From positions 1 to 64,000 of the forward strand of contig JAGCYM010000092.1 of NCBI GenBank assembly GCA_017960805.1: a stretch of 64,000 bases of DNA, read 5' to 3'. The DNA is from Ruminococcus sp. (GTDB taxonomy: Bacteria; Bacillota; Clostridia; Oscillospirales; Ruminococcaceae). The notes under the pieces were generated by a model. The model saw nothing but the letters and a program-made list of their open reading frames with translations, searched no databases and was not told the origin of the DNA. This document shows positions 1-64,000 of this stretch, in pieces (the stretch's first letter is position 1; each line of letters starts with the position of its first letter). A program made the position numbers and the translations under genes.

Positions 1-2
1 AT

Positions 3-3000
3 GCGGAAGCAGGTGGTCATATACACACCGAGGAGTGCTACGAAAAAACTCTCGTCTGTGATTTAGGCGAAGATGACGTACATACTCATCAGGAGGAATG
101 TTATGTCAACGAGCTTATATGTTCTTATAAAGAGGAAACTGTAAGCCCACAGATGCAGCCGGCTGATGAAGACGGCGACCCTTCTGAGGTCGTGATAGAC
201 GTAAATGAAGCAGATGATGATCCTATACCAACCGTTATTCCTTTTGAAGATGAAGAAGAGATAACAGATGACGGTGTATCTCAGATCATGAGAGCACCTG
301 GTGCCGGAGATGGTCCGGGTGACCCCCAGTTGATAACTACGGTCGATAATATTGCCGAAGGTATAAAGTTCAATCTGTTCGATTACGGCGATGATGTCCT
401 TGAAGGCGGAGCCAACAATTACGGTGAGACAGACCATTCAAAGGTAAAGAAGACAGGCATCAACACAGGCAGAGATCCACTTTTAGACATCATGTTCTTT
501 GCTTATGGCACAGCACCGCCGCACGGTGAACAGATAGGTACAGATGCTGACGGAAACCCTGTTTATGCACCAGGTGTTCACGACATGAACTACTATGCAG
601 GTGATTACAGGGCAAATTCCTATCAGTCCGGAAACAGACCGTTTCAGGGAATTGTCAAGGATGAACTGGTAGATGGATACCCTGTACTTTCAGCATCAAA
701 CCATTCGCTTGATTATCTGTTTGCCCCGACGACAATGGACGGAGAAGTGGATCAGAGCAGTTATAAAACAGTATACGAGAACGTCAACCATTTACTGCGT
801 AAGGTAGATAGTCCGTCGGGAACAGGCCATCATCTCGTATACAACAGCAACGAAAACTACGCGTATTTCAATTCCGCTACAAATTCTTTTGAGATATATG
901 ACAGAACATTCGATATAATAAATGACAATCACCATAAGAAAAATGACGTAAACGACCTCAAGCGCGATAAGAATAACAAGGATCTCGCGCTTGTTTACGG
1001 TGATGATGTGGATCCGGGATTTAAGATAGGATTCTTCCCGTTCGATGAATACAATGAAGAACTAAGAGATCCAAACTTCAACGGTGACGGATACAATCAT
1101 CATTTCGGCATGACTATGGACGCGACATTCGTCAATCTGCCTTATGACAACATCAATGTAAAAGATCCCATCACCTTTAAGTACAGCGGTGACGATGACA
1201 TGTGGGTCTTTGTTGATGACAAGCTTATCCTTGATATCGGAGGCATACATGAGCCGACAGGCGGTATGATTGATTTCTCCAACGGTCTTGTCTGGGTACA
1301 GGATAACGCTGAAGGAAAGTCGCTTGGAGAGGTAAAGACAGATCTGGTGGCGCAGGGATTCAATTGGAACACGCTTCCGATGCCTATCGGCATTGATACG
1401 GCAAGTACAACGCAAACCGACGGCGACAAATGGAAGGTCTTAACAATAAGTGAAAAAGATTCCAGATGGAACGACGAAGTTTTCAAAAACGGAAGACATA
1501 CGATCAAAATGTTCTATATGGAACGCGGCGGATGCTATTCCAACCTCGCGATGGAAATGAATCTTCCGACCGTAAAGTCGCTTGCGGTTACTAAAGAAGT
1601 GGATTATAAATCCCATTCCGCAGACTATTTCGATAATGCGGAATACGAATTCCAGATCTACGAGAAGGTAAAAAACGCAAGTACAGGCGAGTATGAATGG
1701 ATAATACCGGCTGATATCGAGAGCCGCTTCAAGCTCAAGGCAAACGGGCGCAAACAGTTCGATAATATCGGACGAGACAGAATATTCAAGGTCGTTGAGA
1801 TCGGAGTGAATCCAAGCATCTATGATTCGGTTTCTGTCAATGGTGCAAGTCCTGTGGTGCTCGACCCGAACGGCTCTCTGACGGATATCTCAAGCACGGA
1901 AAACTCCGTGGCAAATGTCAGCGCCTATGGATTCCGAAACAGTATCCGCGAAGATACTGAAAATGTTGCGGCAAAGAAAACCTGGATGCCCGCACTTTCA
2001 TCCGGAGATGCGCTGAATGATTTCCGCGTGAAGTTCAAGCTGTATCGTACAGATTCGATTACAGGCGAAAAGATTCCTGTTGCTCTAAGAGTTACAGAAG
2101 GAGAAACCGAAAAGCTTAAACGTACATTTGTCCTTGACAAGAATAACAACTGGTCATGGTCCGCACCCAACCTTCCTTCAAGGTACGGAAACCACATATA
2201 CACTTACAGTGTTGAGGAACTGAACGTACCGAAGAACTACAAAGCAACGTATGATGTTGCGGCAGACGGAACACTTCAGATAATCAACACCAATCAAAGC
2301 AATGCAAAGGTTCATGTGAAGAAGGAGTGGACGAACGGCGGCGAAAAGCCTGTTGAGCTGACACTTAAGCGAAAAAGGATCGGTTATTCAGGAAGCGAAG
2401 CGACATCCCTTAAGGTCGAGATCTATGATACGAAATCGAATAAGATAACCGAAGCGTCGATCAATAACGTATATGTAGGCGGAAGTGTGGAGTTTGCGCT
2501 GAATGTTCCGAAGGGCGTTGTGTACAGGACGGTAAAATCAAAAACGCCTGATACGCTTGAAATCAATTATGACAGCGGTTTCTTCGAAATTTCAAATCTT
2601 GCGGGAAGCTCAAACACTATCCAACTTGAAGTTGACAATGATAATGCAGAGGATAGTATTCTGCTGGTGCACAGTCCGTTTACTTTCAGTACAGACGGCT
2701 GGTCAACACAGGGAGATGCTAAAATCTGGACGAGTGGTAACGGGCCATATGCTAAAGGTAATGCACTTGGCGTTCAGAATGTTCAGGAAGGCACTGCTCT
2801 GCCTGCAAAGTCCGGTCCTATCCTGAAGCTTGATCCTGCAAAATTCAAGCCCGGAAAGACGTATTCGTTCAGCGCATATATTCGTACAGACACCGGTTCA
2901 TCTCCTGAATATCAGATGGTTTTCAATGATGGACTTGGAAATGAGCGGGTAATAGGAACGCTTAGTAATCCTAATGGCTGGACACAACTGCAGGGAAGTA

Positions 3001-4145
3001 TTCCGCTGCCCGAGAACCTCGACCCGTATAATATGTTTATACGGATCGGTACTTCAGAAGATAATGCGGCCACAAAATACTATATTGACGAATTCACGGC
3101 AGTCGAAGGTGATATTCCCGTTTCTGTGGCAAGTACCACCGGAGTAATAACTGTAGGAAGCGCGTCAAATCCTGTTACAAAGGAATTTTACAGTTTCAAG
3201 TTTACCGATGAGCTGTATGACGGTTGGTTTACTAATGGAACTACCCAGATCAGTGGAACGCCTGATTATATGCTTATCCACGGTAGAACCCGAAACTGGC
3301 ATTCCGTTGAGAAAAAGTTTAATGAGATCTTAAAACCCGGTACACGTTACCGATTTATTCTCAAAGCTCAGCGCGATGGCGTAGATGGCACAAAAATAGT
3401 CTCAATTGTTATAAACTATAAGAAAAGTAATGGTGAAGAAGAATATACTTCACCCGTTGTAATCAGATTCGAAGATATTGACCCGAATAATCCTGAACTG
3501 ATCGCCGAGCTGGAAGGTGACCACACTATTCCTGCAGATGCTGATCTAAGTAATCTAAGGATTTACTTTGGTACAGATGATACTCTGGATTATCGTCTTA
3601 TGTCCTTGAGAATTCTGGATTATACGCCTGACTTGAGTGGATATACGCGGATCGGTGAAGGAATATACCGTTCAGACAACAGTCACTACAACATTGACTT
3701 TGATACCGATTCTATCACAAATCCGCTAAAGCTGACAGGCTCTTATGTCGATGATACAGCTTTTTCCAGAACAATCACGCTGAATTCAAGTAATGACTGG
3801 AAATATAGCTGGAATAATACGACTCTGAATGAAGACAACAATAATTACTTGTATCAGTACTACATAGCCGAAACAAAGATCGGAGGCATTACAGTCAACG
3901 AGCCCGATTCTATGGGAAGGATACTCTCCGCTGACGGAAACTATCTTGTCAGCTATGATAACGACTTTGTTGCTGCCAATACTGAAAACAGTCCCATAAC
4001 AGTAACAAACAAGTACATCTGGTACAAGTTGCCTGCAACAGGCGGTATAGGCACAGACGGTGTCTGTGTGGCAGGCGTGATTCTTGCGATAAGCGGATTT
4101 ATAGGCAGGGTTGCCTTAAGGAAGCGTGAGAGGAGGTTCAAATGA
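3..4145 (+). CDS. Pilus tip adhesin / fibro-slime domain protein with CBM-like modules, LPXTG-anchored (5' partial)
   Basis: The frame is already open at base 3, so the true start and signal peptide lie upstream of the window. The first visible residues hold two His/Cys repeats (HIHTEECY..LVC and HTHQEECY..LIC), a type seen at the N-terminus of Gram-positive surface proteins. A fibro-slime/PA14-like domain follows, with the Asp-rich core GDDDMWVFVDDKLILDIGG near 1187-1245. Cna_B-type beta domains lie at about 1570-2610. Two jelly-roll modules like CBM4/9/22 lie at about 2640-3110 and 3185-3640; each has a GW or DGW start, an aromatic-rich middle and a YYID or YRLM end. A last Cna_B-like domain precedes the sorting signal LPATG (4029-4043), a hydrophobic stretch and a basic tail. 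With the pilin and sortase downstream this is most likely the pilus tip subunit, covalently mounted and probably binding plant polysaccharide. The CBM assignment is from pattern only. Confidence 0.85.
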   Translation, partial: AEAGGHIHTEECYEKTLVCDLGEDDVHTHQEECYVNELICSYKEETVSPQMQPADEDGDPSEVVIDVNEADDDPIPTVIPFEDEEEITDDGVSQIMRAPGAGDGPGDPQLITTVDNIAEGIKFNLFDYGDDVLEGGANNYGETDHSKVKKTGINTGRDPLLDIMFFAYGTAPPHGEQIGTDADGNPVYAPGVHDMNYYAGDYRANSYQSGNRPFQGIVKDELVDGYPVLSASNHSLDYLFAPTTMDGEVDQSSYKTVYENVNHLLRKVDSPSGTGHHLVYNSNENYAYFNSATNSFEIYDRTFDIINDNHHKKNDVNDLKRDKNNKDLALVYGDDVDPGFKIGFFPFDEYNEELRDPNFNGDGYNHHFGMTMDATFVNLPYDNINVKDPITFKYSGDDDMWVFVDDKLILDIGGIHEPTGGMIDFSNGLVWVQDNAEGKSLGEVKTDLVAQGFNWNTLPMPIGIDTASTTQTDGDKWKVLTISEKDSRWNDEVFKNGRHTIKMFYMERGGCYSNLAMEMNLPTVKSLAVTKEVDYKSHSADYFDNAEYEFQIYEKVKNASTGEYEWIIPADIESRFKLKANGRKQFDNIGRDRIFKVVEIGVNPSIYDSVSVNGASPVVLDPNGSLTDISSTENSVANVSAYGFRNSIREDTENVAAKKTWMPALSSGDALNDFRVKFKLYRTDSITGEKIPVALRVTEGETEKLKRTFVLDKNNNWSWSAPNLPSRYGNHIYTYSVEELNVPKNYKATYDVAADGTLQIINTNQSNAKVHVKKEWTNGGEKPVELTLKRKRIGYSGSEATSLKVEIYDTKSNKITEASINNVYVGGSVEFALNVPKGVVYRTVKSKTPDTLEINYDSGFFEISNLAGSSNTIQLEVDNDNAEDSILLVHSPFTFSTDGWSTQGDAKIWTSGNGPYAKGNALGVQNVQEGTALPAKSGPILKLDPAKFKPGKTYSFSAYIRTDTGSSPEYQMVFNDGLGNERVIGTLSNPNGWTQLQGSIPLPENLDPYNMFIRIGTSEDNAATKYYIDEFTAVEGDIPVSVASTTGVITVGSASNPVTKEFYSFKFTDELYDGWFTNGTTQISGTPDYMLIHGRTRNWHSVEKKFNEILKPGTRYRFILKAQRDGVDGTKIVSIVINYKKSNGEEEYTSPVVIRFEDIDPNNPELIAELEGDHTIPADADLSNLRIYFGTDDTLDYRLMSLRILDYTPDLSGYTRIGEGIYRSDNSHYNIDFDTDSITNPLKLTGSYVDDTAFSRTITLNSSNDWKYSWNNTTLNEDNNNYLYQYYIAETKIGGITVNEPDSMGRILSADGNYLVSYDNDFVAANTENSPITVTNKYIWYKLPATGGIGTDGVCVAGVILAISGFIGRVALRKRERRFK

Positions 4146-4221
4146 TTTGAACATCCTTTTACACTTAAGTTGTAAGACAAAAACACGAATAAACCGAATT
4201 AATAATATGGAGGTATACAGT

Positions 4222-6051
4222 ATGAAAAACAGGAAAAGAACAGCCGCTTTATTAACAGCAGGACTATTAGTCCTCGGTATGGGCGCAACAGTTGGAATGA
4301 CAGCAAATGCTGCGGGTTCAATAACTGTTGAATATGCAGCAGATGGTGACAGCGCTCATGTTTACAAGGCATACGCAATCATAACAGGTGATTTGTCGAC
4401 TGGCGACAATCAGACCCTTTCCAATCTGAAATGGGGCGATGATATCGATTCGACAAACCTTATAACAGTGTTAGTATCTAAGCAGGGAGATTTAGGCATT
4501 TCAGGACTTACAGCCTCTTCCACTATAGACGATGTAGCCAAAAAGCTCGCAGCGCTTACGGAGGATAACAAGAAGAGTGAACGCGAACTGCTTGCGAAGA
4601 TAATCGGCGACAGTAATAATCATATCCTTAAGACGGGAAGCGGCACAGCGCTCGCAAAAGATGATACCAACAAGCAATATAAGGCAAGTAATCTGACAGA
4701 TGGCTGGTATCTGATAAAGGACGACCTTAATCCGACAGCTGAGGGCTCAGTAGTGAGCGCTAACCTGTTACAGATTACGAAGGTTGCTTCTGATACGACC
4801 ACTATCAAACCCAAGTATTCACTTCCCACGCTGGATAAGGTTATTTACGACGCAGCAGATACAGCTGATCCCGAAAAGGAACTGAATACTGCAAGTATCG
4901 GCGATATAGTAACATACAAACTGAAAACTGTTGTTCCCAATCTGACAGGCTATACGAAATACTTCTTTATAGTTAATGATACGCTGTCAAAGGGTCTGAC
5001 CTATAACAGAGATATGGCTGTCACGTATGGTACAGGTACAAGTAGTACGACTTTGACATTAGATGATGACGGTCCCACAGGACCTCATACCGGCGATTTC
5101 TATATTGAAGAATCTGCATATGATGAAACGGACGGAACAGCCATCAAGGTCGTATTCAAGGATTTCTACACTAAATTCAAGTCGGTTGACGCAGGAACAC
5201 CCATTACACTGACTTATACAGCTACACTGAATAACAATGCGGTTATAGGCGTAGGTACAGACACAGCTGGTAATCCGAACACCGCTAGTCTTACATATTC
5301 TAATAATCCTAACGTTACACAAACGCCTAAGGACGAAGACACTCCCGATGAGCCTGGTACAGGCACTCCAACCGGTAAAACGCCTGATGATACAGTTAAG
5401 ACTTTCACTACATCCATACTGATAAACAAGGTCGATGCTGCAAATCATGAAACAACGCTTGACGGCGTATCATTCCGCCTTACAGGATCTGGTCTGAAGG
5501 CTGTTGTCAATGAAAGCGGTCTTTATGTAAAGAATTCAGCGGCAGATCCCGCATACTACCTGCTTACTAATGGTACTTATACCGATGTAGCTCCCGGTAC
5601 TGATGATACTAATTATCCTGCTTCTGTATATGCAAGCAATGATAAGTACGCATTCACAGCAACCGCCAATATTAGTGGTTCTCCTGTTAAGGTCGATACA
5701 TACGGAGTAACAGCTGATGGCGGCAAGCTTACATTCAAGGGACTTGGCAAGGGCAATTATACCCTCACAGAGGTTGCGACTATCGATAAATACAACCTCC
5801 TCCTTTCTCCTGTTACATTCTCAATCGATTATTCTCTTAATGAAGCTACCGGATCATGCACATGGAGCTATTCACCAGAACTTTCTTTCACGAATAATAA
5901 TAAACTCACCATTGAAAACAGCAAGGGTTCCATCCTTCCCTCAACAGGCGGTATGGGCACAAAGCTCTTCTTCATCGTTGGTACTGTACTTGCAATAGGC
6001 TCAGGTATCTATCTTGTGACCAAGAAGAGAATGTCAGGCATTGAACAGTAA
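4222..6051 (+). CDS. Major (backbone) pilin, SpaA-type isopeptide-forming, LPXTG protein
   Basis: Secreted backbone subunit of a sortase-built pilus, 609 residues. The ATG at 4222 is chosen because GGAGG lies at 4209-4213 and a clean signal peptide follows (basic MKNRKR, hydrophobic core, cleavage near ANAA). The open frame extends further upstream but lacks those signals. The middle resembles the fimbrial isopeptide D2 domain (LDKVIYDAAD with the candidate Lys), and the C-terminal part is a Cna_B/SpaA domain with an E-box-like YTLTEVA. The end is a sorting signal LPSTG (5935-5949), a hydrophobic helix and a KKR tail. It lies 76 bases after the tip adhesin and just before the class C sortase, the standard order of such pilus operons. 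Confidence 0.9.
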   Translation: MKNRKRTAALLTAGLLVLGMGATVGMTANAAGSITVEYAADGDSAHVYKAYAIITGDLSTGDNQTLSNLKWGDDIDSTNLITVLVSKQGDLGISGLTASSTIDDVAKKLAALTEDNKKSERELLAKIIGDSNNHILKTGSGTALAKDDTNKQYKASNLTDGWYLIKDDLNPTAEGSVVSANLLQITKVASDTTTIKPKYSLPTLDKVIYDAADTADPEKELNTASIGDIVTYKLKTVVPNLTGYTKYFFIVNDTLSKGLTYNRDMAVTYGTGTSSTTLTLDDDGPTGPHTGDFYIEESAYDETDGTAIKVVFKDFYTKFKSVDAGTPITLTYTATLNNNAVIGVGTDTAGNPNTASLTYSNNPNVTQTPKDEDTPDEPGTGTPTGKTPDDTVKTFTTSILINKVDAANHETTLDGVSFRLTGSGLKAVVNESGLYVKNSAADPAYYLLTNGTYTDVAPGTDDTNYPASVYASNDKYAFTATANISGSPVKVDTYGVTADGGKLTFKGLGKGNYTLTEVATIDKYNLLLSPVTFSIDYSLNEATGSCTWSYSPELSFTNNNKLTIENSKGSILPSTGGMGTKLFFIVGTVLAIGSGIYLVTKKRMSGIEQ

Positions 6052-6140
6052 CTACCATCAAAAAGACACGACCATAATTATCAAGCAGCGGGAAAACTCT
6101 CTTTCCCGCTGCAATTACTATTGGAAGCAGAGGTGCGGAC

Positions 6141-6983
6141 ATGAAGCGAAATATCCTGAAATATATTCTCACTTTTACATTTTTCTTCGGGATCGCACTG
6201 TTGCTTTACCCTTTCATAAGCGACTACATCAATACCCGACATCAGTCGAAGGTCGTTCAGAATTATCAGGAAACTGCCAATAATCTTGACAACAGTACAA
6301 AGGAAGAGCTCCTGAGAAAGGCAGCTGAATATAACAGGAGACTTGCTGAGACCGAGGGTGTTTTTTATGACCCGGATCTTGTAGACGGCTATATGGAAAC
6401 GCTTGATATCACAGGTACCGGTATAATGGGTTATCTGGATATCGACAAGATACATCTTCAGCTTCCAATATATCACACGGTAAGCAATGACGTTCTTCAG
6501 ATAGCGATCGGACATCTGCCCGGTACAAGCCTTCCGATAGGTGGCGAAGGAACACATTCCGTACTGTCAGGACACCGCGGTTTGCCTCGCGCAAAGTTGT
6601 TCTCCGACCTTGACAAACTGGAGATAGGCGATGTTTTTACTATAACAGTCTTGTCAGAGGTATTTACATATCAGGTCGAGCAAACAATAACCGTTGAACC
6701 ATATGAGGTAGATGACCTGCAAATCGAACCCGGAAAGGATATTTGTACATTATTTACGTGTACACCCTATGGAGTCAATACACAGCGGCTGTTTGTACGT
6801 GGTAAGCGGATTCCGAATGAGGAGATAGCTGAGCGACGTATCTATTATACTAACGAAGCATACAGGGTCACACCCGCAATAGTTGCTCCAATAATAGCAA
6901 CTCCTGTTCTTTTGTTCCTGTATATTCTTGTTCTGATCTCAAACTTCAGAAGGAAAAAGAGGATGAAATCCGAAATGAAGTAA
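6141..6983 (+). CDS. srtC: Class C sortase (pilin polymerase)
   Basis: Membrane-bound cysteine transpeptidase that joins pilin subunits through their LPXTG motifs. It has 280 residues. An N-terminal membrane helix (about 8-29) and a second one near the C-terminus (about 236-262), followed by a basic tail, are typical of class C enzymes. The catalytic residues are visible: His145 in LSGHRG, Cys207 in TLFTC, and the Arg in QRLFVRGKR. The start is preceded by AGAGGTG. It is the only sortase in the window, so the housekeeping sortase that attaches the finished pilus to the wall must lie elsewhere. A stem-loop terminator follows at 7034. Confidence 0.93.
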   Translation: MKRNILKYILTFTFFFGIALLLYPFISDYINTRHQSKVVQNYQETANNLDNSTKEELLRKAAEYNRRLAETEGVFYDPDLVDGYMETLDITGTGIMGYLDIDKIHLQLPIYHTVSNDVLQIAIGHLPGTSLPIGGEGTHSVLSGHRGLPRAKLFSDLDKLEIGDVFTITVLSEVFTYQVEQTITVEPYEVDDLQIEPGKDICTLFTCTPYGVNTQRLFVRGKRIPNEEIAERRIYYTNEAYRVTPAIVAPIIATPVLLFLYILVLISNFRRKKRMKSEMK

Positions 6984-7033
6984 GAAGAAAAGAATTCTTT
7001 GTCGCTGAATTAAAAATGATGATCTATAGTTCA

Positions 7034-7072
7034 AAATGTCCGTAATGATAATTCGTTACGGACATTTTTGGT
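7034..7072 (+). terminator. Rho-independent terminator of the pilus operon
   Basis: Inverted arms AAATGTCCGTAA / TTACGGACATTT with a short loop and a run of T after the second arm, just downstream of the sortase. Confidence 0.85.
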
Positions 7073-7218
7073 GCTACGTTTGTTTGAAAAGAATATCGTT
7101 TTTGATTTTGAATCAAAAAAACAAAAGCAATAATAAAAAAAATGCAACCATATTTCTGATTTAGGGGTATTATTATCAGAGAGCTTTTTTTAATAACCAT
7201 GTTAAAGGAGTGTTGATT

Positions 7219-7260
7219 GTGAGACCATATGTTATATCAGATGCAGGACAGTATGTGTAA
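7219..7260 (+). CDS. Possible 13-residue leader-like peptide
   Basis: GTG-started mini-ORF (VRPYVISDAGQYV) with a good AAAGGAG eight bases upstream, and its stop immediately before a strong hairpin at 7265. The arrangement SD, short peptide, terminator could be a small peptide gene, an attenuator-like leader or the stump of a deleted gene. Nothing in the peptide is recognised. Confidence 0.2.
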   Translation: MRPYVISDAGQYV

Positions 7261-7264
7261 ATAA

Positions 7265-7312
7265 AAAGAATGTCAGGTCCATTGTCAATAAAATGATAAC
7301 CTGACATTCTTT
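7265..7312. terminator. Bidirectional terminator
   Basis: Perfect arms AAAGAATGTCAGGT / ACCTGACATTCTTT with A/T flanks on both sides. It ends the minus-strand CPBP protease gene and any plus-strand transcript from the short ORF. Confidence 0.8.
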
Positions 7313-7327
7313 ATTGTTGGTAGAATT

Positions 7328-8206
7328 CTATTTCATAGTGCCATTCTCTTCAGCTATCTGCCATTTTTCTTCCCAGAGCTTATGTATCTCTGGGTGTTTT
7401 TCTTTCCTTACAAGATAGAGTCCCCACGTAGCGAGGAGCATATGTCCTATTGTAATCACTACATAGATGAACAATGGATAATCGTTCAGATCAAATCTGT
7501 CGAGGAAGAATACCGGGAACAGATCGTGCAGAGCATGTGTAATTATGCACGGCCAGATATTTCCTGTACGCATGAATACTCCACCGAAGAATATTCCAAT
7601 CAGAATTGTCCAGAAGACCTGAATAAAAACGTAATAAAACGGTGCCTTCATATTCAAAATGTTGATCAGATGCGTTGCTCCAAAAGCAACTGACAAAATA
7701 AGAAGTATCGGAATGTTGAATTTGTCATCCCGTACCTGGCGCTTAAGGTGTGAAATACCAATCTCTCTGAATGCAACTTCCTCACAGATACCCGCCTGCA
7801 AAGCAAAGAAAACTGACATGAATGTAACTTTGCTTAGTCCGAAAGTGAAATGGCCAACTGCAATTGCGTAGAATACTACGTTCAGAAGAAGTTCATAGAT
7901 AATGAGCGGAACGGATAGTAAGAACGCCAAGCGTGTGTTACGTGGTTTCCACTGATATTCAGGCCTAAACCACAAGATATATATAAATAGTGCAATAAAA
8001 CCTCCGAGACCAACGGCGGCTGTAGTAGCCGTTTCAGCTGTTTCACGGTCATAAAAGATTACAAAAGGGACAGATATAATTCCTCCGAAGACAAACTGAG
8101 CAAGGATGTAATAACCATATACCATTAGCAGTGTTATTATCAGGGCTGGTACAAATGATTTTCTTTTTGAGAGCTTATGAGCTCGTACTTTACCATTTTT
8201 TGACAT
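7328..8206 (-). CDS. CPBP-family intramembrane metalloprotease (CAAX/Abi type)
   Basis: Polytopic membrane protein of 292 residues. The family signature is visible: EEVAFREIG (EExxxR), a second motif around ATHLIN and the third-motif His in ITHALHD. Members cleave or process membrane substrates, and several bacterial ones serve bacteriocin self-immunity or maturation. No bacteriocin gene is adjacent here, so the substrate is unknown. SD AGGAGAG precedes the ATG, and a consensus promoter lies 47-75 bases upstream. Confidence 0.85.
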   Translation of the reverse strand: MSKNGKVRAHKLSKRKSFVPALIITLLMVYGYYILAQFVFGGIISVPFVIFYDRETAETATTAAVGLGGFIALFIYILWFRPEYQWKPRNTRLAFLLSVPLIIYELLLNVVFYAIAVGHFTFGLSKVTFMSVFFALQAGICEEVAFREIGISHLKRQVRDDKFNIPILLILSVAFGATHLINILNMKAPFYYVFIQVFWTILIGIFFGGVFMRTGNIWPCIITHALHDLFPVFFLDRFDLNDYPLFIYVVITIGHMLLATWGLYLVRKEKHPEIHKLWEEKWQIAEENGTMK

Positions 8207-8252
8207 TGAAGATCTCTCCTGTTTACATTATTTGTATGACTTGGTTATTCTA

Positions 8253-8281
8253 ATTTTAATACTGATCTGCGGTTAAGTCAA
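8253..8281 (-). promoter_or_regulatory. Sigma-A promoter of the CPBP protease gene
   Basis: Minus-strand TTGACT, 17-base spacer, TAAAAT. Confidence 0.7.
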
Positions 8282-8396
8282 GTTTTTGTTTTAGAAGATT
8301 ATGAATTGAGAAAAATAGAAAAATACCCGCCAAAATCTATAATGTGACTTGATGGGAATTTGGAATATAATTAGAAAAAATTAATGCTATTTTGAA

Positions 8397-8676
8397 GATT
8401 TTTCAATTTTGCAAGAATGAATTTTTGTTTTTTCATCATATGTTATGCCAACAATAATGACATTTCCAACATATTTTTCTAAAACTGTAGAGTATGCTTT
8501 TTCTTTAATCTGCTGGCAAGCGATTACCAAAACGTCGTGGGCGGCTGATACACAACAATTTTTTTTGGAGTATTGATTCTTTGGTGGATTAAAGCAATAA
8601 GACCTGTTTTGTCAATATAATCACCATTTAGGATTTCTTGAGATCCGCTGTTGCCGGGGCTAAGATAAGTTCCCAC
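8397..8676 (-). pseudogene. Internally deleted AAA-ATPase / PD-(D/E)XK (DUF1703-type) gene remnant
   Basis: Reverse-strand translation gives a family N-terminus (GTYLSPGNSGSQEILNG, then DYIDKTGLIALIHQRINTPKK). It shifts frame and runs straight into the family C-terminus (QQIKEKAYSTVLEKYVGN, then VIIVGITYDEKTKIHSCKIE), ending with TAG at 8399-8397. The Walker A region and the central several hundred residues are missing, so about 280 bases remain of a gene usually near 1.6 kb. The family pairs an N-terminal ATPase with a C-terminal nuclease-like domain and is abundant in Clostridia and Bacteroidetes; its role is not established. Non-functional. The rest of 8207-8814 shows only A/T-rich sequence. 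Confidence 0.75.
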
Positions 8677-8814
8677 AAGAATTACCTACTCATTAATCCA
8701 TGATTTGTTACATTAATTGTATTATATCCTAAAACAAGCAAAATTGCTAGAGACCAAGATCTGCTGCATATTGTTCCATATTTGTCATTTTAGTTATTAA
8801 TATTTTGATTTCAA

Positions 8815-9105
8815 CTATTTTTTTCTTGATCCAATCAATCCAGTGATCAAGAGGTACGGAAGATACCACAAGCCATAGTCGATCAGTCCTAAAAAAGCGA
8901 GCCATTTACAAGGTGAGAGCAGGAATGCTATGATAAGGATTATTCCTCCGGTACACGGAACACCAGAAGGTGTGTATGCATCCGGATTATTCCTGTTCTT
9001 GTATCCCAGATACATACAGTAGTAGGTAGCGAAGATAAAGAAAAAACCAGGCGCAGCGATAAGACCGGTAAGTAACCATCGGTATACAATCGGCATATTG
9101 TTCAT
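8815..9105 (-). CDS. Small hydrophobic membrane protein, unknown function
   Basis: 96 residues with three likely membrane segments (about 9-32, 50-66 and 70-90), a Pro/Gly-rich linker (YTPSGVPCTGG) between the first two and a basic end SRKK. A GGAGG-like SD precedes the ATG. No family recognised. It lies just downstream of the Thr-rich lipoprotein and could be cotranscribed with it. Confidence 0.6.
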   Translation of the reverse strand: MNNMPIVYRWLLTGLIAAPGFFFIFATYYCMYLGYKNRNNPDAYTPSGVPCTGGIILIIAFLLSPCKWLAFLGLIDYGLWYLPYLLITGLIGSRKK

Positions 9106-9158
9106 ATTAACGCCTCCCGTTTCCTCAATTGTCTTTGCTATATTGAATATGTTTTAGA

Positions 9159-10049
9159 TCAGTTCCATTGAAATATGAATTTCTGAACTCCTTCGTGATC
9201 GCCTTCGGTTATCATTTCATTCTCAATATATTTTGTATAATACTCCATGTTGGAAGTATCAGGCCATTCATTTAGTTTTGTCAGAGTATCTGTCTCTGTA
9301 TCATATTCTAAATATGTTATTTTACGAGAATCATCGGCTTCATGAGACAGCAGGTAAATTTTTCCGTCATTGATATAGCCGCCTCCGCCGCAAGGTTCGT
9401 TGTGCGGATCAATAACAGTGATTTCACCGCTTTCAGTATCGATAGTATAGAAGCCGAAGTATGTTACAACAAATAGCTTCCCATTAATTAGAAACATTGA
9501 ATCTACAGTTTTCAGATCTGAGTTTTCATCATTGCAAAGCTCGGTAACTTCTCCGGTATCAGCATTTATGCGGTAGAAAGTATTACTCTTCATAAATGCG
9601 CTTCCATTAACTCGTCCACCGTAATACATACATAGATATATGATATTGTTATCATAGTCTATACAGTGAGCAATGCAATCGCCCAGCATATCACGTCCCT
9701 CATCAATTGCTTTCTGAGCTCTGTATTTGATCTCACCTGTATATTCATTATGGTACAGATTTTCCGGAACAGGGCGGCTTCCAAGCTTTGTATTGGATAT
9801 CTCGAAGTGATGGGCGTATGTTGTTTCCGTTGTTGTTGTGACCTGTTCGGCAGTAGTAGTTACTGCGGACGTAGTTACAGTAGTTGATAATAGTGTTGTA
9901 TTAGTTCCTGTTACAGTTGTGGTTTCGGTTATGGTTGAAACTGAGATGGTTTCTTCAGATACTGTGCTTTTCTGGCTGCAGCCTGCAATAATCACAAAGC
10001 ATGTAAGAAGAAATACGGACAGAATTGTTGAAGATAAGATGTTTTTCAT
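9159..10049 (-). CDS. Lipoprotein with Thr-rich linker and propeller-like sensor domain
   Basis: Secreted lipoprotein of 296 residues. The ATG at 10049 gives MKNILSSTILS, a hydrophobic core and the lipobox IIAGC; an in-frame start four codons upstream is less likely. After the anchor Cys comes a Thr/Ser/Val tract of about 50 residues, a stalk seen in many secreted proteins of this window. The rest has short repeats such as FYRINADTGEVTELC and FYTIDTESGEITVID, which look like blades of a DUF5050-type beta-propeller. No catalytic motif is seen; an extracellular binding role is an inference. Confidence 0.65.
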   Translation of the reverse strand: MKNILSSTILSVFLLTCFVIIAGCSQKSTVSEETISVSTITETTTVTGTNTTLLSTTVTTSAVTTTAEQVTTTTETTYAHHFEISNTKLGSRPVPENLYHNEYTGEIKYRAQKAIDEGRDMLGDCIAHCIDYDNNIIYLCMYYGGRVNGSAFMKSNTFYRINADTGEVTELCNDENSDLKTVDSMFLINGKLFVVTYFGFYTIDTESGEITVIDPHNEPCGGGGYINDGKIYLLSHEADDSRKITYLEYDTETDTLTKLNEWPDTSNMEYYTKYIENEMITEGDHEGVQKFIFQWN

Positions 10050-10097
10050 AATATGTCTCACTTTTCAAATTTTTAGTTCTGAGGAGTGTTCATTATA

Positions 10098-10307
10098 TTA
10101 CTTTTTGCGGTACTTTCTGGCGTTCCTTAATGAAATGAATATGCATGCCACAAGTGAAATGGTACAGAAAAGAATCAATATCAAACACGTTGGTATATTT
10201 CCCTGTGTTTGATCAAACAAGAATCTAACTCCATATATTATTGTGTATATTCCTAATATCAATGAAATAAAGCTAATTATTATCTGTGTAATGAGATTTT
10301 GTACCAT
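10098..10307 (-). CDS. Two-helix small membrane protein, unknown function
   Basis: 69 residues with two membrane helices (about 8-30 and 40-58), a short charged loop (FDQTQGN) and a basic tail RNARKYRKK. It lies 48 bases upstream of the Thr-rich lipoprotein gene on the same strand. No family recognised. The gene-free stretch to 10499 is A/T-rich and holds nothing else I can support. Confidence 0.5.
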   Translation of the reverse strand: MVQNLITQIIISFISLILGIYTIIYGVRFLFDQTQGNIPTCLILILFCTISLVACIFISLRNARKYRKK

Positions 10308-10498
10308 AGAAAAGCCACCAAAAATCTGTTTTTACTATGCATTACATTTCTAAATAGTTTTTGATATAATCATTATGTACTAAATTTTAAACTTTGTCAA
10401 GTCTTAAAATGCTAATAGTATACCGTAGAGAGAAAACTAAAATTATTTCAACATATGTAGAAAGGCAGAATTCGGCTGAAAGAGAATATATGAAAAAG

Positions 10499-10538
10499 CA
10501 GGGGGATGTTTTTATGTGAACAAAGAACATACCCCTGT
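10499..10538 (-). terminator. Terminator of the sigma / four-repeat sensor operon
   Basis: Arms CAGGGGGATGTT / AACATACCCCTG with one mismatch. On the minus strand it is followed by a short T run. The arm resembles the hairpin arms at 12994 and 25315. Confidence 0.6.
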
Positions 10539-10560
10539 TTGTTGTGCAATAATATATGTT

Positions 10561-12264
10561 TTATTTGCGGATAAGTCTGTAGAGACCGCCGTTGCCGATG
10601 GAGATGAATTCCTCGTTGCCGAAGTGGAAATAACCGCCGAATTTGAATTCTCCGTCTTCATAGAAGTTTACTGTTTCAAGTTCAGTTTCATCTATCACCT
10701 CGATGCTGGTTTCGACTTTGCCTGTTGTGACATGTCCGTCAAAATCAGTATAGGAATATGTCTCATCGTCGTTGATGGTTACTGAACCTATGGGCTTGTA
10801 TTTTTCAACACCATATCCGCTTTCGAGTTCCTGATATTCCCATTGTCCGGTTACTTCCCTGATGCCGCAGCCTCCAAACCATCTCCCGCGTATCAGCCTT
10901 TCCATTCCGCCGTTACCGATGTTAAGGATGTTTGTTTGATCTTCGTTGAAGTAAGCGCTGAATCGCATAGTGCCATTATCCCAGAACTCGACCAGAATAT
11001 TAGAAGAGCCGTCAGGGTGTTCCTCAGTGCTGAACTTTATAGTTCCGATGTAGCTGTTATAGCTGAAGGCGGGATAGTCTGAAGTTTCTGTATATCTGTA
11101 GTAGCCATCATTGTTTATGTAAAGGCTCCCGATGTTCTTTGGAGATACATCAACTGTATCGTTTCCGTCTGATACCTGATACAACCATTGCCCGGCAAAG
11201 GATGTTACATCAACATCATGTACTTTTATGATACGTCCTCCTTCACCGTCGAAGAACATGTTCTGGAAGTCTACATTAAAGAAGAAGGTCTTGCGCTCTC
11301 CGGATGTGCTGTCAATAAAATCAAGCCATAATGCGTCTGAGCGTTCCTTAGTGCGGATATTTATAGTACCGTTCTTTTCAGTTCCGTCAAGAGCGGTATA
11401 GGTATAGGTGTTGTTATCCATTATTTCCAATGTTCCCTGGAGAACTGCCGGCTCGTTGTTGAAATCACCATTTTCTGCTGTCTGGTATTCCCACTTGCCT
11501 GAATATTTTGAAATGTCTTTGAAATTAATCCTTATAAGACGGGCACTGTCACCGTTTCCGAGACGGAGTTCATTCCCTGTTTCATCAACAAAAAATATGA
11601 AAGTTTCTTCAGGGTTTCCGTTAGAGAAGGTGAGTGTAGTTATCCGTTCTCCGCCGATTTCTTCAGAGCCAATCTCTATTATACCTGTATCAGTGTCCCC
11701 ATTGTTATCAGTAAATGTGTATGTTCCGTCACTGAATATTTCTGCGATACCCATATCCCTGCCGTCAACGCTGACTGTATGGTTATCTGATATCTGGTAT
11801 TTCCATTTTCCAACGAAATTGCTGATATCCTCGGAATAAGTGCCATTAGTCACGGGTTGAGTCGTTGTAACTTCTGAAGATGTAGTTGAAACGGTTGTTT
11901 CAGTTGAAATAGTGGCAACAGGAGGTTTTTCGTCGACAGGTTTTCTGCTTATAATAACAGTGCTTAAGATAGCGATGCCAGCAACAAGTATCAGTGATGC
12001 TGCCATTCCCAGAGGAGCGATCCATGAAGGTCTTCTGACGCGCTCAACGCCTTCTACAACATCGCCTTCAGTAATTTGTATATTATCTCTCTTTGTTCTT
12101 TCTGATCCTGAGATCTTTTTCTCGTTCATTTTGAATTTCCTTTCGCTGTCTGTATATATCTTTCTGAGTTCTTCATCTGAGAGTTCGGGGCATTTATCTA
12201 TAAGTCTGTCCATGGAATCGATATCTGCGTTTTCAAGTATATCAAATATATTCTTATCTTTCAT
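10561..12264 (-). CDS. Membrane protein with four tandem extracytoplasmic repeats, probable anti-sigma/sensor partner
   Basis: 567 residues. A charged N-terminal cytoplasmic part of about 80 residues is followed by one membrane helix (about 84-107), a Thr-rich linker and four repeats of roughly 95-110 residues. Each repeat opens with GKWKYQ, GKWEYQ, GQWLYQ or GQWEYQ, has a central YTFTD/YTYTA/YRYTE/YSYTD strand and closes with a G-N/E-G-hydrophobic-R-L/I-I sequence. The repeats look like small lipocalin-like beta domains. The gene starts 13 bases after the ECF sigma gene ends, the usual position of an anti-sigma factor, although no zinc-binding HxxxCxxC is present. Function inferred from position and topology only. 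Confidence 0.65.
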   Translation of the reverse strand: MKDKNIFDILENADIDSMDRLIDKCPELSDEELRKIYTDSERKFKMNEKKISGSERTKRDNIQITEGDVVEGVERVRRPSWIAPLGMAASLILVAGIAILSTVIISRKPVDEKPPVATISTETTVSTTSSEVTTTQPVTNGTYSEDISNFVGKWKYQISDNHTVSVDGRDMGIAEIFSDGTYTFTDNNGDTDTGIIEIGSEEIGGERITTLTFSNGNPEETFIFFVDETGNELRLGNGDSARLIRINFKDISKYSGKWEYQTAENGDFNNEPAVLQGTLEIMDNNTYTYTALDGTEKNGTINIRTKERSDALWLDFIDSTSGERKTFFFNVDFQNMFFDGEGGRIIKVHDVDVTSFAGQWLYQVSDGNDTVDVSPKNIGSLYINNDGYYRYTETSDYPAFSYNSYIGTIKFSTEEHPDGSSNILVEFWDNGTMRFSAYFNEDQTNILNIGNGGMERLIRGRWFGGCGIREVTGQWEYQELESGYGVEKYKPIGSVTINDDETYSYTDFDGHVTTGKVETSIEVIDETELETVNFYEDGEFKFGGYFHFGNEEFISIGNGGLYRLIRK

Positions 12265-12277
12265 GACTTTTTCCTCC

Positions 12278-12844
12278 TTATAGAGTAATTCCTGATTCTA
12301 TCAGTAAAGTGCGTAGTTTTTCCAGAGCTCTTGAACATCTGACCCTGACCGCTGAGGCAGTCATTGACAACCTTTCCGCGATCTCACTTGAATTCCGGTT
12401 ATAGTAGAATTTCTGGATAATGATAGTAGAATCCGGCTCGCCCAGCTCATCGATCTTATCGAGGAGAGTGCGGCAGAGTTCATTGCGGTCAACATGTTCA
12501 TCAACGCTGAAATCGGAAACAAGCTCCTGCATATCATCAGGATCGGTGTCGTCTGTGTGGTTAGCTCTGGAGCTGAGACTTCTGAATCTGTCTATTGCTG
12601 TTCTCTTGGCTACAGTTCCGATGAAGGATTTAATATCATTTCCGAGCGTTGTGTCAATTTTGCATTTCATGAAAATATCCGCGAAAACATCACTTGCACA
12701 TTCCTCGATATCCTCTTTTGTTCCGCAGCTCCTCAGCGTATTGTAGATTATACCGTAGACATATCTGCCATATTCCTTTACAAGAGCCATATGGCATTCG
12801 GCCGGAGATTTCCGCATAAGATCTGCCAGTTCCTTGCCTGTCAT
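12278..12844 (-). CDS. ECF-type RNA polymerase sigma factor
   Basis: 188 residues. Region 2 runs from KEYGRYVYGIIYNTL to about FIGTVAKRTAIDRFR; region 4 carries the helix-turn-helix NSSEIAERLSMTASAVRVRCSRALEKL. There is no region 1 or 3, which defines the ECF group. It directs RNA polymerase to an unidentified stress or envelope regulon. SD GGGAGGAA precedes the ATG. It is first in a two-gene unit with the four-repeat membrane protein, which probably controls it. Confidence 0.85.
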   Translation of the reverse strand: MTGKELADLMRKSPAECHMALVKEYGRYVYGIIYNTLRSCGTKEDIEECASDVFADIFMKCKIDTTLGNDIKSFIGTVAKRTAIDRFRSLSSRANHTDDTDPDDMQELVSDFSVDEHVDRNELCRTLLDKIDELGEPDSTIIIQKFYYNRNSSEIAERLSMTASAVRVRCSRALEKLRTLLIESGITL

Positions 12845-12993
12845 TTTTGTTCCTCCCAGCGTTGGTGTTGATAAGATCGATCTTCATAAACAACAAACGT
12901 ATCATAAATGCAAAGTGTTACAGATTACGAAAAAATTTTTTTGATTTTTTTGATTCCAGGATTTTTGAGATTCAAAAAATATATCTATACATC

Positions 12994-13031
12994 AACAGGA
13001 GTATGCTCTTTTTTGTGACCATACTCCTGTT
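12994..13031 (-). terminator. Strong hairpin at the 3' end of the feo operon
   Basis: Perfect 12-base arms AACAGGAGTATG / CATACTCCTGTT. There is no good T tract on the minus strand, so it may act as a 3'-end stabiliser rather than a classical terminator. The same arm recurs at 25315. Confidence 0.55.
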
Positions 13032-13068
13032 CATTCTGCAGTATTCAGTTAGTGTGAGATGAGCAGTC

Positions 13069-13233
13069 TCATTTTGTATCCTTCTTATGGCATGTGCTCC
13101 TGTATGCGCATCCTGAGCAGCCACCGCAGCAGCCTTTGCCGTTTCTGCGCTGCTTTATGATAAATATGAGAGCAGCGACAACTGAGGAAGCTATAAGGAT
13201 TATCAGTAAGATATCTATCCATTGCATGTTCAT
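13069..13233 (-). CDS. FeoB-associated Cys-rich membrane protein
   Basis: 54 residues: one membrane helix (about 6-26), a basic KQRRN stretch and the Cys cluster GCCGGCSGC followed by a further Cys. This is the pattern of the FeoB-associated Cys-rich protein family. Its ATG overlaps the feoB stop codon (ATGA at 13233-13230), so translation is coupled. It probably assists ferrous iron transport at the inner face of the membrane; the exact role is unknown even in studied members. Confidence 0.85.
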   Translation of the reverse strand: MNMQWIDILLIILIASSVVAALIFIIKQRRNGKGCCGGCSGCAYRSTCHKKDTK

Positions 13234-15572
13234 TTACCTATTAATATGCCGATAAGGTGTACAGCAGCTGCTGCGACCCATGCGATCACACACTGCCATA
13301 CAACTACGATCAGAGCCCATTTTTTACCGTATTCGCGCCTTATTGATGCGATCGCTGCAACACACGGAGTGTAGAGCAGTGAGAATACGAGAAGTGAAGC
13401 TGCTGTAAGGGGAGACATGAACGCTGTTACGTCTCCGCCGAAGAGTATCTTCATTGTGGATACTACGCTTTCCTTTGCTATAAAGCCGGATACCAGCGAT
13501 ACGCAAATACGCCAGTCTCCGAGTCCTGCAGGTTTCATAAGAGGAGCTAAAATCTGAGAGATCGAAGCAAGTATGCTGTCGCTTTCATTCTCAACAAGCG
13601 CAAGATGGAGGTCAAAGCTTTGAAGGAACCATATAGCTATCGTCGCGATAAGAATGACCGTGAATGCTCTCTGCAGGAAGTCCTTCGCCTTTTCCCAGAG
13701 GAGCTGAGCTGTATTTCTTATTCCCGGCATACGGTAGTTCGGAAGCTCCATTACAAACGGAACAGGTTCACCGCGGAAGAGTGTGTTTCTGTATACTATA
13801 GCGGCTATGATGCCGACGATGATTCCCAGAACATAAAGTCCGGTCATTATGAGTCCTCCCTGACGCGGGAAGAATGCACTGATGAAAAACGCGTATATAG
13901 GCAGCTTTGCTGTGCAGCTCATGAACGGTGTGAGAAGAATTGTCATCTTTCTGTCTCGTTCACTTGGGAGAGTACGTGTAGCCATAACAGCGGGAACAGT
14001 ACATCCGAACCCTATGAGCAGGGGAACGATACTGCGTCCTGAAAGGCCTATCTTACGCAGGAGTTTATCCATTACGAATGCAACTCGTGCGATGTATCCG
14101 CTGTCCTCAAGAAGTGAAAGAAACAGGAACAGCGTTACGATTATCGGAAGGAAGCTTAGGACGCTTCCTACACCGGTGAAAATACCATCTATGATGAGGC
14201 TGTGTATCGCGTCGTTTACGTTTGCACGCGTCAGCGATGCGTCAACGACCTCAGTAATGTAATTTATGCCTTCTTCGAGAAGTCCCTGGAACCATGCTCC
14301 GATAACATTGAATGTAAGCCAGAATACCAGTGCCATGATTCCGATGAATGCTGGAATGGCAGTGTATTTGCCTGTAAGGATCTTGTCTATCTGGCGGCTG
14401 CGAATGTGCTCCTTGCTTTCCTTAGGCTTTATGACTGTTTCATCACACAGTTTCTGGATGAAGCGGAAACGCATATCAGCAATTGCGGCACTCTTGTCAA
14501 GTCCGCGTTCTTTTTCCATCTGACAGACTACATGCTCCATGAGATCTTTTTCGTTTTCATCTAGTCCGAGCTGTGAGATTATAAGCTCATCACCTTCAGC
14601 GACCTTGCTCGCTGCAAAGCGTATAGGGAGACCAGCCTGCTCAGCGTGGTCCTCGATGAGGTGGCATATACCATGCAGACAGCGGTGGACAGCACCGCCG
14701 TTTTCTGACTTTTCGCAGAAGTCCTTTATCACTGGAGGTTCACGGTAATACGCTACATGTATTGCGTGTTCTATAAGTTCTTCAATACCTTCATTCTTGG
14801 CTGCGGAGATCGGGACAACAGGTACGCCGAGTTTCATTTCCATTTCGTTGAAGTCGATGCTTCCGCCGTTTGAAGTAAGTTCATCCATCATGTTGACAGC
14901 TACGACCATCGGGATGTTAAGTTCCAGCAGCTGCATTGTCAGATAGAGATTACGTTCTATGTTATTGGCGTCTACTATGTTGATAATAGCGTGAGGCTTT
15001 TCGTTGAGTACGAAGTTCCTTGATACTATTTCCTCACTTGTGTATGGAGACATGGAGTAGATGCCGGGAAGATCAGTTATAAGTGTGTCAGGATGGCCCT
15101 TGATTGCGCCGTCCTTGCGGTCTACGGTTACTCCCGGGAAGTTGCCGACATGCTGCTTTGAACCTGTCAGACGGTTAAAGAGCGTAGTCTTTCCGCTGTT
15201 CTGGTTACCGACAAGAGCGAATGTCATTATTGTTCCTGCGGGCAGGGGAGTTCCGCTTCCCTTTGGATGGAACTTACCGCCTTCACCTAGTCCGGGGTGG
15301 TGAGAACGTTTTTTTTCGGATTTCTTTGTGTCAGCAGTCTTTTTCTCCGCGATTGCCTCGACTTGTATAAGCTCTGCGTCTGCAAGACGAAGAGTAAGCT
15401 CATAGCCGTGAAGGGTGAGTTCCATAGGATCCCCCATAGGTGCGAGCTTTGATACTGTTATTTCAGTACCGGGTATAATGCCCATATCAAGGAAGTGCTG
15501 CCTTAGAGCACCTTCGCCACCTATCTGCGTTATACGGGCTGAATCGCCGATCTTGACTTCTTTGAGTGTCAT
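13230..15572 (-). CDS. feoB: FeoA-FeoB fusion, ferrous iron transporter
   Basis: 780 residues, membrane. Residues 1-73 form a FeoA (SH3-like) domain, which in most bacteria is a separate protein. A His/Lys-rich linker (about 76-110) follows, then the G domain with P-loop GNQNSGKTT (122-130), DLPGIYS (G3), NMMD (G4) and SAAKNEG (G5). The C-terminal half is the polytopic core with two gate repeats, including GFGCTVPAVMATRTL and YTPCVAAIASIRREYG with the conserved Cys. It imports Fe(II). SD GGAGAA precedes the ATG. A TTAG-n6-CTAA palindrome at 15601 may be an iron-regulator site. Confidence 0.95.
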   Translation of the reverse strand: MTLKEVKIGDSARITQIGGEGALRQHFLDMGIIPGTEITVSKLAPMGDPMELTLHGYELTLRLADAELIQVEAIAEKKTADTKKSEKKRSHHPGLGEGGKFHPKGSGTPLPAGTIMTFALVGNQNSGKTTLFNRLTGSKQHVGNFPGVTVDRKDGAIKGHPDTLITDLPGIYSMSPYTSEEIVSRNFVLNEKPHAIINIVDANNIERNLYLTMQLLELNIPMVVAVNMMDELTSNGGSIDFNEMEMKLGVPVVPISAAKNEGIEELIEHAIHVAYYREPPVIKDFCEKSENGGAVHRCLHGICHLIEDHAEQAGLPIRFAASKVAEGDELIISQLGLDENEKDLMEHVVCQMEKERGLDKSAAIADMRFRFIQKLCDETVIKPKESKEHIRSRQIDKILTGKYTAIPAFIGIMALVFWLTFNVIGAWFQGLLEEGINYITEVVDASLTRANVNDAIHSLIIDGIFTGVGSVLSFLPIIVTLFLFLSLLEDSGYIARVAFVMDKLLRKIGLSGRSIVPLLIGFGCTVPAVMATRTLPSERDRKMTILLTPFMSCTAKLPIYAFFISAFFPRQGGLIMTGLYVLGIIVGIIAAIVYRNTLFRGEPVPFVMELPNYRMPGIRNTAQLLWEKAKDFLQRAFTVILIATIAIWFLQSFDLHLALVENESDSILASISQILAPLMKPAGLGDWRICVSLVSGFIAKESVVSTMKILFGGDVTAFMSPLTAASLLVFSLLYTPCVAAIASIRREYGKKWALIVVVWQCVIAWVAAAAVHLIGILIGK

Positions 15573-15600
15573 TTTCCATTCTCCTCAGTATTCTTTCTTC

Positions 15601-15614
15601 TTAGTATATTCTAA
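15601..15614. promoter_or_regulatory. Candidate DtxR/IdeR-type operator upstream of feoB
   Basis: TTAGTATATTCTAA is a near-palindrome with perfect TTAG/CTAA ends and an A/T centre, 29 bases upstream of the feoB start. The ends match the TTAG...CTAA layout of DtxR-family iron boxes. No regulator gene is in the window, so this is inference. Confidence 0.35.
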
Positions 15615-15810
15615 CACCAAAGTATGGAAGTGTCAACATGCTTTAGCCTTGTATAACAAATGCACGGCGTACGTCATTAATCGTTATTATTTTTTCACCA
15701 TATAGTAACCAACTTTAAAGAAATTTTTAGCTTGTTTTTTGGTTACTTTCATGGTGTAATGAACGAAAAAGTAGCAGTAGCTGCAAATATAAAGAAATGA
15801 AGGTGAATTT

Positions 15811-17670
15811 ATGAAACTGAGAAAGATCTTAGCAGCTCTGACAGGTACTGTTATATCTGCAGTATCGTTTACAGCTATTAATGCATCTACGCTTCCAATA
15901 AGCGCAGTTTCCGCTGAAGACACAGCTTCAACAAATGAAAGCAGCAATGTAACAAAAGACATCAAGTATTCATATAAACGCTACAGCTATTTCTCTGAAG
16001 AAGTTGCCTTTGATTGGACGAAGGAAGAATCCATTCAGACAGTTGATTCGCTTTCCGGAGTGATACGCTCAGCTGAAGAACTGAGTGACTTTCTGAAGCC
16101 TTGTATAACTGAATCGGCAATCAATGATTATCTGGAAGAATACAAAGACAGCTTCTTTGAAGAAAACATTCTTCTGATGCATACATATCTTGAACCAGAA
16201 CTTGGAAGAACCTTAAAGCATGATCTGAAGAAAGCATATGTCCAGAACAATACAGTATTGCATTTAGATTTTACTTCTACAATCGGCAGCAAAATCTGTG
16301 AGACTTATTATCTGGATGTGATGCAGGCAGCAATTCCAAAGGATGCATATAAGGATTATAAGGTGGAATGGAAAGACAATGAAGTTCTTGAAGAAGGAAT
16401 GATACGTTTTACGTATCTGGATTATGATACGGGTGAGAAAATTCAGTTCGGAAAGGATTTTGATGACTATAATGTCATTCCATCATATACGTTTAATAAA
16501 GGATATGAAGAAGCGGGATTTGTTACTACTGGAGTTGCTCCTTTGGGTGAGCAGGTAAATACCAATGGTGAGCAGGTAAATACCAATCCATATTTCGTAG
16601 AAAAGCCTAGTTCGGCAAATGATGAATATTTTGACGCTGATCTCAGCATATTGTGTCTTCCTGATTCATATGGCCTCCCTGATGACTACAAGCGGATCAC
16701 TAAATATGAAAACGGATCTATCGATGTTGTATTCAGGATCAAGCATGATGATTATGAGCTAAAGCACAATGAAATGAGGATCAGGGTCTATGACAAAGGA
16801 ACAGGAGAACTGATCCCGGATGATGTTCTGAAGGATCATTATTATGAATGCAGAATAGAATATGATGCAAACAAACAACGCTTACAGCATCTGCTCCAGG
16901 TCAATGAGAATTCGAAGATCTATAATCTTTACTCCATATATAAATATAAAAATGATGAGTATTTTGCATTAAAATCTAATGATAATCCGGAGATCACATA
17001 TTATGACAATCAGTCAATGGATGTTGTTTTCAGGACTAAACTTGAAATGTCTGGCAACATAAATGGAGATAATGATTTCAGCGTAGCTGATATGGTTACT
17101 TTACAAAAATGGCTGCTAGGAGATCCTGAGGTGAATATTAAAGCCTGGGGCCAGGCTGACTATGATTTTGATAACAAGCTTACAACGTTCGATTTGTGTC
17201 AGATGAGAAAAGAACTGATTGCTAAAATGTCAGCAGAAGAAAATGAAGGCTATGACTTTGAAGATCAGTATTATCGTGTCAGTGGCCGTGAATCAGGCTA
17301 TCCTAAAAAGGAGATTATAACATCACGTTCTGAGCTTGAAAAATATATATCTGATAATGATGAGACCTATAGCCTGACTAAAAAGAGACCTATCAGCGCG
17401 ACAGAGTCTGTCAGCTTTGTTGATATAACTGAAAAGTATAATGAGAAATGGTTCGATAAGAATAATCTTCTTTTAGTTGTTTTCGAGGAGGGTAGCGGAT
17501 CAATTCGACATGAAGTTACTGGACTCAGCAAAGATGAAATCCGGATCAACAGATTGGTGCCAGAGGTCGGAACAGACGATATGGCCACATGGTATGTCCT
17601 TGTTGAAGTGGATAAGAGCGCTGAATTGACTGACAATATAGATGTTAAGTTCAGCAATGTAAAAGTTTAA
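15811..17670 (+). CDS. Secreted dockerin protein with duplicated non-catalytic modules
   Basis: 619 residues with a signal peptide (MKLRKILAALTG..ISAVSA) and SD GAAGGTGA. A type I dockerin lies at about residues 412-470: NGDNDFSVADMVTLQKWLL and DFDNKLTTFDLCQMRKEL form the two calcium loops and helices. Unusually, it is internal and followed by about 150 more residues. Those residues resemble a region near the N-terminus (SAEELSDFL..FFEENILLM against SRSELEKYI..WFDKNNLLLV), so that module is duplicated around the dockerin. Two further copies of another module end in SIDVVFRIK and SMDVVFRTK. No glycosidase or protease motif is seen. It would dock onto a cohesin scaffold at the cell surface. Confidence 0.8.
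   Translation: MKLRKILAALTGTVISAVSFTAINASTLPISAVSAEDTASTNESSNVTKDIKYSYKRYSYFSEEVAFDWTKEESIQTVDSLSGVIRSAEELSDFLKPCITESAINDYLEEYKDSFFEENILLMHTYLEPELGRTLKHDLKKAYVQNNTVLHLDFTSTIGSKICETYYLDVMQAAIPKDAYKDYKVEWKDNEVLEEGMIRFTYLDYDTGEKIQFGKDFDDYNVIPSYTFNKGYEEAGFVTTGVAPLGEQVNTNGEQVNTNPYFVEKPSSANDEYFDADLSILCLPDSYGLPDDYKRITKYENGSIDVVFRIKHDDYELKHNEMRIRVYDKGTGELIPDDVLKDHYYECRIEYDANKQRLQHLLQVNENSKIYNLYSIYKYKNDEYFALKSNDNPEITYYDNQSMDVVFRTKLEMSGNINGDNDFSVADMVTLQKWLLGDPEVNIKAWGQADYDFDNKLTTFDLCQMRKELIAKMSAEENEGYDFEDQYYRVSGRESGYPKKEIITSRSELEKYISDNDETYSLTKKRPISATESVSFVDITEKYNEKWFDKNNLLLVVFEEGSGSIRHEVTGLSKDEIRINRLVPEVGTDDMATWYVLVEVDKSAELTDNIDVKFSNVKV
16546..16587 (+). repeat. Perfect 21-bp tandem duplication inside the dockerin gene
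   Basis: Two identical adjacent copies of a 21-base unit encode GEQVNTN twice in frame. Perfect identity suggests a recent event or a site of variation. Confidence 0.9.
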
Positions 17671-17679
17671 TTACACACT

Positions 17680-17713
17680 GAGGGTGAGCAGAAAAGCTTG
17701 CCCTCATTTTTTT
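17680..17713 (+). terminator. Rho-independent terminator
   Basis: Ten-pair stem GAGGGTGAGC / GCTTGCCCTC (with wobble pairs), a six-base loop and a T run, just after the dockerin gene. Confidence 0.85.
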
Positions 17714-17908
17714 ACTTTGTAAAAAATGCTTGACGAGATTTTGGGCAGAAATTGTTTCATCAGAAAAGATTTCAGTATTCTAACACAAAAATGCTATTGC
17801 TAGTTGCTCAGGAATATGATATACTTATATTGTTGAACAAAATCGGCTTATGCCGGAAAAGCGGGAATAAAAGATATAATAACACCGCGTGAAAGAGATG
17901 ATGCAGAA

Positions 17909-18769
17909 GTGTTTGGAATATTTGGTAAAAAAGAAGAGCCGTATGTATCCATTCTTGCAGGCACGGAGGATGAACCCGAGGAATTTGAGGGTGATGGACT
18001 CCTTGTATCAGCGGTTTCTGATGTTGGATTTGTGCGTCAGAGTAATGAAGATAGTTTCTATGCTGATGGACTAGGGATTAAACCTGAGGATAACTGTCTG
18101 CTTAGCAAGAAGGTCGGCGGTCATGAAAGATATATATTCGCTGTTTGTGACGGTATGGGCGGAGAGGCGTACGGAGAAGTTGCTTCTCAGATAGCTGTTA
18201 CGTCACTTAACAAGCGTTCTGATGTTATTCGCTGTGTGAGCCTTGAAAGACTTCAAAGTTCTGTCAATGACTATGCTGATGCGGCTAATGCTGCTATTTG
18301 CCGTATGGCTGATCAGAAAAAATGCGGCAGAAGCGGATCGACTCTTGCCCTGGTATGTATAGATAATGGAATGGTATATAGCTTCAATCTTGGAGACAGC
18401 CGGGTTTACTATTTCAAAGGCGGAAATATAACACGTCTGTCACAGGATCATACACTTGCTGCCCAGAAAATGAGGGAGGGCGGATTGACCGAGGAGATCC
18501 GTAACAGTTCTGACGCTCACAAGCTCATAACTTTTCTGGGAGTTGATGATGACGGAGTCGGCCTTACTGTTTATGCTTCTGAGCCTGTTGAACTGGCTGA
18601 TGGAAAAGTACTTATATGCAGTGATGGGCTGACTGATATGTGTTCCGACGCTGAAATAGCGAAGGTGCTTTCAGAAGATCATGTAAACTATTCAGAAGCT
18701 CTTGCGGAGAAAGCTCTTGGCAAGGGCGGCTGGGATAATGTGACCTGTATTGTTATTAGCAAGGCATAA
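17909..18769 (+). CDS. PP2C-family Ser/Thr protein phosphatase
   Basis: 286 residues, soluble, GTG start. PPM motifs are in order: SDVGFVRQSNEDSF (metal-binding Asp), CDGMGGEAYGE, SGSTLALVCIDNG with FNLGDSRVYYF, SQDHT, CSDGLTDM and the final GGWDNVTCIVI. It removes phosphate from Ser/Thr residues. No Hanks-type kinase is adjacent, so the partner kinase lies elsewhere. The N-terminal 40 residues (FGKKEEPYVSILAGTEDEPEE) lie outside the catalytic core and may be a tether. The start is moderately sure; the upstream SD is weak. Confidence 0.88.
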   Translation: MFGIFGKKEEPYVSILAGTEDEPEEFEGDGLLVSAVSDVGFVRQSNEDSFYADGLGIKPEDNCLLSKKVGGHERYIFAVCDGMGGEAYGEVASQIAVTSLNKRSDVIRCVSLERLQSSVNDYADAANAAICRMADQKKCGRSGSTLALVCIDNGMVYSFNLGDSRVYYFKGGNITRLSQDHTLAAQKMREGGLTEEIRNSSDAHKLITFLGVDDDGVGLTVYASEPVELADGKVLICSDGLTDMCSDAEIAKVLSEDHVNYSEALAEKALGKGGWDNVTCIVISKA

Positions 18770-18811
18770 GTTGAGGAGAAAAAAGTTTTTTAGCTCATAT
18801 ATTTAAGATTC

Positions 18812-18846
18812 ATCTTCGAGGAAGACATTTCCTCGAAGATTTTTTA
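18812..18846 (+). terminator. Rho-independent terminator
   Basis: Arms ATCTTCGAGGA / TCCTCGAAGAT followed by a T run, downstream of the phosphatase gene. Confidence 0.88.
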
Positions 18847-18972
18847 GTGCTTATATCATTTCATCAAAAAGAGATGAAGAGTACGCTGAAAAACTCAGTT
18901 TGTGTAATGAGGAAACTTCTGAAAGAATCAGAGCCGTTTAGAATCTTTCTTATTGTCAATCATATTATTTAA

Positions 18973-19001
18973 TTGATTTTTTTGATATAATCTGTTATAA
19001 T
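18973..19001 (+). promoter_or_regulatory. Sigma-A promoter of the subtilase gene
   Basis: TTGATT, 17-base spacer, TATAAT, ending 34 bases before the chosen start codon. Confidence 0.75.
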
Positions 19002-19035
19002 ATTGCTATTAAATCCTTTTGAAGGAGGTATTTTT

Positions 19036-21585
19036 ATGGCCAAAAAGGAAAAATCATTGTATCCATTAGTGTTTTCCATACTTACTGCGATTGCACTCTT
19101 AATTGGAACGCTTGATGGTATTATGTATTCTAAATACTATAAGGGTGGCAGATATAAAAAGATGCTTCATCCAACGCCAAGGGTTGATATGACTGATCCA
19201 AATGGAAATACTGATTTTGGGAAAATTTATTACGCTCCTATTGCTGAAGAACATATTGTGATTGATGAAGAAAGAAGTACTTCAGGGTACATAGATAACG
19301 AAGTGCTCATTGTAGTTAATGATGGGGTATCACGTGATCAGGTTGTAGAACTTGCCGATTCTTTCAAAGCAGAGATAGTTGGCGAGATAGAGGCGACAGG
19401 AGACTATCAGTTAAGGCTAGTGACTATCCCTGATGAGCTTGATTTGATAGTTGATCAGCTTGCGTTGGAAGAGATAGTCGCTGAGGCTTATCCTAACTAT
19501 ATTGCTACTGTATCGTCGTGTTCTAAGAAAATTGGCGATTTTTGCTTCGGAAACGAGTGGGATGATGACCTTGAAAATTATAATGATATAGTTGGATACA
19601 GCTGGGGATTTGAGGCGATAAATACTGTCGGAGCTTGGAATCTGCTAGCCAACGCCAATGATGTCAATCCGATAAAGGTTGGAATTCATGATTGTGGATT
19701 CGATCCGGATCATGAGGATCTTGGTTTTGCAGGGTATTATTATGAAAACGGAGTAAACAGGATAAGATCCAATAATAGCGATGGCAGAGCCCATGGTACA
19801 CATGTAAGTGGCACTTTTGCTGCAAGTACTGATACTAATGTCGGCATTTGTGGAGTATATCCTTATGGAAACGGAAATCTTTACGGAGTATCTAACAGTG
19901 GCATCCTACATTATTCAGAAAATGGTAGCTTTTTCATCTGTGCTATGTCCGAAAAGGTTGCTTTTGCTGAATTGATTGTCAGAAATGTTAGGGTTATAAA
20001 CCAAAGTCTAGGTTTCAATTACAGGCCAAATGATTTTGGAATTTATAATGATGATGGTAAACTGGTAGGATTCGATTATGCAGGGCTTGAAGCATTTTGG
20101 AACAATCCGGAGTCACACACATATTTAGTTGAGAGGTCAATATATTTAGGTGAATTTTTTAGCAGACTAATAAGAAATGGCTATGACTTCGTTCTCGTTT
20201 CGGCAGCGGGGAATGATTCATCTGAATCTATTAAGCTTGAGTCTAAGTATTCTTCGTGGTTAAATATGATCGATGGGACTTTGTTTCCAAGTGTATATGA
20301 TCGGATAATAGTTGTTGGCGCTCTTGATGAAAATCTGAACATCTCAAGTTTTTCAAATGCTGGAGAGCGTACTGATATATATGCACCAGGTGAAAATATT
20401 TACTCAACAATTCCGGGAAATAAGTATGATAATGAGGACTGGGACGGTACTTCGATGGCGGCTCCGCACGTTGCAGGAGTAGCAGCAATGATATGGAGTG
20501 CGAATAATTCACTGACTGGAGCTGAGGTCAAGGAGATTATTGTTAACAATACCAATGAGCGAAACACATCACTGGAAATAGTCGATGCGGAGCGTTGTGT
20601 TGGAGTTGCTCTTGGTATAGAGCGTTCCTATGAGCTTATGGAAAAGGATACAGGATGTCTGTTCGGATTTGTTGAGGACAAATATGAAAAGGAAAAAGTT
20701 CCCAAGAAGACTAAACTCCTCGATCAGCCTAGTGAAGAAGATTATAAAGAAGTACCGATAAAGATTAAAAATGCAAAGGTTACAATACAGAATAAGGAAA
20801 CTGAGGAGAAATATACGACCTTTACTGATATTGATGGACATTATGAGTTCTATCCTCCTGCTGGAAAATACTACCTTACTGTAGAAGCTGAAGACTATGA
20901 GACGTTTGAATGGCCAGGCAAGATGAGTTTTACCAAAACTGTTACGGTAACATCCAATTATGTTGAATATCTCAGCACAATCAAAATGGAACCAGTTGAA
21001 GGTAAGAAAACTAAGAATTATCTTCCCGAGGAGGGAAAAATATACACGAGCAAGGACATTGCTGAATATATTGATGGAGGCTCTAGCGACGAAAAAATCG
21101 GATTAGCACTTGATAAAGTTAAAGCTTGGACTTACTATGATGGACACTTTTATGCATTATTTGATCACGCTATTTCTTCAAAATTCATGAGTGTTATTAC
21201 GAATAAGGATTCGAACGTCCACCTTGTCACTATAACTAGTGAAGGTGAGCAGAAGCTAGTTGAAAATCTCATATTCTACGGTGGACGTGATGTGTACTAT
21301 ACAGGTGGCCTTGTTGATAAAAATGGAGATGTTTATACTATTAACGGTGAACGTACCAATTATACTCATTGGTATGTTGATTATCCTAATAGCTACGGAA
21401 AGGATGAATACGATGACATAATTGCTATTTGGCGAGGATCTGGTGAAGATCCGAAAAGTTCTGAGGATTATGGATACTGGTTTGATATTCCAGAGAATGA
21501 GTGGAGCTTTTTGGATTTTACAGATATTGAAATATCTGAAATATCACGTGGTATTATTCTTGAATGGGATACACCTATTGGTTAA
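19036..21585 (+). CDS. Membrane-anchored subtilisin-like (S8) protease with lectin-like C-terminus
   Basis: 849 residues. The ATG at 19036 has GGAGG eight bases upstream; an earlier in-frame codon lacks an SD. A membrane helix at about 8-28 is followed by an I9-like propeptide region (about 85-158). The S8 domain has Asp219 (GIHDCG), His253 (HGTHVSG) and Ser473 (GTSMAAPHVAG). Next comes a carboxypeptidase-regulatory-like beta domain (about 590-655), then a C-terminal domain of about 170 residues with YYDGHFYALFDHA, HLVTITSEGEQ, YTGG and WFD, as in C-type-lectin folds. It probably acts outside the cell, held to the membrane, with the lectin-like part choosing the target. Long insertions lie between the His and Ser motifs. 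Confidence 0.88.
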   Translation: MAKKEKSLYPLVFSILTAIALLIGTLDGIMYSKYYKGGRYKKMLHPTPRVDMTDPNGNTDFGKIYYAPIAEEHIVIDEERSTSGYIDNEVLIVVNDGVSRDQVVELADSFKAEIVGEIEATGDYQLRLVTIPDELDLIVDQLALEEIVAEAYPNYIATVSSCSKKIGDFCFGNEWDDDLENYNDIVGYSWGFEAINTVGAWNLLANANDVNPIKVGIHDCGFDPDHEDLGFAGYYYENGVNRIRSNNSDGRAHGTHVSGTFAASTDTNVGICGVYPYGNGNLYGVSNSGILHYSENGSFFICAMSEKVAFAELIVRNVRVINQSLGFNYRPNDFGIYNDDGKLVGFDYAGLEAFWNNPESHTYLVERSIYLGEFFSRLIRNGYDFVLVSAAGNDSSESIKLESKYSSWLNMIDGTLFPSVYDRIIVVGALDENLNISSFSNAGERTDIYAPGENIYSTIPGNKYDNEDWDGTSMAAPHVAGVAAMIWSANNSLTGAEVKEIIVNNTNERNTSLEIVDAERCVGVALGIERSYELMEKDTGCLFGFVEDKYEKEKVPKKTKLLDQPSEEDYKEVPIKIKNAKVTIQNKETEEKYTTFTDIDGHYEFYPPAGKYYLTVEAEDYETFEWPGKMSFTKTVTVTSNYVEYLSTIKMEPVEGKKTKNYLPEEGKIYTSKDIAEYIDGGSSDEKIGLALDKVKAWTYYDGHFYALFDHAISSKFMSVITNKDSNVHLVTITSEGEQKLVENLIFYGGRDVYYTGGLVDKNGDVYTINGERTNYTHWYVDYPNSYGKDEYDDIIAIWRGSGEDPKSSEDYGYWFDIPENEWSFLDFTDIEISEISRGIILEWDTPIG

Positions 21586-21639
21586 ATAAAGCACTAATCA
21601 ACGGGGATTAATACTTATTTATGAGGCGCTACTAAAATA

Positions 21640-21677
21640 ATCTTTGGAACAACCACATAAATTGTTCCAAAGATTTT
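21640..21677 (+). terminator. Rho-independent terminator
   Basis: Arms ATCTTTGGAACAA / TTGTTCCAAAGAT followed by TTTTT, downstream of the subtilase gene. Confidence 0.88.
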
Positions 21678-21812
21678 TTCTTGTTTTATTCATGAATTAA
21701 TGAAGTGGCCTTGATTTGATTCTAATATCTTCAGCCGCTTTATTATTTGAGCAATTTCATCAGTATCTTAATTATTATTGGTTGAGTGTGTTACTGATAT
21801 GTTTATTCAGAA

Positions 21813-21843
21813 AAACGATGCCAGATGTTTTCCGGCATCGTTT
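21813..21843 (-). terminator. Terminator of the 21.9 kb lipoprotein gene
   Basis: Arms AAACGATGCC / GGCATCGTTT; on the minus strand the second arm runs into T residues. The sequence between 21678 and this hairpin shows nothing else. Confidence 0.7.
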
Positions 21844-21878
21844 CCTGTTTGTATGTGCAAATTATCTGAAAGCTTTTG

Positions 21879-22946
21879 TTAAGAATCATTTCTTGATCTG
21901 TATGAATCAATAGCCTTAACAGCTAGATCATGCAGATCAGAGTAGGTATACTTATCATCATCATTTATTATTTCTTTGGAGATGCTTCTATAATCAGCGT
22001 TGTAATAAAGGTATTGTGGATCACTGTCGTTTCTACTGCCGTCATAGGTCTTGAATATCGTGTCTCCTTTTTCGGAAGTAACAATGTATTGTACGCAGTT
22101 GTTGTTGCTGACTATGAAAAAGTGTGTGTTTCCGAGTCCTTGTATTATTTTCTTAAGTTTGTTTCGAAGTTCATCAGGATCAATAGCATCAGGTACATTA
22201 TAGTCCAGAGATTTATCATTGCTGATGATAAAATAATCTTCGATGGGGAGAGAAGCTTTATTGATGTAATTTGTTGCAATAATAGAAATCGTGTCTTCTA
22301 ATGAATGTTCGATGAATTCTGTTTCTAGACAATAACTCCTGTCTGCTTTCCAACCTTCTCCCTCAATGTAGAAAACGTTTATCAGTTCGGTGGTATCCTC
22401 AGTTTTTCTGTTAGGATATTCTTCATTAGTAGATTCGCTGGTGAAGTATTCAGGGGAATATCCAATCTTAATATTAGCAGTAAGTTTATATCCTTTTGTG
22501 ACGTTGTATAACATTTCTTCACCATTAAAACCGTAGTTATATCCATCAAAGGTTTCTTCAGTGCCACTGAGATCGTTTTTTAAATCATAATATAATTCTG
22601 AGAGGTATTTTTCAGTGAGAAACAGCTGATATTCAGACATTTCTTCGACTACTTTAACATCTTCAAGTTTGAATGAACAAAGTTTGACACGTTCCACTGT
22701 TTTTTTCTTTTCTTCATCCAGGTTGTTTAGATTAAGATTTCCTTGTTCTTTGATAAGATCTACGATATCAGCAGGGTAAGAATAGGAACACTCATTTTCA
22801 AATTCGGCATTGAAGTACTCAGTATACATATCGTTTATTAGTTTTATGAATTGCTCCTGTTCACTTTGGCTGCTTTGATTTCCGCATGATGTGAACGTGG
22901 ATGAAGCAAGAATAAGAGCGAGAAATAATGTGATGATCTTTTTCAT
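21879..22946 (-). CDS. Lipoprotein, unknown function
   Basis: 355 residues. Signal MKKIITLFLALILASS and lipobox FTSCG give a membrane lipoprotein. The mature part is acidic and Tyr-rich with no recognised motif; the C-terminal half holds a DPDELRNKLKK helix and beta strands such as HFFIVSNNNCVQYIVTS. It is the only lipoprotein of this cluster without a Thr-rich stalk. It lies 20 bases downstream of the first of three tandem Thr-rich lipoproteins and is probably cotranscribed with them. Confidence 0.65.
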   Translation of the reverse strand: MKKIITLFLALILASSTFTSCGNQSSQSEQEQFIKLINDMYTEYFNAEFENECSYSYPADIVDLIKEQGNLNLNNLDEEKKKTVERVKLCSFKLEDVKVVEEMSEYQLFLTEKYLSELYYDLKNDLSGTEETFDGYNYGFNGEEMLYNVTKGYKLTANIKIGYSPEYFTSESTNEEYPNRKTEDTTELINVFYIEGEGWKADRSYCLETEFIEHSLEDTISIIATNYINKASLPIEDYFIISNDKSLDYNVPDAIDPDELRNKLKKIIQGLGNTHFFIVSNNNCVQYIVTSEKGDTIFKTYDGSRNDSDPQYLYYNADYRSISKEIINDDDKYTYSDLHDLAVKAIDSYRSRNDS

Positions 22947-22966
22947 GATTATATTCCTTCTTCTGA

Positions 22967-23743
22967 TTAGTTGCCTTTTGACTCCATATACGGAATTACG
23001 TCATTCCAGATAAGGTCCCAGTAGTCCTGTTTTGTTTGCTCTGAATAATCCATTTCAGTCTGTTCCCATAGATGTGTTCCGACTCTGTCTGAAGAGCCGT
23101 GTGAAAGGAAATCAGATACTATTTCATGCAGCGAAATTGTCATTTCTCCCGTTGGTCTGTAGGTATAATACTGCGGATCCTTATCTACATAGTATTCATC
23201 ACCTTCAGAAGATAGCTGACTGCATTTTCCGTTGTTGTTGATATAGAATTCAAGATCACTTGAACTTTCAGGACGGACTCTTACCGGCTTTTTATCACAT
23301 TGTTCCCATTCAAATGAGTTGATGATGTTTGATAATTTTCTTGTTTCTTCAGGAGAAAGAACATATACTGAAGGATAAATGGCTGCGCCGCAGATACATA
23401 CATATGCGTTGCTTATATCGCCGCATGGTGCAGTAAAATTCTGCGGCTCAACGGATGCCTCGGGAATACTGTCAATCAAGAGTTCCTTTGTTACGGGAAC
23501 ATATGTAGTTGAGACTGTGGTGGTAGTTGTTGTGATCTTGGTAGTTGTAGAGGTCGTGGTAGATGTCGTAGTTGTTGTGGTAGTTGTTATTTCTTCCATG
23601 TAAACCGTAGTTACCGGAGAAGGTTTGATTATACTTTCATCTGATGCTTCTCTGTTTTCTGCGCATCCTGAAAATGAAATGAAGGATGCGAAAACGAATA
23701 CAGTCAGAACAAGTGCTGTGATGAATGAAATATTTTTTTTCAT
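22967..23743 (-). CDS. Thr-rich lipoprotein, tandem paralogue 1
   Basis: 258 residues. Lipobox SFSGC, then the conserved juxtamembrane sequence DESIIKPSPVTT, a Thr tract of about 35 residues and a C-terminal domain. The domain shares with its neighbours a GDIS/GDL start, AYVCICG, YPSVYVL, a Trp in FEWE and the end YWDLIWNDVIPYME. Function unknown; the layout (lipid anchor, stalk, small domain) fits a surface binding protein. Spacing to the next copy is 17 bases. Confidence 0.75.
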   Translation of the reverse strand: MKKNISFITALVLTVFVFASFISFSGCAENREASDESIIKPSPVTTVYMEEITTTTTTTTSTTTSTTTKITTTTTTVSTTYVPVTKELLIDSIPEASVEPQNFTAPCGDISNAYVCICGAAIYPSVYVLSPEETRKLSNIINSFEWEQCDKKPVRVRPESSSDLEFYINNNGKCSQLSSEGDEYYVDKDPQYYTYRPTGEMTISLHEIVSDFLSHGSSDRVGTHLWEQTEMDYSEQTKQDYWDLIWNDVIPYMESKGN

Positions 23744-23760
23744 ATATATTCCTCAGATCC

Positions 23761-24519
23761 TTAAACACCGTTTTCTTCTATGAACGGAAGGACATCATCC
23801 CATACCAATGCCCAGCGTTCCTGATCGGAGTATTCTCTTATAGGTTGAATGAACTGATCCGAAAGATGGGTAGAAACCATCCTTGAACGATTATTTCCAT
23901 AACTAACGAGAGTGAATAAACCTGCAAAATCTGAATTTTTATAATCTTCCTTGACTGTGCTCCTGTAATAGTGGCAATAACCATCTTCAATATACTTTGA
24001 ACAAAAATCATCAAGCTCGCTGAATTTTCCATCCTTATAGATATAGTATTCAATATCGCTTGGCCCGGGTGTAGGTCCGACATACTTGCTTTTAGGTATT
24101 TCTGTCCAGTCCATGGAGTTGAAACCATTTGCCAGCTGACAGACCTCTTCTTCTGTAAGAACATATACAGACGGAAAGAAGGCCGTTCCACCAACGCATA
24201 CGTAAGCTCCTGTCAGATCTCCGAAAGGAGGTGATGTATCCTCAGGATCACGTATAGGTTGTTCGGCAGCTTCTGTAGTTGTTGCGGTAGTTATTGCTGT
24301 AGTCGTTGCGGTTGTAGTAGTTGTAGAGGTCGTTGTAGTGGTTGCTTTTGTTGTAGTTGGTATAGTTGAAGTCGTTATTAAGGTCGTTGTCTGTGTGATA
24401 GTAGTGACCGGTGGTGGCTTTACTATACTTTCATCTTCTGAGTATTCTTTCCCGCAGCCTGAGAGAGCCGTGCAGATAAGGCATGTGAGAGCCGTGATGA
24501 ACGAGAGTTGTTTTTTCAT
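23761..24519 (-). CDS. Thr-rich lipoprotein, tandem paralogue 2
   Basis: 252 residues from the ATG at 24519, which has AAGGAG five bases upstream; a GTG two codons earlier is less likely. Lipobox TALSGC, juxtamembrane DESIVKPPPVTT, a Thr/Ala/Ile tract, then the same domain as its neighbours (GDLTGAYVCVGG, FPSVYVLTEEEV, ERWALVWDDVLPFIEE). Clearly duplicated from the same ancestor as the genes on each side. Confidence 0.75.
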   Translation of the reverse strand: MKKQLSFITALTCLICTALSGCGKEYSEDESIVKPPPVTTITQTTTLITTSTIPTTTKATTTTTSTTTTTATTTAITTATTTEAAEQPIRDPEDTSPPFGDLTGAYVCVGGTAFFPSVYVLTEEEVCQLANGFNSMDWTEIPKSKYVGPTPGPSDIEYYIYKDGKFSELDDFCSKYIEDGYCHYYRSTVKEDYKNSDFAGLFTLVSYGNNRSRMVSTHLSDQFIQPIREYSDQERWALVWDDVLPFIEENGV

Positions 24520-24545
24520 ATGCACTCCTTATATGCTAAAGCTAA

Positions 24546-25274
24546 TTATTTGTCGTGTTCTTCTATCCAGGGAAGAACATCATTCCATACAAGGTCCCAG
24601 TATTCCTGATCAGTGAATTCTTTATCGGGAGAGTTATAATACTCATTTATATGAGTGCCTACAACTCTGGATGTATCACCGGGAGTCAGGAAATCATATG
24701 CTCTGATGCGTTTATCGTCGCCCTTTGGTACATACGAGAACCATCTTCTGACACCATCAGCATAATATATACTGGTCAGATCAGTCAATGAAAAGTAACG
24801 ACCGTCTTTATAAATAAAATATGTCCTGCTGTTCATGTTGCCGCCTGTCGGAGGAATATAATCATCCCATGATTTTTCTGTCCATGTCGATGTATTGAAG
24901 TAATCAGCTAATTCTGATACTTCATCCTGTGTAAGAACATACACAGAGGGATATGTTTCAATACAGCTGATGCAGATATATGCGCCGTGCAGATCTCCGA
25001 ATGGTGGATCAGTTTCTGAAGGATCACGTATGGGCTGTGAAGTTGCTTTTGTAGTTGTTGCTGAAGTCGTTGTAGCCGTAGTGGTTGTAGTCGTTGTTGT
25101 GGTTGTAGTAGTTATCGTCGTCGTTGTAGTGGAAGTTGTAGTTGTTGTCTGCTCGATAGTAGCGACCGGAGGCGGCTTGATTATACTTTCGTCTTCAGAA
25201 TTATTACTTCCGCATCCTGCGAGAGGAAGACAGAGAAGGCTTGCAAGAGCCGCACTAAGTAATCTTTTATCCAT
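24546..25274 (-). CDS. Thr-rich lipoprotein, tandem paralogue 3
   Basis: 242 residues. Lipobox LPLAGC, juxtamembrane DESIIKPPPVAT, then the purest Thr tract of the three, encoded by ACN repeats (about 25030-25150), and the shared domain (GDLHGAYICISC, YPSVYVLTQDEV, EYWDLVWNDVLPWIEE). SD TAGGAG precedes the ATG. First gene of the tandem set in the direction of transcription. Confidence 0.75.
   Translation of the reverse strand: MDKRLLSAALASLLCLPLAGCGSNNSEDESIIKPPPVATIEQTTTTTSTTTTTITTTTTTTTTTTTATTTSATTTKATSQPIRDPSETDPPFGDLHGAYICISCIETYPSVYVLTQDEVSELADYFNTSTWTEKSWDDYIPPTGGNMNSRTYFIYKDGRYFSLTDLTSIYYADGVRRWFSYVPKGDDKRIRAYDFLTPGDTSRVVGTHINEYYNSPDKEFTDQEYWDLVWNDVLPWIEEHDK
25030..25150 (-). repeat. 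Thr-codon microsatellite-like tract
   Basis: Nearly pure ACN triplets on the minus strand encode the Thr stalk of paralogue 3. Related tracts lie at about 23500-23590 and 24270-24400 in the other two copies. Such tracts can change length by slippage. Confidence 0.7.
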
Positions 25275-25314
25275 AATAAACTCCTATTCCCTGAAAAGAT
25301 GCATATTAACTGAA

Positions 25315-25350
25315 AAACAGGAGTATGTACCATTACCCATACTCCTGTTT
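25315..25350 (-). terminator. Terminator downstream of the PrsW operon
   Basis: Perfect 13-base arms AAACAGGAGTATG / CATACTCCTGTTT with a T run on the minus strand. It has the same arm as the hairpin at 12994. Confidence 0.65.
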
Positions 25351-25470
25351 ACGGTTTGCCTATATGGCACGGGCATTGAGTTGCTTTACAATATATAAAA
25401 CAACTGAAAAATGTGTTTCCGTGCAGATTGATAAAAAATATATTATGGGACTAAAGTCAAATATATAAGT

Positions 25471-26193
25471 CTATACCATGGTATATGTAGATTCAGTAAT
25501 TGGTGAATCATCTCGTGAGAGCCTGTTGACAGTCAGAAATGCAAGAATAGTGATCACTATATCGAACATCAGGAAAACGATTATAAGTATCAGGCTTTCG
25601 CTCATCAGGCAGAAGTCGTAGAAACCATGTATCAGAATCGGAAGTATTATGGATATAGCAAAGCTTGCTATCGTGAGAGCGGTTTTCCTTGAGCATGAAG
25701 CTTTCTTGGCAACTCCGTAGTAGTATCCCATGTATACCGCGAAAATCGTATGTGCCGGAACTGATGTCAGCGCCCGAAGAAGAGCAGTGAGGAATCCGCC
25801 GTCAAATACATAAAGGATATTTTCAAGTGCGGCAAATCCAAGTGATACAGATACTGCGTATACTACCGCATCATATGTATAATTGAATTCTTTGGACTTC
25901 CATGTCCGTATCAGGAGCATAATAAACTTACAGCCTTCTTCAGCAACAGCTATAACGAAGAAACAGTCAATGAATTTGTATATGATGCTATCAGTACCAA
26001 ATAAATATGCAAAAGGGATAGGTAATAACAGTTCAAGTACTACTGCGGGGACTATTGAGAGTACGCCGAGGCCTACGAGCTGAAGCAGCATCTTCATCGG
26101 TTCTGGTTCTATCTTATCCTTTTTCCGGATGTAGAAGAACAGCAGCACAGCGGGAGCAAGTGCGGCTGAAAGCAGATATCTTGCTTTAAACAT
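25471..26193 (-). CDS. prsW: PrsW-family intramembrane protease
   Basis: 240 residues with about seven membrane helices. Family motifs: AVAEEGCKF (EExxK), ALENILYVF, PAHTIFAVYMGYYYG and ILIHGFYDF. In Bacillus, PrsW makes the first cut in an anti-sigma factor to release an ECF sigma factor. Two ECF systems are in this window, but no link is shown by position. It starts 2 bases after the upstream membrane protein gene, so the two form an operon. Confidence 0.88.
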   Translation of the reverse strand: MFKARYLLSAALAPAVLLFFYIRKKDKIEPEPMKMLLQLVGLGVLSIVPAVVLELLLPIPFAYLFGTDSIIYKFIDCFFVIAVAEEGCKFIMLLIRTWKSKEFNYTYDAVVYAVSVSLGFAALENILYVFDGGFLTALLRALTSVPAHTIFAVYMGYYYGVAKKASCSRKTALTIASFAISIILPILIHGFYDFCLMSESLILIIVFLMFDIVITILAFLTVNRLSRDDSPITESTYTMV

Positions 26194-26195
26194 TT

Positions 26196-27470
26196 TTATT
26201 CCTCCTTAAGATTTTCAGGCGGTATCAGCTCAGCGATAGAGTTCTTGTTGTCAAATTCTGTACGGATGCCGAATAGATCATATATATCGTCAACAGTGAG
26301 GGTGAAGTAATTTGCATACTTGTATTGATCTCTGTTTGAGTATGTATAGGTATTGCTGTCCTTATCAAGATAAATCCTTTTTGTGCTGCCTGTGCTTTCA
26401 ATGGCGTAAAGACGCATAACAGGGGAGGGATCGGTTTCATCCTCACTGTAGAAATCAAGTTCATCATCACCGACTGGAACTACAGACATATTGGCGATTT
26501 CTGCAAGTATTTCCATAAGCGGGCAGTATGTAATATCATTGCCGTTCCGTGTAAAGCAGTCTTTCTGTGTGACAATGTAGTCATTTGTTATTGTGGAGTA
26601 AAGATCTAAAGTCATTCCTTCAATTGGCTTGCCATTGCAGTAGACCGCATATGAAGAACGTTTTATGTCATCAAACGCTGAATCCGGCAGGACCTCGTTA
26701 TTTTCTTCCTTCTCGGCCCAGCCGACGTAGTATTCCTTACATTTTTTGATATAATCCTGCTTCGATGTGGACTGATACGGGAGCGAACCTTTTTGTGTGA
26801 AAGGAACATTCAGAAATGAGGTCGATTCTCCGGATGGAGTACACACAGTAAAGCTGGGAGCCTGGTGAGAGAAGTAGTCGCTTTTTGTGCCGAATCTCTT
26901 GGAGTTATCAGGCTGTTCCAGGAAATAGTCGCCAGCGACATTATAGAGCAGCTCTGCAATCTCTGAGACGTCTTCATATGAACGGGCAGTCATTTTACAG
27001 AGATATGGTCCCTTGTCAAGCGCATATGAAGAATCAGGGTTGGATACAAAAACATATTCGTATCCGGAGTCGTTGAGTGCTTCGACAACTTTGGGGTCTG
27101 CGAACATTTTTGCTGCGGAGTAGTTATCAGTTGCAAACCAGTATTTGGTAAAAGTTCCGTAGCTTAGCTTCTGAACAACTGTGCATTCAACACCGTTCGT
27201 ATCGCGATAGATATATTGTGTTTCGCGTTTGTCTTCTACCGTGCTTTCTTCCTGGCTTACAAGCGTGAAGTCAGTATTATAGCACGATTCGAGATAGTCT
27301 TCGATGTAGTTTGAAGTATACGCTTTCCTGCCGTTATTATCAGCGTTGCATGATCTGAATGCAAGAAGTATAAATATAATAAGAGCGATAAACGCCATTA
27401 ATGAGAAAATACTGATGCCTAAAACGATACCGCCTATGACTTTGGCAGCGTTTTCATTTTTGTTTTCCAT
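26196..27470 (-). CDS. Membrane-anchored extracytoplasmic protein of unknown function
   Basis: 424 residues from the ATG at 27470. An in-frame ATG four codons earlier overlaps the AAAGGA SD itself, so the later start is preferred. One membrane helix (about 17-38) is followed by a large outer domain with no recognised motif; it includes RRETQYIYRDTNGVEC-like and TFTKYWFATDNYSAAKMF strands. Cotranscribed with prsW (2-base gap), so it may be a substrate or partner of that protease; this is inference. Confidence 0.6.
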   Translation of the reverse strand: MENKNENAAKVIGGIVLGISIFSLMAFIALIIFILLAFRSCNADNNGRKAYTSNYIEDYLESCYNTDFTLVSQEESTVEDKRETQYIYRDTNGVECTVVQKLSYGTFTKYWFATDNYSAAKMFADPKVVEALNDSGYEYVFVSNPDSSYALDKGPYLCKMTARSYEDVSEIAELLYNVAGDYFLEQPDNSKRFGTKSDYFSHQAPSFTVCTPSGESTSFLNVPFTQKGSLPYQSTSKQDYIKKCKEYYVGWAEKEENNEVLPDSAFDDIKRSSYAVYCNGKPIEGMTLDLYSTITNDYIVTQKDCFTRNGNDITYCPLMEILAEIANMSVVPVGDDELDFYSEDETDPSPVMRLYAIESTGSTKRIYLDKDSNTYTYSNRDQYKYANYFTLTVDDIYDLFGIRTEFDNKNSIAELIPPENLKEE

Positions 27471-27488
27471 TTTTTCTGTCATCCTTTG

Positions 27489-27516
27489 AAAAAAAGCGGA
27501 CAGCTGAGCTGTCCGC
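27489..27516 (-). terminator. Terminator of glyS
   Basis: Arms GCGGACAGCT / AGCTGTCCGC followed on the minus strand by a long T run. It sits just upstream of the next gene's start. Confidence 0.85.
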
Positions 27517-27529
27517 CGTCTGTTTGTTT

Positions 27530-28936
27530 TTAGAATTCCATCTTTGATTCGAGGAATGAAACAAGGTCGTCAATAGATATACGCTCCTGCTGCATTGTGT
27601 CACGGTCACGGACTGTTACACAGTTATCCTTTTCGATTGTATCGAAGTCAACTGTGATGCAGAAAGGAGTACCGATCTCGTCCTCACGGCGGTATCTCTT
27701 ACCGATTGTACCTGCCTCGTCGTAATCAACCATGAACTTCTTTGAGAGCATCTCGTAGATCTCTTCAGCCTTTGGAGCGAGCTTCTTGACGAGCGGGAGA
27801 ACAGCACACTTGAAAGGAGCGAGAGCTGGATGGAAGTGCATAACTGTACGAACATCCTTCTTCTCATTGCCGTCCTTATCAGTTGAGATGAGTTCTTCCT
27901 CATCATAAGCCTCGGTAACAACTGAGAGGAAGAGTCTCTCTACACCGAGTGAAGGCTCGATAACATATGGAATGTATTTCTCATTTGTCTCAGGATCAAA
28001 ATATTCAAGTGACTTTCCGCTTGTATTGATGTGCTGAGTAAGATCATAGTCTGTACGGTCAGCAACTCCCCAGAGTTCACCCCAGCCGAATGGGAAGAGG
28101 TACTCAAAGTCAGTAGTAGCCTTTGAATAGAAGCAGAGCTCTTCAGGTGAGTGGTCACGAAGACGGATATTCTCCTCTTTGAGGCCAAGGCTCAGGAGGA
28201 AGTTCTTGCAGTAGCTTCTCCAGTAGTCAAACCACTCAAGGTCAGTGCCGGGCTTGCAGAAGAACTCAAGCTCCATCTGCTCGAACTCACGAACACGGAA
28301 TATGAAGTTACCGGGGGTGATCTCGTTACGGAATGACTTACCTACCTGTGCAACACCGAAAGGTACCTTTTTACGGCTTGTTCTCTGGATATTAGCAAAG
28401 TTTACAAATATACCCTGTGCAGTCTCAGGACGGAGATAAATTTCGCTCTTGCTGTCTTCAGTAACGCCCTGGAATGTCTTGAACATGAGGTTGAACTGAC
28501 GGATATCAGTGAAATTCTGCTTTCCGCAGTTAGGGCAGACAATATTCTTTTCCTTTATGTAGTCCATCATCTGCTCGTTTGACCAGCCTGCAACGTTTGT
28601 GCCGTCGAAGTCCTCGATGAGGTTGTCAGCACGGTGACGTGTCTTACATTCCTTACAGTCCATAAGAGGATCTGAGAAGCCGCCGATATGACCGGAAGCT
28701 ACCCATGTCTGAGGGTTCATAAGTATAGCGGAGTCAAGACCTACATTGTACTTGTTCTCCTGGACAAACTTCTTCATCCATGCATTCTTGATGTTCTTCT
28801 TGAGTTCAACACCAAGAGGGCCGTAGTCCCAAGTGTTTGCGAGACCGCCGTAGATCTCTGAACCAGGGTAAACAAAGCCCTTGGATTTACAAAGGTCAAC
28901 GATTTTATCCATTACTTTTTCGTTGTTTTTAAGCAT
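27530..28936 (-). CDS. glyS: Glycyl-tRNA synthetase, single-chain (class II, dimeric) type
   Basis: 468 residues. Charges tRNA-Gly with glycine in the cytosol. The N-terminal block [32 protein letters not shown], here given only by its ends KIVDLCK and DYGPLG, is typical. Class II motif 2 is [19 protein letters not shown]-like with motif 3 [11 protein letters not shown]. Zinc-ligand Cys pairs are seen in DCKECKTRH and CPNCGKQ. The C-terminal anticodon-binding domain follows ([13 protein letters not shown] onward). It is the archaeal/eukaryal-like alpha2 form, not the glyQ-glyS tetramer. A consensus promoter lies upstream and a terminator downstream, so it is monocistronic. Confidence 0.96.
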
Positions 28937-28974
28937 TTTAAGTACCTCTTTCGGTAAAAATTGTCATTGCTATT

Positions 28975-29003
28975 ATTTTACATCATTGACGTGAAAATGT
29001 CAA
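28975..29003 (-). promoter_or_regulatory. Sigma-A promoter of glyS
   Basis: Minus-strand TTGACA, 17-base spacer, TAAAAT. No T-box is present between it and the start codon, unlike cysS and leuA. Confidence 0.85.
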
Positions 29004-29026
29004 GCACGCGATTAGACGTATTTCAA

Positions 29027-29575
29027 TTATTCGAAGTATTTAAGTGGCTTCTGAGGTCCTACGTAAACTGTATTCTTGTCAAATGCAAGGATGATACCGA
29101 TAATCGGGAAGAAGAATATGGAAAGAACGCACCATATCGTTTCCTTGCCATATGACTGTGTGAATATGTAGTGAAGATATCCTGCAAAAACAGCCATTGC
29201 CAAACTACCAACTATAGATAATAATGAGAAGGGGAGACTTACAATGCTGAGAGCAGCCAATGCGCTGCTGTCACTTGCTGTTGCGATTGAAGTGAGTATT
29301 TGAGCAAAAGTATTACATGCTGCTTGTGCAGCTGTTGCTATTAAGTATGCGACTCCGAGTTTGTAACTTCCTGTAGCGATCTGTGACATTACGATTGTAT
29401 TATATATCGGTATGATAGCCTTCCAGCCTGGTTCGCCTGCTTTTTCGAAAAGCTTCCACATACCGACAAGAGTGATTATCAGAATAATAAGGCCGATGAT
29501 TAATGCTATTCCGATCATGAGTACGATAAAAATACCGAGTCCTGCGAGTACTGCCATTCCTTCGTTTGAGTTCAT
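29027..29575 (-). CDS. DUF5684-type membrane protein
   Basis: 182 residues with four or five membrane helices. The loop WKLFEKAGEPGWKAIIPIYN is the hallmark of the DUF5684 group (often named signal-peptidase-I-like, without its catalytic residues). It ends in DKNTVYVGPQKPLKYFE. Function unknown. A GGAGG SD precedes the ATG. A broken second copy lies just upstream at 29704-29869. Confidence 0.75.
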   Translation of the reverse strand: MNSNEGMAVLAGLGIFIVLMIGIALIIGLIILIITLVGMWKLFEKAGEPGWKAIIPIYNTIVMSQIATGSYKLGVAYLIATAAQAACNTFAQILTSIATASDSSALAALSIVSLPFSLLSIVGSLAMAVFAGYLHYIFTQSYGKETIWCVLSIFFFPIIGIILAFDKNTVYVGPQKPLKYFE

Positions 29576-29703
29576 TTTTCATTTCCTCCGTTTTTTTGTT
29601 TTTTAATTTTGTGTGTGAATGATTTATCTTATAGCCGGGAAGTGACAGTTCAGTAACGTCTCCAGGCTGTAAGAACTATAAATGGATCTGCGCTGATAAA
29701 AAA

Positions 29704-29869
29704 TTATACAGTTCCAACGTACTTGGTTTCTTTGTTGAATCCGATTATTGTAAAAATAACCTGAGTAGCATCGTGGAAATTGTGAACAGTTCAGTGATGC
29801 ATAAATGCAGAGAAAAACTGTGATGAGTTTTGCTATGGTGTATTTCCCTGTTGCTATCTTTGACATCAC
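29704..29869 (-). pseudogene. Fragment of a second DUF5684 gene
   Basis: The minus strand encodes MSKIATGKYTIAKLI, matching MSQIATGSYKLGVAYLI of the intact neighbour. In a shifted frame it encodes FTIIGFNKETKYVGTV, matching the neighbour's IILAFDKNTVYVGPQ. The middle is lost and the frame broken. It starts 2 bases after cysS ends. Confidence 0.55.
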
Positions 29870-29871
29870 TT

Positions 29872-31290
29872 TTACTTCTTTGTTATCTGTGTGCCTTCTC
29901 TCGTTTCCTTGATCTCGTAGCCTAACGCAGTAATCTTGTCTCTGATCTCGTCAGCCAGAGCGAAGTTCTTTTCCTTGCGTGCAGCCTTACGCTGCTCTAC
30001 AAGTTCCATTACCTCGGCAGGAATATCAGAATCATCACTTTCAGCTGAAGAAGCTTTCTTCTCAGCCTTCTTAATCAGGTCAAGGCCGAGTACCTTGTCA
30101 AATTCACTGATAAGCGCAAGCTTTGTAGCGTTGTTTGTTGCTGATTTTAGTACATCATAGATAACAGTAATACCCATAGCGGTATTTATATCATTTCCAA
30201 GGGCTTCATGGAAGCTCTGCATAAGACGGCCATATTCAGCCTTGTCGATATCACCTGTTTTGTCAGCGGTTAGAGGAGCTATCTTAGCGATAAGCTTTTC
30301 AAATGTTACCTTGGCATTGTCAAGGTTATCCCATGAGAACACAAGTGACTTGCGGTAGTGTGACTGCAGGCAGAAGAAACGGTAAATGATAGGATCATAT
30401 CCCTTTTCTTCAAGGAGAGAAACTGTCAGGAACTCTCCACTTGATTTACTCATCTTTCCGCTGTTGGTATTGAGGTGAAGAACGTGGAACCAGTAGTTGC
30501 ACCACTTATGGCCGAGGTATGCTTCGGACTGTGCTATCTCGTTTGTGTGATGCGGGAAAGCATTATCGATACCGCCGCAGTGAATATCAAGGTATTCACC
30601 GAGATTTTTCATGCTTATGCAAGAGCACTCAATGTGCCAGCCTGGGTAACCAACGCCCCAGGGACTGTCCCATTTTAGTTCCTGATCATCAAACTTTGAT
30701 TTTGTGAACCAGAGAACGAAGTCAGCTTTGTTGCGCTTGTTGCCATCTTCTTCAACGCCCTCACGTACGCCTACAGCAAGGTCTTCTTCCTTGAAGTCAT
30801 TGAATACATAGTACTTTTCAAGTTTTGAGGTATCAAAGTAGATGTTTCCGCCGGCTTCATAAGCATATCCCTTTTCCATAAGGGATGAAATAACGCGGAT
30901 GAACTCGTCAATGTATGTAGTTGCCGGAACTACTACATCAGGAGTCTTGATGTTGAGTTTAGCGCAGTCAGCAAAGAAAGCGTCGGTATAGAACTTGGCT
31001 ATCTCCATTACTGTCTTGTGTTCACGCTTGGCGCCCTTGAGCATCTTGTCGTCACCTGTATCACCGTCGCTGGTGAGGTGCCCTACGTCAGTGATATTCA
31101 TGACACGCTTTACGTCGAGGCCTGTGAAGCGGAGGTATTTTTCAAGAATGTCCTCCATTATATAGCTTCTCAGGTTACCAATGTGCGCATAATGATATAC
31201 CGTAGGTCCGCAGGTGTACATGCTCACTTTTCCTGCTTCGCGTGGTATGAATTCCTCTTTTTTGTGAGAGAGGGAATTATATAGCTGCAT
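29872..31290 (-). CDS. cysS: Cysteinyl-tRNA synthetase
   Basis: 472 residues, cytosolic class I synthetase. Zinc-ligand Cys in YTCGPTVY, HIGN signature (YAHIGNLRSY), further zinc ligands in WHIECSCISM and GGIDNAFPHHTNEIAQSEA-like sequence, and KMSKS (SGKMSKSSGEF). The C-terminal DALR-type helical domain includes RKEKNFALADEIRDKI. SD AAGGAGG precedes the ATG. Expression is set by the T-box leader upstream, which should respond to uncharged tRNA-Cys. Confidence 0.97.
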   Translation of the reverse strand: MQLYNSLSHKKEEFIPREAGKVSMYTCGPTVYHYAHIGNLRSYIMEDILEKYLRFTGLDVKRVMNITDVGHLTSDGDTGDDKMLKGAKREHKTVMEIAKFYTDAFFADCAKLNIKTPDVVVPATTYIDEFIRVISSLMEKGYAYEAGGNIYFDTSKLEKYYVFNDFKEEDLAVGVREGVEEDGNKRNKADFVLWFTKSKFDDQELKWDSPWGVGYPGWHIECSCISMKNLGEYLDIHCGGIDNAFPHHTNEIAQSEAYLGHKWCNYWFHVLHLNTNSGKMSKSSGEFLTVSLLEEKGYDPIIYRFFCLQSHYRKSLVFSWDNLDNAKVTFEKLIAKIAPLTADKTGDIDKAEYGRLMQSFHEALGNDINTAMGITVIYDVLKSATNNATKLALISEFDKVLGLDLIKKAEKKASSAESDDSDIPAEVMELVEQRKAARKEKNFALADEIRDKITALGYEIKETREGTQITKK

Positions 31291-31325
31291 AATGTTCCTC
31301 CTTAGATATGTTGCAGATATGCAAA

Positions 31326-31540
31326 AACCTCCTGTGAAAATACACAGGAGGCGTGATTACGCGGTTCCACTCCGTTTTATAACTCTTATCCCTTAACGCG
31401 GGATACGCTGACGGATACTTGATTCCCCGCCAGAGCTGACAGCCGCACTTCGCTTTTTCTGCCTGCTGGACTCACACCTACCGTCCGCTCTCTGAAAGAC
31501 TGTGAAAAAGGTACTCTGACTGCTACGCCTTTGTTATACT
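31326..31540 (-). promoter_or_regulatory. T-box riboswitch of cysS
   Basis: Minus-strand leader with the conserved T-box sequence GGAGTGGAACCGCG (31374-31361), a terminator stem CCTCCTGTG / CACAGGAGG followed by T residues (31351-31328), and upstream stem structures. A TGC triplet at 31447-31445 is a candidate Cys specifier. Uncharged tRNA-Cys would favour the antiterminator and transcription of cysS. Confidence 0.9.
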
Positions 31541-31545
31541 TTTAT

Positions 31546-31574
31546 ATTATATACATCTCAGACGGATTTGTCAA
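31546..31574 (-). promoter_or_regulatory. Perfect consensus promoter of the cysS T-box operon
   Basis: Minus-strand TTGACA, exactly 17 bases, TATAAT. Confidence 0.9.
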
Positions 31575-31616
31575 GTGCCGATGGTGGCTTTTAGTGAGCG
31601 TTCATTTGGAATCCTT

Positions 31617-32245
31617 CTAGTCTTCAACGACCATCCAATCAGATAATGAGCGCTTTTCAGTGTCAAATGATACTCCAATTTTATATACTTTTCTATTGTC
31701 TGCAACAAATGGGAGCGAATAGCTTTTTTCATTAATCTGCTTTAAAGCTTCTTCTGCTGTTTTATCGCGTTTGAATTCGAAAAGATATATTTTTGTCTGT
31801 TCCAACTTTACAGTCTATTCTACCTGAATAGGTATGCATTTCACATTCCGCAAATTGCCCGAGTAGTGTGAAAACAAGGTAAATCACGGTTTGAAAGTAA
31901 TGTTCAAACGGATCATCTTTTGTAGTGTATGTTATTCTAGCAAAAAGAGCGACAAGGACATTTTTGATTTTATCGAGTTCACCTTTAATGATGTAATGCC
32001 TTAATGAAAAACATCAATTCCAGAGCCCTTTGAACAGTTCTTTCCTTCCCAATATGCACGGAATGTTGACAATAGAAGACTTTTTCCGAAACGTCGCGGG
32101 CGACTCAAAAAAATGGAACACTGGTCTTTGCAAGCTTGTATACATATTCAGTTTTATCAACATAAACAGCATTTATATCTCTCAGTTTTTCAAAATCTTG
32201 GATGCCGGCTGGGATGTTTCTTCTGTTGCTATCGACAGTGTTCAT
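31617..32245 (-). pseudogene. Broken AAA-ATPase / PD-(D/E)XK (DUF1703-type) gene
   Basis: The start ATG (32245) has SD AAAGGAG. The N-terminus reads NIPAGIQDFEKLRDINAV then YVDKTEYVYKLAKTSVPFF. After a frame break it continues SRPRRFGKSLLLSTFRAYW (Walker A). A large central part is missing. The C-terminal end is split over frames: ARITYTTKDDPFEHYFQTV, then LLGQFAECEMHTYSGRID, then IYLFEFKRDKTAEEALKQI with the D..E-x-K nuclease core, ending at 31617. About 630 bases remain of an expected 1.6 kb. Non-functional. Confidence 0.8.
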
Positions 32246-32351
32246 AACTGTAATCTCCTTTGTTGATAATAAGGCGCAAACCGTTTTTATATTGTACATC
32301 AAATCCAGTGCGATTTCAAGAGGATTATCTTCTCTAAATTTTAGAACTTTT

Positions 32352-32858
32352 TCAGCTGTCAAACAAGTTAAACCGTCGTTGCAGATAGCATTCCATGAAT
32401 AGAGCACCATTATTATCATTAATTGGTATTTTTTTATTATTCCGGTTTCTTATTCCTTTGATAATCAGGATATTATTGCTCCATCTTTTTTCAGGTTCTT
32501 TTTTAGGGTATATTTTCTTCAAAATAAGGCGAGCGTACCTATTTTCGTTTTCTTTTTCTTTTCCTGGGAACACATCTGGATTATAATATGAAGTCTTCCC
32601 TCCGACCAAACCATATTCAACTTTATCGTATTCGAAGAATCTGATGTATGAGAAAAAATGATTTGTTTTATCACATTTTAAATCCTCAGCTATTATTTTT
32701 AGAGCGCCTCGGGGTTTGGAATCTAGTTTGATTATTTCGTATTCAATGTTTTGAGATTTAAGAGTATCTTCAATATATTCTTTGGAAAAGAATAAAAATT
32801 GCAATTTGATTCCATGCAGATTAATATCAAATTCCTTTGAGCTCATATCTATTGTCAA
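32352..32858 (-). CDS. Hypothetical protein, possibly frameshifted at its 3' end
   Basis: 168 residues, charged and soluble, with no recognised family. It holds FFSYIRFFEYDKVEYGLVGGK and the basic block LILKKIYPKKEPEKRW. From about 32415 another minus frame stays open to 32245 (ICNDGLTCLTAEKVLKF, then REDNPLEIALDLMYNIKTV) and looks coding. Either the gene ends at 32352 as written or it once read on through a frameshift. It sits directly upstream of a broken ATPase gene. Confidence 0.5.
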   Translation of the reverse strand: MTIDMSSKEFDINLHGIKLQFLFFSKEYIEDTLKSQNIEYEIIKLDSKPRGALKIIAEDLKCDKTNHFFSYIRFFEYDKVEYGLVGGKTSYYNPDVFPGKEKENENRYARLILKKIYPKKEPEKRWSNNILIIKGIRNRNNKKIPINDNNGALFMECYLQRRFNLFDS

Positions 32859-32887
32859 CCTCTTTTCATATATTAAGCCTGATGTTT

Positions 32888-33718
32888 TTAATCAGAAAGC
32901 GCTGCCTTTTCAAAATCAAATGTTGATGCAATTTTCAGTGCTGTTTTCAGGTCTGAATTCTGAACGAAAAATGTATATTCATAGTTCTCTGATGGCATGA
33001 CACTGACTAAGTATTTGTCCTGTCCGTATTTATGGAGAAATACATGAGAGTTTTCTTTTTCAGAGATATATGCTTCGTTTCCGTAGAATCCGTAGACCAT
33101 AGCACGCTGGTAGCGAATAGTATTTGCTGTTTCGTTATCCGTGCTTTCAAGATCTTTTTCTGTAATAGAAAGCAAAGCAGTACATAATTCGTAGCGGGTA
33201 TTTATTGTGTATCCGAGTTTTTCAAATGCAGGCGCACCATCGCCCGCGATGTAATCATATGGTACATTCAGCCTGTCGCTTAGTACGGACAAGACCTTAG
33301 CGGTATCATCATCTATTTCATCAGATTTGTTTTCAGACCAGTCAATTTCACCGAATTTGATTACTGAAATGTTCCTTTCATCTTTTTCTTCGGCATCAGC
33401 GAATGTAACAAATACTTTTGATGTTCCGATCTCCCTAAGTTCTGACGGGCCTTTGAATGTTACTCCGTTAGGAAATGTGAATTCTTCCCAGTCGGACGGT
33501 ATTTCATTGCATTCATCCGGAATAGGGAGAAGTTGTGTATTGCAGTTGTTCATGTTATCAAGATACCATTTGATCTCTTCTTCCATCTCATCTTCAGAAT
33601 AGCCTGAAGACGTCGATGCAATTGTTGAGGACTGATCAGATTGATTCTTAGAATCCTTTCCGCAGCCTGAGAATGTGAGCAATGATAGTATCACGAGCGT
33701 TGATATGATTTTTTTCAT
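32888..33718 (-). CDS. Lipoprotein, unknown function
   Basis: 276 residues from the ATG at 33718 (SD CAGGAG; the open frame extends 12 codons further without an SD). Signal MKKIISTLVILSLL and lipobox TFSGC. The mature part starts with a Ser/Asp/Gln-rich linker, then an alpha/beta domain containing FPNGVTFKGPSEL, VFVTFADAEEKDE and YEYTFFVQNSDLKTALKIA. No family recognised. Confidence 0.65.
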   Translation of the reverse strand: MKKIISTLVILSLLTFSGCGKDSKNQSDQSSTIASTSSGYSEDEMEEEIKWYLDNMNNCNTQLLPIPDECNEIPSDWEEFTFPNGVTFKGPSELREIGTSKVFVTFADAEEKDERNISVIKFGEIDWSENKSDEIDDDTAKVLSVLSDRLNVPYDYIAGDGAPAFEKLGYTINTRYELCTALLSITEKDLESTDNETANTIRYQRAMVYGFYGNEAYISEKENSHVFLHKYGQDKYLVSVMPSENYEYTFFVQNSDLKTALKIASTFDFEKAALSD

Positions 33719-33785
33719 GGTTTTTCTCCTGTATTTTAAAGGATACGCAGTCAACAGATACAGAATGATATCAGGAAAAATGAAA

Positions 33786-33809
33786 GGCGCGGACAGCTGC
33801 GTCCGCGCC
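33786..33809 (-). terminator. Terminator of the radical SAM-dockerin operon
   Basis: Perfect GC-rich arms GGCGCGGAC / GTCCGCGCC with a six-base loop; on the minus strand a T-rich stretch follows. Confidence 0.8.
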
Positions 33810-33913
33810 GATAGATATACTTATATGAGACACTGAAATGAAAACAACTTAATATTTTCAGGCCAGCTGTTTTGTACTTTTCTGATATGAATTCGCAGTT
33901 ATAAGATCGTAGA

Positions 33914-34597
33914 TTATTCTTCGGAAGGAACATCAGGATAAACGGGAAGATCATCCTGGCTGAGGACTCCTGCATCTACCTGCAGGACAGTCAGTGCGTC
34001 CATGGCTGTGATGCCGCTTCCGGGCTCATAGCAGTCTGCGTTGCTCTGCCCACTGCGAATCGGGTATTGGTCTTTGTTTGCGATGTACTGCAATATCGCA
34101 ACAGAGTCAGAAACAGAGAGCTTTAAATCTCCGTTAGCATCTCCATATGGCGGCGGCGTTGTGACAGCATACATAGTACTTCCTTCTGTACGTGTAACTT
34201 CCCATTCAGTTGTTGATTCGATTATATCACCAATGAGAGGTGTAGCTGTTGTCGTGCCTACCATAGTTGTTGTTGTATCAACGCATGTTCCTTCTGTTAG
34301 AGTTTCCTCAAATGCAGTAGTCGTAGTAGTTGTGGTCGTGTTGACCTGAGTCCCCATTAAATATGTGCCTGTTGTTGTCGTAGTCGTAGCCTCGAATGTG
34401 CCTTCCAGAACTGTAGCCTCTTCAAATTCCGAGCGGTCAAGAGCAGTAGTAACTGGTTCTGTTATTGCATCAGGATTAATTGCAACACCAGCTGTACGGA
34501 CCTGTTCCTCTGCAGAGGAAGCGTTTGCGGCACCGGCAGAAGCACTGACTGCGGCAGTGGCTAACAGTGCTGCAATTTCTTTTGTGAATTTTCTCAT
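33914..34597 (-). CDS. Thr-rich secreted dockerin protein, translationally coupled to a radical SAM enzyme
   Basis: 227 residues. Signal peptide MRKFTKEIAALLATAAVSASAGAANA, then about 110 residues of low complexity with two Thr runs (TTTTTTG and TTTTTTTTA), one isolated Cys (GTCVD) and acidic stretches. A type I dockerin follows (DANGDLKLSVSDSVAILQYI and the weaker second repeat GSGITAMDALTVLQV, with a Cys in NADCYEPG). There is no enzyme domain. Its ATG overlaps the stop of the radical SAM gene (ATGA), and its SD GGAGG lies within the last codons of that gene, so the two proteins are probably made together. It may be the substrate of the enzyme; this is inference. Confidence 0.8.
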   Translation of the reverse strand: MRKFTKEIAALLATAAVSASAGAANASSAEEQVRTAGVAINPDAITEPVTTALDRSEFEEATVLEGTFEATTTTTTGTYLMGTQVNTTTTTTTTAFEETLTEGTCVDTTTTMVGTTTATPLIGDIIESTTEWEVTRTEGSTMYAVTTPPPYGDANGDLKLSVSDSVAILQYIANKDQYPIRSGQSNADCYEPGSGITAMDALTVLQVDAGVLSQDDLPVYPDVPSEE

Positions 34598-35577
34598 CCT
34601 TTCATACCTCCATTTTCTCTAGTTATTATTTCGAGTGCAGTTAGAATTTGCACTTGTTCTTCCATACAAGCGGCTTCCGAAATGTCTTTAAGTGTGCCTG
34701 TTGTTGCCATTTTCCTGCAGGCGCAGGAGTTACGACAATATTCTGCTATCTCGCATCCGCTGCAACGTTCTGAGCGAGCTGAATAATCGGGATGATTTTC
34801 TCTTGCCTTGTCAGCTCTGATACCAACAAAAATATCACCGCAGCGATATTCTGTCAGATTCTGGAACTGTACGCATGGGTAGAAGTTCCCATCCCAGTTT
34901 ATGAATATCTTCTTTCTGCATATCTCGCACAAGTGCGTTTCCTTTTTTCTGATAGCATTCTTTTTGGTTTCAAGTTCAAATACGAACAGATTTGGTATCT
35001 CAGCGATCTTGCGCCATTGTTCTCTAAGAATATCACCTAACCGGTCAGGATCATCAGTTACAAGGAAAGAATCCATTACTGCGGATACTTTTTTAACCCC
35101 CAGATTTTTCAGATATAAGACATTATCATACAGATCAGGAAGGGTCTGTTCAGTGTATACCAGTTGCACAAGAGTCCTTGGCTGGTATTTGAGCAGTATT
35201 TTCAGGTTAGAATCAAGTAATGAGGTATCGACTCCGCGTTCAGTACATTTGATACCGTCGTGAGACATATTGATGATTATGTTTTTCCTCTCAGCGCACC
35301 ATTTGATAAACTCTTCGTCCAGAAGAGTACCATTGGTTGTGATGACGAAACGGTTAGCCTTGATCTTTTCGCAGTAGTATTTTACGATGTCCTTATAGAG
35401 GAGAGGTTCACCGCCAAAAAGATATACTGTATCCGCGTCATTACGGTTTATAATGAAATCGGATATCTTTTCTCTGGTTTCGTCACTTATTGAGCCGTAT
35501 TCTGTATTAAGGTGCCTTTCATAGCAATAGCTGCATTTCAGGTTGCATTTGTTTGTAATGCTTATAGTATAGTCCAT
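34594..35577 (-). CDS. Radical SAM protein with SPASM domain (peptide-maturase type)
   Basis: 327 residues, cytosolic. The radical SAM cluster motif CNLKCSYC lies near the N-terminus, followed by LFGGEPLLY and FVITTNGTLL, typical of the SPASM-containing subgroup. The C-terminal SPASM region has many Cys (CEIC, YPC, CGD, CSGCEIAEYC, CACRK and a last Cys), enough for two auxiliary iron-sulfur clusters. Such enzymes modify peptides (thioether or C-C crosslinks) or activate sulfatases (anSME). The N-terminal ITNKCNLKCSYCYERHL resembles the peptide maturases more than anSME. No sulfatase is nearby; the only partner is the overlapping Thr-rich dockerin gene. SD GAGGTGA precedes the ATG. Confidence 0.85.
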   Translation of the reverse strand: MDYTISITNKCNLKCSYCYERHLNTEYGSISDETREKISDFIINRNDADTVYLFGGEPLLYKDIVKYYCEKIKANRFVITTNGTLLDEEFIKWCAERKNIIINMSHDGIKCTERGVDTSLLDSNLKILLKYQPRTLVQLVYTEQTLPDLYDNVLYLKNLGVKKVSAVMDSFLVTDDPDRLGDILREQWRKIAEIPNLFVFELETKKNAIRKKETHLCEICRKKIFINWDGNFYPCVQFQNLTEYRCGDIFVGIRADKARENHPDYSARSERCSGCEIAEYCRNSCACRKMATTGTLKDISEAACMEEQVQILTALEIITRENGGMKG

Positions 35578-35618
35578 GATATATCATCTCACCTCTGTAT
35601 ACAACTTGCTATAATACC

Positions 35619-35647
35619 ATTATAATGATACACAATAAAAAAATCAA
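35619..35647 (-). promoter_or_regulatory. Sigma-A promoter of the radical SAM-dockerin operon
   Basis: Minus-strand TTGATT, 17-base spacer, TATAAT; the start codon follows about 42 bases later. Confidence 0.75.
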
Positions 35648-35788
35648 TAGAATATTTCCAGAAAAAATTGTGCGGATCTAAGAATTAACCATTTTTCGAT
35701 GGCTGAAATAATCTTTCATATATTAGAGTGTTCAGGAAGCGAAATCACTCACTCGATTTAGATATTTTTATTATTTAACTTAAAAGAA

Positions 35789-35824
35789 CCTGCTGTCAGA
35801 AAAACTATTGTTTCTGACAGCAGG
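35789..35824 (-). terminator. Terminator downstream of the sialate esterase
   Basis: Perfect 14-base arms CCTGCTGTCAGAAA / TTTCTGACAGCAGG; T-rich sequence follows on the minus strand. It overlaps the end of a possible 22-residue peptide. Confidence 0.75.
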
Positions 35825-35873
35825 CAAATGAAAGCATACAGAGGGTCACAAATACAGCAAGAAATCTCTTCAT
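35805..35873 (-). CDS. Possible 22-residue secreted or lipid-anchored peptide
   Basis: ATG with AAAGGA eight bases upstream. The product MKRFLAVFVTLCMLSFACCQKQ looks like a bare signal peptide with a Cys pair where a lipobox would be. The stop lies in the loop of the terminator hairpin. It may be a tiny membrane peptide, a lysis- or release-type lipopeptide, or the stump of a lost lipoprotein gene. Confidence 0.35.
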   Translation of the reverse strand: MKRFLAVFVTLCMLSFACCQKQ

Positions 35874-35942
35874 CTGTATATTCCTTTGAAGTATTATCAA
35901 AGAATATACCCTGTTTGATACAGAATATCTTAGCCGTTCTGA

Positions 35943-37505
35943 TCACAGCTGATTAATTAATGTTGAAGTATCTTTCGGGAAATCATCAGTTCTGAACGGC
36001 GCTACTGGAATGCCGTGAGTGCCTGCACTGAAGAGCCCTACAGAAGCGTAGTTTGTCCATTTGAAACGGACATTGACAGGATGCTTAACTTGGCTGCATC
36101 TGATATTTATCTGAGAACCACCGATGATCTCAACTGAGTCAGCCGGATAGTATACTCCGTCAGCTCCGGCGAGTTCAAAGCCTTCGAGATGGTCATCTCC
36201 GCCAGACAGGCCACCGCTCGGATTCTGAAGGTATACTATCATGGTATCACCATGTCGAACTTCAAAGGATTCAAACATAGGTGCCGTTGTTTCAGATCTG
36301 TCCATGAGCATATATACTTCGCTCATGGCCTGAAGATATAGACGATGTCCAACTACTGATTTATCGACCGGATGTATGTTGTTGAATTCTCCGCAGTCAA
36401 GAGCTACGGCAAGACCGGTATTCTTTATGGTCCTGAAAAGCTTCATCTGAGCCTCACGGATATATGCCCAGTGCTTGAAATCAGGATCCTCGCGGTACCG
36501 GAACATAGGGAGCTGCACTATGAGAAATGCCATTTCATCATTGTGCCACTTATCACGCCAGCAGTGTATGAGATCAGACATAAGGTCATAATATGTTCCC
36601 GGACGGTTATCGTCCGATTCTCCCTGATACCACAGAACGCCCTTGATCGTATATGGGCACACCCGGCTTACCATTGTCTCATACAGGCCGCATGGACGCA
36701 TTGGATTCTTTATACCCATAGGACCTGGATAGCGGTTTTCACCCGCTTTTGCCTGCAGGTCTGCCCACGGTATATCAGGGTCCTCTGCCCATATCGCGTT
36801 TGCCCGCTTATGCCATTCATCCTGATAAGCGGTGTATTCATCATAATCCGATATCATCTGCTCATCGGTTTTTCCTGTGATAGCCTTGTCATAATCATCT
36901 ATGTATGGACGAAGCTTTGCGTTGTTTTCCAATACTTCACGCGGTACCCACGCGGAAGCGGATGTTCCGCCCCAGTTGCATCCTATGATACCAACAATAC
37001 AGCCAAGCTTACGGCTTAGTTCCTTTGCGAAATACCAGCCTACTGCTGACCATGCGACAGAGTTGGTTTCTGATGCTGTTTCCCAGCGTGACGCAGCCTC
37101 AGCAGCTGAGTGCTCATCTCCGAGCATTGAGCATTTCGGGGTGTAATAATAGCGGACATTCTCACGAGAGCAGTTCTTAAGTTCAGCAGCTCCGTTCTTG
37201 TCATTGCGGATCTCATACTCCATGTTGGACTGACCGCCGGCGAGCCAAACTTCGCCGACTGCTACGTTGCTGAAAACTTTCTGGATAGCTCCGCATGTGA
37301 TAACGAGAGAGCAGTCATCACATTCCGGAAGAGCGGGAAGGATAGCTTCCCATCTGTTTCCGCTGATCACAGCTTCCGCACTGGCGTGCAGCTCAGGTAT
37401 GCTTACGGTTATGCGCCTTTCGCTGCCTGAACATGTACCGAATATCCGGATATTGCTGTGACGCTGGAGCACCATGTTGTCGCTGAAAATTGGTGCTGTC
37501 TTCAT
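35943..37505 (-). CDS. Sialate O-acetylesterase-like SGNH hydrolase
   Basis: 520 residues. An N-terminal beta domain (SDNMVLQRHSNIRIFG) is followed by the SGNH block I AGGQSNMEYEI with the nucleophile Ser, the LWYQGESDD block and a late catalytic His (NNIHPVDKSVVGHRL). The C-terminal part is a second beta domain ending SAGTHGIPVAPFRTDD. Members remove acetyl groups from sialic acid or plant glycans. No signal peptide is present, so it would act in the cytosol on imported sugars. It is the last gene of the long minus-strand run from ilvB. Confidence 0.85.
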   Translation of the reverse strand: MKTAPIFSDNMVLQRHSNIRIFGTCSGSERRITVSIPELHASAEAVISGNRWEAILPALPECDDCSLVITCGAIQKVFSNVAVGEVWLAGGQSNMEYEIRNDKNGAAELKNCSRENVRYYYTPKCSMLGDEHSAAEAASRWETASETNSVAWSAVGWYFAKELSRKLGCIVGIIGCNWGGTSASAWVPREVLENNAKLRPYIDDYDKAITGKTDEQMISDYDEYTAYQDEWHKRANAIWAEDPDIPWADLQAKAGENRYPGPMGIKNPMRPCGLYETMVSRVCPYTIKGVLWYQGESDDNRPGTYYDLMSDLIHCWRDKWHNDEMAFLIVQLPMFRYREDPDFKHWAYIREAQMKLFRTIKNTGLAVALDCGEFNNIHPVDKSVVGHRLYLQAMSEVYMLMDRSETTAPMFESFEVRHGDTMIVYLQNPSGGLSGGDDHLEGFELAGADGVYYPADSVEIIGGSQINIRCSQVKHPVNVRFKWTNYASVGLFSAGTHGIPVAPFRTDDFPKDTSTLINQL

Positions 37506-37575
37506 AATAAAACTCCTTTTCGATCTAAATATTTTTTAGAAGCGGTGCCTAGTCGCTTCTGATATATCTGCCGTT

Positions 37576-38535
37576 TCAGAATGATGTCTTTATAATTCCG
37601 CGTTTTGCAAGCTGGATATACAGACGAAGACGAGCTTCATCCCTGCATTCCGGCTTCACCATATAATACATGTAGTGTTCCATCAGATTGAACAGGTCTA
37701 TAGTTCTTCCTTCTATCTTGAACTGTTCAAATCCCATCGGTATATACTTGTCCCAGATCGCGTCAGGAGAAATATGACTGCTCAGCTTACTGCTTTCGAA
37801 GATTGTACGATCCATGCATCTGCATCCGAAAATCGCTTCATTCTGATACTCAGCGTACTTCGGGAGCTTGGTGAAGTCAAAGTCGGTATTAGGGTGCTTC
37901 TTTATGTGCTCAGCGTACGCAAACTGTTCTGCTCCGATCACACGGTAATGCTCGGAACGGAGTTTGCACTGCGGATTGCAGCACGCGTTTACAAGAAGCT
38001 CACATTTCTTCTTGTCCTGTATTTTTTCAAGTGCTTCAAAGTTGTTGTTCAGATCATAGTCTATTACGACAATATGATAATCCTTCCCGATCTCTTCATA
38101 GAGTTTGTCAGGATCGGTTATGCGCTTGCAGGTTGAGCTTGTTATCTTGTAGTTCGGATAGTTTGTACGTATATATTCTTCAAGTATCGGCGAAGCGACG
38201 ATGACCTCATTCATGCCGTTGTCAGCTAGGTGCATTATCATATTGCAGTAGTCATCTGAGAGATGCTTCTTTTCAATGAGAGGGTTTGTGAAAGTGAAGC
38301 GGAGCGGTATCCCGCGGTCGTTGAATGACTTTATTACTGTCTTTATGAAATTCTTGTCGCAGATCCCGTACTGGAAGCGTCCGCCGTTCCAGATGGCGGG
38401 CGGAAAAGTTCCGTATACTGAGGCTATCTCAACGCCTTCGCGGAAGTAGTCAGGAAAGAGCCTGAGCATTTCCGCGAAGATCATATTGAAACCGTAGTGC
38501 TTGCTGAAATCAGGAAGATGAAAACGTGCTTTCAT
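37576..38535 (-). CDS. U32-like iron-sulfur protein, paralogue A
   Basis: 319 residues, similar throughout to the next gene (about half the residues by eye). The late motif GFEQFKIEGRT matches the KIEGR signature of the U32 peptidase group, and a Cys cluster (ELLVNACCNPQC) sits where U32 members bind an iron-sulfur cluster. These suggest a TIM-barrel protein of the U32/RlhA/UbiU kind rather than a true protease. Several such proteins act in hydroxylation of RNA or quinones without oxygen. Spacing to paralogue B is 9 bases. Family assignment is tentative. Confidence 0.55.
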   Translation of the reverse strand: MKARFHLPDFSKHYGFNMIFAEMLRLFPDYFREGVEIASVYGTFPPAIWNGGRFQYGICDKNFIKTVIKSFNDRGIPLRFTFTNPLIEKKHLSDDYCNMIMHLADNGMNEVIVASPILEEYIRTNYPNYKITSSTCKRITDPDKLYEEIGKDYHIVVIDYDLNNNFEALEKIQDKKKCELLVNACCNPQCKLRSEHYRVIGAEQFAYAEHIKKHPNTDFDFTKLPKYAEYQNEAIFGCRCMDRTIFESSKLSSHISPDAIWDKYIPMGFEQFKIEGRTIDLFNLMEHYMYYMVKPECRDEARLRLYIQLAKRGIIKTSF

Positions 38536-38544
38536 GGTTGCTCC

Positions 38545-39483
38545 TTATCTGTATGTGAGAGCGCCGCTGTTCTCAAGTGCCTTGAGCAGTGTAAAGCGTG
38601 CTTCGTCGCGGCATTCCGGTTTTGCCATATAGTACATGTATGTCTCAAGGATATTGAGTGCGCTTGCTGTACGTCCCTCGATCTTGAACTGCTCGAATCC
38701 CATGGGAACATATTTCTCCCAGATATCATCAGGAGAGATATGAGTACGAAGGTTTCGGATCTCAAAAAGTCCTCTCTGTGAGTAAGGACAGTCACGGAAG
38801 TGCTGAGGGTCATATTTATCTGGATTGAAAGGCATTCCGGGATGCTTCTTTATGTGTTCGTTGTATGCTATCTGCTGTTCGCCGATGCAGTGGTAGTGTG
38901 CGGAGCGGCGGGGGCATCCTGGCTCACAGCACGCGTTTACAAGAAGTTCGCAGTCTTCCTTGCGAGGCAGCTTTGAGAGCACATCGAAGTTGTTATTGAA
39001 ATCATAGTCCACAACTACGATACTGTAATCCTTTCCGAGTTCTTCCTCAAGCTTTACAGGATCAGTGATGCGTTTGCATGTTGAGCTTGTGAGCTTGTAT
39101 TTAGGATAGTTCTTGCGGATATAATCCTCGAGCAGGGGAGAAAATACAATAGCTTCATTGAGTCCGTTGTTTGCAACATTCATTACCATATTGCAGAACG
39201 GATCTGAGAGATGCTTTTTCTCAAGCGCTGGATTCGTGAATGTAAATCTGAGCGGTATTCCACGGCTGTTGAACGCCTTGAGGACTTCCTTTACGTATGC
39301 GCTGTCGCATACACCGCCCTGTGTGCGTCCGCCGTTCCAGATCGATGGCGGGAATACACCGTAAAATGATGCGATCTCAACTCCCTCACGGAAAAACTCA
39401 GGTTTGTTCTTGAGCATTTCCGCGAACATGAGATTCAGATGATAGCGTCCCGAGAAATCGGGGAGATGGAATCTTACTCGCAT
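38545..39483 (-). CDS. U32-like iron-sulfur protein, paralogue B
   Basis: 312 residues. Starts MRVRFHLPDFSGRY and shares with paralogue A the blocks FREGVEIASFYG, PSIWNGGR, GIPLRFTFTNPALEKKHLSD, LTSSTCKRITDP, ELLVNACCEPGCPRRSAHYH and GFEQFKIEGRT. It adds Cys residues in HCIGEQQ and FRDCPYS. It lies 20 bases downstream of hydE. The pairing of two U32-like proteins recalls UbiU-UbiV and similar pairs that work as heterodimers. Confidence 0.55.
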   Translation of the reverse strand: MRVRFHLPDFSGRYHLNLMFAEMLKNKPEFFREGVEIASFYGVFPPSIWNGGRTQGGVCDSAYVKEVLKAFNSRGIPLRFTFTNPALEKKHLSDPFCNMVMNVANNGLNEAIVFSPLLEDYIRKNYPKYKLTSSTCKRITDPVKLEEELGKDYSIVVVDYDFNNNFDVLSKLPRKEDCELLVNACCEPGCPRRSAHYHCIGEQQIAYNEHIKKHPGMPFNPDKYDPQHFRDCPYSQRGLFEIRNLRTHISPDDIWEKYVPMGFEQFKIEGRTASALNILETYMYYMAKPECRDEARFTLLKALENSGALTYR

Positions 39484-39503
39484 ATTATTCTTGTCTCCTT
39501 ATG

Positions 39504-40541
39504 TCAATTGATACAGTCGCCGCGCTCAATGGCTACTTCATAGCCGGCGGCTTCTATTCGTCTTTGCAGGCAGGTGCGGCATTCTGCGGCCTCCTCGCCT
39601 GTACATATCTTGTTATCATAGAGCTCATATTTCTTCCGGACATTTACGGGAGAGAGATTCGGCATAACGACATTGCACCCGGTCTGCAGTCCGAGTTCAC
39701 GTCCGTTCGGAGCGATAGTTCCGAGTGCTGTTGTAGCAGGAAGAAGTACCTTCGGGAACATGAGCCTAAGTATTCCGAGAAGTCTCAGTGTAAGCTCAAG
39801 CGTTCCGCCTTTTTCCTCTGCGAAAGGTGTGCAGTGGTGTGGCACAAAAGGTCCTATGCCTATCATCTGAGGCTTCAGGTCCTGAAGAAAGCGGAGATCT
39901 GCGATCAGGTGATCTGTTGTCTGCCCCGGCGCTCCTACCATGAATCCGGCTCCGACCTGATAGCCGAGAGATCGGAGATCATAGAGGCACTGCTTTCGGT
40001 GAGCAAGGCTCATTTCTGAAGGGTGAAGGCTTCTGTAAAGCTCTTCATCTGCCGCTTCGTGACGAAGAAGGTAGCGGTCAGCACCAGCTTCCTTCATGCG
40101 CTTGTAGCTTTCATAGCTTCTTTCACCGAGTGAAAGCGTTATCGCACAGTCAGGATATCTTTTTCTCAGTTCAGAGATCACATCACACATGAAGTCATCT
40201 GTAAATGAACTGTCCTCGCCGCCCTGCATAACGAATGTGCGGAAACCGAGTTCATACCCGTTTTCAGCGCAGAGCATTATCTGATCGCGTGTGAGACGGT
40301 AGCGTTCTGCTTCCCTGTTGCTGCGCCGGATGCCGCAGTACAGGCAGTCATTTCTGCAGTAGCTGGAGACTTCTATAAGGCCTCTGAGGAATACTTTTTT
40401 TCCGTAGTGCAGCTGACGTGTTTCATCAGCTCGGATACGAAGAAGTTCTGCGGCTTCTTTGTCATCTGTCTCGATGAGTATCCTGAGTTCGTTGTCTGTA
40501 AGATCGGAAGTGCTGAGCAGCTTTTCTATAAGCTTTGTCAT
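39504..40541 (-). CDS. hydE: HydE-like radical SAM protein
   Basis: 345 residues, cytosolic. Radical SAM motif CRNDCLYCGIR, then MQGGEDSSF, SLGERSYESYKRMKEAGADRYLLRHE and GAGFMVGAPGQT, all typical of HydE, which helps build the [FeFe]-hydrogenase H-cluster. The C-terminal part holds CTGEEAAECRTC, a possible auxiliary cluster. No hydF, hydG or hydrogenase gene is in the window, so it is either an unlinked hydrogenase maturase or a relative with another substrate. Spacing to nadA is 1 base. Confidence 0.85.
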   Translation of the reverse strand: MTKLIEKLLSTSDLTDNELRILIETDDKEAAELLRIRADETRQLHYGKKVFLRGLIEVSSYCRNDCLYCGIRRSNREAERYRLTRDQIMLCAENGYELGFRTFVMQGGEDSSFTDDFMCDVISELRKRYPDCAITLSLGERSYESYKRMKEAGADRYLLRHEAADEELYRSLHPSEMSLAHRKQCLYDLRSLGYQVGAGFMVGAPGQTTDHLIADLRFLQDLKPQMIGIGPFVPHHCTPFAEEKGGTLELTLRLLGILRLMFPKVLLPATTALGTIAPNGRELGLQTGCNVVMPNLSPVNVRKKYELYDNKICTGEEAAECRTCLQRRIEAAGYEVAIERGDCIN

Positions 40542-40542
40542 A

Positions 40543-41469
40543 TCAGCCTCCGAGTCTTATCATCTCATCGATGCATTTTCTTGCATCTGAGATGAGCTCG
40601 TCACTCATAAGTATCTCGAATGCTTCGCCGTTATTCATACCTAGAAGTGTATTGTAAACATCAGGAAGTGTTGTAAGCTTCATGTTACGGCACACGATAT
40701 TTTTCGTTACCGGATAGAATTTCTTTTCGGGACATTCATACTGGAGATGCTCAGCAATTGAGGTCTCGGTTCCGATGATGAATTCCTTGGCGTCTGACTT
40801 TTTTGCGTAGTCCATGATTCCGCTTGTGGAGCCGGCGTAGTCAGCGAGAGCGACAACTGCCGGTACACATTCAGGGTGTACGAGGAAGAGTGCGTCAGGA
40901 TGTTCTTCCTTTGCCTTCTTGACTTCAGCAACAGTCAGCGCTGCGTGTGTTGGGCATCCTCCGTTAAGGAGCTTTATGTCTTTTTCAGGACACTGATCCT
41001 TTACCCAGCTTCCAAGGTTGCAGTCGGGGATAAAGAGGATCTTGTCTGTATCAAGGGCTCTGACTATGCGTAGCGCACTTGATGATGTAACGCATACGTC
41101 ACATACTGTCTTGAGTGAGGCTGTAGTATTTATATATGCCACAACCGTACGATCAGGCTCCATAGCGTGTATCTGCGTTATGAGGTCCTTGTCCATCTGT
41201 TCAGCCATTGGACAGCCTGCGTCCTTGTTGGCAAGGAAGACTCTCTTCTGCGGAGAGAGCATCTTTGCTGTTTCTGCCATGAAGTGAACGCCGCAGAAGA
41301 TTATATTCTCCGCGTCTGTCTTGGTAGCGTCAACACTGAGCTTGTAGCTGTCGCCTGTGAAGTCAGCGATCTCAACGATCTCACGCGCCTGGTAGCTGTG
41401 AGCGAGTATAGCTGCGTTTTTCTCCTTCTTGAGCTTAAGTATCTTATCCTGTAATTCACGAACTGTCAT
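40543..41469 (-). CDS. nadA: Quinolinate synthase A
   Basis: 308 residues. Condenses iminoaspartate with dihydroxyacetone phosphate to quinolinate in NAD synthesis and needs a [4Fe-4S] cluster. Visible: AILAHSYQ, TDAENIIFCGVHFMAETAK, CPMAEQMD, NGGCPTHAA, HPECVPAV and the third Cys near NIVCRNMK. nadB and nadC are not in the window. It overlaps the upstream zinc-ribbon gene by 4 bases. Confidence 0.95.
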   Translation of the reverse strand: MTVRELQDKILKLKKEKNAAILAHSYQAREIVEIADFTGDSYKLSVDATKTDAENIIFCGVHFMAETAKMLSPQKRVFLANKDAGCPMAEQMDKDLITQIHAMEPDRTVVAYINTTASLKTVCDVCVTSSSALRIVRALDTDKILFIPDCNLGSWVKDQCPEKDIKLLNGGCPTHAALTVAEVKKAKEEHPDALFLVHPECVPAVVALADYAGSTSGIMDYAKKSDAKEFIIGTETSIAEHLQYECPEKKFYPVTKNIVCRNMKLTTLPDVYNTLLGMNNGEAFEILMSDELISDARKCIDEMIRLGG

Positions 41470-41675
41470 ATGTTCTGCTCCTTCTCGGTTTCTTCTTTTT
41501 CGGGCATTTCAGCGCCGAACTGGATGTTTTTGCATTCGCCGCATACAAACATTTCCGCATTGCGGTACTGTTTCGGCACGTTGAAAAATCCTTTTTCAGT
41601 GAATCGCTGACTTGTGAAGTTCAGCGGTATTTTCTTTTCCAGAGTCATTTCGGCTCCGCATTTATTGCATGTCAT
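41466..41675 (-). CDS. Small zinc-ribbon protein, unknown function
   Basis: 69 residues. Two CxxC pairs (CNKCG and CGECK) about 40 residues apart form a zinc ribbon; the rest is charged. It overlaps leuB at its start and nadA at its end, each by a 4-base ATGA, so it is firmly part of the operon. No family name recognised. Confidence 0.75.
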
Positions 41676-42745
41676 AAAGCTTCAAGGATCCTTTCAGTCA
41701 TTTCAGTGCAGGTGAGGGGAGTACCCTCCTGCGAGCCCATGATGTCTGCTGTACGGAAACCGGCATTAAGTACGCTGTCTACCGCTTTTTCGATACGGTC
41801 AGCTTCCTCTTTGAGTCCGAATGAATACTTCAGCATCATAGCGCCGGAGAGAATGGTAGCTATCGGATTAGCCTTGTTCTGTCCTGCTATGTCAGGCGCG
41901 GATCCATGTATGGGTTCATACATTCCGCGTGTTCCGTCTCCGAGCGAGGCGGATGAAAGCATTCCGATGGAACCTGTTATCTGTGAGGCTTCATCAGAGA
42001 GAATGTCTCCGAACATGTTCGATGTTACTATGACATCGAACTGTCTTGGATCACGGACCAGCTGCATCGCAGCGTTGTCAACGAACATATCCGAGTACTC
42101 AACTTCAGGATAGTTCTCCGAAAGGCCATGCATGATCTTTCTCCATAGACGTGATGTCTCAAGTACATTTGCCTTGTCTATGCTGCACAGCTTTTTCTGA
42201 CGTTTCATCGCGGTCTCGAAGGCGACACGACCGATGCGTTCTATCTCAGTGACACTGTAGCTTTCGGTATCGAAGGCTTCATTGCCGTATTTCCCTTCAC
42301 GGTAGCCGCGCTCACCGAAATATATTCCTCCTGTGAGCTCGCGTACTATCATGATATCGAATCCGCTTCCCACTATCTCATCCTTGAGTGGTGAAGCTGA
42401 TCTCAGGGCAGGATATAGCTTAGCGGGCCGCAGATTGGTGTAGAGCCCGAGAGCAGAGCGTATTCCGAGAAGCGCTTTCTCAGGCCTCCTGTCTCCCGGC
42501 ATATCATCCCATTTCGGACCGCCGACTGCTCCGAGCAGCACACTGTCGCTTGCGAGACAACCATTGACCGTCTCTTCAGGAAGAGGCATACCGGTCGCGT
42601 CTATTGCGCAGCCGCCTATGAGATATGGTGTGAAATTAAAATCATGTCCGAATATCTGTGCTGTCTTTCTGAGTACTGATACGGCACCGTCCACTATTTC
42701 AGGACCTATGCCGTCGCCTCTTAACAGTGCGATCTCAGCTTTCAT
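41672..42745 (-). CDS. leuB: 3-isopropylmalate dehydrogenase
   Basis: 357 residues. Third step of leucine synthesis, NAD-linked oxidative decarboxylation of 3-isopropylmalate. Blocks [57 protein letters not shown], the metal-binding region [35 protein letters not shown]-like sequence and [20 protein letters not shown] are all present. Length is normal for the family. Confidence 0.97.
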
Positions 42746-42783
42746 ATTTTTCTCCTGACTGCCCTGTCATCAAGGGCGGAGTT

Positions 42784-43236
42784 TTATTTTGTTAGGATAA
42801 CAAGTCCCCGGAACGTAACGAGTTCTGCGATGGCTCCGATTATTGAAATCAGAATGGTTATGCTGTTCAGCACCACCGAAAGAATGACTTTATACTCCTC
42901 ACGGTTACGGACGGATTTGATGATACCTCCGATGCCTATGCACATTCCCATGAACCAGCCTATAGCGAGAAGAATAATGCTGTCTGCCATTCTGACCTCA
43001 ACTATTCCGATGAATGTGAGTGAGGCGATTATGATGGCTATGACTGATACAAAAAGCTTTGTGTTGCTCTTTGTTATGGATGACAGCACGATTATCGCCA
43101 TGGAAGCAATAAAGAATATTATGGTCGCGGCTATCGGAACTGCAGTTTTCCCTGTAGGCACTCCGGTTATGAGCAGAAGCTCAAGAAGGCCGAGAGGGAA
43201 CATTATTACTGCGGGATTAAGTCGCTTTCTGTTCAT
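42784..43236 (-). CDS. Small polytopic membrane protein, unknown function
   Basis: 150 residues with five likely membrane helices and no recognised motif. It lies between leuD (9-base gap) and leuB (38-base gap) in the leucine operon. Whether it takes part in leucine metabolism (for example transport) cannot be said. Confidence 0.6.
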   Translation of the reverse strand: MNRKRLNPAVIMFPLGLLELLLITGVPTGKTAVPIAATIIFFIASMAIIVLSSITKSNTKLFVSVIAIIIASLTFIGIVEVRMADSIILLAIGWFMGMCIGIGGIIKSVRNREEYKVILSVVLNSITILISIIGAIAELVTFRGLVILTK

Positions 43237-43245
43237 GTCATTCTC

Positions 43246-43740
43246 CTATTTCACGGCACCGTTTGCTATCGAAGCAATAAGTCCGCCGTTTTCGATGATT
43301 TTCTGTATAAACTCAGGGAACGGAGAGGTTCTGTATTCTCTGCCGGTTGTCAGATTCCGTATAATGCCGTTGTCAAGATCGGCTTCGACTGAGTCACCCT
43401 CTTTGATATCATCAGCGGCTTCCGGACACTCGACGATTGCCAGTCCGATATTGATAGCGTTGCGGTAGAATATACGGGCAAAGCTCTTTGCGATCACAAG
43501 TGATATACCGCTTGCCTTGATCGCGATAGGAGCGTGTTCACGTGAGGAACCGCATCCGAAATTGAGCCCTGCAGTTATTATGTCACCCTGTTTCACACGG
43601 CTCACGAATGTCTTGTCAAGGTCTTCCATGCAGTGCGAAGCAAGCTCGGAAGGAACGCTTGTATTGAGGTAACGGGCAGGTATGATCACATCAGTATCAA
43701 CATTGTCCCCGTACTTGATTGCATTTCCTGTATATTTCAT
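43246..43740 (-). CDS. leuD: 3-isopropylmalate dehydratase, small subunit
   Basis: 164 residues from the ATG at 43740, which overlaps the leuC stop (ATGA) and has GGGAGG seven bases upstream. Swivel-domain blocks [30 protein letters not shown] and [17 protein letters not shown] are present. With LeuC it converts 2- to 3-isopropylmalate. A short archaeal/clostridial-type small subunit. Confidence 0.97.
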
Positions 43741-45002
43741 TTCATTACCTCCCACGGACTTGTGATCCTGCCGGTAAGTGCACTCGCGGCAGCGGTCGCG
43801 GGGCTTGCGAGGTAGACTTCGGAACCTGTGTGTCCCATTCGTCCTACGAAGTTTCTGTTTGTGGTCGTCACTGCGCGTTCGCCGTCAGCGAGAATTCCCA
43901 TATATCCTCCGAGACAAGGGCCGCATGTAGGAGTTGATACAACAGCTCCGCTCTCAATGAATATTTTTAGGAGCCCCTGTTCCATAGCATCGAGGTATAC
44001 CTGCTGGGTTGCCGGTATTATAATGACTCTGACGCCTTTGGCGACGTGTCTGCCTTTCAGTATCTCAGCGGCAGCCTGTAGGTCTTCGATCCTTCCGTTA
44101 GTGCAGGATCCTATGACGACCTGATCTATCTTGATATCTTCTATCTCATTGAATGTTTTTGCGTTTTCGGGAAGATGAGGGAACGCAACTGTAGGTTCGA
44201 TCTCTGAAAGATTGATATACAGTTTCTTATCATATTCGGCGTCATAGTCTGCCTCATAGATCTTGTGACTTTTGCTGCCGTGCTGATTAAGATAAAGAAG
44301 AGTTTTGTAGTCAGTCTCGAAAATACCATTCTTTGCTCCGGCTTCAATTGCCATGTTAGCAATGGTGAAACGGTCTGCCATAGAGAGCGAGGAGAGTCCT
44401 TTTCCGCCGAACTCCATCGAGCGGTACAGCGCTCCGTCAACGCCGATCTTTCCGATAATGTGGAGGATGACATCCTTTCCGCTGACGTATGGACGAAGAG
44501 TCCCTGTGAGTTCTATCCGTATTGCCGAAGGGACCTTGAACCATGCTTTTCCTATAGCCATTCCGCACGCCATATCCGTAGAACCTACTCCTGTGGAGAA
44601 TGCGCCGAGAGCACCGTAGGTACATGTGTGTGAATCGGCACCTATCACAACGTCTCCTGCTGTAACAAGTCCTTTCTCCGGAATAAGAGCGTGCTCTATT
44701 CCCATATCTCCCACATCGTAGAAATGGGTAATATCCATGTCACTGCAGAAGCTGCGGCAGGTTTTGCACTGTTCTGCCGCTTTTATGTCCTTGTTCGGAA
44801 CAAAGTGGTCCATGATCATTGTAATCTTTTCTTTGTCAAACACGCTGTCTTTTCCGAGTTTTGCGAATTCCTTAATGGCAACAGGGGAGGTGATGTCGTT
44901 GCCTAGAACCAGATCAAGTGAAGCCAGGATGAGATCTCCTGCCTTAACTGTACTGAGTCCCGCGTGTGCCGCAAGGATCTTCTGAGTCATTGTCATACCC
45001 AT
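43737..45002 (-). CDS. leuC: 3-isopropylmalate dehydratase, large subunit
   Basis: 421 residues from the ATG at 45002; a GTG three codons earlier sits too close to the AGGAAAG SD. Aconitase-family [4Fe-4S] enzyme: [21 protein letters not shown]-like sequence, [13 protein letters not shown] and [14 protein letters not shown] give the three cluster Cys. Ends ITSPWEVMK with its stop overlapping leuD. Confidence 0.97.
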
Positions 45003-45022
45003 ATCGATCACGCTTTCCTGGA

Positions 45023-45586
45023 TTATTTGATATCACAGAAGAAAGTGACATCATTCTGTTTGGTAAAGTGGCTGCCGATTATCTTCTCAACATAAACCAT
45101 GTCATACCATGTTGAGAATTTGTATCCGCATTTATGGAATCGTCCGACTGTTGAATAACCGAGATGCTTATGGAACTCGAGACTGTTGTCTGTGAGGTAT
45201 TTGTCTTCTGTTTCCGGTACTGCTATCCGTGCGTACAGGTTGGTGACACCCATTTTGCTGAGTGCTTTTTCAAGTTCAGAGTATAGCAGGCCACCTATTC
45301 CGCATTTCTGGAAGTCCTTGTGAGCGTAAACGGTCAGTTCAGCGGACCAGTCGTATGCGCTGTGGTCTGAAAAAGACGCAGCGTATGCAAAACCTACGAT
45401 TTTTCCTTCTGTCTCTGCGATGATATACGGGTAGCGGGGGGATATTTCCTCGATACGTCTTCTGAACTCATCCACTTCAGGAACATCGTATTCAAATGAA
45501 ATCGCTGTGTATTTGACATAGTAAGCGTATATATCCAGCAGCGCTTCAGCGTCTTCCGGAGTAACGCGTCTAATAAGCAGCTTCAT
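45023..45586 (-). CDS. GNAT N-acetyltransferase, phosphinothricin-acetyltransferase-like
   Basis: 187 residues. Starts with [22 protein letters not shown]; acetyl-CoA motif [14 protein letters not shown] (Q-x-x-G-x-G) and the late block [31 protein letters not shown], given here by its ends FHKHLGYS and DMVYVEK, match the PAT-like group. Such enzymes acetylate amino groups of small molecules, often methionine sulfoximine or related amino-acid analogues. Inserted between ilvN and leuC in the branched-chain operon; the real substrate is unknown. Confidence 0.8.
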
Positions 45587-45611
45587 ATCTATCGCTCCTT
45601 TTTTCAGAACA

Positions 45612-46118
45612 TTACTTTGCGGTCTTCAGACAGTTGTCACCGCGCTCTATTGCGACTATACCCGTACGGCACATTTCCATGATACCGTATGGTTTCATAA
45701 GGTCAATGAACGCGTCTATTTTCTGCGTCTCACCCGTGAGTTCACAGATGAGGGCCGTTGTTGAGTAGTCGACTATCTTTGAGCGGAATATTTCAACCGC
45801 TGTCATTATGTCCTGCCTTGTTGTCGGAGAATTGCGAATCTTTATCAGCAGAAGCTCACGGATAACCGTGTCATTTGGATCGAGTATCTCGACTTCCTTG
45901 ACGTCATGAAGCTTTTCGAGCTGCTTGAGTATCTTGTCGCGTATATCGTTGTCACCGTGGAACGCTACCGTAATTCTTGAGAAGCTTGCGGATTCCGTCT
46001 CACCAACCGTGAGACAGTCAATGTTGAATCCTCGGCGGGTGAACATTCCTGATACACGGGAAAGAACACCTGAGACGTTCGATACGATAACGCCTATTAC
46101 GTATTGTTTGTATTCCAT
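45612..46118 (-). CDS. ilvN: Acetolactate synthase, small (regulatory) subunit
   Basis: 168 residues. Start taken at the ATG at 46118 with GAGGTG upstream. An ACT domain (YVIGVIVSNVSGVLSRVSGMFTRRGFNI, given by its ends YVIGVIV and RRGFNID) binds valine for feedback control; the C-terminal ALS small-subunit domain ends PYGIMEMCRTGIVAIERG. Partner of the large subunit immediately upstream (9-base gap). Confidence 0.95.
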   Translation of the reverse strand: MEYKQYVIGVIVSNVSGVLSRVSGMFTRRGFNIDCLTVGETESASFSRITVAFHGDNDIRDKILKQLEKLHDVKEVEILDPNDTVIRELLLIKIRNSPTTRQDIMTAVEIFRSKIVDYSTTALICELTGETQKIDAFIDLMKPYGIMEMCRTGIVAIERGDNCLKTAK

Positions 46119-46127
46119 GCTCACACC

Positions 46128-47783
46128 TCAATCCTGGCTGATTTGCATAGGGGACTGAACTGTTTCATCACAGTCAACAGCGCAGTCAATAACAAATGTG
46201 CCTTTATATGCGAAAGCTTCTTTCGCAAGCTTCTGAAGCTCTTCTGTGGTTGTAGCTCTTCCGCCCTTTGCTCCGAAAGCTTCCGCGACTTTTACAAAGT
46301 CTGTCTGGCGTCCGAGAGTTGTAGCTGAGTAGTGTTTATCATAGAAACTTGTCTGGATCTGACGGACCATGCCAAGAACACCGTTATTCATGATAACTAC
46401 TACGAGCGGTACTTTCTGTGTGACTGATGTAGCTAGTTCATTAAGATTCATTCCGAAGCTACCGTCACCGGTGAAGAGAATTGTACGTTTTCCGGTAGCT
46501 GTGGAAGCACCGATAGCTGCTCCCATTCCGTAGCCCATTGTGCCAAGGCCTCCGGAAGTCAGGAAGGTGCGCGGCTTACGGAGCGGATAGAACTGCGCAG
46601 TCCACATCTGGTGCTGTCCGACATCTGTTACGATGATATCATCTTCTGACGCGATGCCGCTTATTACACCGATAATGTCATGCGGAGAGAGAATGGCTTC
46701 CGCATTATTGCGTTCTTTATCAGCCTGATTATATCTGCTGCGTTCTTCTCCGCGAAGTTCTTCGATCCGTTTACTCCATTCAGGGTGTTTCTGCTCTCCG
46801 AGCATTGGGATAAGTCTGTAAAGTGAGTCTTTGATGTCACCCTCGATAGCAAGGTCAGCGGTGATATTCTTATCCAGTTCGGCATTGTCTATATCAATGT
46901 GGATTATCCTTGGGTTGTTCTCGCCTTCAAATGCGGATCTGTCAGAGAAGCGGACGCCTAGTGCGATAACAAGATCTGCTTCAGTCAGAGCTGCAAATGA
47001 TGCGTAGTGACCATGCTTTCCGTTCATTCCGAGAAAACGCGGATTGTCATATGGTACTGCTGACAGTCCCATAAGCGAACATCCGAGAGGAGCATCCAGC
47101 TTATCTGCGAGTGATAATATTTCTTTTGAAGCTTTTCCGGTTACAACTCCTCCGCCGAAGTAGATGAATGGTTTCTGGGAGTTGTTGATCAGCTCAGCCG
47201 CTCTGCGGAGTTTGTTTTCTGATGCGAATGTGAGCGGATAAGGGCGAACAGGATCCGGACGTGGCTCGAAGTCCCATTCTGCGGTCTGAACATCCTTTGG
47301 AATATCAACAAGAACAGGTCCTGGCCTGCCGGATTTTGCTATCTTGAACGCTGAACGCAGAGTATCCGCAAGCTCACGGATATCCTTGACGATAAAGTTG
47401 TGCTTTGTGACTGGCATAGTCACGCCGAGTATGTCAACCTCCTGGAAACTGTCACGGCCTATAAGGCTGCATGAAACGTTTCCGGTAATAGCTACTACAG
47501 GTACGGAGTCAAGATAAGCAGTTGCGATGCCTGTTACGAGATTTGTAGCGCCTGGGCCGGATGTCGCGATGCATACACCGACTTTCCCGGTTGAACGTGC
47601 GAATCCGTCTGCTGCATGTGCTGCGCCCTGCTCATGAGCAGTAAGTATATGTTTAATTCTGTCTTGACTGAGATATAGCTCGTCAAACAGGTCGATTACC
47701 TGGCCGCCCGGAAATCCGAATACGGTATCACAGCCCTGTTCGATGAGAGTCTCAACGACAATTTTAGCTCCTGAAATTTTCAT
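46128..47783 (-). CDS. ilvB: Acetolactate synthase, large subunit
   Basis: 551 residues. The ATG at 47783 is chosen (AAGGAA nine bases upstream, family-typical start MKISGAKIVVETL); the open frame runs 26 codons further without an SD. ThDP enzyme: GFPGGQVIDLFD, catalytic Glu in LTAHEQGAAHAADGFAR, GPGATNLVTGIATAYLDSVP and GDGSFGMNLNELATSV with NN (ThDP-magnesium motif). First common step of valine, leucine and isoleucine synthesis. First gene of the long minus-strand operon. Confidence 0.97.
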   Translation of the reverse strand: MKISGAKIVVETLIEQGCDTVFGFPGGQVIDLFDELYLSQDRIKHILTAHEQGAAHAADGFARSTGKVGVCIATSGPGATNLVTGIATAYLDSVPVVAITGNVSCSLIGRDSFQEVDILGVTMPVTKHNFIVKDIRELADTLRSAFKIAKSGRPGPVLVDIPKDVQTAEWDFEPRPDPVRPYPLTFASENKLRRAAELINNSQKPFIYFGGGVVTGKASKEILSLADKLDAPLGCSLMGLSAVPYDNPRFLGMNGKHGHYASFAALTEADLVIALGVRFSDRSAFEGENNPRIIHIDIDNAELDKNITADLAIEGDIKDSLYRLIPMLGEQKHPEWSKRIEELRGEERSRYNQADKERNNAEAILSPHDIIGVISGIASEDDIIVTDVGQHQMWTAQFYPLRKPRTFLTSGGLGTMGYGMGAAIGASTATGKRTILFTGDGSFGMNLNELATSVTQKVPLVVVIMNNGVLGMVRQIQTSFYDKHYSATTLGRQTDFVKVAEAFGAKGGRATTTEELQKLAKEAFAYKGTFVIDCAVDCDETVQSPMQISQD

Positions 47784-47832
47784 AATAATCATTTCCTTCT
47801 TTTTGTTTCTCGGAAATATGCGTACTATTCTT

Positions 47833-47861
47833 ATTTTACCATTATTTTGCGCTAAAATCAA
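47833..47861 (-). promoter_or_regulatory. Sigma-A promoter of the ilvB-leu operon
   Basis: Minus-strand TTGATT, 17-base spacer, TAAAAT. Only about 45 bases of leader lie before the start codon, so there is no room for a T-box, unlike leuA. Confidence 0.7.
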
Positions 47862-47934
47862 GAAAAATCGTAAAATTGTTTGATTTTTGTTCGGGCATCT
47901 GATGCGTTCTGAAAGTGATCATACACACAGCAAA

Positions 47935-47961
47935 AAGGCTCCCCAAAGCGAAGGGAGCCTT
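47935..47961 (-). terminator. Terminator of the nuclease lipoprotein gene
   Basis: Arms AAGGCTCCC / GGGAGCCTT with a minus-strand T run. Confidence 0.85.
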
Positions 47962-48049
47962 ATGCTGAAGAAGGATAAAGTATAATACTATAAGAAATGG
48001 CGAATTATGGCGGATACAGGGATAAATAATAACTATGTGCACCTGATGA

Positions 48050-49144
48050 TTATGGATTGCACCGTTTGCATGGTTCGTATCCCTGAGCAATTATTTCATC
48101 CCGGGTTCCGTTGTATTCCAGCTTGTTCTTTTCCTTCATTGAATCAACGGAAGAGCATGAAGGATAGTGGAATTTGCGTGTGTTTGTATTCAGGATATAT
48201 GTCTGTGACTCGGGCTGCGGATCCTCAATTATACGTTCATCCGTAGGAATATCAGTTACGGTAGCTATTGGAATGAATGTCTCTTCTATCAGATGGTTAT
48301 CACCGTTTGAATAGTCTATATAGATCTGTGGCTGGACATTATAACAGAAGACGTTGAACCTTATTCCTGAACCATCATCCTCAACAGACTGCGCTTCCAT
48401 TAACACGCCTCTGCAGACAAGTTCGCTTTCTATGAATATAGGGGTAACTCTGTAGAGAACGTGATTATTGGTTCTTTTGATGTATTTTGCAACTTTGTTT
48501 TCAAACGGTAGCATGCCCTCAACGTTCATATATCTTGTTCCAGTGATCAGATTGCGTTCATTGGCGTTTTCACCGGTAAGCTGCCAGCCAAGAACATGGC
48601 AGCGGTTGAACAGATATTTGTCAGCGATCACATCATCATACCTGACGAGCTGAAATCCGGTCGGTCTTACGGAACCGATTTCTCCGCGTGGTTCAGTCGG
48701 CATAAGATCATAGCCGAGACACGCTGTACACTCTCCGCATCGTCCGAGATCATCCAGTGGACTATAGTATTCATAAGACTCTGTGGTGAAATCAGAGATG
48801 TCAAAAAACGGGATATTTCCATTGACTTCGCAATAAGGAGAACCCGTGTAAGATGGAAGACTGAAGAAATCGAATGAAGCGGGGACTGGTGAGATTGGAT
48901 TTGTATCTTCTGTGGCAGCCTCGGTTAAAATCTCAGTTTCAGTTACTGTAGCCAGAGTTGTTGAAGCAACTGATGTGATAGTTGATTCAACATAATTTGA
49001 ACTGGTTACTGTTGGTGCTTCTGTTGATGTGGATACAGATGGAAGTGACTGTGATTCCACGTCAGATTGATATGATACGGGCAACTCACATCCAAAGAGC
49101 AGTGTTCCGAGGATCAGAGCGGTTATAACAGATCTTCGCTTCAT
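48050..49144 (-). CDS. Surface lipoprotein DNA/RNA non-specific endonuclease
   Basis: 364 residues. Signal MKRRSVITALILGT and lipobox LLFGC; a Ser/Thr/Val stalk of about 60 residues; then an EndA/Sda1-type beta-beta-alpha-metal nuclease domain with NRCHVLGWQLTGENANERN (the general-base His and the metal-binding Asn) and LITGTRYMNVEGM. The usual DRGH is NRCH here. The last 50 residues (KFHYPSCSSVDSMKEKN..GYEPCKRC) form a small Ada-like Cys domain often attached to secreted nucleases. It would degrade DNA or RNA at the cell surface for nutrition or DNA uptake. Confidence 0.9.
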   Translation of the reverse strand: MKRRSVITALILGTLLFGCELPVSYQSDVESQSLPSVSTSTEAPTVTSSNYVESTITSVASTTLATVTETEILTEAATEDTNPISPVPASFDFFSLPSYTGSPYCEVNGNIPFFDISDFTTESYEYYSPLDDLGRCGECTACLGYDLMPTEPRGEIGSVRPTGFQLVRYDDVIADKYLFNRCHVLGWQLTGENANERNLITGTRYMNVEGMLPFENKVAKYIKRTNNHVLYRVTPIFIESELVCRGVLMEAQSVEDDGSGIRFNVFCYNVQPQIYIDYSNGDNHLIEETFIPIATVTDIPTDERIIEDPQPESQTYILNTNTRKFHYPSCSSVDSMKEKNKLEYNGTRDEIIAQGYEPCKRCNP

Positions 49145-49300
49145 TATATCACCACCTTTATAGCCGCGCAGGTATGCTGAATTATATTGGTATTATACCA
49201 TATTATGGACATGCTTTCAACTGAAAAGAAAAAATATGCGCCTATCATCCTAAATGATATGAGTAAAAAACACTTTTGGCAATAATAAAAAATCGAAGTA

Positions 49301-49337
49301 TAATTAACTTGGAAGTAAATTACTTTGAAGTTAATTA
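49301..49337. promoter_or_regulatory. 37-bp near-perfect nested palindrome
   Basis: Outer arms TAATTAACTT / AAGTTAATTA and a perfect inner palindrome AAGTAAATTACTT, separated by GG and TG. It ends 20 bases before the start of a broken ATPase gene, the place of an operator. Could also form a cruciform. Confidence 0.6.
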
Positions 49338-49357
49338 TCGTTTAAATGAGGGCGGAT

Positions 49358-49835
49358 ATGTTAATCGGACGAGAAAGAGAACTTGCTGAATTAAACAGGT
49401 TATATGCGGAAGAACGATTTCAGTTGTTTGTAATGTATGGCCGAAGACGTGTCGGAAAAACAACGCTTCTGAAAGAAATTTTCAAAGACAAGCCATCTGT
49501 TTTCTATTCTGCTGAGCAGAGTAATGAACATACTGTTTACTGATATTGACAGATGGTGAGGAACAGATAATAAAACACATGAGCAGATTGCAATTGATTT
49601 GACTGCAAGTGACGGAAATGATTATCTTTTTGCAGAATGCAAATGGCGGAATGATCTTCTTGATAAAAGTGTTCTGAATAGTCTTAAAAGGAAATCACAG
49701 GTGTTTGACAGACAGCAGGAGAAAGTGTTCTATGTATTGTTTTCGAAGGGCGGATTTACTCAGGGTGTGATAGATGAAGCTGAGAAGGCTCCGCATCTGC
49801 TTATGTTTGATCTCAATGATTTGATCACATATTGA
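49358..49835 (+). pseudogene. Internally deleted ATPase / DUF234-type gene
   Basis: The N-terminus (MLIGRERELAELNRLYAEE, then FVMYGRRRVGKTTLLKEIF with a Walker A) is intact up to SAEQSNEHTVY, then a stop. After a gap the C-terminal end resumes: WW-type sequence with a stop (W*GTDNKTHEQIAIDLTAS), then DGNDYLFAECKWRND with the nuclease-like D..E-x-K and VFYVLFSKGGFTQGV to the natural end ITY. More than half of the gene, including Walker B, is missing. This is a different family from the remnants at 8.4 and 31.6 kb but has the same pattern of loss. Confidence 0.8.
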
Positions 49836-49872
49836 TAGTGCTGTACTTTTTGAATTTGTTGCATAACGTATA

Positions 49873-49909
49873 ACAGCGGTATTCTCTTATGAAATGAGAA
49901 TACCGCTGT
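49873..49909. terminator. Bidirectional terminator between the ATPase remnant and leuA
   Basis: Perfect 14-base arms ACAGCGGTATTCTC / GAGAATACCGCTGT with T-rich exits on both strands. Confidence 0.8.
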
Positions 49910-49929
49910 ATTTGTCTGAAATGCATTAA

Positions 49930-51603
49930 TTATTTGTCGGTAAGCATATTGTTTACCGCACTGACTAGAGCCTTGATTGATGAAGTGATGATATCGTTAT
50001 CAATACCTGTACCCCAGTAGTTCTTGCCTTCGCCGGTTACTATTTCTACGTATGATACGGCCTTCGAAGCAGAACCAACTTCAAGAGCATGCTCAGTGTA
50101 GGCATTGATGTTGAAATCTGCTTCCGTGTACGAACGGATCGCATTGCTTACGGCGTCAAGACGACCGTTACCTGTATCAGTTGCAGTAACTTTCTTTCCG
50201 TCATAAGTAAATGAAACCGTTGCCTCAATGCCATCGCGCTGTACGAAGTGTGTTTCTGTAACATGTATTGGCGAGATTATATCAACAAACTGCTGCTTGA
50301 AGATCTCATATACCTCATCCGGTAGAAGTTCCTTGTGCTTCTTATCGGAAACATTCTTGACGATATATCCGAGTTTCTCACGCATCTTTTTCGGAAGGTC
50401 ATAACCAAAGCGTGTTTCGAGAATGTATCCGATACCGCCCTTGCCAGACTGGCTGTTGATGCGTATAACATCTGCAGAGTATTCGCGCCCTATATCTTCC
50501 GGATCAAGAGTAAGATAAGGAACGGTCCAGTGGTCTGAATGGCCTTCTGCACGCCACTTCATACCCTTTGCAATAGCGTCCTGATGAGATCCGCTGAATG
50601 CTGCGAAAACGAGTTTTCCGGTATATGGCTGACGTTCATTGACAGCCATTCCTGTAAGACGTGTATAAACTTCATTTATTGCCGGGATATCGCTGAGATC
50701 AAGATGCGGATCAACGCCCTGAGTATACATGTTCATAGCAAGTGTGATAATATCGACATTACCTGTACGTTCACCGTTCCCGAAAAGAGTTCCCTCAACG
50801 CGTTCAGCACCTGCAAGAAGTCCCATTTCTGTATCAGCAACTGCGCATCCACGGTCGTTATGCGGGTGGAGAGATACTATGACATTATCACGGTACTTAA
50901 GATTTTCACACATGTATTCGACCTGATTGGCGTATACGTGCGGCATGGATACCTGTACAGTAACAGGAAGATTTATTATGACCTTGTCATCAGGAGTAGG
51001 CTTCCAGACATCGAGAACAGCGTTGCATATCTCGAGTGCGAATTCTGGCTCTGTTCCAGTGAAGCTTTCAGGTGAATACTCAAAGCGGAAATTGCCTTCA
51101 TATTTCTCACGGTATTCCTTGCAGAGTTTTGCGCCTGTTACTGCAATTTCGATTATTTCCTCACGGCTCTTGCGGAATACCTGTTCACGCTGAGCTACGG
51201 AGGTCGAATTGTAGAGATGGACTATGGCATTCTTGCATCCCTTAAGAGCTTCAAAAGTCTTTTCTATAATATGTTCACGCGACTGAGTGAGGACCTGAAT
51301 AGTCACGTCGTCTGGTATGAGGTTTTCTTCAATGAGGGTGCGGCAGAAGTCGTATTCTGTCTCTGACGCTGCAGGGAAACCAATTTCGATCTCCTTGAAT
51401 CCAATACTTACGAGTTCCTGGAAAAATTCGAGCTTTTCGCCGAGGCTCATTGGAATGACGAGAGCCTGGTTTCCGTCTCTAAGATCAACGCTGCACCATA
51501 CAGGAGCCTTGTCAATATATGAGCGCTCTATCCATTTCATCTTAGTTTTGGGTGCTTCAAAGAACTGCCGCGTATACTTGCTTACATTTTTCATTGTCGC
51601 CAT
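49930..51603 (-). CDS. leuA: 2-isopropylmalate synthase, long (LeuA2) type
   Basis: 557 residues from the ATG at 51603, which has AAGGAGG nine bases upstream. First committed step of leucine synthesis (2-oxoisovalerate plus acetyl-CoA). DRE-TIM barrel: APVWCSVDLRDGNQAL, EIEIGFPAAS, SLHPHNDRGCAVADTE and LFGNGERTGNVD; the C-terminal LeuA allosteric domain (from about 430) gives leucine feedback control. The actinobacterial-like long form. Controlled by its own T-box. Confidence 0.96.
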   Translation of the reverse strand: MATMKNVSKYTRQFFEAPKTKMKWIERSYIDKAPVWCSVDLRDGNQALVIPMSLGEKLEFFQELVSIGFKEIEIGFPAASETEYDFCRTLIEENLIPDDVTIQVLTQSREHIIEKTFEALKGCKNAIVHLYNSTSVAQREQVFRKSREEIIEIAVTGAKLCKEYREKYEGNFRFEYSPESFTGTEPEFALEICNAVLDVWKPTPDDKVIINLPVTVQVSMPHVYANQVEYMCENLKYRDNVIVSLHPHNDRGCAVADTEMGLLAGAERVEGTLFGNGERTGNVDIITLAMNMYTQGVDPHLDLSDIPAINEVYTRLTGMAVNERQPYTGKLVFAAFSGSHQDAIAKGMKWRAEGHSDHWTVPYLTLDPEDIGREYSADVIRINSQSGKGGIGYILETRFGYDLPKKMREKLGYIVKNVSDKKHKELLPDEVYEIFKQQFVDIISPIHVTETHFVQRDGIEATVSFTYDGKKVTATDTGNGRLDAVSNAIRSYTEADFNINAYTEHALEVGSASKAVSYVEIVTGEGKNYWGTGIDNDIITSSIKALVSAVNNMLTDK

Positions 51604-51654
51604 AAAACATGACCTCCTTATCAGATAAGCTGCTGACACGAGGGTAATAAAAAA

Positions 51655-51955
51655 GTCCCCTCCATGCCTTGCATGGAAGAGACGAAGAAACTAATTTGCT
51701 CCGTGGTACCACTCTTCTTGACGTGAATCACGCCCACTCATCTGCGCCGATAAACGCATATCTCTGTAACGGGAGAGCCCGTTCAAACTTAATCCTGCAT
51801 AACAAAGCGGGAGTAAGTTCTCCGCGCTCCATTGCGCATTTTCAGCCGACTGCTCAGGGAGGAGCTATGACCTGTATTTATCTGCCGCCTTTCACCAAGC
51901 GGCGGCTCTCTGTGGAAATATCAACAGGTTTTATTTCCCATCATTGCATTTCATA
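51655..51955 (-). promoter_or_regulatory. T-box riboswitch of leuA
   Basis: Minus-strand leader of about 300 bases with the T-box sequence AAGAGTGGTACCACGG (about 51726-51711), a terminator stem GTCTCTTCCATG / CATGGAGGGGAC followed by T residues (51683-51655), and several upstream stems (for example CCGCTTGG / CCGCC and GGGCTCTCCCG). The specifier should be a Leu codon; a CTC in the upper leader is a candidate, but I could not fix the stem I fold. Confidence 0.88.
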
Positions 51956-51960
51956 CTTGA

Positions 51961-51989
51961 ATTATACAATGGTTTTATTGTTTTGTCAA
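51961..51989 (-). promoter_or_regulatory. Perfect consensus promoter of the leuA T-box operon
   Basis: Minus-strand TTGACA, exactly 17 bases, TATAAT; identical in all 12 hexamer bases to the cysS promoter. Confidence 0.9.
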
Positions 51990-52047
51990 GATACATCTGC
52001 AAAATTAATTCCTGTGCGAACCTCCTGTGATCGGAGGAAGCAGTATG

Positions 52048-52076
52048 TTGCGCAAAGTGATAGTACATGGTATAAT
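52048..52076 (+). promoter_or_regulatory. Sigma-A-like promoter of the second ECF operon
   Basis: TTGCGC, 17-base spacer, TATAAT. An additional ECF-type autoregulated promoter is possible around TGTAACG (about 52125) but is not proven. Confidence 0.5.
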
Positions 52077-52173
52077 CTAACTTGACATTTCAAAAGAGTA
52101 GAGAAAATTATTTTTTGTTTTAACTGTAACGAATGTGAAATTGCTGAGTCTTATGTTTGAAGGCGGTGAAAAG

Positions 52174-52659
52174 ATGAACACCATTGAAGAGCTCTACAAT
52201 CAATATTTCAAAGATATTTACCTGTATCTTATGTCACTGTCACACAACGAGGACACTGCAAGAGAACTTACTCAGGAGACCTTTTTCCGGGCGATGCGTT
52301 CTGTTGAAAGTTTCCGTGGTGACTGCGATATCCGTGTATGGCTTTGTCAGATAGCAAAGAATGCGTTTCTGTCACAGTGCCGTAAAGATAACCGCTTCAC
52401 AGGAGATGAGGTGCCTGATACTATACCGGACACTTCTGTATCCATTGAGGACAATATTATAGACAAGGAACGTTCCATGATGATACATCAGATACTGCAT
52501 GACATGAAAGAACCACATAAGGAAGTATTCACTCTCCGGGTATTCGGAGAACTAAGCTTTGAGCAGATAGGTAATCTGTTCGGGAAGACCGAAAGCTGGG
52601 CGCGTGTAACCTTTCATCGTGCAAAACTTATGATAATAAGTAGAATGGAGGAATCATAA
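52174..52659 (+). CDS. ECF-type RNA polymerase sigma factor
   Basis: 161 residues from the ATG at 52174 (AAGGCGGTG upstream); the open frame extends 13 codons further. Region 2: YNQYFKDIYLYLMSLSHNED, then TARELTQETFFRAM and RVWLCQIAKNAFLSQCRK. Region 4: PHKEVFTLRVFGELSFEQIG with FGKTESWARVTFHRAK. Its stop (52657-52659) is directly followed by the ATG of the anti-sigma gene. Confidence 0.92.
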   Translation: MNTIEELYNQYFKDIYLYLMSLSHNEDTARELTQETFFRAMRSVESFRGDCDIRVWLCQIAKNAFLSQCRKDNRFTGDEVPDTIPDTSVSIEDNIIDKERSMMIHQILHDMKEPHKEVFTLRVFGELSFEQIGNLFGKTESWARVTFHRAKLMIISRMEES

Positions 52660-53310
52660 ATGAATATCAGCTGTGAGATGATAAAGGATCTGCTTCCGCT
52701 ATATAGTGATGGAGTATGCAGCGAAGAAAGTAAAAAAGCTGTCGAAGAGCACATCTCAAAGTGCAGGGAATGCAAATCAGAACTTGACATGATGAATAAA
52801 AATCTGGTGCTTCCGGCAGAGAAAGATACCGGAGCGGTTAAACGGATCAAACGCCGTATCAGGCTCGAGAAGATCGTTACAGTAATTGCGGCAGGAATTG
52901 TGACTATTGGAGGACTGACGTGTCTGAGCACCTGGATGATCAACACGGATAAGTCAATGAATGTGGAAAAGTATCACATCACAGAAAACGTGAGTGTTAC
53001 TGAACATGATGGAGCCTTGTGGCTCAATGTGAATGGTACTGCATCGTCATTTTCATTTGTGTATCCTACCCTCAGTGATACTGACGGAGACCATTTCGGT
53101 TATGGAAAAGGCTTTGAAAAGGATAAGCTCAATGGAATGGGCTACACTCTAAAGCAGCGCCGTATAGACAGTTTGGCGTTTACAGAAATGGGAACAGACG
53201 GTTTTGAGAAGAAGATCAAGGATATGGATGAACTTGATAGTAATATTGAAAAGATATTCTACTACGATGATGTAAATAACAAAGAATATATTCTTTGGGA
53301 GCGCGATTGA
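52660..53310 (+). CDS. Anti-sigma factor with zinc-finger HC2 domain
   Basis: 216 residues. The N-terminal cytoplasmic zf-HC2 domain has CEMIKDLLPLYSDGVCSEE and HISKCREC (HxxxCxxC zinc site), the usual sigma-binding fold. One membrane helix lies at about 71-91, then an outer domain of about 120 residues ending in acidic and Tyr-rich sequence. It should hold the upstream sigma factor inactive until an outside signal. No spacer from the sigma gene, 1 base to the next gene. Confidence 0.9.
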   Translation: MNISCEMIKDLLPLYSDGVCSEESKKAVEEHISKCRECKSELDMMNKNLVLPAEKDTGAVKRIKRRIRLEKIVTVIAAGIVTIGGLTCLSTWMINTDKSMNVEKYHITENVSVTEHDGALWLNVNGTASSFSFVYPTLSDTDGDHFGYGKGFEKDKLNGMGYTLKQRRIDSLAFTEMGTDGFEKKIKDMDELDSNIEKIFYYDDVNNKEYILWERD

Positions 53311-53311
53311 T

Positions 53312-53596
53312 ATGACTGAGAAAAGATTTTGTGTACCGGCAATAATAGCAGCTGGTGTTGCAGCGGTGCTGGGTATATTTAGTTTGCCGGCTGAGAGTAT
53401 TGTGCTGTCAATCGGAGTTATCATATTCAGTATTGTAAAGAAAAATAAACTTCGTCCGCTTATACCTGTAATAATCAGCGTGCTTGCTCTGCTGATATCC
53501 GTACCTTTCCTTCTGCTCCTGATACACGGAGAGGTAACAGGAACAGGAACTTCGAATTACTGGCTGATGAGGCTGATATTTGGCAAATTACAATAG
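53312..53596 (+). CDS. Small membrane protein of the sigma operon
   Basis: 94 residues with three likely membrane helices (about 8-24, 26-40 and 44-72) and a short outer tail. Third gene of the sigma/anti-sigma operon, starting 1 base after the anti-sigma stop. No family recognised; it may modify the anti-sigma factor or be a target brought into the operon. Confidence 0.6.
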   Translation: MTEKRFCVPAIIAAGVAAVLGIFSLPAESIVLSIGVIIFSIVKKNKLRPLIPVIISVLALLISVPFLLLLIHGEVTGTGTSNYWLMRLIFGKLQ

Positions 53597-53614
53597 TGGT
53601 TGTGCATATACAAA

Positions 53615-53645
53615 AATATCCCGCTCTCATATGAGAACGGGATAT
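53615..53645. terminator. Bidirectional terminator
   Basis: Stem ATATCCCG..TCTCAT / ATGAGA..CGGGATAT with one internal mismatch, between the sigma operon (+) and the TM2 gene (-). Confidence 0.75.
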
Positions 53646-53660
53646 GCTGTTTACTATTAA

Positions 53661-53882
53661 TTATTCACCAAGAGGATTGCCGTTAGCATCAGTAGTGATC
53701 TTGCCCATGAGGATCATGATACCCTCGATGAGGCCCCACCAAGCTCCGATACCGCAAGTACAAACAGTAACTATGATCTGGATGATAGCTCTCTTTGTGT
53801 TTCCAAGGTAAAACTGGTGAACACCAAAACCACCGAGGAAGATGCCGAGCAGACCTGCTGTCATTTTGGATTTCTGTTCCAT
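53661..53882 (-). CDS. TM2-domain membrane protein
   Basis: 73 residues. Basic N-terminus, first helix TAGLLGIFLGGFGVHQFYLG, a tight turn NTKRAIIQ and second helix ending WWGLIEGIMILMG: the TM2 domain pattern complete. Typical end TDANGNPLGE. Function unknown although the family is widespread. The 340 bases to the next gene hold an A/T-rich stretch and one promoter. Confidence 0.9.
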   Translation of the reverse strand: MEQKSKMTAGLLGIFLGGFGVHQFYLGNTKRAIIQIIVTVCTCGIGAWWGLIEGIMILMGKITTDANGNPLGE

Positions 53883-54142
53883 AACTAAAGTTCTCCTTTC
53901 AAATCCTTATGATAATAAGTAAATAGATAACCAGATATATAAAAATACATTTATAATCTGTACAACATCTAGTATATCACAGAGTTATCACAAAATCAAT
54001 ATGTATTTTGAACTTTTTTTAAATATATCAATAACATTCTGTTATTTGTGCAAAAAAAGTGCGTGAAAATTTGTAGTGGTTGTCTTATTTGTACAATTAT
54101 CGACAAAATGACTTGCTTTTTGAAATTATTTTATTTTGTATA

Positions 54143-54171
54143 TTGACGAATTAAAACGAAAGTGGTAGAAT
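54143..54171 (+). promoter_or_regulatory. Sigma-A promoter of the AIM24-family gene
   Basis: TTGACG, 17-base spacer, TAGAAT; the start codon follows about 50 bases later. Confidence 0.8.
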
Positions 54172-54222
54172 AAAAACGTAGGGGATATCCCCAAAAATAT
54201 GTTTTAAACAGGAGGCTTTGAA

Positions 54223-54897
54223 ATGAAATACGAAATTATCGGACAGACAGTTCCCGCAGTTGAAGTCACACTCAGCAATGGCGAGTCAATGTTTACCCAG
54301 TCAGGTGGCATGATCTGGCAGACAGAGGGAATCAAGATGAGCACAAATGCAAGAGGCGGTATTGCTCGCAGCCTTGGACGTATGTTCACAGGCGAATCTG
54401 TATTTATGGCTAACTATACAGCTGAGACAGAGGGCGCAAAGATTGCTTTCGGTTCTACGGTTCCTGGCTGTGTTGTTCCAGTTGATATCTCACAGGGCGA
54501 GATAATCGTTCAGAAGGGTTCTTTCCTCTGTGCTCAGCAGAGTGTAGACCTTAAGGCTACTTTTACTAAGAAATTCTCTGCAGGCCTCTTCGGTGGTGAA
54601 GGCTTTGTTCTCCAGCGTCTCTTCGGAAGCGGTATGGCTTTCCTTGAGGTTGATGGTGATAAGGTTGAGCGTACACTTGCTCCCGGCGAAGTACTCAAGG
54701 TTGATACCGGTAATGTTGTAGCATTTGAAGCTACTGTTAGCTATGATATAGAGACTGTTAAAGGTCTAGGCAACATATTCCTCGGCGGCGAGGGGCTTTT
54801 CCTGACAAAGCTTACTGGTCCTGGCAGAATAATTCTCCAGACTCAGAACTTCAATGACTTTGCTGGTAAGGTTATCTCAATGATCCCTGGAAAATAA
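54223..54897 (+). CDS. TIGR00266 / AIM24-family protein
   Basis: 224 residues, soluble beta protein. Starts MKYEIIGQTVPAVEVTL and shows the family blocks MFTQSGGMIWQTEGI, GGIARSLGRMFTGES, ANYTAETEGAKIAFG, FLCAQQSVDL and FGGEGFVLQRLFGSGMAF. Related to tryptophan-attenuation-like double-psi folds; role unknown. SD AGGAGG, own promoter and own terminator, so a single-gene unit. Frequent AAG, CTC and GTT codons suggest high expression. Confidence 0.92.
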   Translation: MKYEIIGQTVPAVEVTLSNGESMFTQSGGMIWQTEGIKMSTNARGGIARSLGRMFTGESVFMANYTAETEGAKIAFGSTVPGCVVPVDISQGEIIVQKGSFLCAQQSVDLKATFTKKFSAGLFGGEGFVLQRLFGSGMAFLEVDGDKVERTLAPGEVLKVDTGNVVAFEATVSYDIETVKGLGNIFLGGEGLFLTKLTGPGRIILQTQNFNDFAGKVISMIPGK

Positions 54898-54909
54898 TTG
54901 ATTAAATTA

Positions 54910-54953
54910 TGCTCCCTGCAATCGACTTATCATCGACTGCAGGGGGCATTTTT
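54910..54953 (+). terminator. Rho-independent terminator
   Basis: Arms TGCTCCCTGCAATCGA / TCGACTGCAGGGGGCA (few mismatches) and a T run. Confidence 0.85.
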
Positions 54954-54977
54954 CATATGACAGGTCCATGTCGATTC

Positions 54978-55006
54978 TTGACAATTCCTGTATTTTGAGA
55001 TATAAT
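54978..55006 (+). promoter_or_regulatory. Sigma-A promoter of walJ-rlmH
   Basis: TTGACA, 17-base spacer, TATAAT: perfect consensus. Confidence 0.88.
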
Positions 55007-55063
55007 CAAAATGACCGCAGGGCAGTGTGCCGAGCGGTCATTTCTATGACTTAAGGTGATAAA

Positions 55064-55849
55064 ATGGCAAGGCTGTATCCACTTTTCAGCTCCAGCAAGG
55101 GCAATTCATACTACATAGGTAACGAAAAGAATGGTATACTTATTGACTGCGGTGTAAGCTTCCGCAGACTGAATTCCGCTCTTGAGATGAACCATATTCC
55201 TCTTGAAGCTGTTCAGGCGGTCTTTATAACTCATGAGCATACCGACCATATTCAGGGACTAAAACTGCTTACCAAGAATACTGGCATGCCTGTCTATGGT
55301 ACTAAAAGAACTCTTCAGCGACTAAGTGATACTGACAAAGTATCAGGAAACTCGCATCTCATAGATATATTCGGAAAGTCCATCGAGTGCTCTGGCTGTG
55401 AGATAACATGCTTCAGTACACCTCATGATGCAATACACAGCTGCGGCTATCGTATAACTACTGAGGACGACAAAGTATGCGCAATCTGCACTGATCTAGG
55501 ATATGTTACTCCTGAGGTAGATGCTGCACTGACTGGATGCAAGCTCGTAGTTCTGGAATCTAATTATGATGAGAATATGCTTCGTCATGGACCGTATCCT
55601 CTTTATCTTAAGGAACGTATCCTTTCCCAGAACGGACATCTGTCCAATCACTCCTGCGGAGATCAGGTAAACAAGCTTATCCGTCAGGGAACAACACACA
55701 TAATACTCGGACATCTGAGTCAGGACAATAATCGCCCTGATATCGCTGATACTACTGTCCAGTCACATCTGGTCGGATTTACTCGCGGACGTGATTATCT
55801 CATGGGAGTTGCTCCCGTGGAAACGCAGGGAGGAGCTGTTATCTTCTGA
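55064..55849 (+). CDS. walJ: MBL-fold metallo-hydrolase, WalJ/YycJ type
   Basis: 261 residues. Metallo-beta-lactamase fold with FSSSKGNSYYIG at the start, the metal site THEHTDHIQGL, FSTPHDAIHSCGY, CTDLGYVT and LGHLSQDNN near the end. In Bacillus relatives it is linked to the WalKR cell-wall system and acts as a 5'-exonuclease in some species. The walKR genes are not in the window. It overlaps rlmH by one base (TGATG). Confidence 0.9.
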   Translation: MARLYPLFSSSKGNSYYIGNEKNGILIDCGVSFRRLNSALEMNHIPLEAVQAVFITHEHTDHIQGLKLLTKNTGMPVYGTKRTLQRLSDTDKVSGNSHLIDIFGKSIECSGCEITCFSTPHDAIHSCGYRITTEDDKVCAICTDLGYVTPEVDAALTGCKLVVLESNYDENMLRHGPYPLYLKERILSQNGHLSNHSCGDQVNKLIRQGTTHIILGHLSQDNNRPDIADTTVQSHLVGFTRGRDYLMGVAPVETQGGAVIF

Positions 55850-56322
55850 TGAATATTGAATTGATAGTTATCGGGAAACTTAAGGAGGAATATCTTCGCT
55901 CAGCATGTGCTGAGTATATAAAGAGGCTTGGAAGATACTGTACATTTACTCTTCATGAGCTTGATGAATGTCGTCTCAGTGATAATCCTTCAGAGAAGGA
56001 AATAGCCGCTGCGTTGAAAAAAGAGGGCGAGCAGATACGCAAGATCGCTAAGGGAATGATAATACCGATGTGCATTGAAGGAAAGCAGCTCACTAGTCCT
56101 GAGCTTGCTGAGAAGATAAGCACTGCGGGAGTTGACGGAGTCAGCACAGTCACATTCATCATCGGAAGTTCATTTGGCCTTGATCCGGAGATCAAGGCAA
56201 TGGGAGAGCTTAAGCTTTCGATGTCCAAGATGACTTTTCCTCACCAGCTCGCTCGTGTTATGCTGCTTGAGCAGATATATCGCAGTTTTCAGATATCAAC
56301 TGGTGGGAAGTACCATAAATAG
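55849..56322 (+). CDS. rlmH: 23S rRNA pseudouridine-1915 N3-methyltransferase
   Basis: 157 residues, the full family length. SPOUT methyltransferase that modifies helix 69 of the large ribosomal subunit. Family end is intact: FIIGSSFGLDPEIK, LSMSKMTFPHQLARVMLLEQIYRSFQI (given by its ends LSMSKMTFPHQL and EQIYRSF) and the terminal GGKYHK. walJ-rlmH adjacency is common in Firmicutes. Confidence 0.97.
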   Translation: MNIELIVIGKLKEEYLRSACAEYIKRLGRYCTFTLHELDECRLSDNPSEKEIAAALKKEGEQIRKIAKGMIIPMCIEGKQLTSPELAEKISTAGVDGVSTVTFIIGSSFGLDPEIKAMGELKLSMSKMTFPHQLARVMLLEQIYRSFQISTGGKYHK

Positions 56323-56340
56323 GATCAATCAATACATAGA

Positions 56341-56383
56341 AAGCCGCTCTAGGTCACTTTTTTGAACGACCTGAGAGCGGCTT
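56341..56383. terminator. Bidirectional terminator
   Basis: Arms AAGCCGCTCTAGGTC / GACCTGAGAGCGGCTT with one bulge and T-rich loop and exits; ends rlmH (+) and the dockerin fragment (-). Confidence 0.85.
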
Positions 56384-56389
56384 AATTAT

Positions 56390-56530
56390 TTATGATGTGA
56401 AGTATGTTTCGTAGTTTGTCCAGCCAGCTAAATAACGTGATAGGATAACAGAATCAAGGAGGTTAACCTCACCGTCTTTGTTGATATCAGCAGTGGCAGG
56501 GTCTACTGTAATAGATTCCCAGCTGATGTA
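56390..56530 (-). pseudogene. Orphan dockerin C-terminal fragment
   Basis: The minus strand encodes a family-typical dockerin half, DINKDGEVNLLDSVILSRYL, and a natural end (NYETYFTS, stop, then a terminator). Upstream of about 56530 the minus frame is only the complement of Ser/Thr codons from the opposite gene. So a dockerin gene end is joined head to head to another gene that has lost its own front. Confidence 0.65.
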
Positions 56531-57590
56531 TAACAGCAGCGTTGTGGAGTCAATAAAAATGGTTGATGAGAAGGAAACTACTACATCATCAGAAACATCA
56601 ACAAGCGCTACGACAACAGTGACTACAACAACCGGAATCGTAACATCGGAATCAACGTCAGAGAGCGGATCTGAAACAACTGTAACAGTTACGATCACTA
56701 CAGTTGCTTCAAGCGTAACAACAGCTTCAACTTCTCAGGAGACAACAGAATCATCCAGTGTGGTATCATCTGCAACGCTTACAAGTGCTACAGTATCAGA
56801 TACTACAACAAGTACTGCTCAGACCGAAAGCGAAACAACTGTTTCATCTCAGCAGAACGGTACTACAACAACTATAACGAGTACCGCCGGAGATACAACG
56901 TCCGCTTCTACAACTGCAACATCTACACAGAGCGCTGCATCTACAACGGTGACGACGTCTGATAGAACAACTATGAGTGAAGGTTCAACTGAGACAGGAA
57001 CCACGACTGTATCTACTGAGTCAGATACAACGACCACGACAGTATCAGAAACAATCCCAGCAGGTTCTGATACATCAACCAATACATCTACAGTAGCTAC
57101 TACTTCAACTGCATCAGATACTACAAGTATCATAAGTTCAACTTCGACCACAGCTGTTTCAGGTTCAGCAACTGTTGAGAGTTCGACTTCAAGCGCTGCA
57201 GGTTCATCCGTGACCACGACTTCAACAGAAAGTTCTACAACAGCTTCTTCAACACAGACGACCACAGCGGCAACATCTACAGAGCCTGTAACAACTACAA
57301 CGACAGAAGGCGGAGATAAACCGGAGATTCCATATAACCTGGGAGATGTAAATGAGGATGGAAAGGTAGATGCAAAGGATGCATCACTCATACTCGTAGC
57401 ATATGCAAAAGCGTCAACAGGAGGAGAAGACGGATTTACCGAATTTCAGAAGCTTGCTGCGGAAGTAAACGGAGATGGAAAGATAGACGCTAAGGATGCG
57501 TCGTTTGTCCTTGCATACTACGCGATGGTATCGACAGCATCAGGAGATGTTCCATCACTGAAAGAATTTGTGGGATCTAAAGCAATATAA
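56478..57590 (+). CDS. Ser/Thr-rich dockerin protein, front end apparently lost
   Basis: Up to 370 residues; the start is uncertain. There is no signal peptide and no SD, and the first 20 or so codons overlap the complement of a dockerin fragment. From about residue 31 some 250 residues are almost only Thr, Ser, Ala, Val and Glu, a long linker. The C-terminus is a full type I dockerin (DVNEDGKVDAKDASLILVAY and EVNGDGKIDAKDASFVLAYY). Such a layout normally has a secreted catalytic domain before the linker. Probably a rearranged remnant, though a recent fusion cannot be excluded. Confidence 0.6.
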   Translation: MLISAVAGSTVIDSQLMYNSSVVESIKMVDEKETTTSSETSTSATTTVTTTTGIVTSESTSESGSETTVTVTITTVASSVTTASTSQETTESSSVVSSATLTSATVSDTTTSTAQTESETTVSSQQNGTTTTITSTAGDTTSASTTATSTQSAASTTVTTSDRTTMSEGSTETGTTTVSTESDTTTTTVSETIPAGSDTSTNTSTVATTSTASDTTSIISSTSTTAVSGSATVESSTSSAAGSSVTTTSTESSTTASSTQTTTAATSTEPVTTTTTEGGDKPEIPYNLGDVNEDGKVDAKDASLILVAYAKASTGGEDGFTEFQKLAAEVNGDGKIDAKDASFVLAYYAMVSTASGDVPSLKEFVGSKAI

Positions 57591-57605
57591 CTTAACATAA
57601 GCAAA

Positions 57606-57640
57606 CAAGGCGGATCGTAAGTGATCCGCCTTGTTTTGTT
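57606..57640. terminator. Bidirectional terminator
   Basis: Perfect arms CAAGGCGGATC / GATCCGCCTTG followed by T residues on the plus strand; also ends tetR on the minus strand. Confidence 0.85.
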
Positions 57641-57657
57641 TAGTTGCCATTTAAGTG

Positions 57658-58242
57658 TCATGGTTTAGAAATGAAGCCGCTTATACCATAAAACATAATG
57701 TTTCCGAGAGTGTTTGAAAGCTCCTCTATTGGGATTGCTCTGTTTGAATTGAACCACATCTGGTAAACTCTGATCATTCCGGATGTTGAATAATCAATTA
57801 TCATCTGTAAGTCTGTTTCTGGAATATCAACTTGCTTTTTTAGTTTTTCCTTGGTTTTCTCTTTAAGAAGGTCAACTACTTTAGTAGCAAGGCTAACATT
57901 GCTGCTCATTTTCATCAGATGACTGTAAAATTCAAAGTCACTATTTATTATAGCTGTTAGTTTGTCAAATACTATCAGTGGATCTTTCATTGCTTCATAT
58001 ATATCAACATCATTAAGGTTGCTCTCAAGTGAATTGATAATGCTGTTTTCAATCTCATCAACCACCTGATGAATACCGCTGTAATAATTATAGAAGGTTT
58101 TGCGGTTTATATCTGCCTTTTCAGAAATATCCTTTATTGTTATTGTATTAATATCCTTTTCACATAATAATTCTGCCAGTGCTATGCGGATAGCTTTCTT
58201 TGTACGTGTTATTCTTCTGTCCGTGCGTTTGATATCATTCAT
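57658..58242 (-). CDS. TetR/AcrR-family transcriptional regulator
   Basis: 194 residues from the ATG at 58242 (AAAGGA six bases upstream; the open frame extends 26 codons further). N-terminal helix-turn-helix: TRTKKAIRIALAELL, ITIKDISEKADINRKTFYNYY (given by its parts ITIKDIS and NRKTFYNYY). The C-terminal ligand part belongs to the TetR_C group common in Clostridia. Transcribed away from the small membrane gene and fabF; a shared palindromic promoter region suggests it controls both itself and them. Confidence 0.9.
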   Translation of the reverse strand: MNDIKRTDRRITRTKKAIRIALAELLCEKDINTITIKDISEKADINRKTFYNYYSGIHQVVDEIENSIINSLESNLNDVDIYEAMKDPLIVFDKLTAIINSDFEFYSHLMKMSSNVSLATKVVDLLKEKTKEKLKKQVDIPETDLQMIIDYSTSGMIRVYQMWFNSNRAIPIEELSNTLGNIMFYGISGFISKP

Positions 58243-58339
58243 AGTAGTTCCTTTCATCATTTTTTTGAAAATGTGTTGCGAATACCACATTATCTGAGAA
58301 ATGTGTGTATTAATCTGCACTTTGACAAAAAAATGTCCA

Positions 58340-58371
58340 TTGGATTATTTCTACGTATGTATTATAATACA
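58340..58371. promoter_or_regulatory. Shared promoter core and candidate TetR operator
   Basis: On the plus strand TTGGAT, 17 bases, TATAAT. The -10 box lies in a perfect 14-base palindrome TGTATTATAATACA (58358-58371), so it reads as TATAAT on both strands. On the minus strand a TTGACT sits 18 bases from it. A protein bound here would block both directions. Confidence 0.65.
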
Positions 58372-58510
58372 CATATGTGGCGAAAGTCAATACTTAATTA
58401 ATTGACGGTGAATCAAAACACCTGATTGATCGGAAGGCAAACCAGTGACTGAACAGCAGCTCGCCTGCATAATGATATTATAGAATATATATTATACCAA
58501 GGGTGATGAC

Positions 58511-58645
58511 ATGAAAAGACTAATAACTAGGTTAGGGTTAATAATTGGTGTACTGTTTACGGCGGGAGTTGTATTCTTGTGTGGTGATCTTATTTTGGGG
58601 TTGATTGGTTTTGATATTTACTGTCAAAAGAAAAAAGGAAAATAA
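58511..58645 (+). CDS. 44-residue membrane peptide upstream of fabF
   Basis: MKRLITRLGLIIGVLF, then a second hydrophobic stretch with CGDLILGLIGFDIYC and the basic end QKKKGK. SD-like GGGTGATGAC precedes the ATG. Too small to assign a family. It lies 48 bases before fabF on the same strand and downstream of the palindromic promoter. Confidence 0.5.
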   Translation: MKRLITRLGLIIGVLFTAGVVFLCGDLILGLIGFDIYCQKKKGK

Positions 58646-58693
58646 GTCACATAGTAATGAATGAAAAAGATATAAAACGAAAGATGTGTAAGA

Positions 58694-59929
58694 ATGAATA
58701 AAGTATACATAACAGGAATAGGTACAGTTAATCCAGCTGGTAATAACGCAGCTGAGTTTAATGAGAACCTTAAGAATGGTAAATGCTGTATCTCAGAGTT
58801 TACCAGCGAAGATGCAGATTTCCCGATTAAGGTGTGTGGCAGTGCTGCAGGTTTCAAGGCAGAAGACTATTTTTCTAAGAAAGAATTACGTCGTATGGAC
58901 AGATTTGTTCAGTTTGCGGTTGTAGCTGCTGAAGAAGCTATACGTGACAGCAAGCTGGATCTCAAAGAAGTATCACCGTTCAGAAGCGGTGTTATTACAG
59001 GTGTAGGGTTTGGAGGTCTGCCGCATACAGAAAAAGAACACAGTGACTATTTGGAGCGCGGAAGCAAAGCTGTCAGCGCCTCATTTATTCCCGCAATGGT
59101 TCCAAATATGGCATCTGGAATTATTGCTATGAAAACAGGATTCAAGGGCAGTGACTTTTCAGTTTCTTCTGCATGTGCTTCTTCTACAAATGCAATTGGA
59201 GAAGCATACAGAAAAATAAAAGACGGATATCTTGATGTATGTATTTGCGGTGGCAGTGAATCGACACTGACAGGTTTCTGCTTAAGTGCATTCGGAAATA
59301 TGAAGGCGCTTTCAAAGTCATCTGATTCCATGAAAGCTTCTATACCATTTGATGCGAACAGAAACGGTTTCGTTCTGGGAGAGGGAGCTGGTATCCTCAT
59401 TCTTGAGAGCGAGAAACATGCGCTTGAAAGAAATGCAAAGGTATATGCTGAGATCTGTGGATATGGTGCAAGCTGTGACGCTTTCCATGTAACTATGCCT
59501 GATCCGTCTGCTGAAGCAATATGCTATGCTATAAAGTCCGCCTTGTCTGAAGCGGAAATTTCTGAAAGAGAAATTGATTACATCAACGCACACGGAACTT
59601 CCACACATTTTAACGATCTTACTGAGGCCAAAGCAATAAGAAGTGTCTTTGCAGATCGCACAAAGGATATTGCGGTAAATTCAACAAAATCAATTACAGG
59701 GCATCTTCTCGGAGGTGCAGGAGCTGTTGAATGCTGCGCTGTTGCACTGCAGATGAAAAACGGATATATACATCCGACCTGCGGAACTGAAACGATAGAC
59801 AGTGAATGTGATCTGAATGTTGTTCTCCATAATTCCATAGAAAGGAAAATAAATGCGGCATTATCACTTTCACTTGGATTCGGAGGCCATAACGGAGTTC
59901 TTTGTTTTAAGGCGCCATCAATACAATGA
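58694..59929 (+). CDS. fabF: 3-oxoacyl-[acyl-carrier-protein] synthase II
   Basis: 411 residues. Condensing enzyme of fatty-acid synthesis: nucleophile Cys in SVSSACASSTNAIGEAY, first His in INAHGTSTHFND, second His in SITGHLLGGAG, and the end LSLGFGGHNGVL. Complete thiolase-fold length. It stands alone, away from other fab genes, beside a TetR regulator, so it may be a dedicated or stress-controlled copy rather than the main housekeeping one. Confidence 0.95.
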   Translation: MNKVYITGIGTVNPAGNNAAEFNENLKNGKCCISEFTSEDADFPIKVCGSAAGFKAEDYFSKKELRRMDRFVQFAVVAAEEAIRDSKLDLKEVSPFRSGVITGVGFGGLPHTEKEHSDYLERGSKAVSASFIPAMVPNMASGIIAMKTGFKGSDFSVSSACASSTNAIGEAYRKIKDGYLDVCICGGSESTLTGFCLSAFGNMKALSKSSDSMKASIPFDANRNGFVLGEGAGILILESEKHALERNAKVYAEICGYGASCDAFHVTMPDPSAEAICYAIKSALSEAEISEREIDYINAHGTSTHFNDLTEAKAIRSVFADRTKDIAVNSTKSITGHLLGGAGAVECCAVALQMKNGYIHPTCGTETIDSECDLNVVLHNSIERKINAALSLSLGFGGHNGVLCFKAPSIQ

Positions 59930-59956
59930 TACAATCCTGAGGATTCTTTATACACA

Positions 59957-59992
59957 AAAACGCGTTCTGTAATTAACAGAACGCGTTTTCTG
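59957..59992 (+). terminator. Rho-independent terminator of fabF
   Basis: Perfect 14-base arms AAAACGCGTTCTGT / ACAGAACGCGTTTT. The stretch from here to 60211 holds no gene I can support. Confidence 0.85.
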
Positions 59993-60211
59993 ATTAGAGA
60001 TTTGAAATGGAATCTTTCGATGAAGAAAAACTATATAGATATCAATTCTCAGAAATTAAAGCTTCCAATCCTTTTTAAAGATCCTCCTGTTAATATTTTA
60101 TATTTCTTCCTATATAATATAACAGAGATTGAAGAATTTCAGTCCATAAAGCTTGCGGACAGTGGACAAAATTTGCATAAATGTTTATTGCGATATGAAA
60201 TATGTTCAAAA

Positions 60212-60251
60212 GAAAAAGGTTATGCAACCATTTGATCACACAACCTTTTTC
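60212..60251 (-). terminator. Terminator of the prfB operon
   Basis: Arms GAAAAAGGTT / AACCTTTTTC with a T-rich minus-strand exit. Confidence 0.65.
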
Positions 60252-60313
60252 TATTTCATAGTTTTTCAATAATGGATATTCGTCTGACTTATATTGGAAA
60301 AGTCAAAATCTTA

Positions 60314-60625
60314 TTAGTATGATTTTGATTCAAGCGTTATGCACATCACTACATAGCCTATCATAAGTATGAGAGAGAAAATCGAGCTTCCCGAGAATCC
60401 TGATGTGAAAACACTGATTACTGAAAAGACAAGGCAGACAAATGAGAGCTTTTTGCAAAGTGAGTAGTTTTCCTTAAATCCTGCGATTGCCATGAACAGT
60501 TCGACCAGAACTAAAACAAGTGCAATTCCTGCGCCGAGGATACCGACTTTCAGGAAAGCATAGATTACAGAAATAGCTGCCATAACAATGATAAGAATAT
60601 TGATTACCTTAAATGCGATTTTCAT
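60314..60625 (-). CDS. Small polytopic membrane protein, unknown function
   Basis: 103 residues with four likely membrane helices and short loops (GFKENYSLCKK in the middle). SD AGGAG precedes the ATG. It starts 27 bases after prfB ends and shares its transcript. No family recognised. Confidence 0.65.
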   Translation of the reverse strand: MKIAFKVINILIIVMAAISVIYAFLKVGILGAGIALVLVLVELFMAIAGFKENYSLCKKLSFVCLVFSVISVFTSGFSGSSIFSLILMIGYVVMCITLESKSY

Positions 60626-60652
60626 ACTTTTTCTCCTTTTGATTTAAGTATA

Positions 60653-61771
60653 TCACTTCTGAAGAGTTCCATGTGAGAGCGACTTCAAATAAGCGTTGAT
60701 GAATCCGTCAAGATCGCCGTCCATAACTGCCTGAATGTTACCGTTTTCAAAGCCTGTACGGTGATCCTTAACGAGTGTGTATGGCATAAATACGTAAGAA
60801 CGTATCTGTGATCCCCATGCGATCTGATTCTGTACACCCTTGATATCTTCTATTTTTTCAAGGTGCTCACGTTCCTTGATTTCGATGAGCTTTGAACGGA
60901 GCATCTTCATTGCATAGTCCTTGTTCTGATACTGGCTTCGCTGTGTCTGACAGGATACAACGATTCCGGTAGGCTTGTGTATAAGACGAACAGCTGAACT
61001 GGTCTTGTTAACCTTCTGACCGCCGGCACCGCTTGAACGGTAAACTTCCATTTCAATATCCTCGTCACGGATCTCTACTTCGATAGAATCATCAATTTCG
61101 GGCATAACTTCGAGAGCTGCGAATGAAGTATGACGTCTTCCGGAAGCGTCGAACGGTGAAACACGTACAAGTCTGTGAACACCAGATTCAGACTTCATAT
61201 AACCATAAGCATTATCACCTTCGATAAGAATTGAAGCGGACTTCAGACCAGCATCATCACCGTCGAGGTAGTCAAGAAGTTCAACTTTGTACTCGTGACG
61301 TTCAGCCCAGTGATTGTACATACGATAGAGCATTTCTGCCCAGTCCTGTGCTTCAGTTCCGCCTGCTCCGGCATGGAATGTCAGAATAGCATTTGCGTTG
61401 TCATATTCACCAGTGAGAAGTGTTGAGAGTTTTTCTTCTTCGAGCTTTGTTTTGAAAGCCTCAGATTCGGATTTGATCTCTTCAACAGAACTTTCATCGT
61501 CCTCTTCTATGGATAGCTCGATGAGTGTTATGATATCCTCAAGGTTGTCATTGAGTTTTTTGAATTTATCTATCTTTCGCTCGAGGGCCTTTGTTTCCTG
61601 GAGCACTTTCTGAGAATTCTCAAGGTCGTCCCAGAAACCGTCTTTAGCAGTTTCTTCATTAAGCTGAGCGACCCTTTCCTTAGCGGCTTTGATATTAAGA
61701 ACATCAGAAAGTTCTTCCATTTCCTTACGATAGCCGACCATTTCAACTCTCAGTTCGTCAAGAATTATCAT
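60653..61771 (-). CDS. prfB: Peptide chain release factor 2
   Basis: 372 residues. Recognises UAA and UGA stops. The stop-codon tripeptide SPF is in VRVSPFDASGRR and the catalytic GGQ in SSGAGGQKVNKTSSAVR. The frame is continuous from the ATG: at the place of the usual in-frame UGA and +1 frameshift (near codon 25) it reads SDVLNIKAAKERV with no interruption, so the common autoregulation is absent. SD AGGAAA precedes the ATG. Confidence 0.97.
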   Translation of the reverse strand: MIILDELRVEMVGYRKEMEELSDVLNIKAAKERVAQLNEETAKDGFWDDLENSQKVLQETKALERKIDKFKKLNDNLEDIITLIELSIEEDDESSVEEIKSESEAFKTKLEEEKLSTLLTGEYDNANAILTFHAGAGGTEAQDWAEMLYRMYNHWAERHEYKVELLDYLDGDDAGLKSASILIEGDNAYGYMKSESGVHRLVRVSPFDASGRRHTSFAALEVMPEIDDSIEVEIRDEDIEMEVYRSSGAGGQKVNKTSSAVRLIHKPTGIVVSCQTQRSQYQNKDYAMKMLRSKLIEIKEREHLEKIEDIKGVQNQIAWGSQIRSYVFMPYTLVKDHRTGFENGNIQAVMDGDLDGFINAYLKSLSHGTLQK

Positions 61772-61815
61772 AGTGATTTCCTTTCTTAAGTCAAAATTTG
61801 CACATATACATTGCT

Positions 61816-61844
61816 ATTATACCACAATCCTTGAGAGACTGCAA
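61816..61844 (-). promoter_or_regulatory. Sigma-A promoter of prfB
   Basis: Minus-strand TTGCAG, 17-base spacer, TATAAT. Confidence 0.75.
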
Positions 61845-61923
61845 CGATTTTTTTTAAATTCGCAAAAAATAATGAGAGCGGAAACTTTTCAAAGTAAATG
61901 CAACAGAAACATCTGTTCTGAGT

Positions 61924-62035
61924 TGCGTTTGATTTGAAAAGTGAGGGGGTGCATTTAGTTTGAAAGTAATAATAACAACAAAGTGCAATAATACAATAAA
62001 TAGTTATGTTGCATTTAATCTGAAAGTAGTAGTTG
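61924..62035 (+). repeat. Three imperfect direct repeats in a decayed region
   Basis: The motif TTGCGTTTGATTTGAAAAGTG, and versions TGCATTTAGTTTGAAAGTAAT and TGCATTTAATCTGAAAGTAGT, occur about 26 and 60 bases apart. Two of them encode VAFDLK and VAFNLK, so they may be pieces of a duplicated gene end. The region 61850-62140 has no intact gene; a reading VVVEVDKSKEISKRFMPQL to a stop at about 62137 looks like a coding remnant. Confidence 0.45.
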
Positions 62036-62183
62036 AAGTTGATAAAAGCAAAGAGATAAGTAAGCGCTTTATGCCGCAGCTGACAGAATATCACATTGAC
62101 AGAGGCTCGTTGTCAACCGGAACGTGGAATAAATAGCGACCTATTTGTGAAACTTAAATTGATTATTCATACATATCCCCATT

Positions 62184-62335
62184 TCAGCTTTCAGGAATAA
62201 ACAACAGTTCATCAATCTTATGTTCTTCGATTTCCTTGACAGTCTTATCAAACTCAATACCACCTTTCTTTTTTTAGAAAGATTGATCATTCTTGTTATT
62301 AAATCTCTGTGATTTACCGCATTTTTTTCTTGCAT
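62184..62335 (-). pseudogene. Frameshifted small gene
   Basis: The minus strand begins MQEKNAVNHRDLITRMINLSKK. At a run of seven A the coding look moves to another frame: GGIEFDKTVKEIEEHKIDE, then LLFIPES and a stop. Joined, it would make a protein of about 48 residues. The sequence overlaps the promoter of the next plus-strand gene. No family recognised. Confidence 0.35.
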
Positions 62336-62358
62336 TATCTGGAAATTTATGGTAAAAT
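62330..62358 (+). promoter_or_regulatory. Sigma-A promoter of the zinc-ribbon/TPM operon
   Basis: TTGCAT, 17-base spacer, TAAAAT, about 47 bases before the start codon. Confidence 0.7.
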
Positions 62359-62404
62359 ATATTTGTTATAACTCCGGATTTGTTGGAGGTTAGGGTGAAA
62401 GGAG

Positions 62405-63472
62405 ATGGTTGATTTGGAGGCATCTGAGTATAAATGTCCAAATTGCGGCGCCGATCTGAAGTTCGACCCCACTATTCAGAAGCTTGGCTGTGAATATTGT
62501 GACAGTTCATTCACAATTGAGGAAATAAAGAAGATTTACGCTGAGCTTGAGGCAATGCCGACTGATGAAGCAGTTGAAGAAGTAAAAGATGAATTTGTGG
62601 AACATACACAGCTTTACCACTGTAAGAGCTGTGGTGCTGAAATAATGGCTGATGACCAACAGACTGCTCTTTTCTGCTATTATTGCCATAATCCTGTTAT
62701 ATTATCTGGAAAGCTTTCTGGAGATTACAAGCCGAATAAGGTAATTGGATTCAGGTATACAAGAGAGCAGGCTCTTGACGCTTTCAAATCATGGTGCAAG
62801 GGACGTAAATTTGTTCCTAGTGATTTTAAATCATCACAGCAGCTTGAAAAGATGACAGGTCTGTATGTTCCTTTCTGGGTAGCTGACTGTGATGTTGACG
62901 CAAATTACAGAGCTATAGGTAAGAAGGAGCGAACATGGACTTCCGGAGAGTATGTTTATACCGAGACAAAGGAATACAGAGTCGTCAGAAATGCACGAGT
63001 GCTTACAAAAGGCATTCCGGCGGACGGAGAGAGCAAAATCGATGATCTCCTGATGGAAGCTATCGAGCCTTTTGACTACAAGGACGTCAAGGATTTTTCA
63101 ATGTCATACCTCAGTGGATTCTTTGCGGATAAATATGATGTCGACCGTGCTGGTGTTTTTCCACGTATCCGTGAACGTGCTGACAAGGTCAGCCGCGAAC
63201 TCATACACAACAGTGTAAAGGGTTATTCGTCCATAAAGATTGAAAACGAGAGCTACAATATACTCAAGACTGACTGGAATTATATGATGCTTCCTGTATG
63301 GTTTATGAGCTATAAGTATAAGGATAAAGTTTATGAGTTCGCAATGAACGGTCAGACCGGTAAGCTTGCCGGTACCCCACCGCTTTCAAAGCCGAAACTT
63401 GTGGCATTTACGTCGTTTATTGGCGCTATTGTCTCCTTGATTCTGTTTTTAGGAGGTCTGCTGATACTATGA
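62405..63472 (+). CDS. Zinc-ribbon membrane protein (TFIIB-like ribbons)
   Basis: 355 residues. Two zinc ribbons at the N-terminus (CPNCG..CEYC and CKSCG..CYYC), a large soluble middle (VIGFRYTREQALDAFKSWC, then LYVPFWVADCDVDANYRAIG and WNYMMLPVWFMSYKYKDKVYEF-like strands) and one C-terminal membrane helix (about 332-353). Such proteins are common beside TPM-domain genes in Clostridia, role unknown. SD GAAAGGAG precedes the ATG. The stop overlaps the next start (ATGA). Confidence 0.85.
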   Translation: MVDLEASEYKCPNCGADLKFDPTIQKLGCEYCDSSFTIEEIKKIYAELEAMPTDEAVEEVKDEFVEHTQLYHCKSCGAEIMADDQQTALFCYYCHNPVILSGKLSGDYKPNKVIGFRYTREQALDAFKSWCKGRKFVPSDFKSSQQLEKMTGLYVPFWVADCDVDANYRAIGKKERTWTSGEYVYTETKEYRVVRNARVLTKGIPADGESKIDDLLMEAIEPFDYKDVKDFSMSYLSGFFADKYDVDRAGVFPRIRERADKVSRELIHNSVKGYSSIKIENESYNILKTDWNYMMLPVWFMSYKYKDKVYEFAMNGQTGKLAGTPPLSKPKLVAFTSFIGAIVSLILFLGGLLIL

Positions 63473-64000
63473 GACGTTTTATTTCAGTAGCCGTTACTGT
63501 ACTGACACTAATATTTTTACTTCCTTTGTTTGCGACAACTGCGTTTGCTGACAATTCAGCGCAGGGGTGGTCAGGTGATACTTCCAAATCAGAAGTCAGG
63601 GATGATGCCGGAGTCTTTAATAGTCATCCTGAAACTCTTGAAGCACTCAATAAGGAAGTAAAAGAGATTTCAGCAAGAACTCAACTCAATATATATGTCA
63701 TGCTGGCAGGACCTACATACAGAATGAGTGATTCTGACACACCTACTTTCTGTGGCCGGGCTTATGATGAGTGGTTTGGTCCTGATACCGATGGAGTTTT
63801 CTTTTTCATTGATATGACCGGAAAGAAACCAGCATATGACTATATTTCAACTGCTGGAAAAGCTATCATGTTTTTTGATGGCAAAACGGATGATATCCGT
63901 GAAGCAACATATGAATACCTCCCTTCTTCTGATGAAGGCAATTATGCGGAGCATTACTATGATGTAAAGCAAGGCGTTGAATGCTTCCTGCGTGAAATAG
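63469..64000 (+). CDS. TPM-domain protein, secreted or membrane-bound (3' partial)
   Basis: 177 residues are visible and the frame is still open at the window end. Signal peptide MRRFISVAVTVLTLIFLLP with cleavage near AFA, then the TPM domain opening VRDDAGVFNSHPETLEALNK and continuing LNIYVMLAG and GVFFFIDMTGKK. TPM proteins are linked to membrane-protein repair and some have phosphatase activity. Coupled to the zinc-ribbon gene by a 4-base overlap. The C-terminal part is outside the window. Confidence 0.85.
   Translation, partial: MRRFISVAVTVLTLIFLLPLFATTAFADNSAQGWSGDTSKSEVRDDAGVFNSHPETLEALNKEVKEISARTQLNIYVMLAGPTYRMSDSDTPTFCGRAYDEWFGPDTDGVFFFIDMTGKKPAYDYISTAGKAIMFFDGKTDDIREATYEYLPSSDEGNYAEHYYDVKQGVECFLREI

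Follow-up and report, generated by a model that had tools for sequence, protein, structure and literature searches.

A radical SAM/SPASM enzyme gene and an adjacent dockerin-protein gene as a candidate enzyme-substrate cassette in Ruminococcus

The gene pair and its recurrence across genomes

The window analysed here is a stretch of 64,000 nt from Ruminococcus sp. (GCA_017960805.1, contig JAGCYM010000092.1, positions 1-64,000, forward strand). On its minus strand, a gene for a radical SAM/SPASM enzyme (34594..35577, an ORF of 327 aa) is directly followed by a gene for a Thr-rich secreted dockerin protein (33914..34597, an ORF of 227 aa), which is the proposed substrate and is called here the partner. 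As the first-pass annotation had described, the stop of the enzyme gene and the start of the partner gene overlap in an ATGA (34594..34597, minus strand), and the ribosome-binding site of the partner, a GGAGG read from the sequence 9 bases ahead of its ATG (34607..34611, minus strand), lies in the final codons of the enzyme gene. Also in agreement with that annotation, just these two genes are enclosed by a promoter-like site, TTGATT-17-TATAAT (35619..35647, minus strand, read 35647-35619; 10/12 positions), and a strong intrinsic-terminator-like hairpin of 10 pairs (33786..33809, minus strand, read 33809-33786), both being consensus matches only; promoter-like matches in the region exceed chance to some extent only (11 found versus a shuffled mean of 6.7, sd 2.7). 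Elsewhere in the window, two tandem paralogous genes were noted at 37576-38535 and 38545-39483 (319 and 312 aa, beginning MKARFHLPDF.. and MRVRFHLPDF..).

A search for the same pair across Ruminococcus genomes, suggested by the first-pass annotation, found it in all 34 enzyme-bearing genomes of the genus and at 43/43 orthologous loci. The situation that the annotation had named as contrary to its reading, homologs lying mostly beside sulfatases or other peptides, was not what we observed, the gene directly downstream of the enzyme being the partner in each of the 43 orthologs. These orthologs (L037-L079, 56-80% identity over the best segment) were counted among the best 80 of 150 stretches (77 loci), and the neighbourhoods of seven of the remaining 34 loci were read as well (L080, L081, L082, L085, L086, L087 and L091). 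The partner was also visible in listings made without the leader filter at 42/43 loci, the exception being L070, which ends 47 residues into it. Judged by the start positions, enzyme and partner genes overlapped by four bases at 25 loci, were spaced between -17 and +19 at 15, and lay +91 to +94 apart at three. The upstream ORFs of 41 loci (mechanical ORFs of at least 100 aa) fell into 34 clusters, and a same-strand upstream ORF was found within 60 bases at only 1/41 loci; the upstream neighbour thus changes from locus to locus, and conservation is confined to the pair. The arrangement seen in the window, recurring in this manner, is not a chance one.

Within the genus, the enzyme was present in 34/125 genomes (E 1e-20) and the leader DNA pattern of the partner in 32/125, with one match each and always next to the enzyme; these genome counts, like those of the family below, cover related genomes, and the occurrences are not independent events. 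The two genomes with the enzyme and no pattern match (G056 and G118) have coordinates that match the L044 and L051 contigs; the partners there start MRKFIKEI and MRKFTREI, and all 34 enzyme-bearing genomes thus have a partner. Conversely, the pattern was found in 0/91 genus genomes without the enzyme. At the family level, where 8 genomes from four genera have a dockerin-clade enzyme, it occurred in 7/297 genomes; each of the 7 is one of these 8, and the eighth (G310) carries the leader MRKFTNEI. Together, these 8 genomes hold 10 dockerin-clade copies, of which 8 are paired; L189 (1483-2493) and L190 (1501-2487), diverged second copies in the related genus g96, have no partner within the fetched flanks. 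A second leader-pattern match in G412 (L221) looks spurious, as no ORF of at least 40 aa begins there. Around 1677-1850 of L091, all that is left of the enzyme is its first 34 codons, after which comes, in a different frame, a dockerin-like tail; this looks like the trace of a single deletion that took most of both genes, that is, a joint loss. The pair is an accessory of a cellulosomal genus, in which 119/125 genomes have a cohesin; on the same figures (119/125 versus 34/125), cohesins were ruled out as the cause of the patchy spread of the enzyme.

The partner protein and its glycine cores

The partner starts with the leader MRKFTKEI (34574..34597, minus strand), which opens the signal peptide and is the proposed recognition element. 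It is near-invariant, K3, F4 and I8 being kept in 44/44 partners and T5 and K6 in 43/44; the partners were collected with a pattern demanding M-K/R-K-F-T/I-K, so that positions 3-6 were preset, and the unfiltered listings agree. Downstream of it come a Thr-rich linker (34148..34513, minus strand) with seven glycine cores (G37, G66, G82, G103, G114, G123 and G139; G77 is doubtful) and a dockerin-like module (residues 151-204; 33986..34147, minus strand), which scored 14.5 bits against a Pfam cut-off of 22.9. When ten orthologous partners were tested for the Pfam dockerin, six were over the cut-off, three below it and one was without a match. By eye, the dockerin of L040 roughly fits VxIMQxxxNP and ALxIQKxxL, the R. 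flavefaciens group 1 patterns printed in PMC2930009. Among orthologous loci, the partners vary widely in length, in the style of the repeats, in the dockerin and in the C-terminal domains, and several carry extra sequence or domains beyond the dockerin.

The first-pass annotation had stressed two Thr runs and two Cys, one in the linker and one in the dockerin. The Cys are indeed so placed (residues 105 and 189) and the Thr runs of at least 4 residues are in fact three (71-76, 87-94 and 108-111). The emphasis on Cys was not sustained by the orthologs and we set it aside as a key feature: Cys is absent from 24/43 linkers (e.g. L061 and L053), CX3[D/E] is present in 4/43, and what the linkers have in common is a repeated glycine core. 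The substrate motif of anSME-type enzymes is C/S-x-P/A-x-R; scanned for in the partners only, it occurred in 0/44. Counts over 44 (leader and motif) include L070, whose partner is a 47-residue fragment, and linker counts (43) omit it; L070 was also kept in the linker-style survey and dropped from the close-pair, core-context and lipoprotein-core comparisons. The counts include partners truncated at a contig end (L038, L043, L063 and L073), and the automatically set end of the linker lies too far along in L052, where it reaches the protein end, and in L077, where it takes in a folded insert.

The glycine-centred cores can be written as hydrophobic-[A/I/V/M/E]-G-[T/V/D/E]. The 43 linkers had a median of nine G sites (range 3-19) with a spacing of 16 residues (quartiles 11 and 21). 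In 254/407 cases, against a background of 27%, G was preceded by A, I, L, M or V; T (18) and P (7) showed a depletion of more than five-fold at this position. In 14 close pairs, G was the most conserved linker residue, with 109/125 positions kept versus 297/438 for T (p 9e-6 for the difference), 156/217 for P, 83/150 for A and 59/130 for V, counts that the BLOSUM alignment tilts towards glycine matches. Synonymous codon change at kept residues was similar for G (34/109) and T (101/297). We also compared the Thr-rich stretches of the partners with a control consisting of 30 of the 105 dockerin matches, in all frames, of the same genome. The partners displayed 7.1 G per 100 residues versus 3.0 in the control, and A, I, L, M, V or E preceded G in 175/244 versus 13/52 cases, the control being small (52 G sites). 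Two linker styles were recognized, one with Thr runs and the other of the PPLAGxPxPPDEYIE type, and L060 and L074 have both in one protein, which indicates that the shared element is the core and not its setting. The window codes for another dockerin (57339-57512, L158), whose long Thr/Ser-rich stretch is without a glycine core.

The enzyme and its relatives

The window enzyme passed the Pfam Radical_SAM model (63.2 bits, cut-off 29.5) and the SPASM model (22.0 bits, cut-off 21.5). The radical SAM CX3CX2C triad corresponds to C11, C15 and C18 and, like a seven-Cys SPASM set (C220, C235, C272, C275, C281, C285 and C304), is conserved in the alignment, the SPASM seven-Cys pattern being CX9-15GX4C / CX2CX5CX3C / C; over 44 aligned rows, 15/16 Cys of the enzyme show a conservation of 97% or higher. 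Its AlphaFold2 model (pLDDT 90.7) depicts a radical SAM barrel, and the nearest solved folds were anSME (E 2.1e-18, TM 0.78) and 5why (E 2.2e-18), with 5wgg also close. By sequence, the best PDB match was 5wgg/5why, of the SCIFF maturase type (76.4 bits). This chain aligns only from its residue 102, so that the window enzyme is without that N-terminal part and, with the barrel of the model starting at residue 2, would be devoid of an N-terminal peptide-recognition (leader-binding) domain. PapB (NF047865) was the best curated match at 112.1 bits, under its cut-off of 340; the scores for the anSME family (54.4 bits, cut-off 349.45) and the SCIFF maturase (TIGR03974; 80.9 bits, cut-off 425) were also short of the threshold, and the FibroRumin maturase (TIGR04136, cut-off 400 bits) was absent from the 25 best families of the enzyme, the last of which scored 41.1 or 41.4 bits. 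C111 was considered as an epimerase-type hydrogen donor and set aside: it is invariant in 27 aligned orthologs, but missing from L189/L190 and, by eye, not at the same place in L080, L082 and L186-L188, and the solved epimerase EpeE was a far weaker fold match (E 1.2e-5 at best).

To get insight into the relatives of the enzyme, a tree of 46 enzymes was built in which the orthologs are represented by 16 of their 44 sequences and PapB, SCIFF maturase and anSME by none; its root serves for drawing only, and L206 and L199 are flagged as long branches. The 21 rows of the dockerin clade (support 100/100) grouped with 18 PapB-like enzymes from other Clostridia (96/98), and seven enzymes of the RiPP type stood apart. 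Inspected by eye, 16 of these 18 had a lipoprotein-like gene close by; the secreted neighbour of L082 was without a lipobox, and none was seen for L199. No clear partner was found among the neighbours of L199, L202 and L208. Enzymes of this lipoprotein clade scored higher on PapB (202 and 233 bits), still below 340. The genus also has enzymes of about 30% identity (L174-L178), which belong to two-radical-SAM RiPP clusters with other peptides and which we discarded as uninformative on the pair; L175, L177 and L178 also have an S8-protease-like gene, short Cys-bearing peptides (MKIEKI..) and, in part, an ABC transporter gene.

Cores such as LAGDV, LDGEV, LEGEA, LMGET and IAGGM were found in the lipoproteins of g77 (L186-L188), g330 (L209-L214) and L194, and those of L205 and L206 have one LAGD each. 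Weights derived from the dockerin linkers ranked lipoprotein sites over other window glycines with an AUC of 0.75 (97 versus 1166 sites) and over position-permuted copies also with an AUC of 0.75 (44 sites). The reverse test, from lipoproteins to linkers, gave an AUC of 0.64 versus window glycines and was weak versus permuted sites (0.58); a few sites ahead of the lipobox were included in the permuted and reverse comparisons. In the comparison of 97 versus 1166 sites, L188 was read from residue 30 with the leader included, and L187, nearly identical to L186, was left out. The likeness between lipoprotein and linker cores is thus moderate, and it supports the core as the putative modification site without proving it. 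Most lipoproteins of one sub-branch are without repeated cores.

The lipoproteins of this clade, which are unrelated to the dockerin partners, are of several kinds. In L210-L214 (g330) they are small, encoded one to three in tandem just upstream of the PapB-like enzyme (e.g. 2548-2877 and 2912-3280 in L212), and have LxG cores and a leader like MKI[TD]P[AK]K[ND]YKKPLYAIG; this type possibly represents a larger class of radical-modified lipoproteins. Those of L080, L195-L198, L200, L201 and L207 have a leader like PVKKYAPPKYP and no repeated cores, and display instead an HGxGRGSFGCxSVAPP-like (HGxGxxxGC-like) or HHGG-like element.

Proposed modification and comparison with known systems

We believe that the most plausible explanation for these results is a dedicated enzyme-substrate cassette, in which the dockerin protein would be modified at multiple sites, at or beside the core glycines, before export, and we put its probability at roughly two in three. 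That the dockerin protein is the substrate is very likely, and the glycine cores are probably the sites of modification. As in RiPP-type pairs, a conserved leader appears on an adjacent, co-occurring putative substrate. The suggestion of the first-pass annotation that the dockerin protein is a product of the enzyme is well supported by the strict pairing, the co-occurrence, the conserved leader and the conserved glycine cores, and it stands as a prediction from sequence.

The partner has a signal peptide and the enzyme has none, so that modification should precede export, and the gene overlap would bring the two products together. Contact with the co-translated partner would take place in the cytosol, ahead of Sec export, probably through recognition of the conserved N-terminus MRKFTKEI by the enzyme. 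The unfolded linker would be modified repeatedly at the hydrophobic-[A/I/V/M/E]-G-[T/V/D/E] cores with no need for a substrate Cys. As no element varies less than the glycine and the residue ahead of it, the simplest proposal is a hydrogen abstraction at these positions; the change might be an epimerisation, a C-C or C-O link, or a dehydrogenation. The modified stalk would then be exported and docked by its dockerin to a cellulosome scaffoldin or at the cell surface, where the modification could serve to stiffen or protease-proof it. The wider proposal, a Cys-independent radical SAM chemistry at many glycine cores of a cellulosome stalk, with the same lineage treating lipoproteins in other Clostridia, is in our judgement evenly balanced.

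Other readings were weighed against this cassette. The two proteins might cooperate while the enzyme acts on a different substrate, be it a scaffoldin, some secreted enzyme or a peptide not seen here, and the cores would then be structural or binding motifs. The tie between enzyme and cores does appear indirect, and L189/L190, without an adjacent partner, suggest that action on distant proteins happens or is possible in this clade. However, the pair has no other conserved neighbour, the leader pattern and the enzyme occur together, both genes were seemingly lost together in L091, and related enzymes also adjoin secreted repeat-bearing proteins, so that we regard this reading as unlikely. The partner could also be a multi-core precursor, with modified repeats cut out as small peptides (signals or antimicrobials) and the dockerin as a mere holder; repeats of about 16 residues with a median of nine G sites per linker resemble multi-core RiPP precursors, and the related g330 lipoproteins are small and partly in tandem. 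This we find improbable, as conservation next to the pair, examined on the upstream side, extends to neither a protease nor a transporter, and several partners extend beyond the dockerin with sequence or domains.

The first-pass annotation had itself offered an anSME-like activator, making formylglycine in a sulfatase or a similar enzyme. While anSME is, with 5why, the nearest solved fold, the family score (54.4 bits versus 349.45), the absence of the motif from 44/44 partners and the presence of the partner, rather than a sulfatase, directly downstream in 43/43 loci make this hardly credible. Quite improbable, too, is a PapB-like ranthipeptide maturase that would join the thiol of a Cys in the dockerin protein to a side-chain carbon of an Asp/Glu in the same protein, even though PapB is the best curated match of the window enzyme (112 bits) and a better one of lipoprotein-clade enzymes (202 and 233 bits), the window linker has one Cys, and PapB itself is described, in the part of the source available, as a multi-site maturase acting on six CX3D/E sites (PMC9413430). 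All these scores remain under 340, CX3[D/E] is found in 4/43 linkers, and, as 24/43 linkers are free of Cys, the reaction in general cannot be thioether formation with Cys.

Literature searches, which did not extend to bioRxiv and most subscription papers, disclosed in the text available no description of a radical SAM enzyme paired with a dockerin protein or of a cellulosome component made by such an enzyme, and the word "radical" is absent from the available parts of two cellulosome papers (PMC2930009 and PMC4081043). Radical SAM enzymes with their own substrate encoded next to them are already known; what appears new is the class of substrate and the Cys-free core. If the cassette reading is true, a component of the cellulosome would be a radical-SAM product, and maturation of the peptide type would take place on a large surface-displayed structural protein, at several to many sites and with no thiol. 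On the wider proposal, in which lipoproteins of other Clostridia are included, radical maturation of surface proteins would be a wider strategy than known. The claim is directly testable, since the fetched loci with the pair include those of eight named strains of R. flavefaciens (Y1, ATCC 19208, YAD2003, YL228, MA2007, MC2020, YRD2003 and XPD3002).

Among known systems, anSME resembles the window enzyme in fold and acts on an export-destined protein, being the precedent for a SPASM enzyme with a secreted target, and differs in family score and in the motif that is missing from 44/44 partners. The structures 5wgg/5why, which we take to be the SCIFF maturase CteB, a sactipeptide-type enzyme, are alike in fold and are the best PDB sequence match; in contrast, the family score is 80.9 versus 425 bits, the window enzyme is without the N-terminal part, and the partner is not a Cys-rich peptide. 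With the R. flavefaciens cellulosome dockerin proteins, the partner shares the signal peptide and linker, to which a dockerin-like module is added, whereas no such repeat protein is named in the available part of that description (PMC2930009). PapB, in the available part of its description a compact SPASM enzyme of about 330 aa with a dedicated substrate and several sites per substrate (PMC9413430), is alike in these three respects, but the window enzyme reaches only 112 bits of the required 340 and the substrate here would be a large secreted dockerin protein. The nearest clade in the tree is that of the PapB-like lipoprotein enzymes (L080, L186-L188 and L194-L214), which also have a secreted neighbour with a leader and, in g77, g330 and L194, LxG cores; their neighbours differ in being lipid-anchored, encoded mostly upstream and provided with a different leader, and the enzymes are 28-33% identical.
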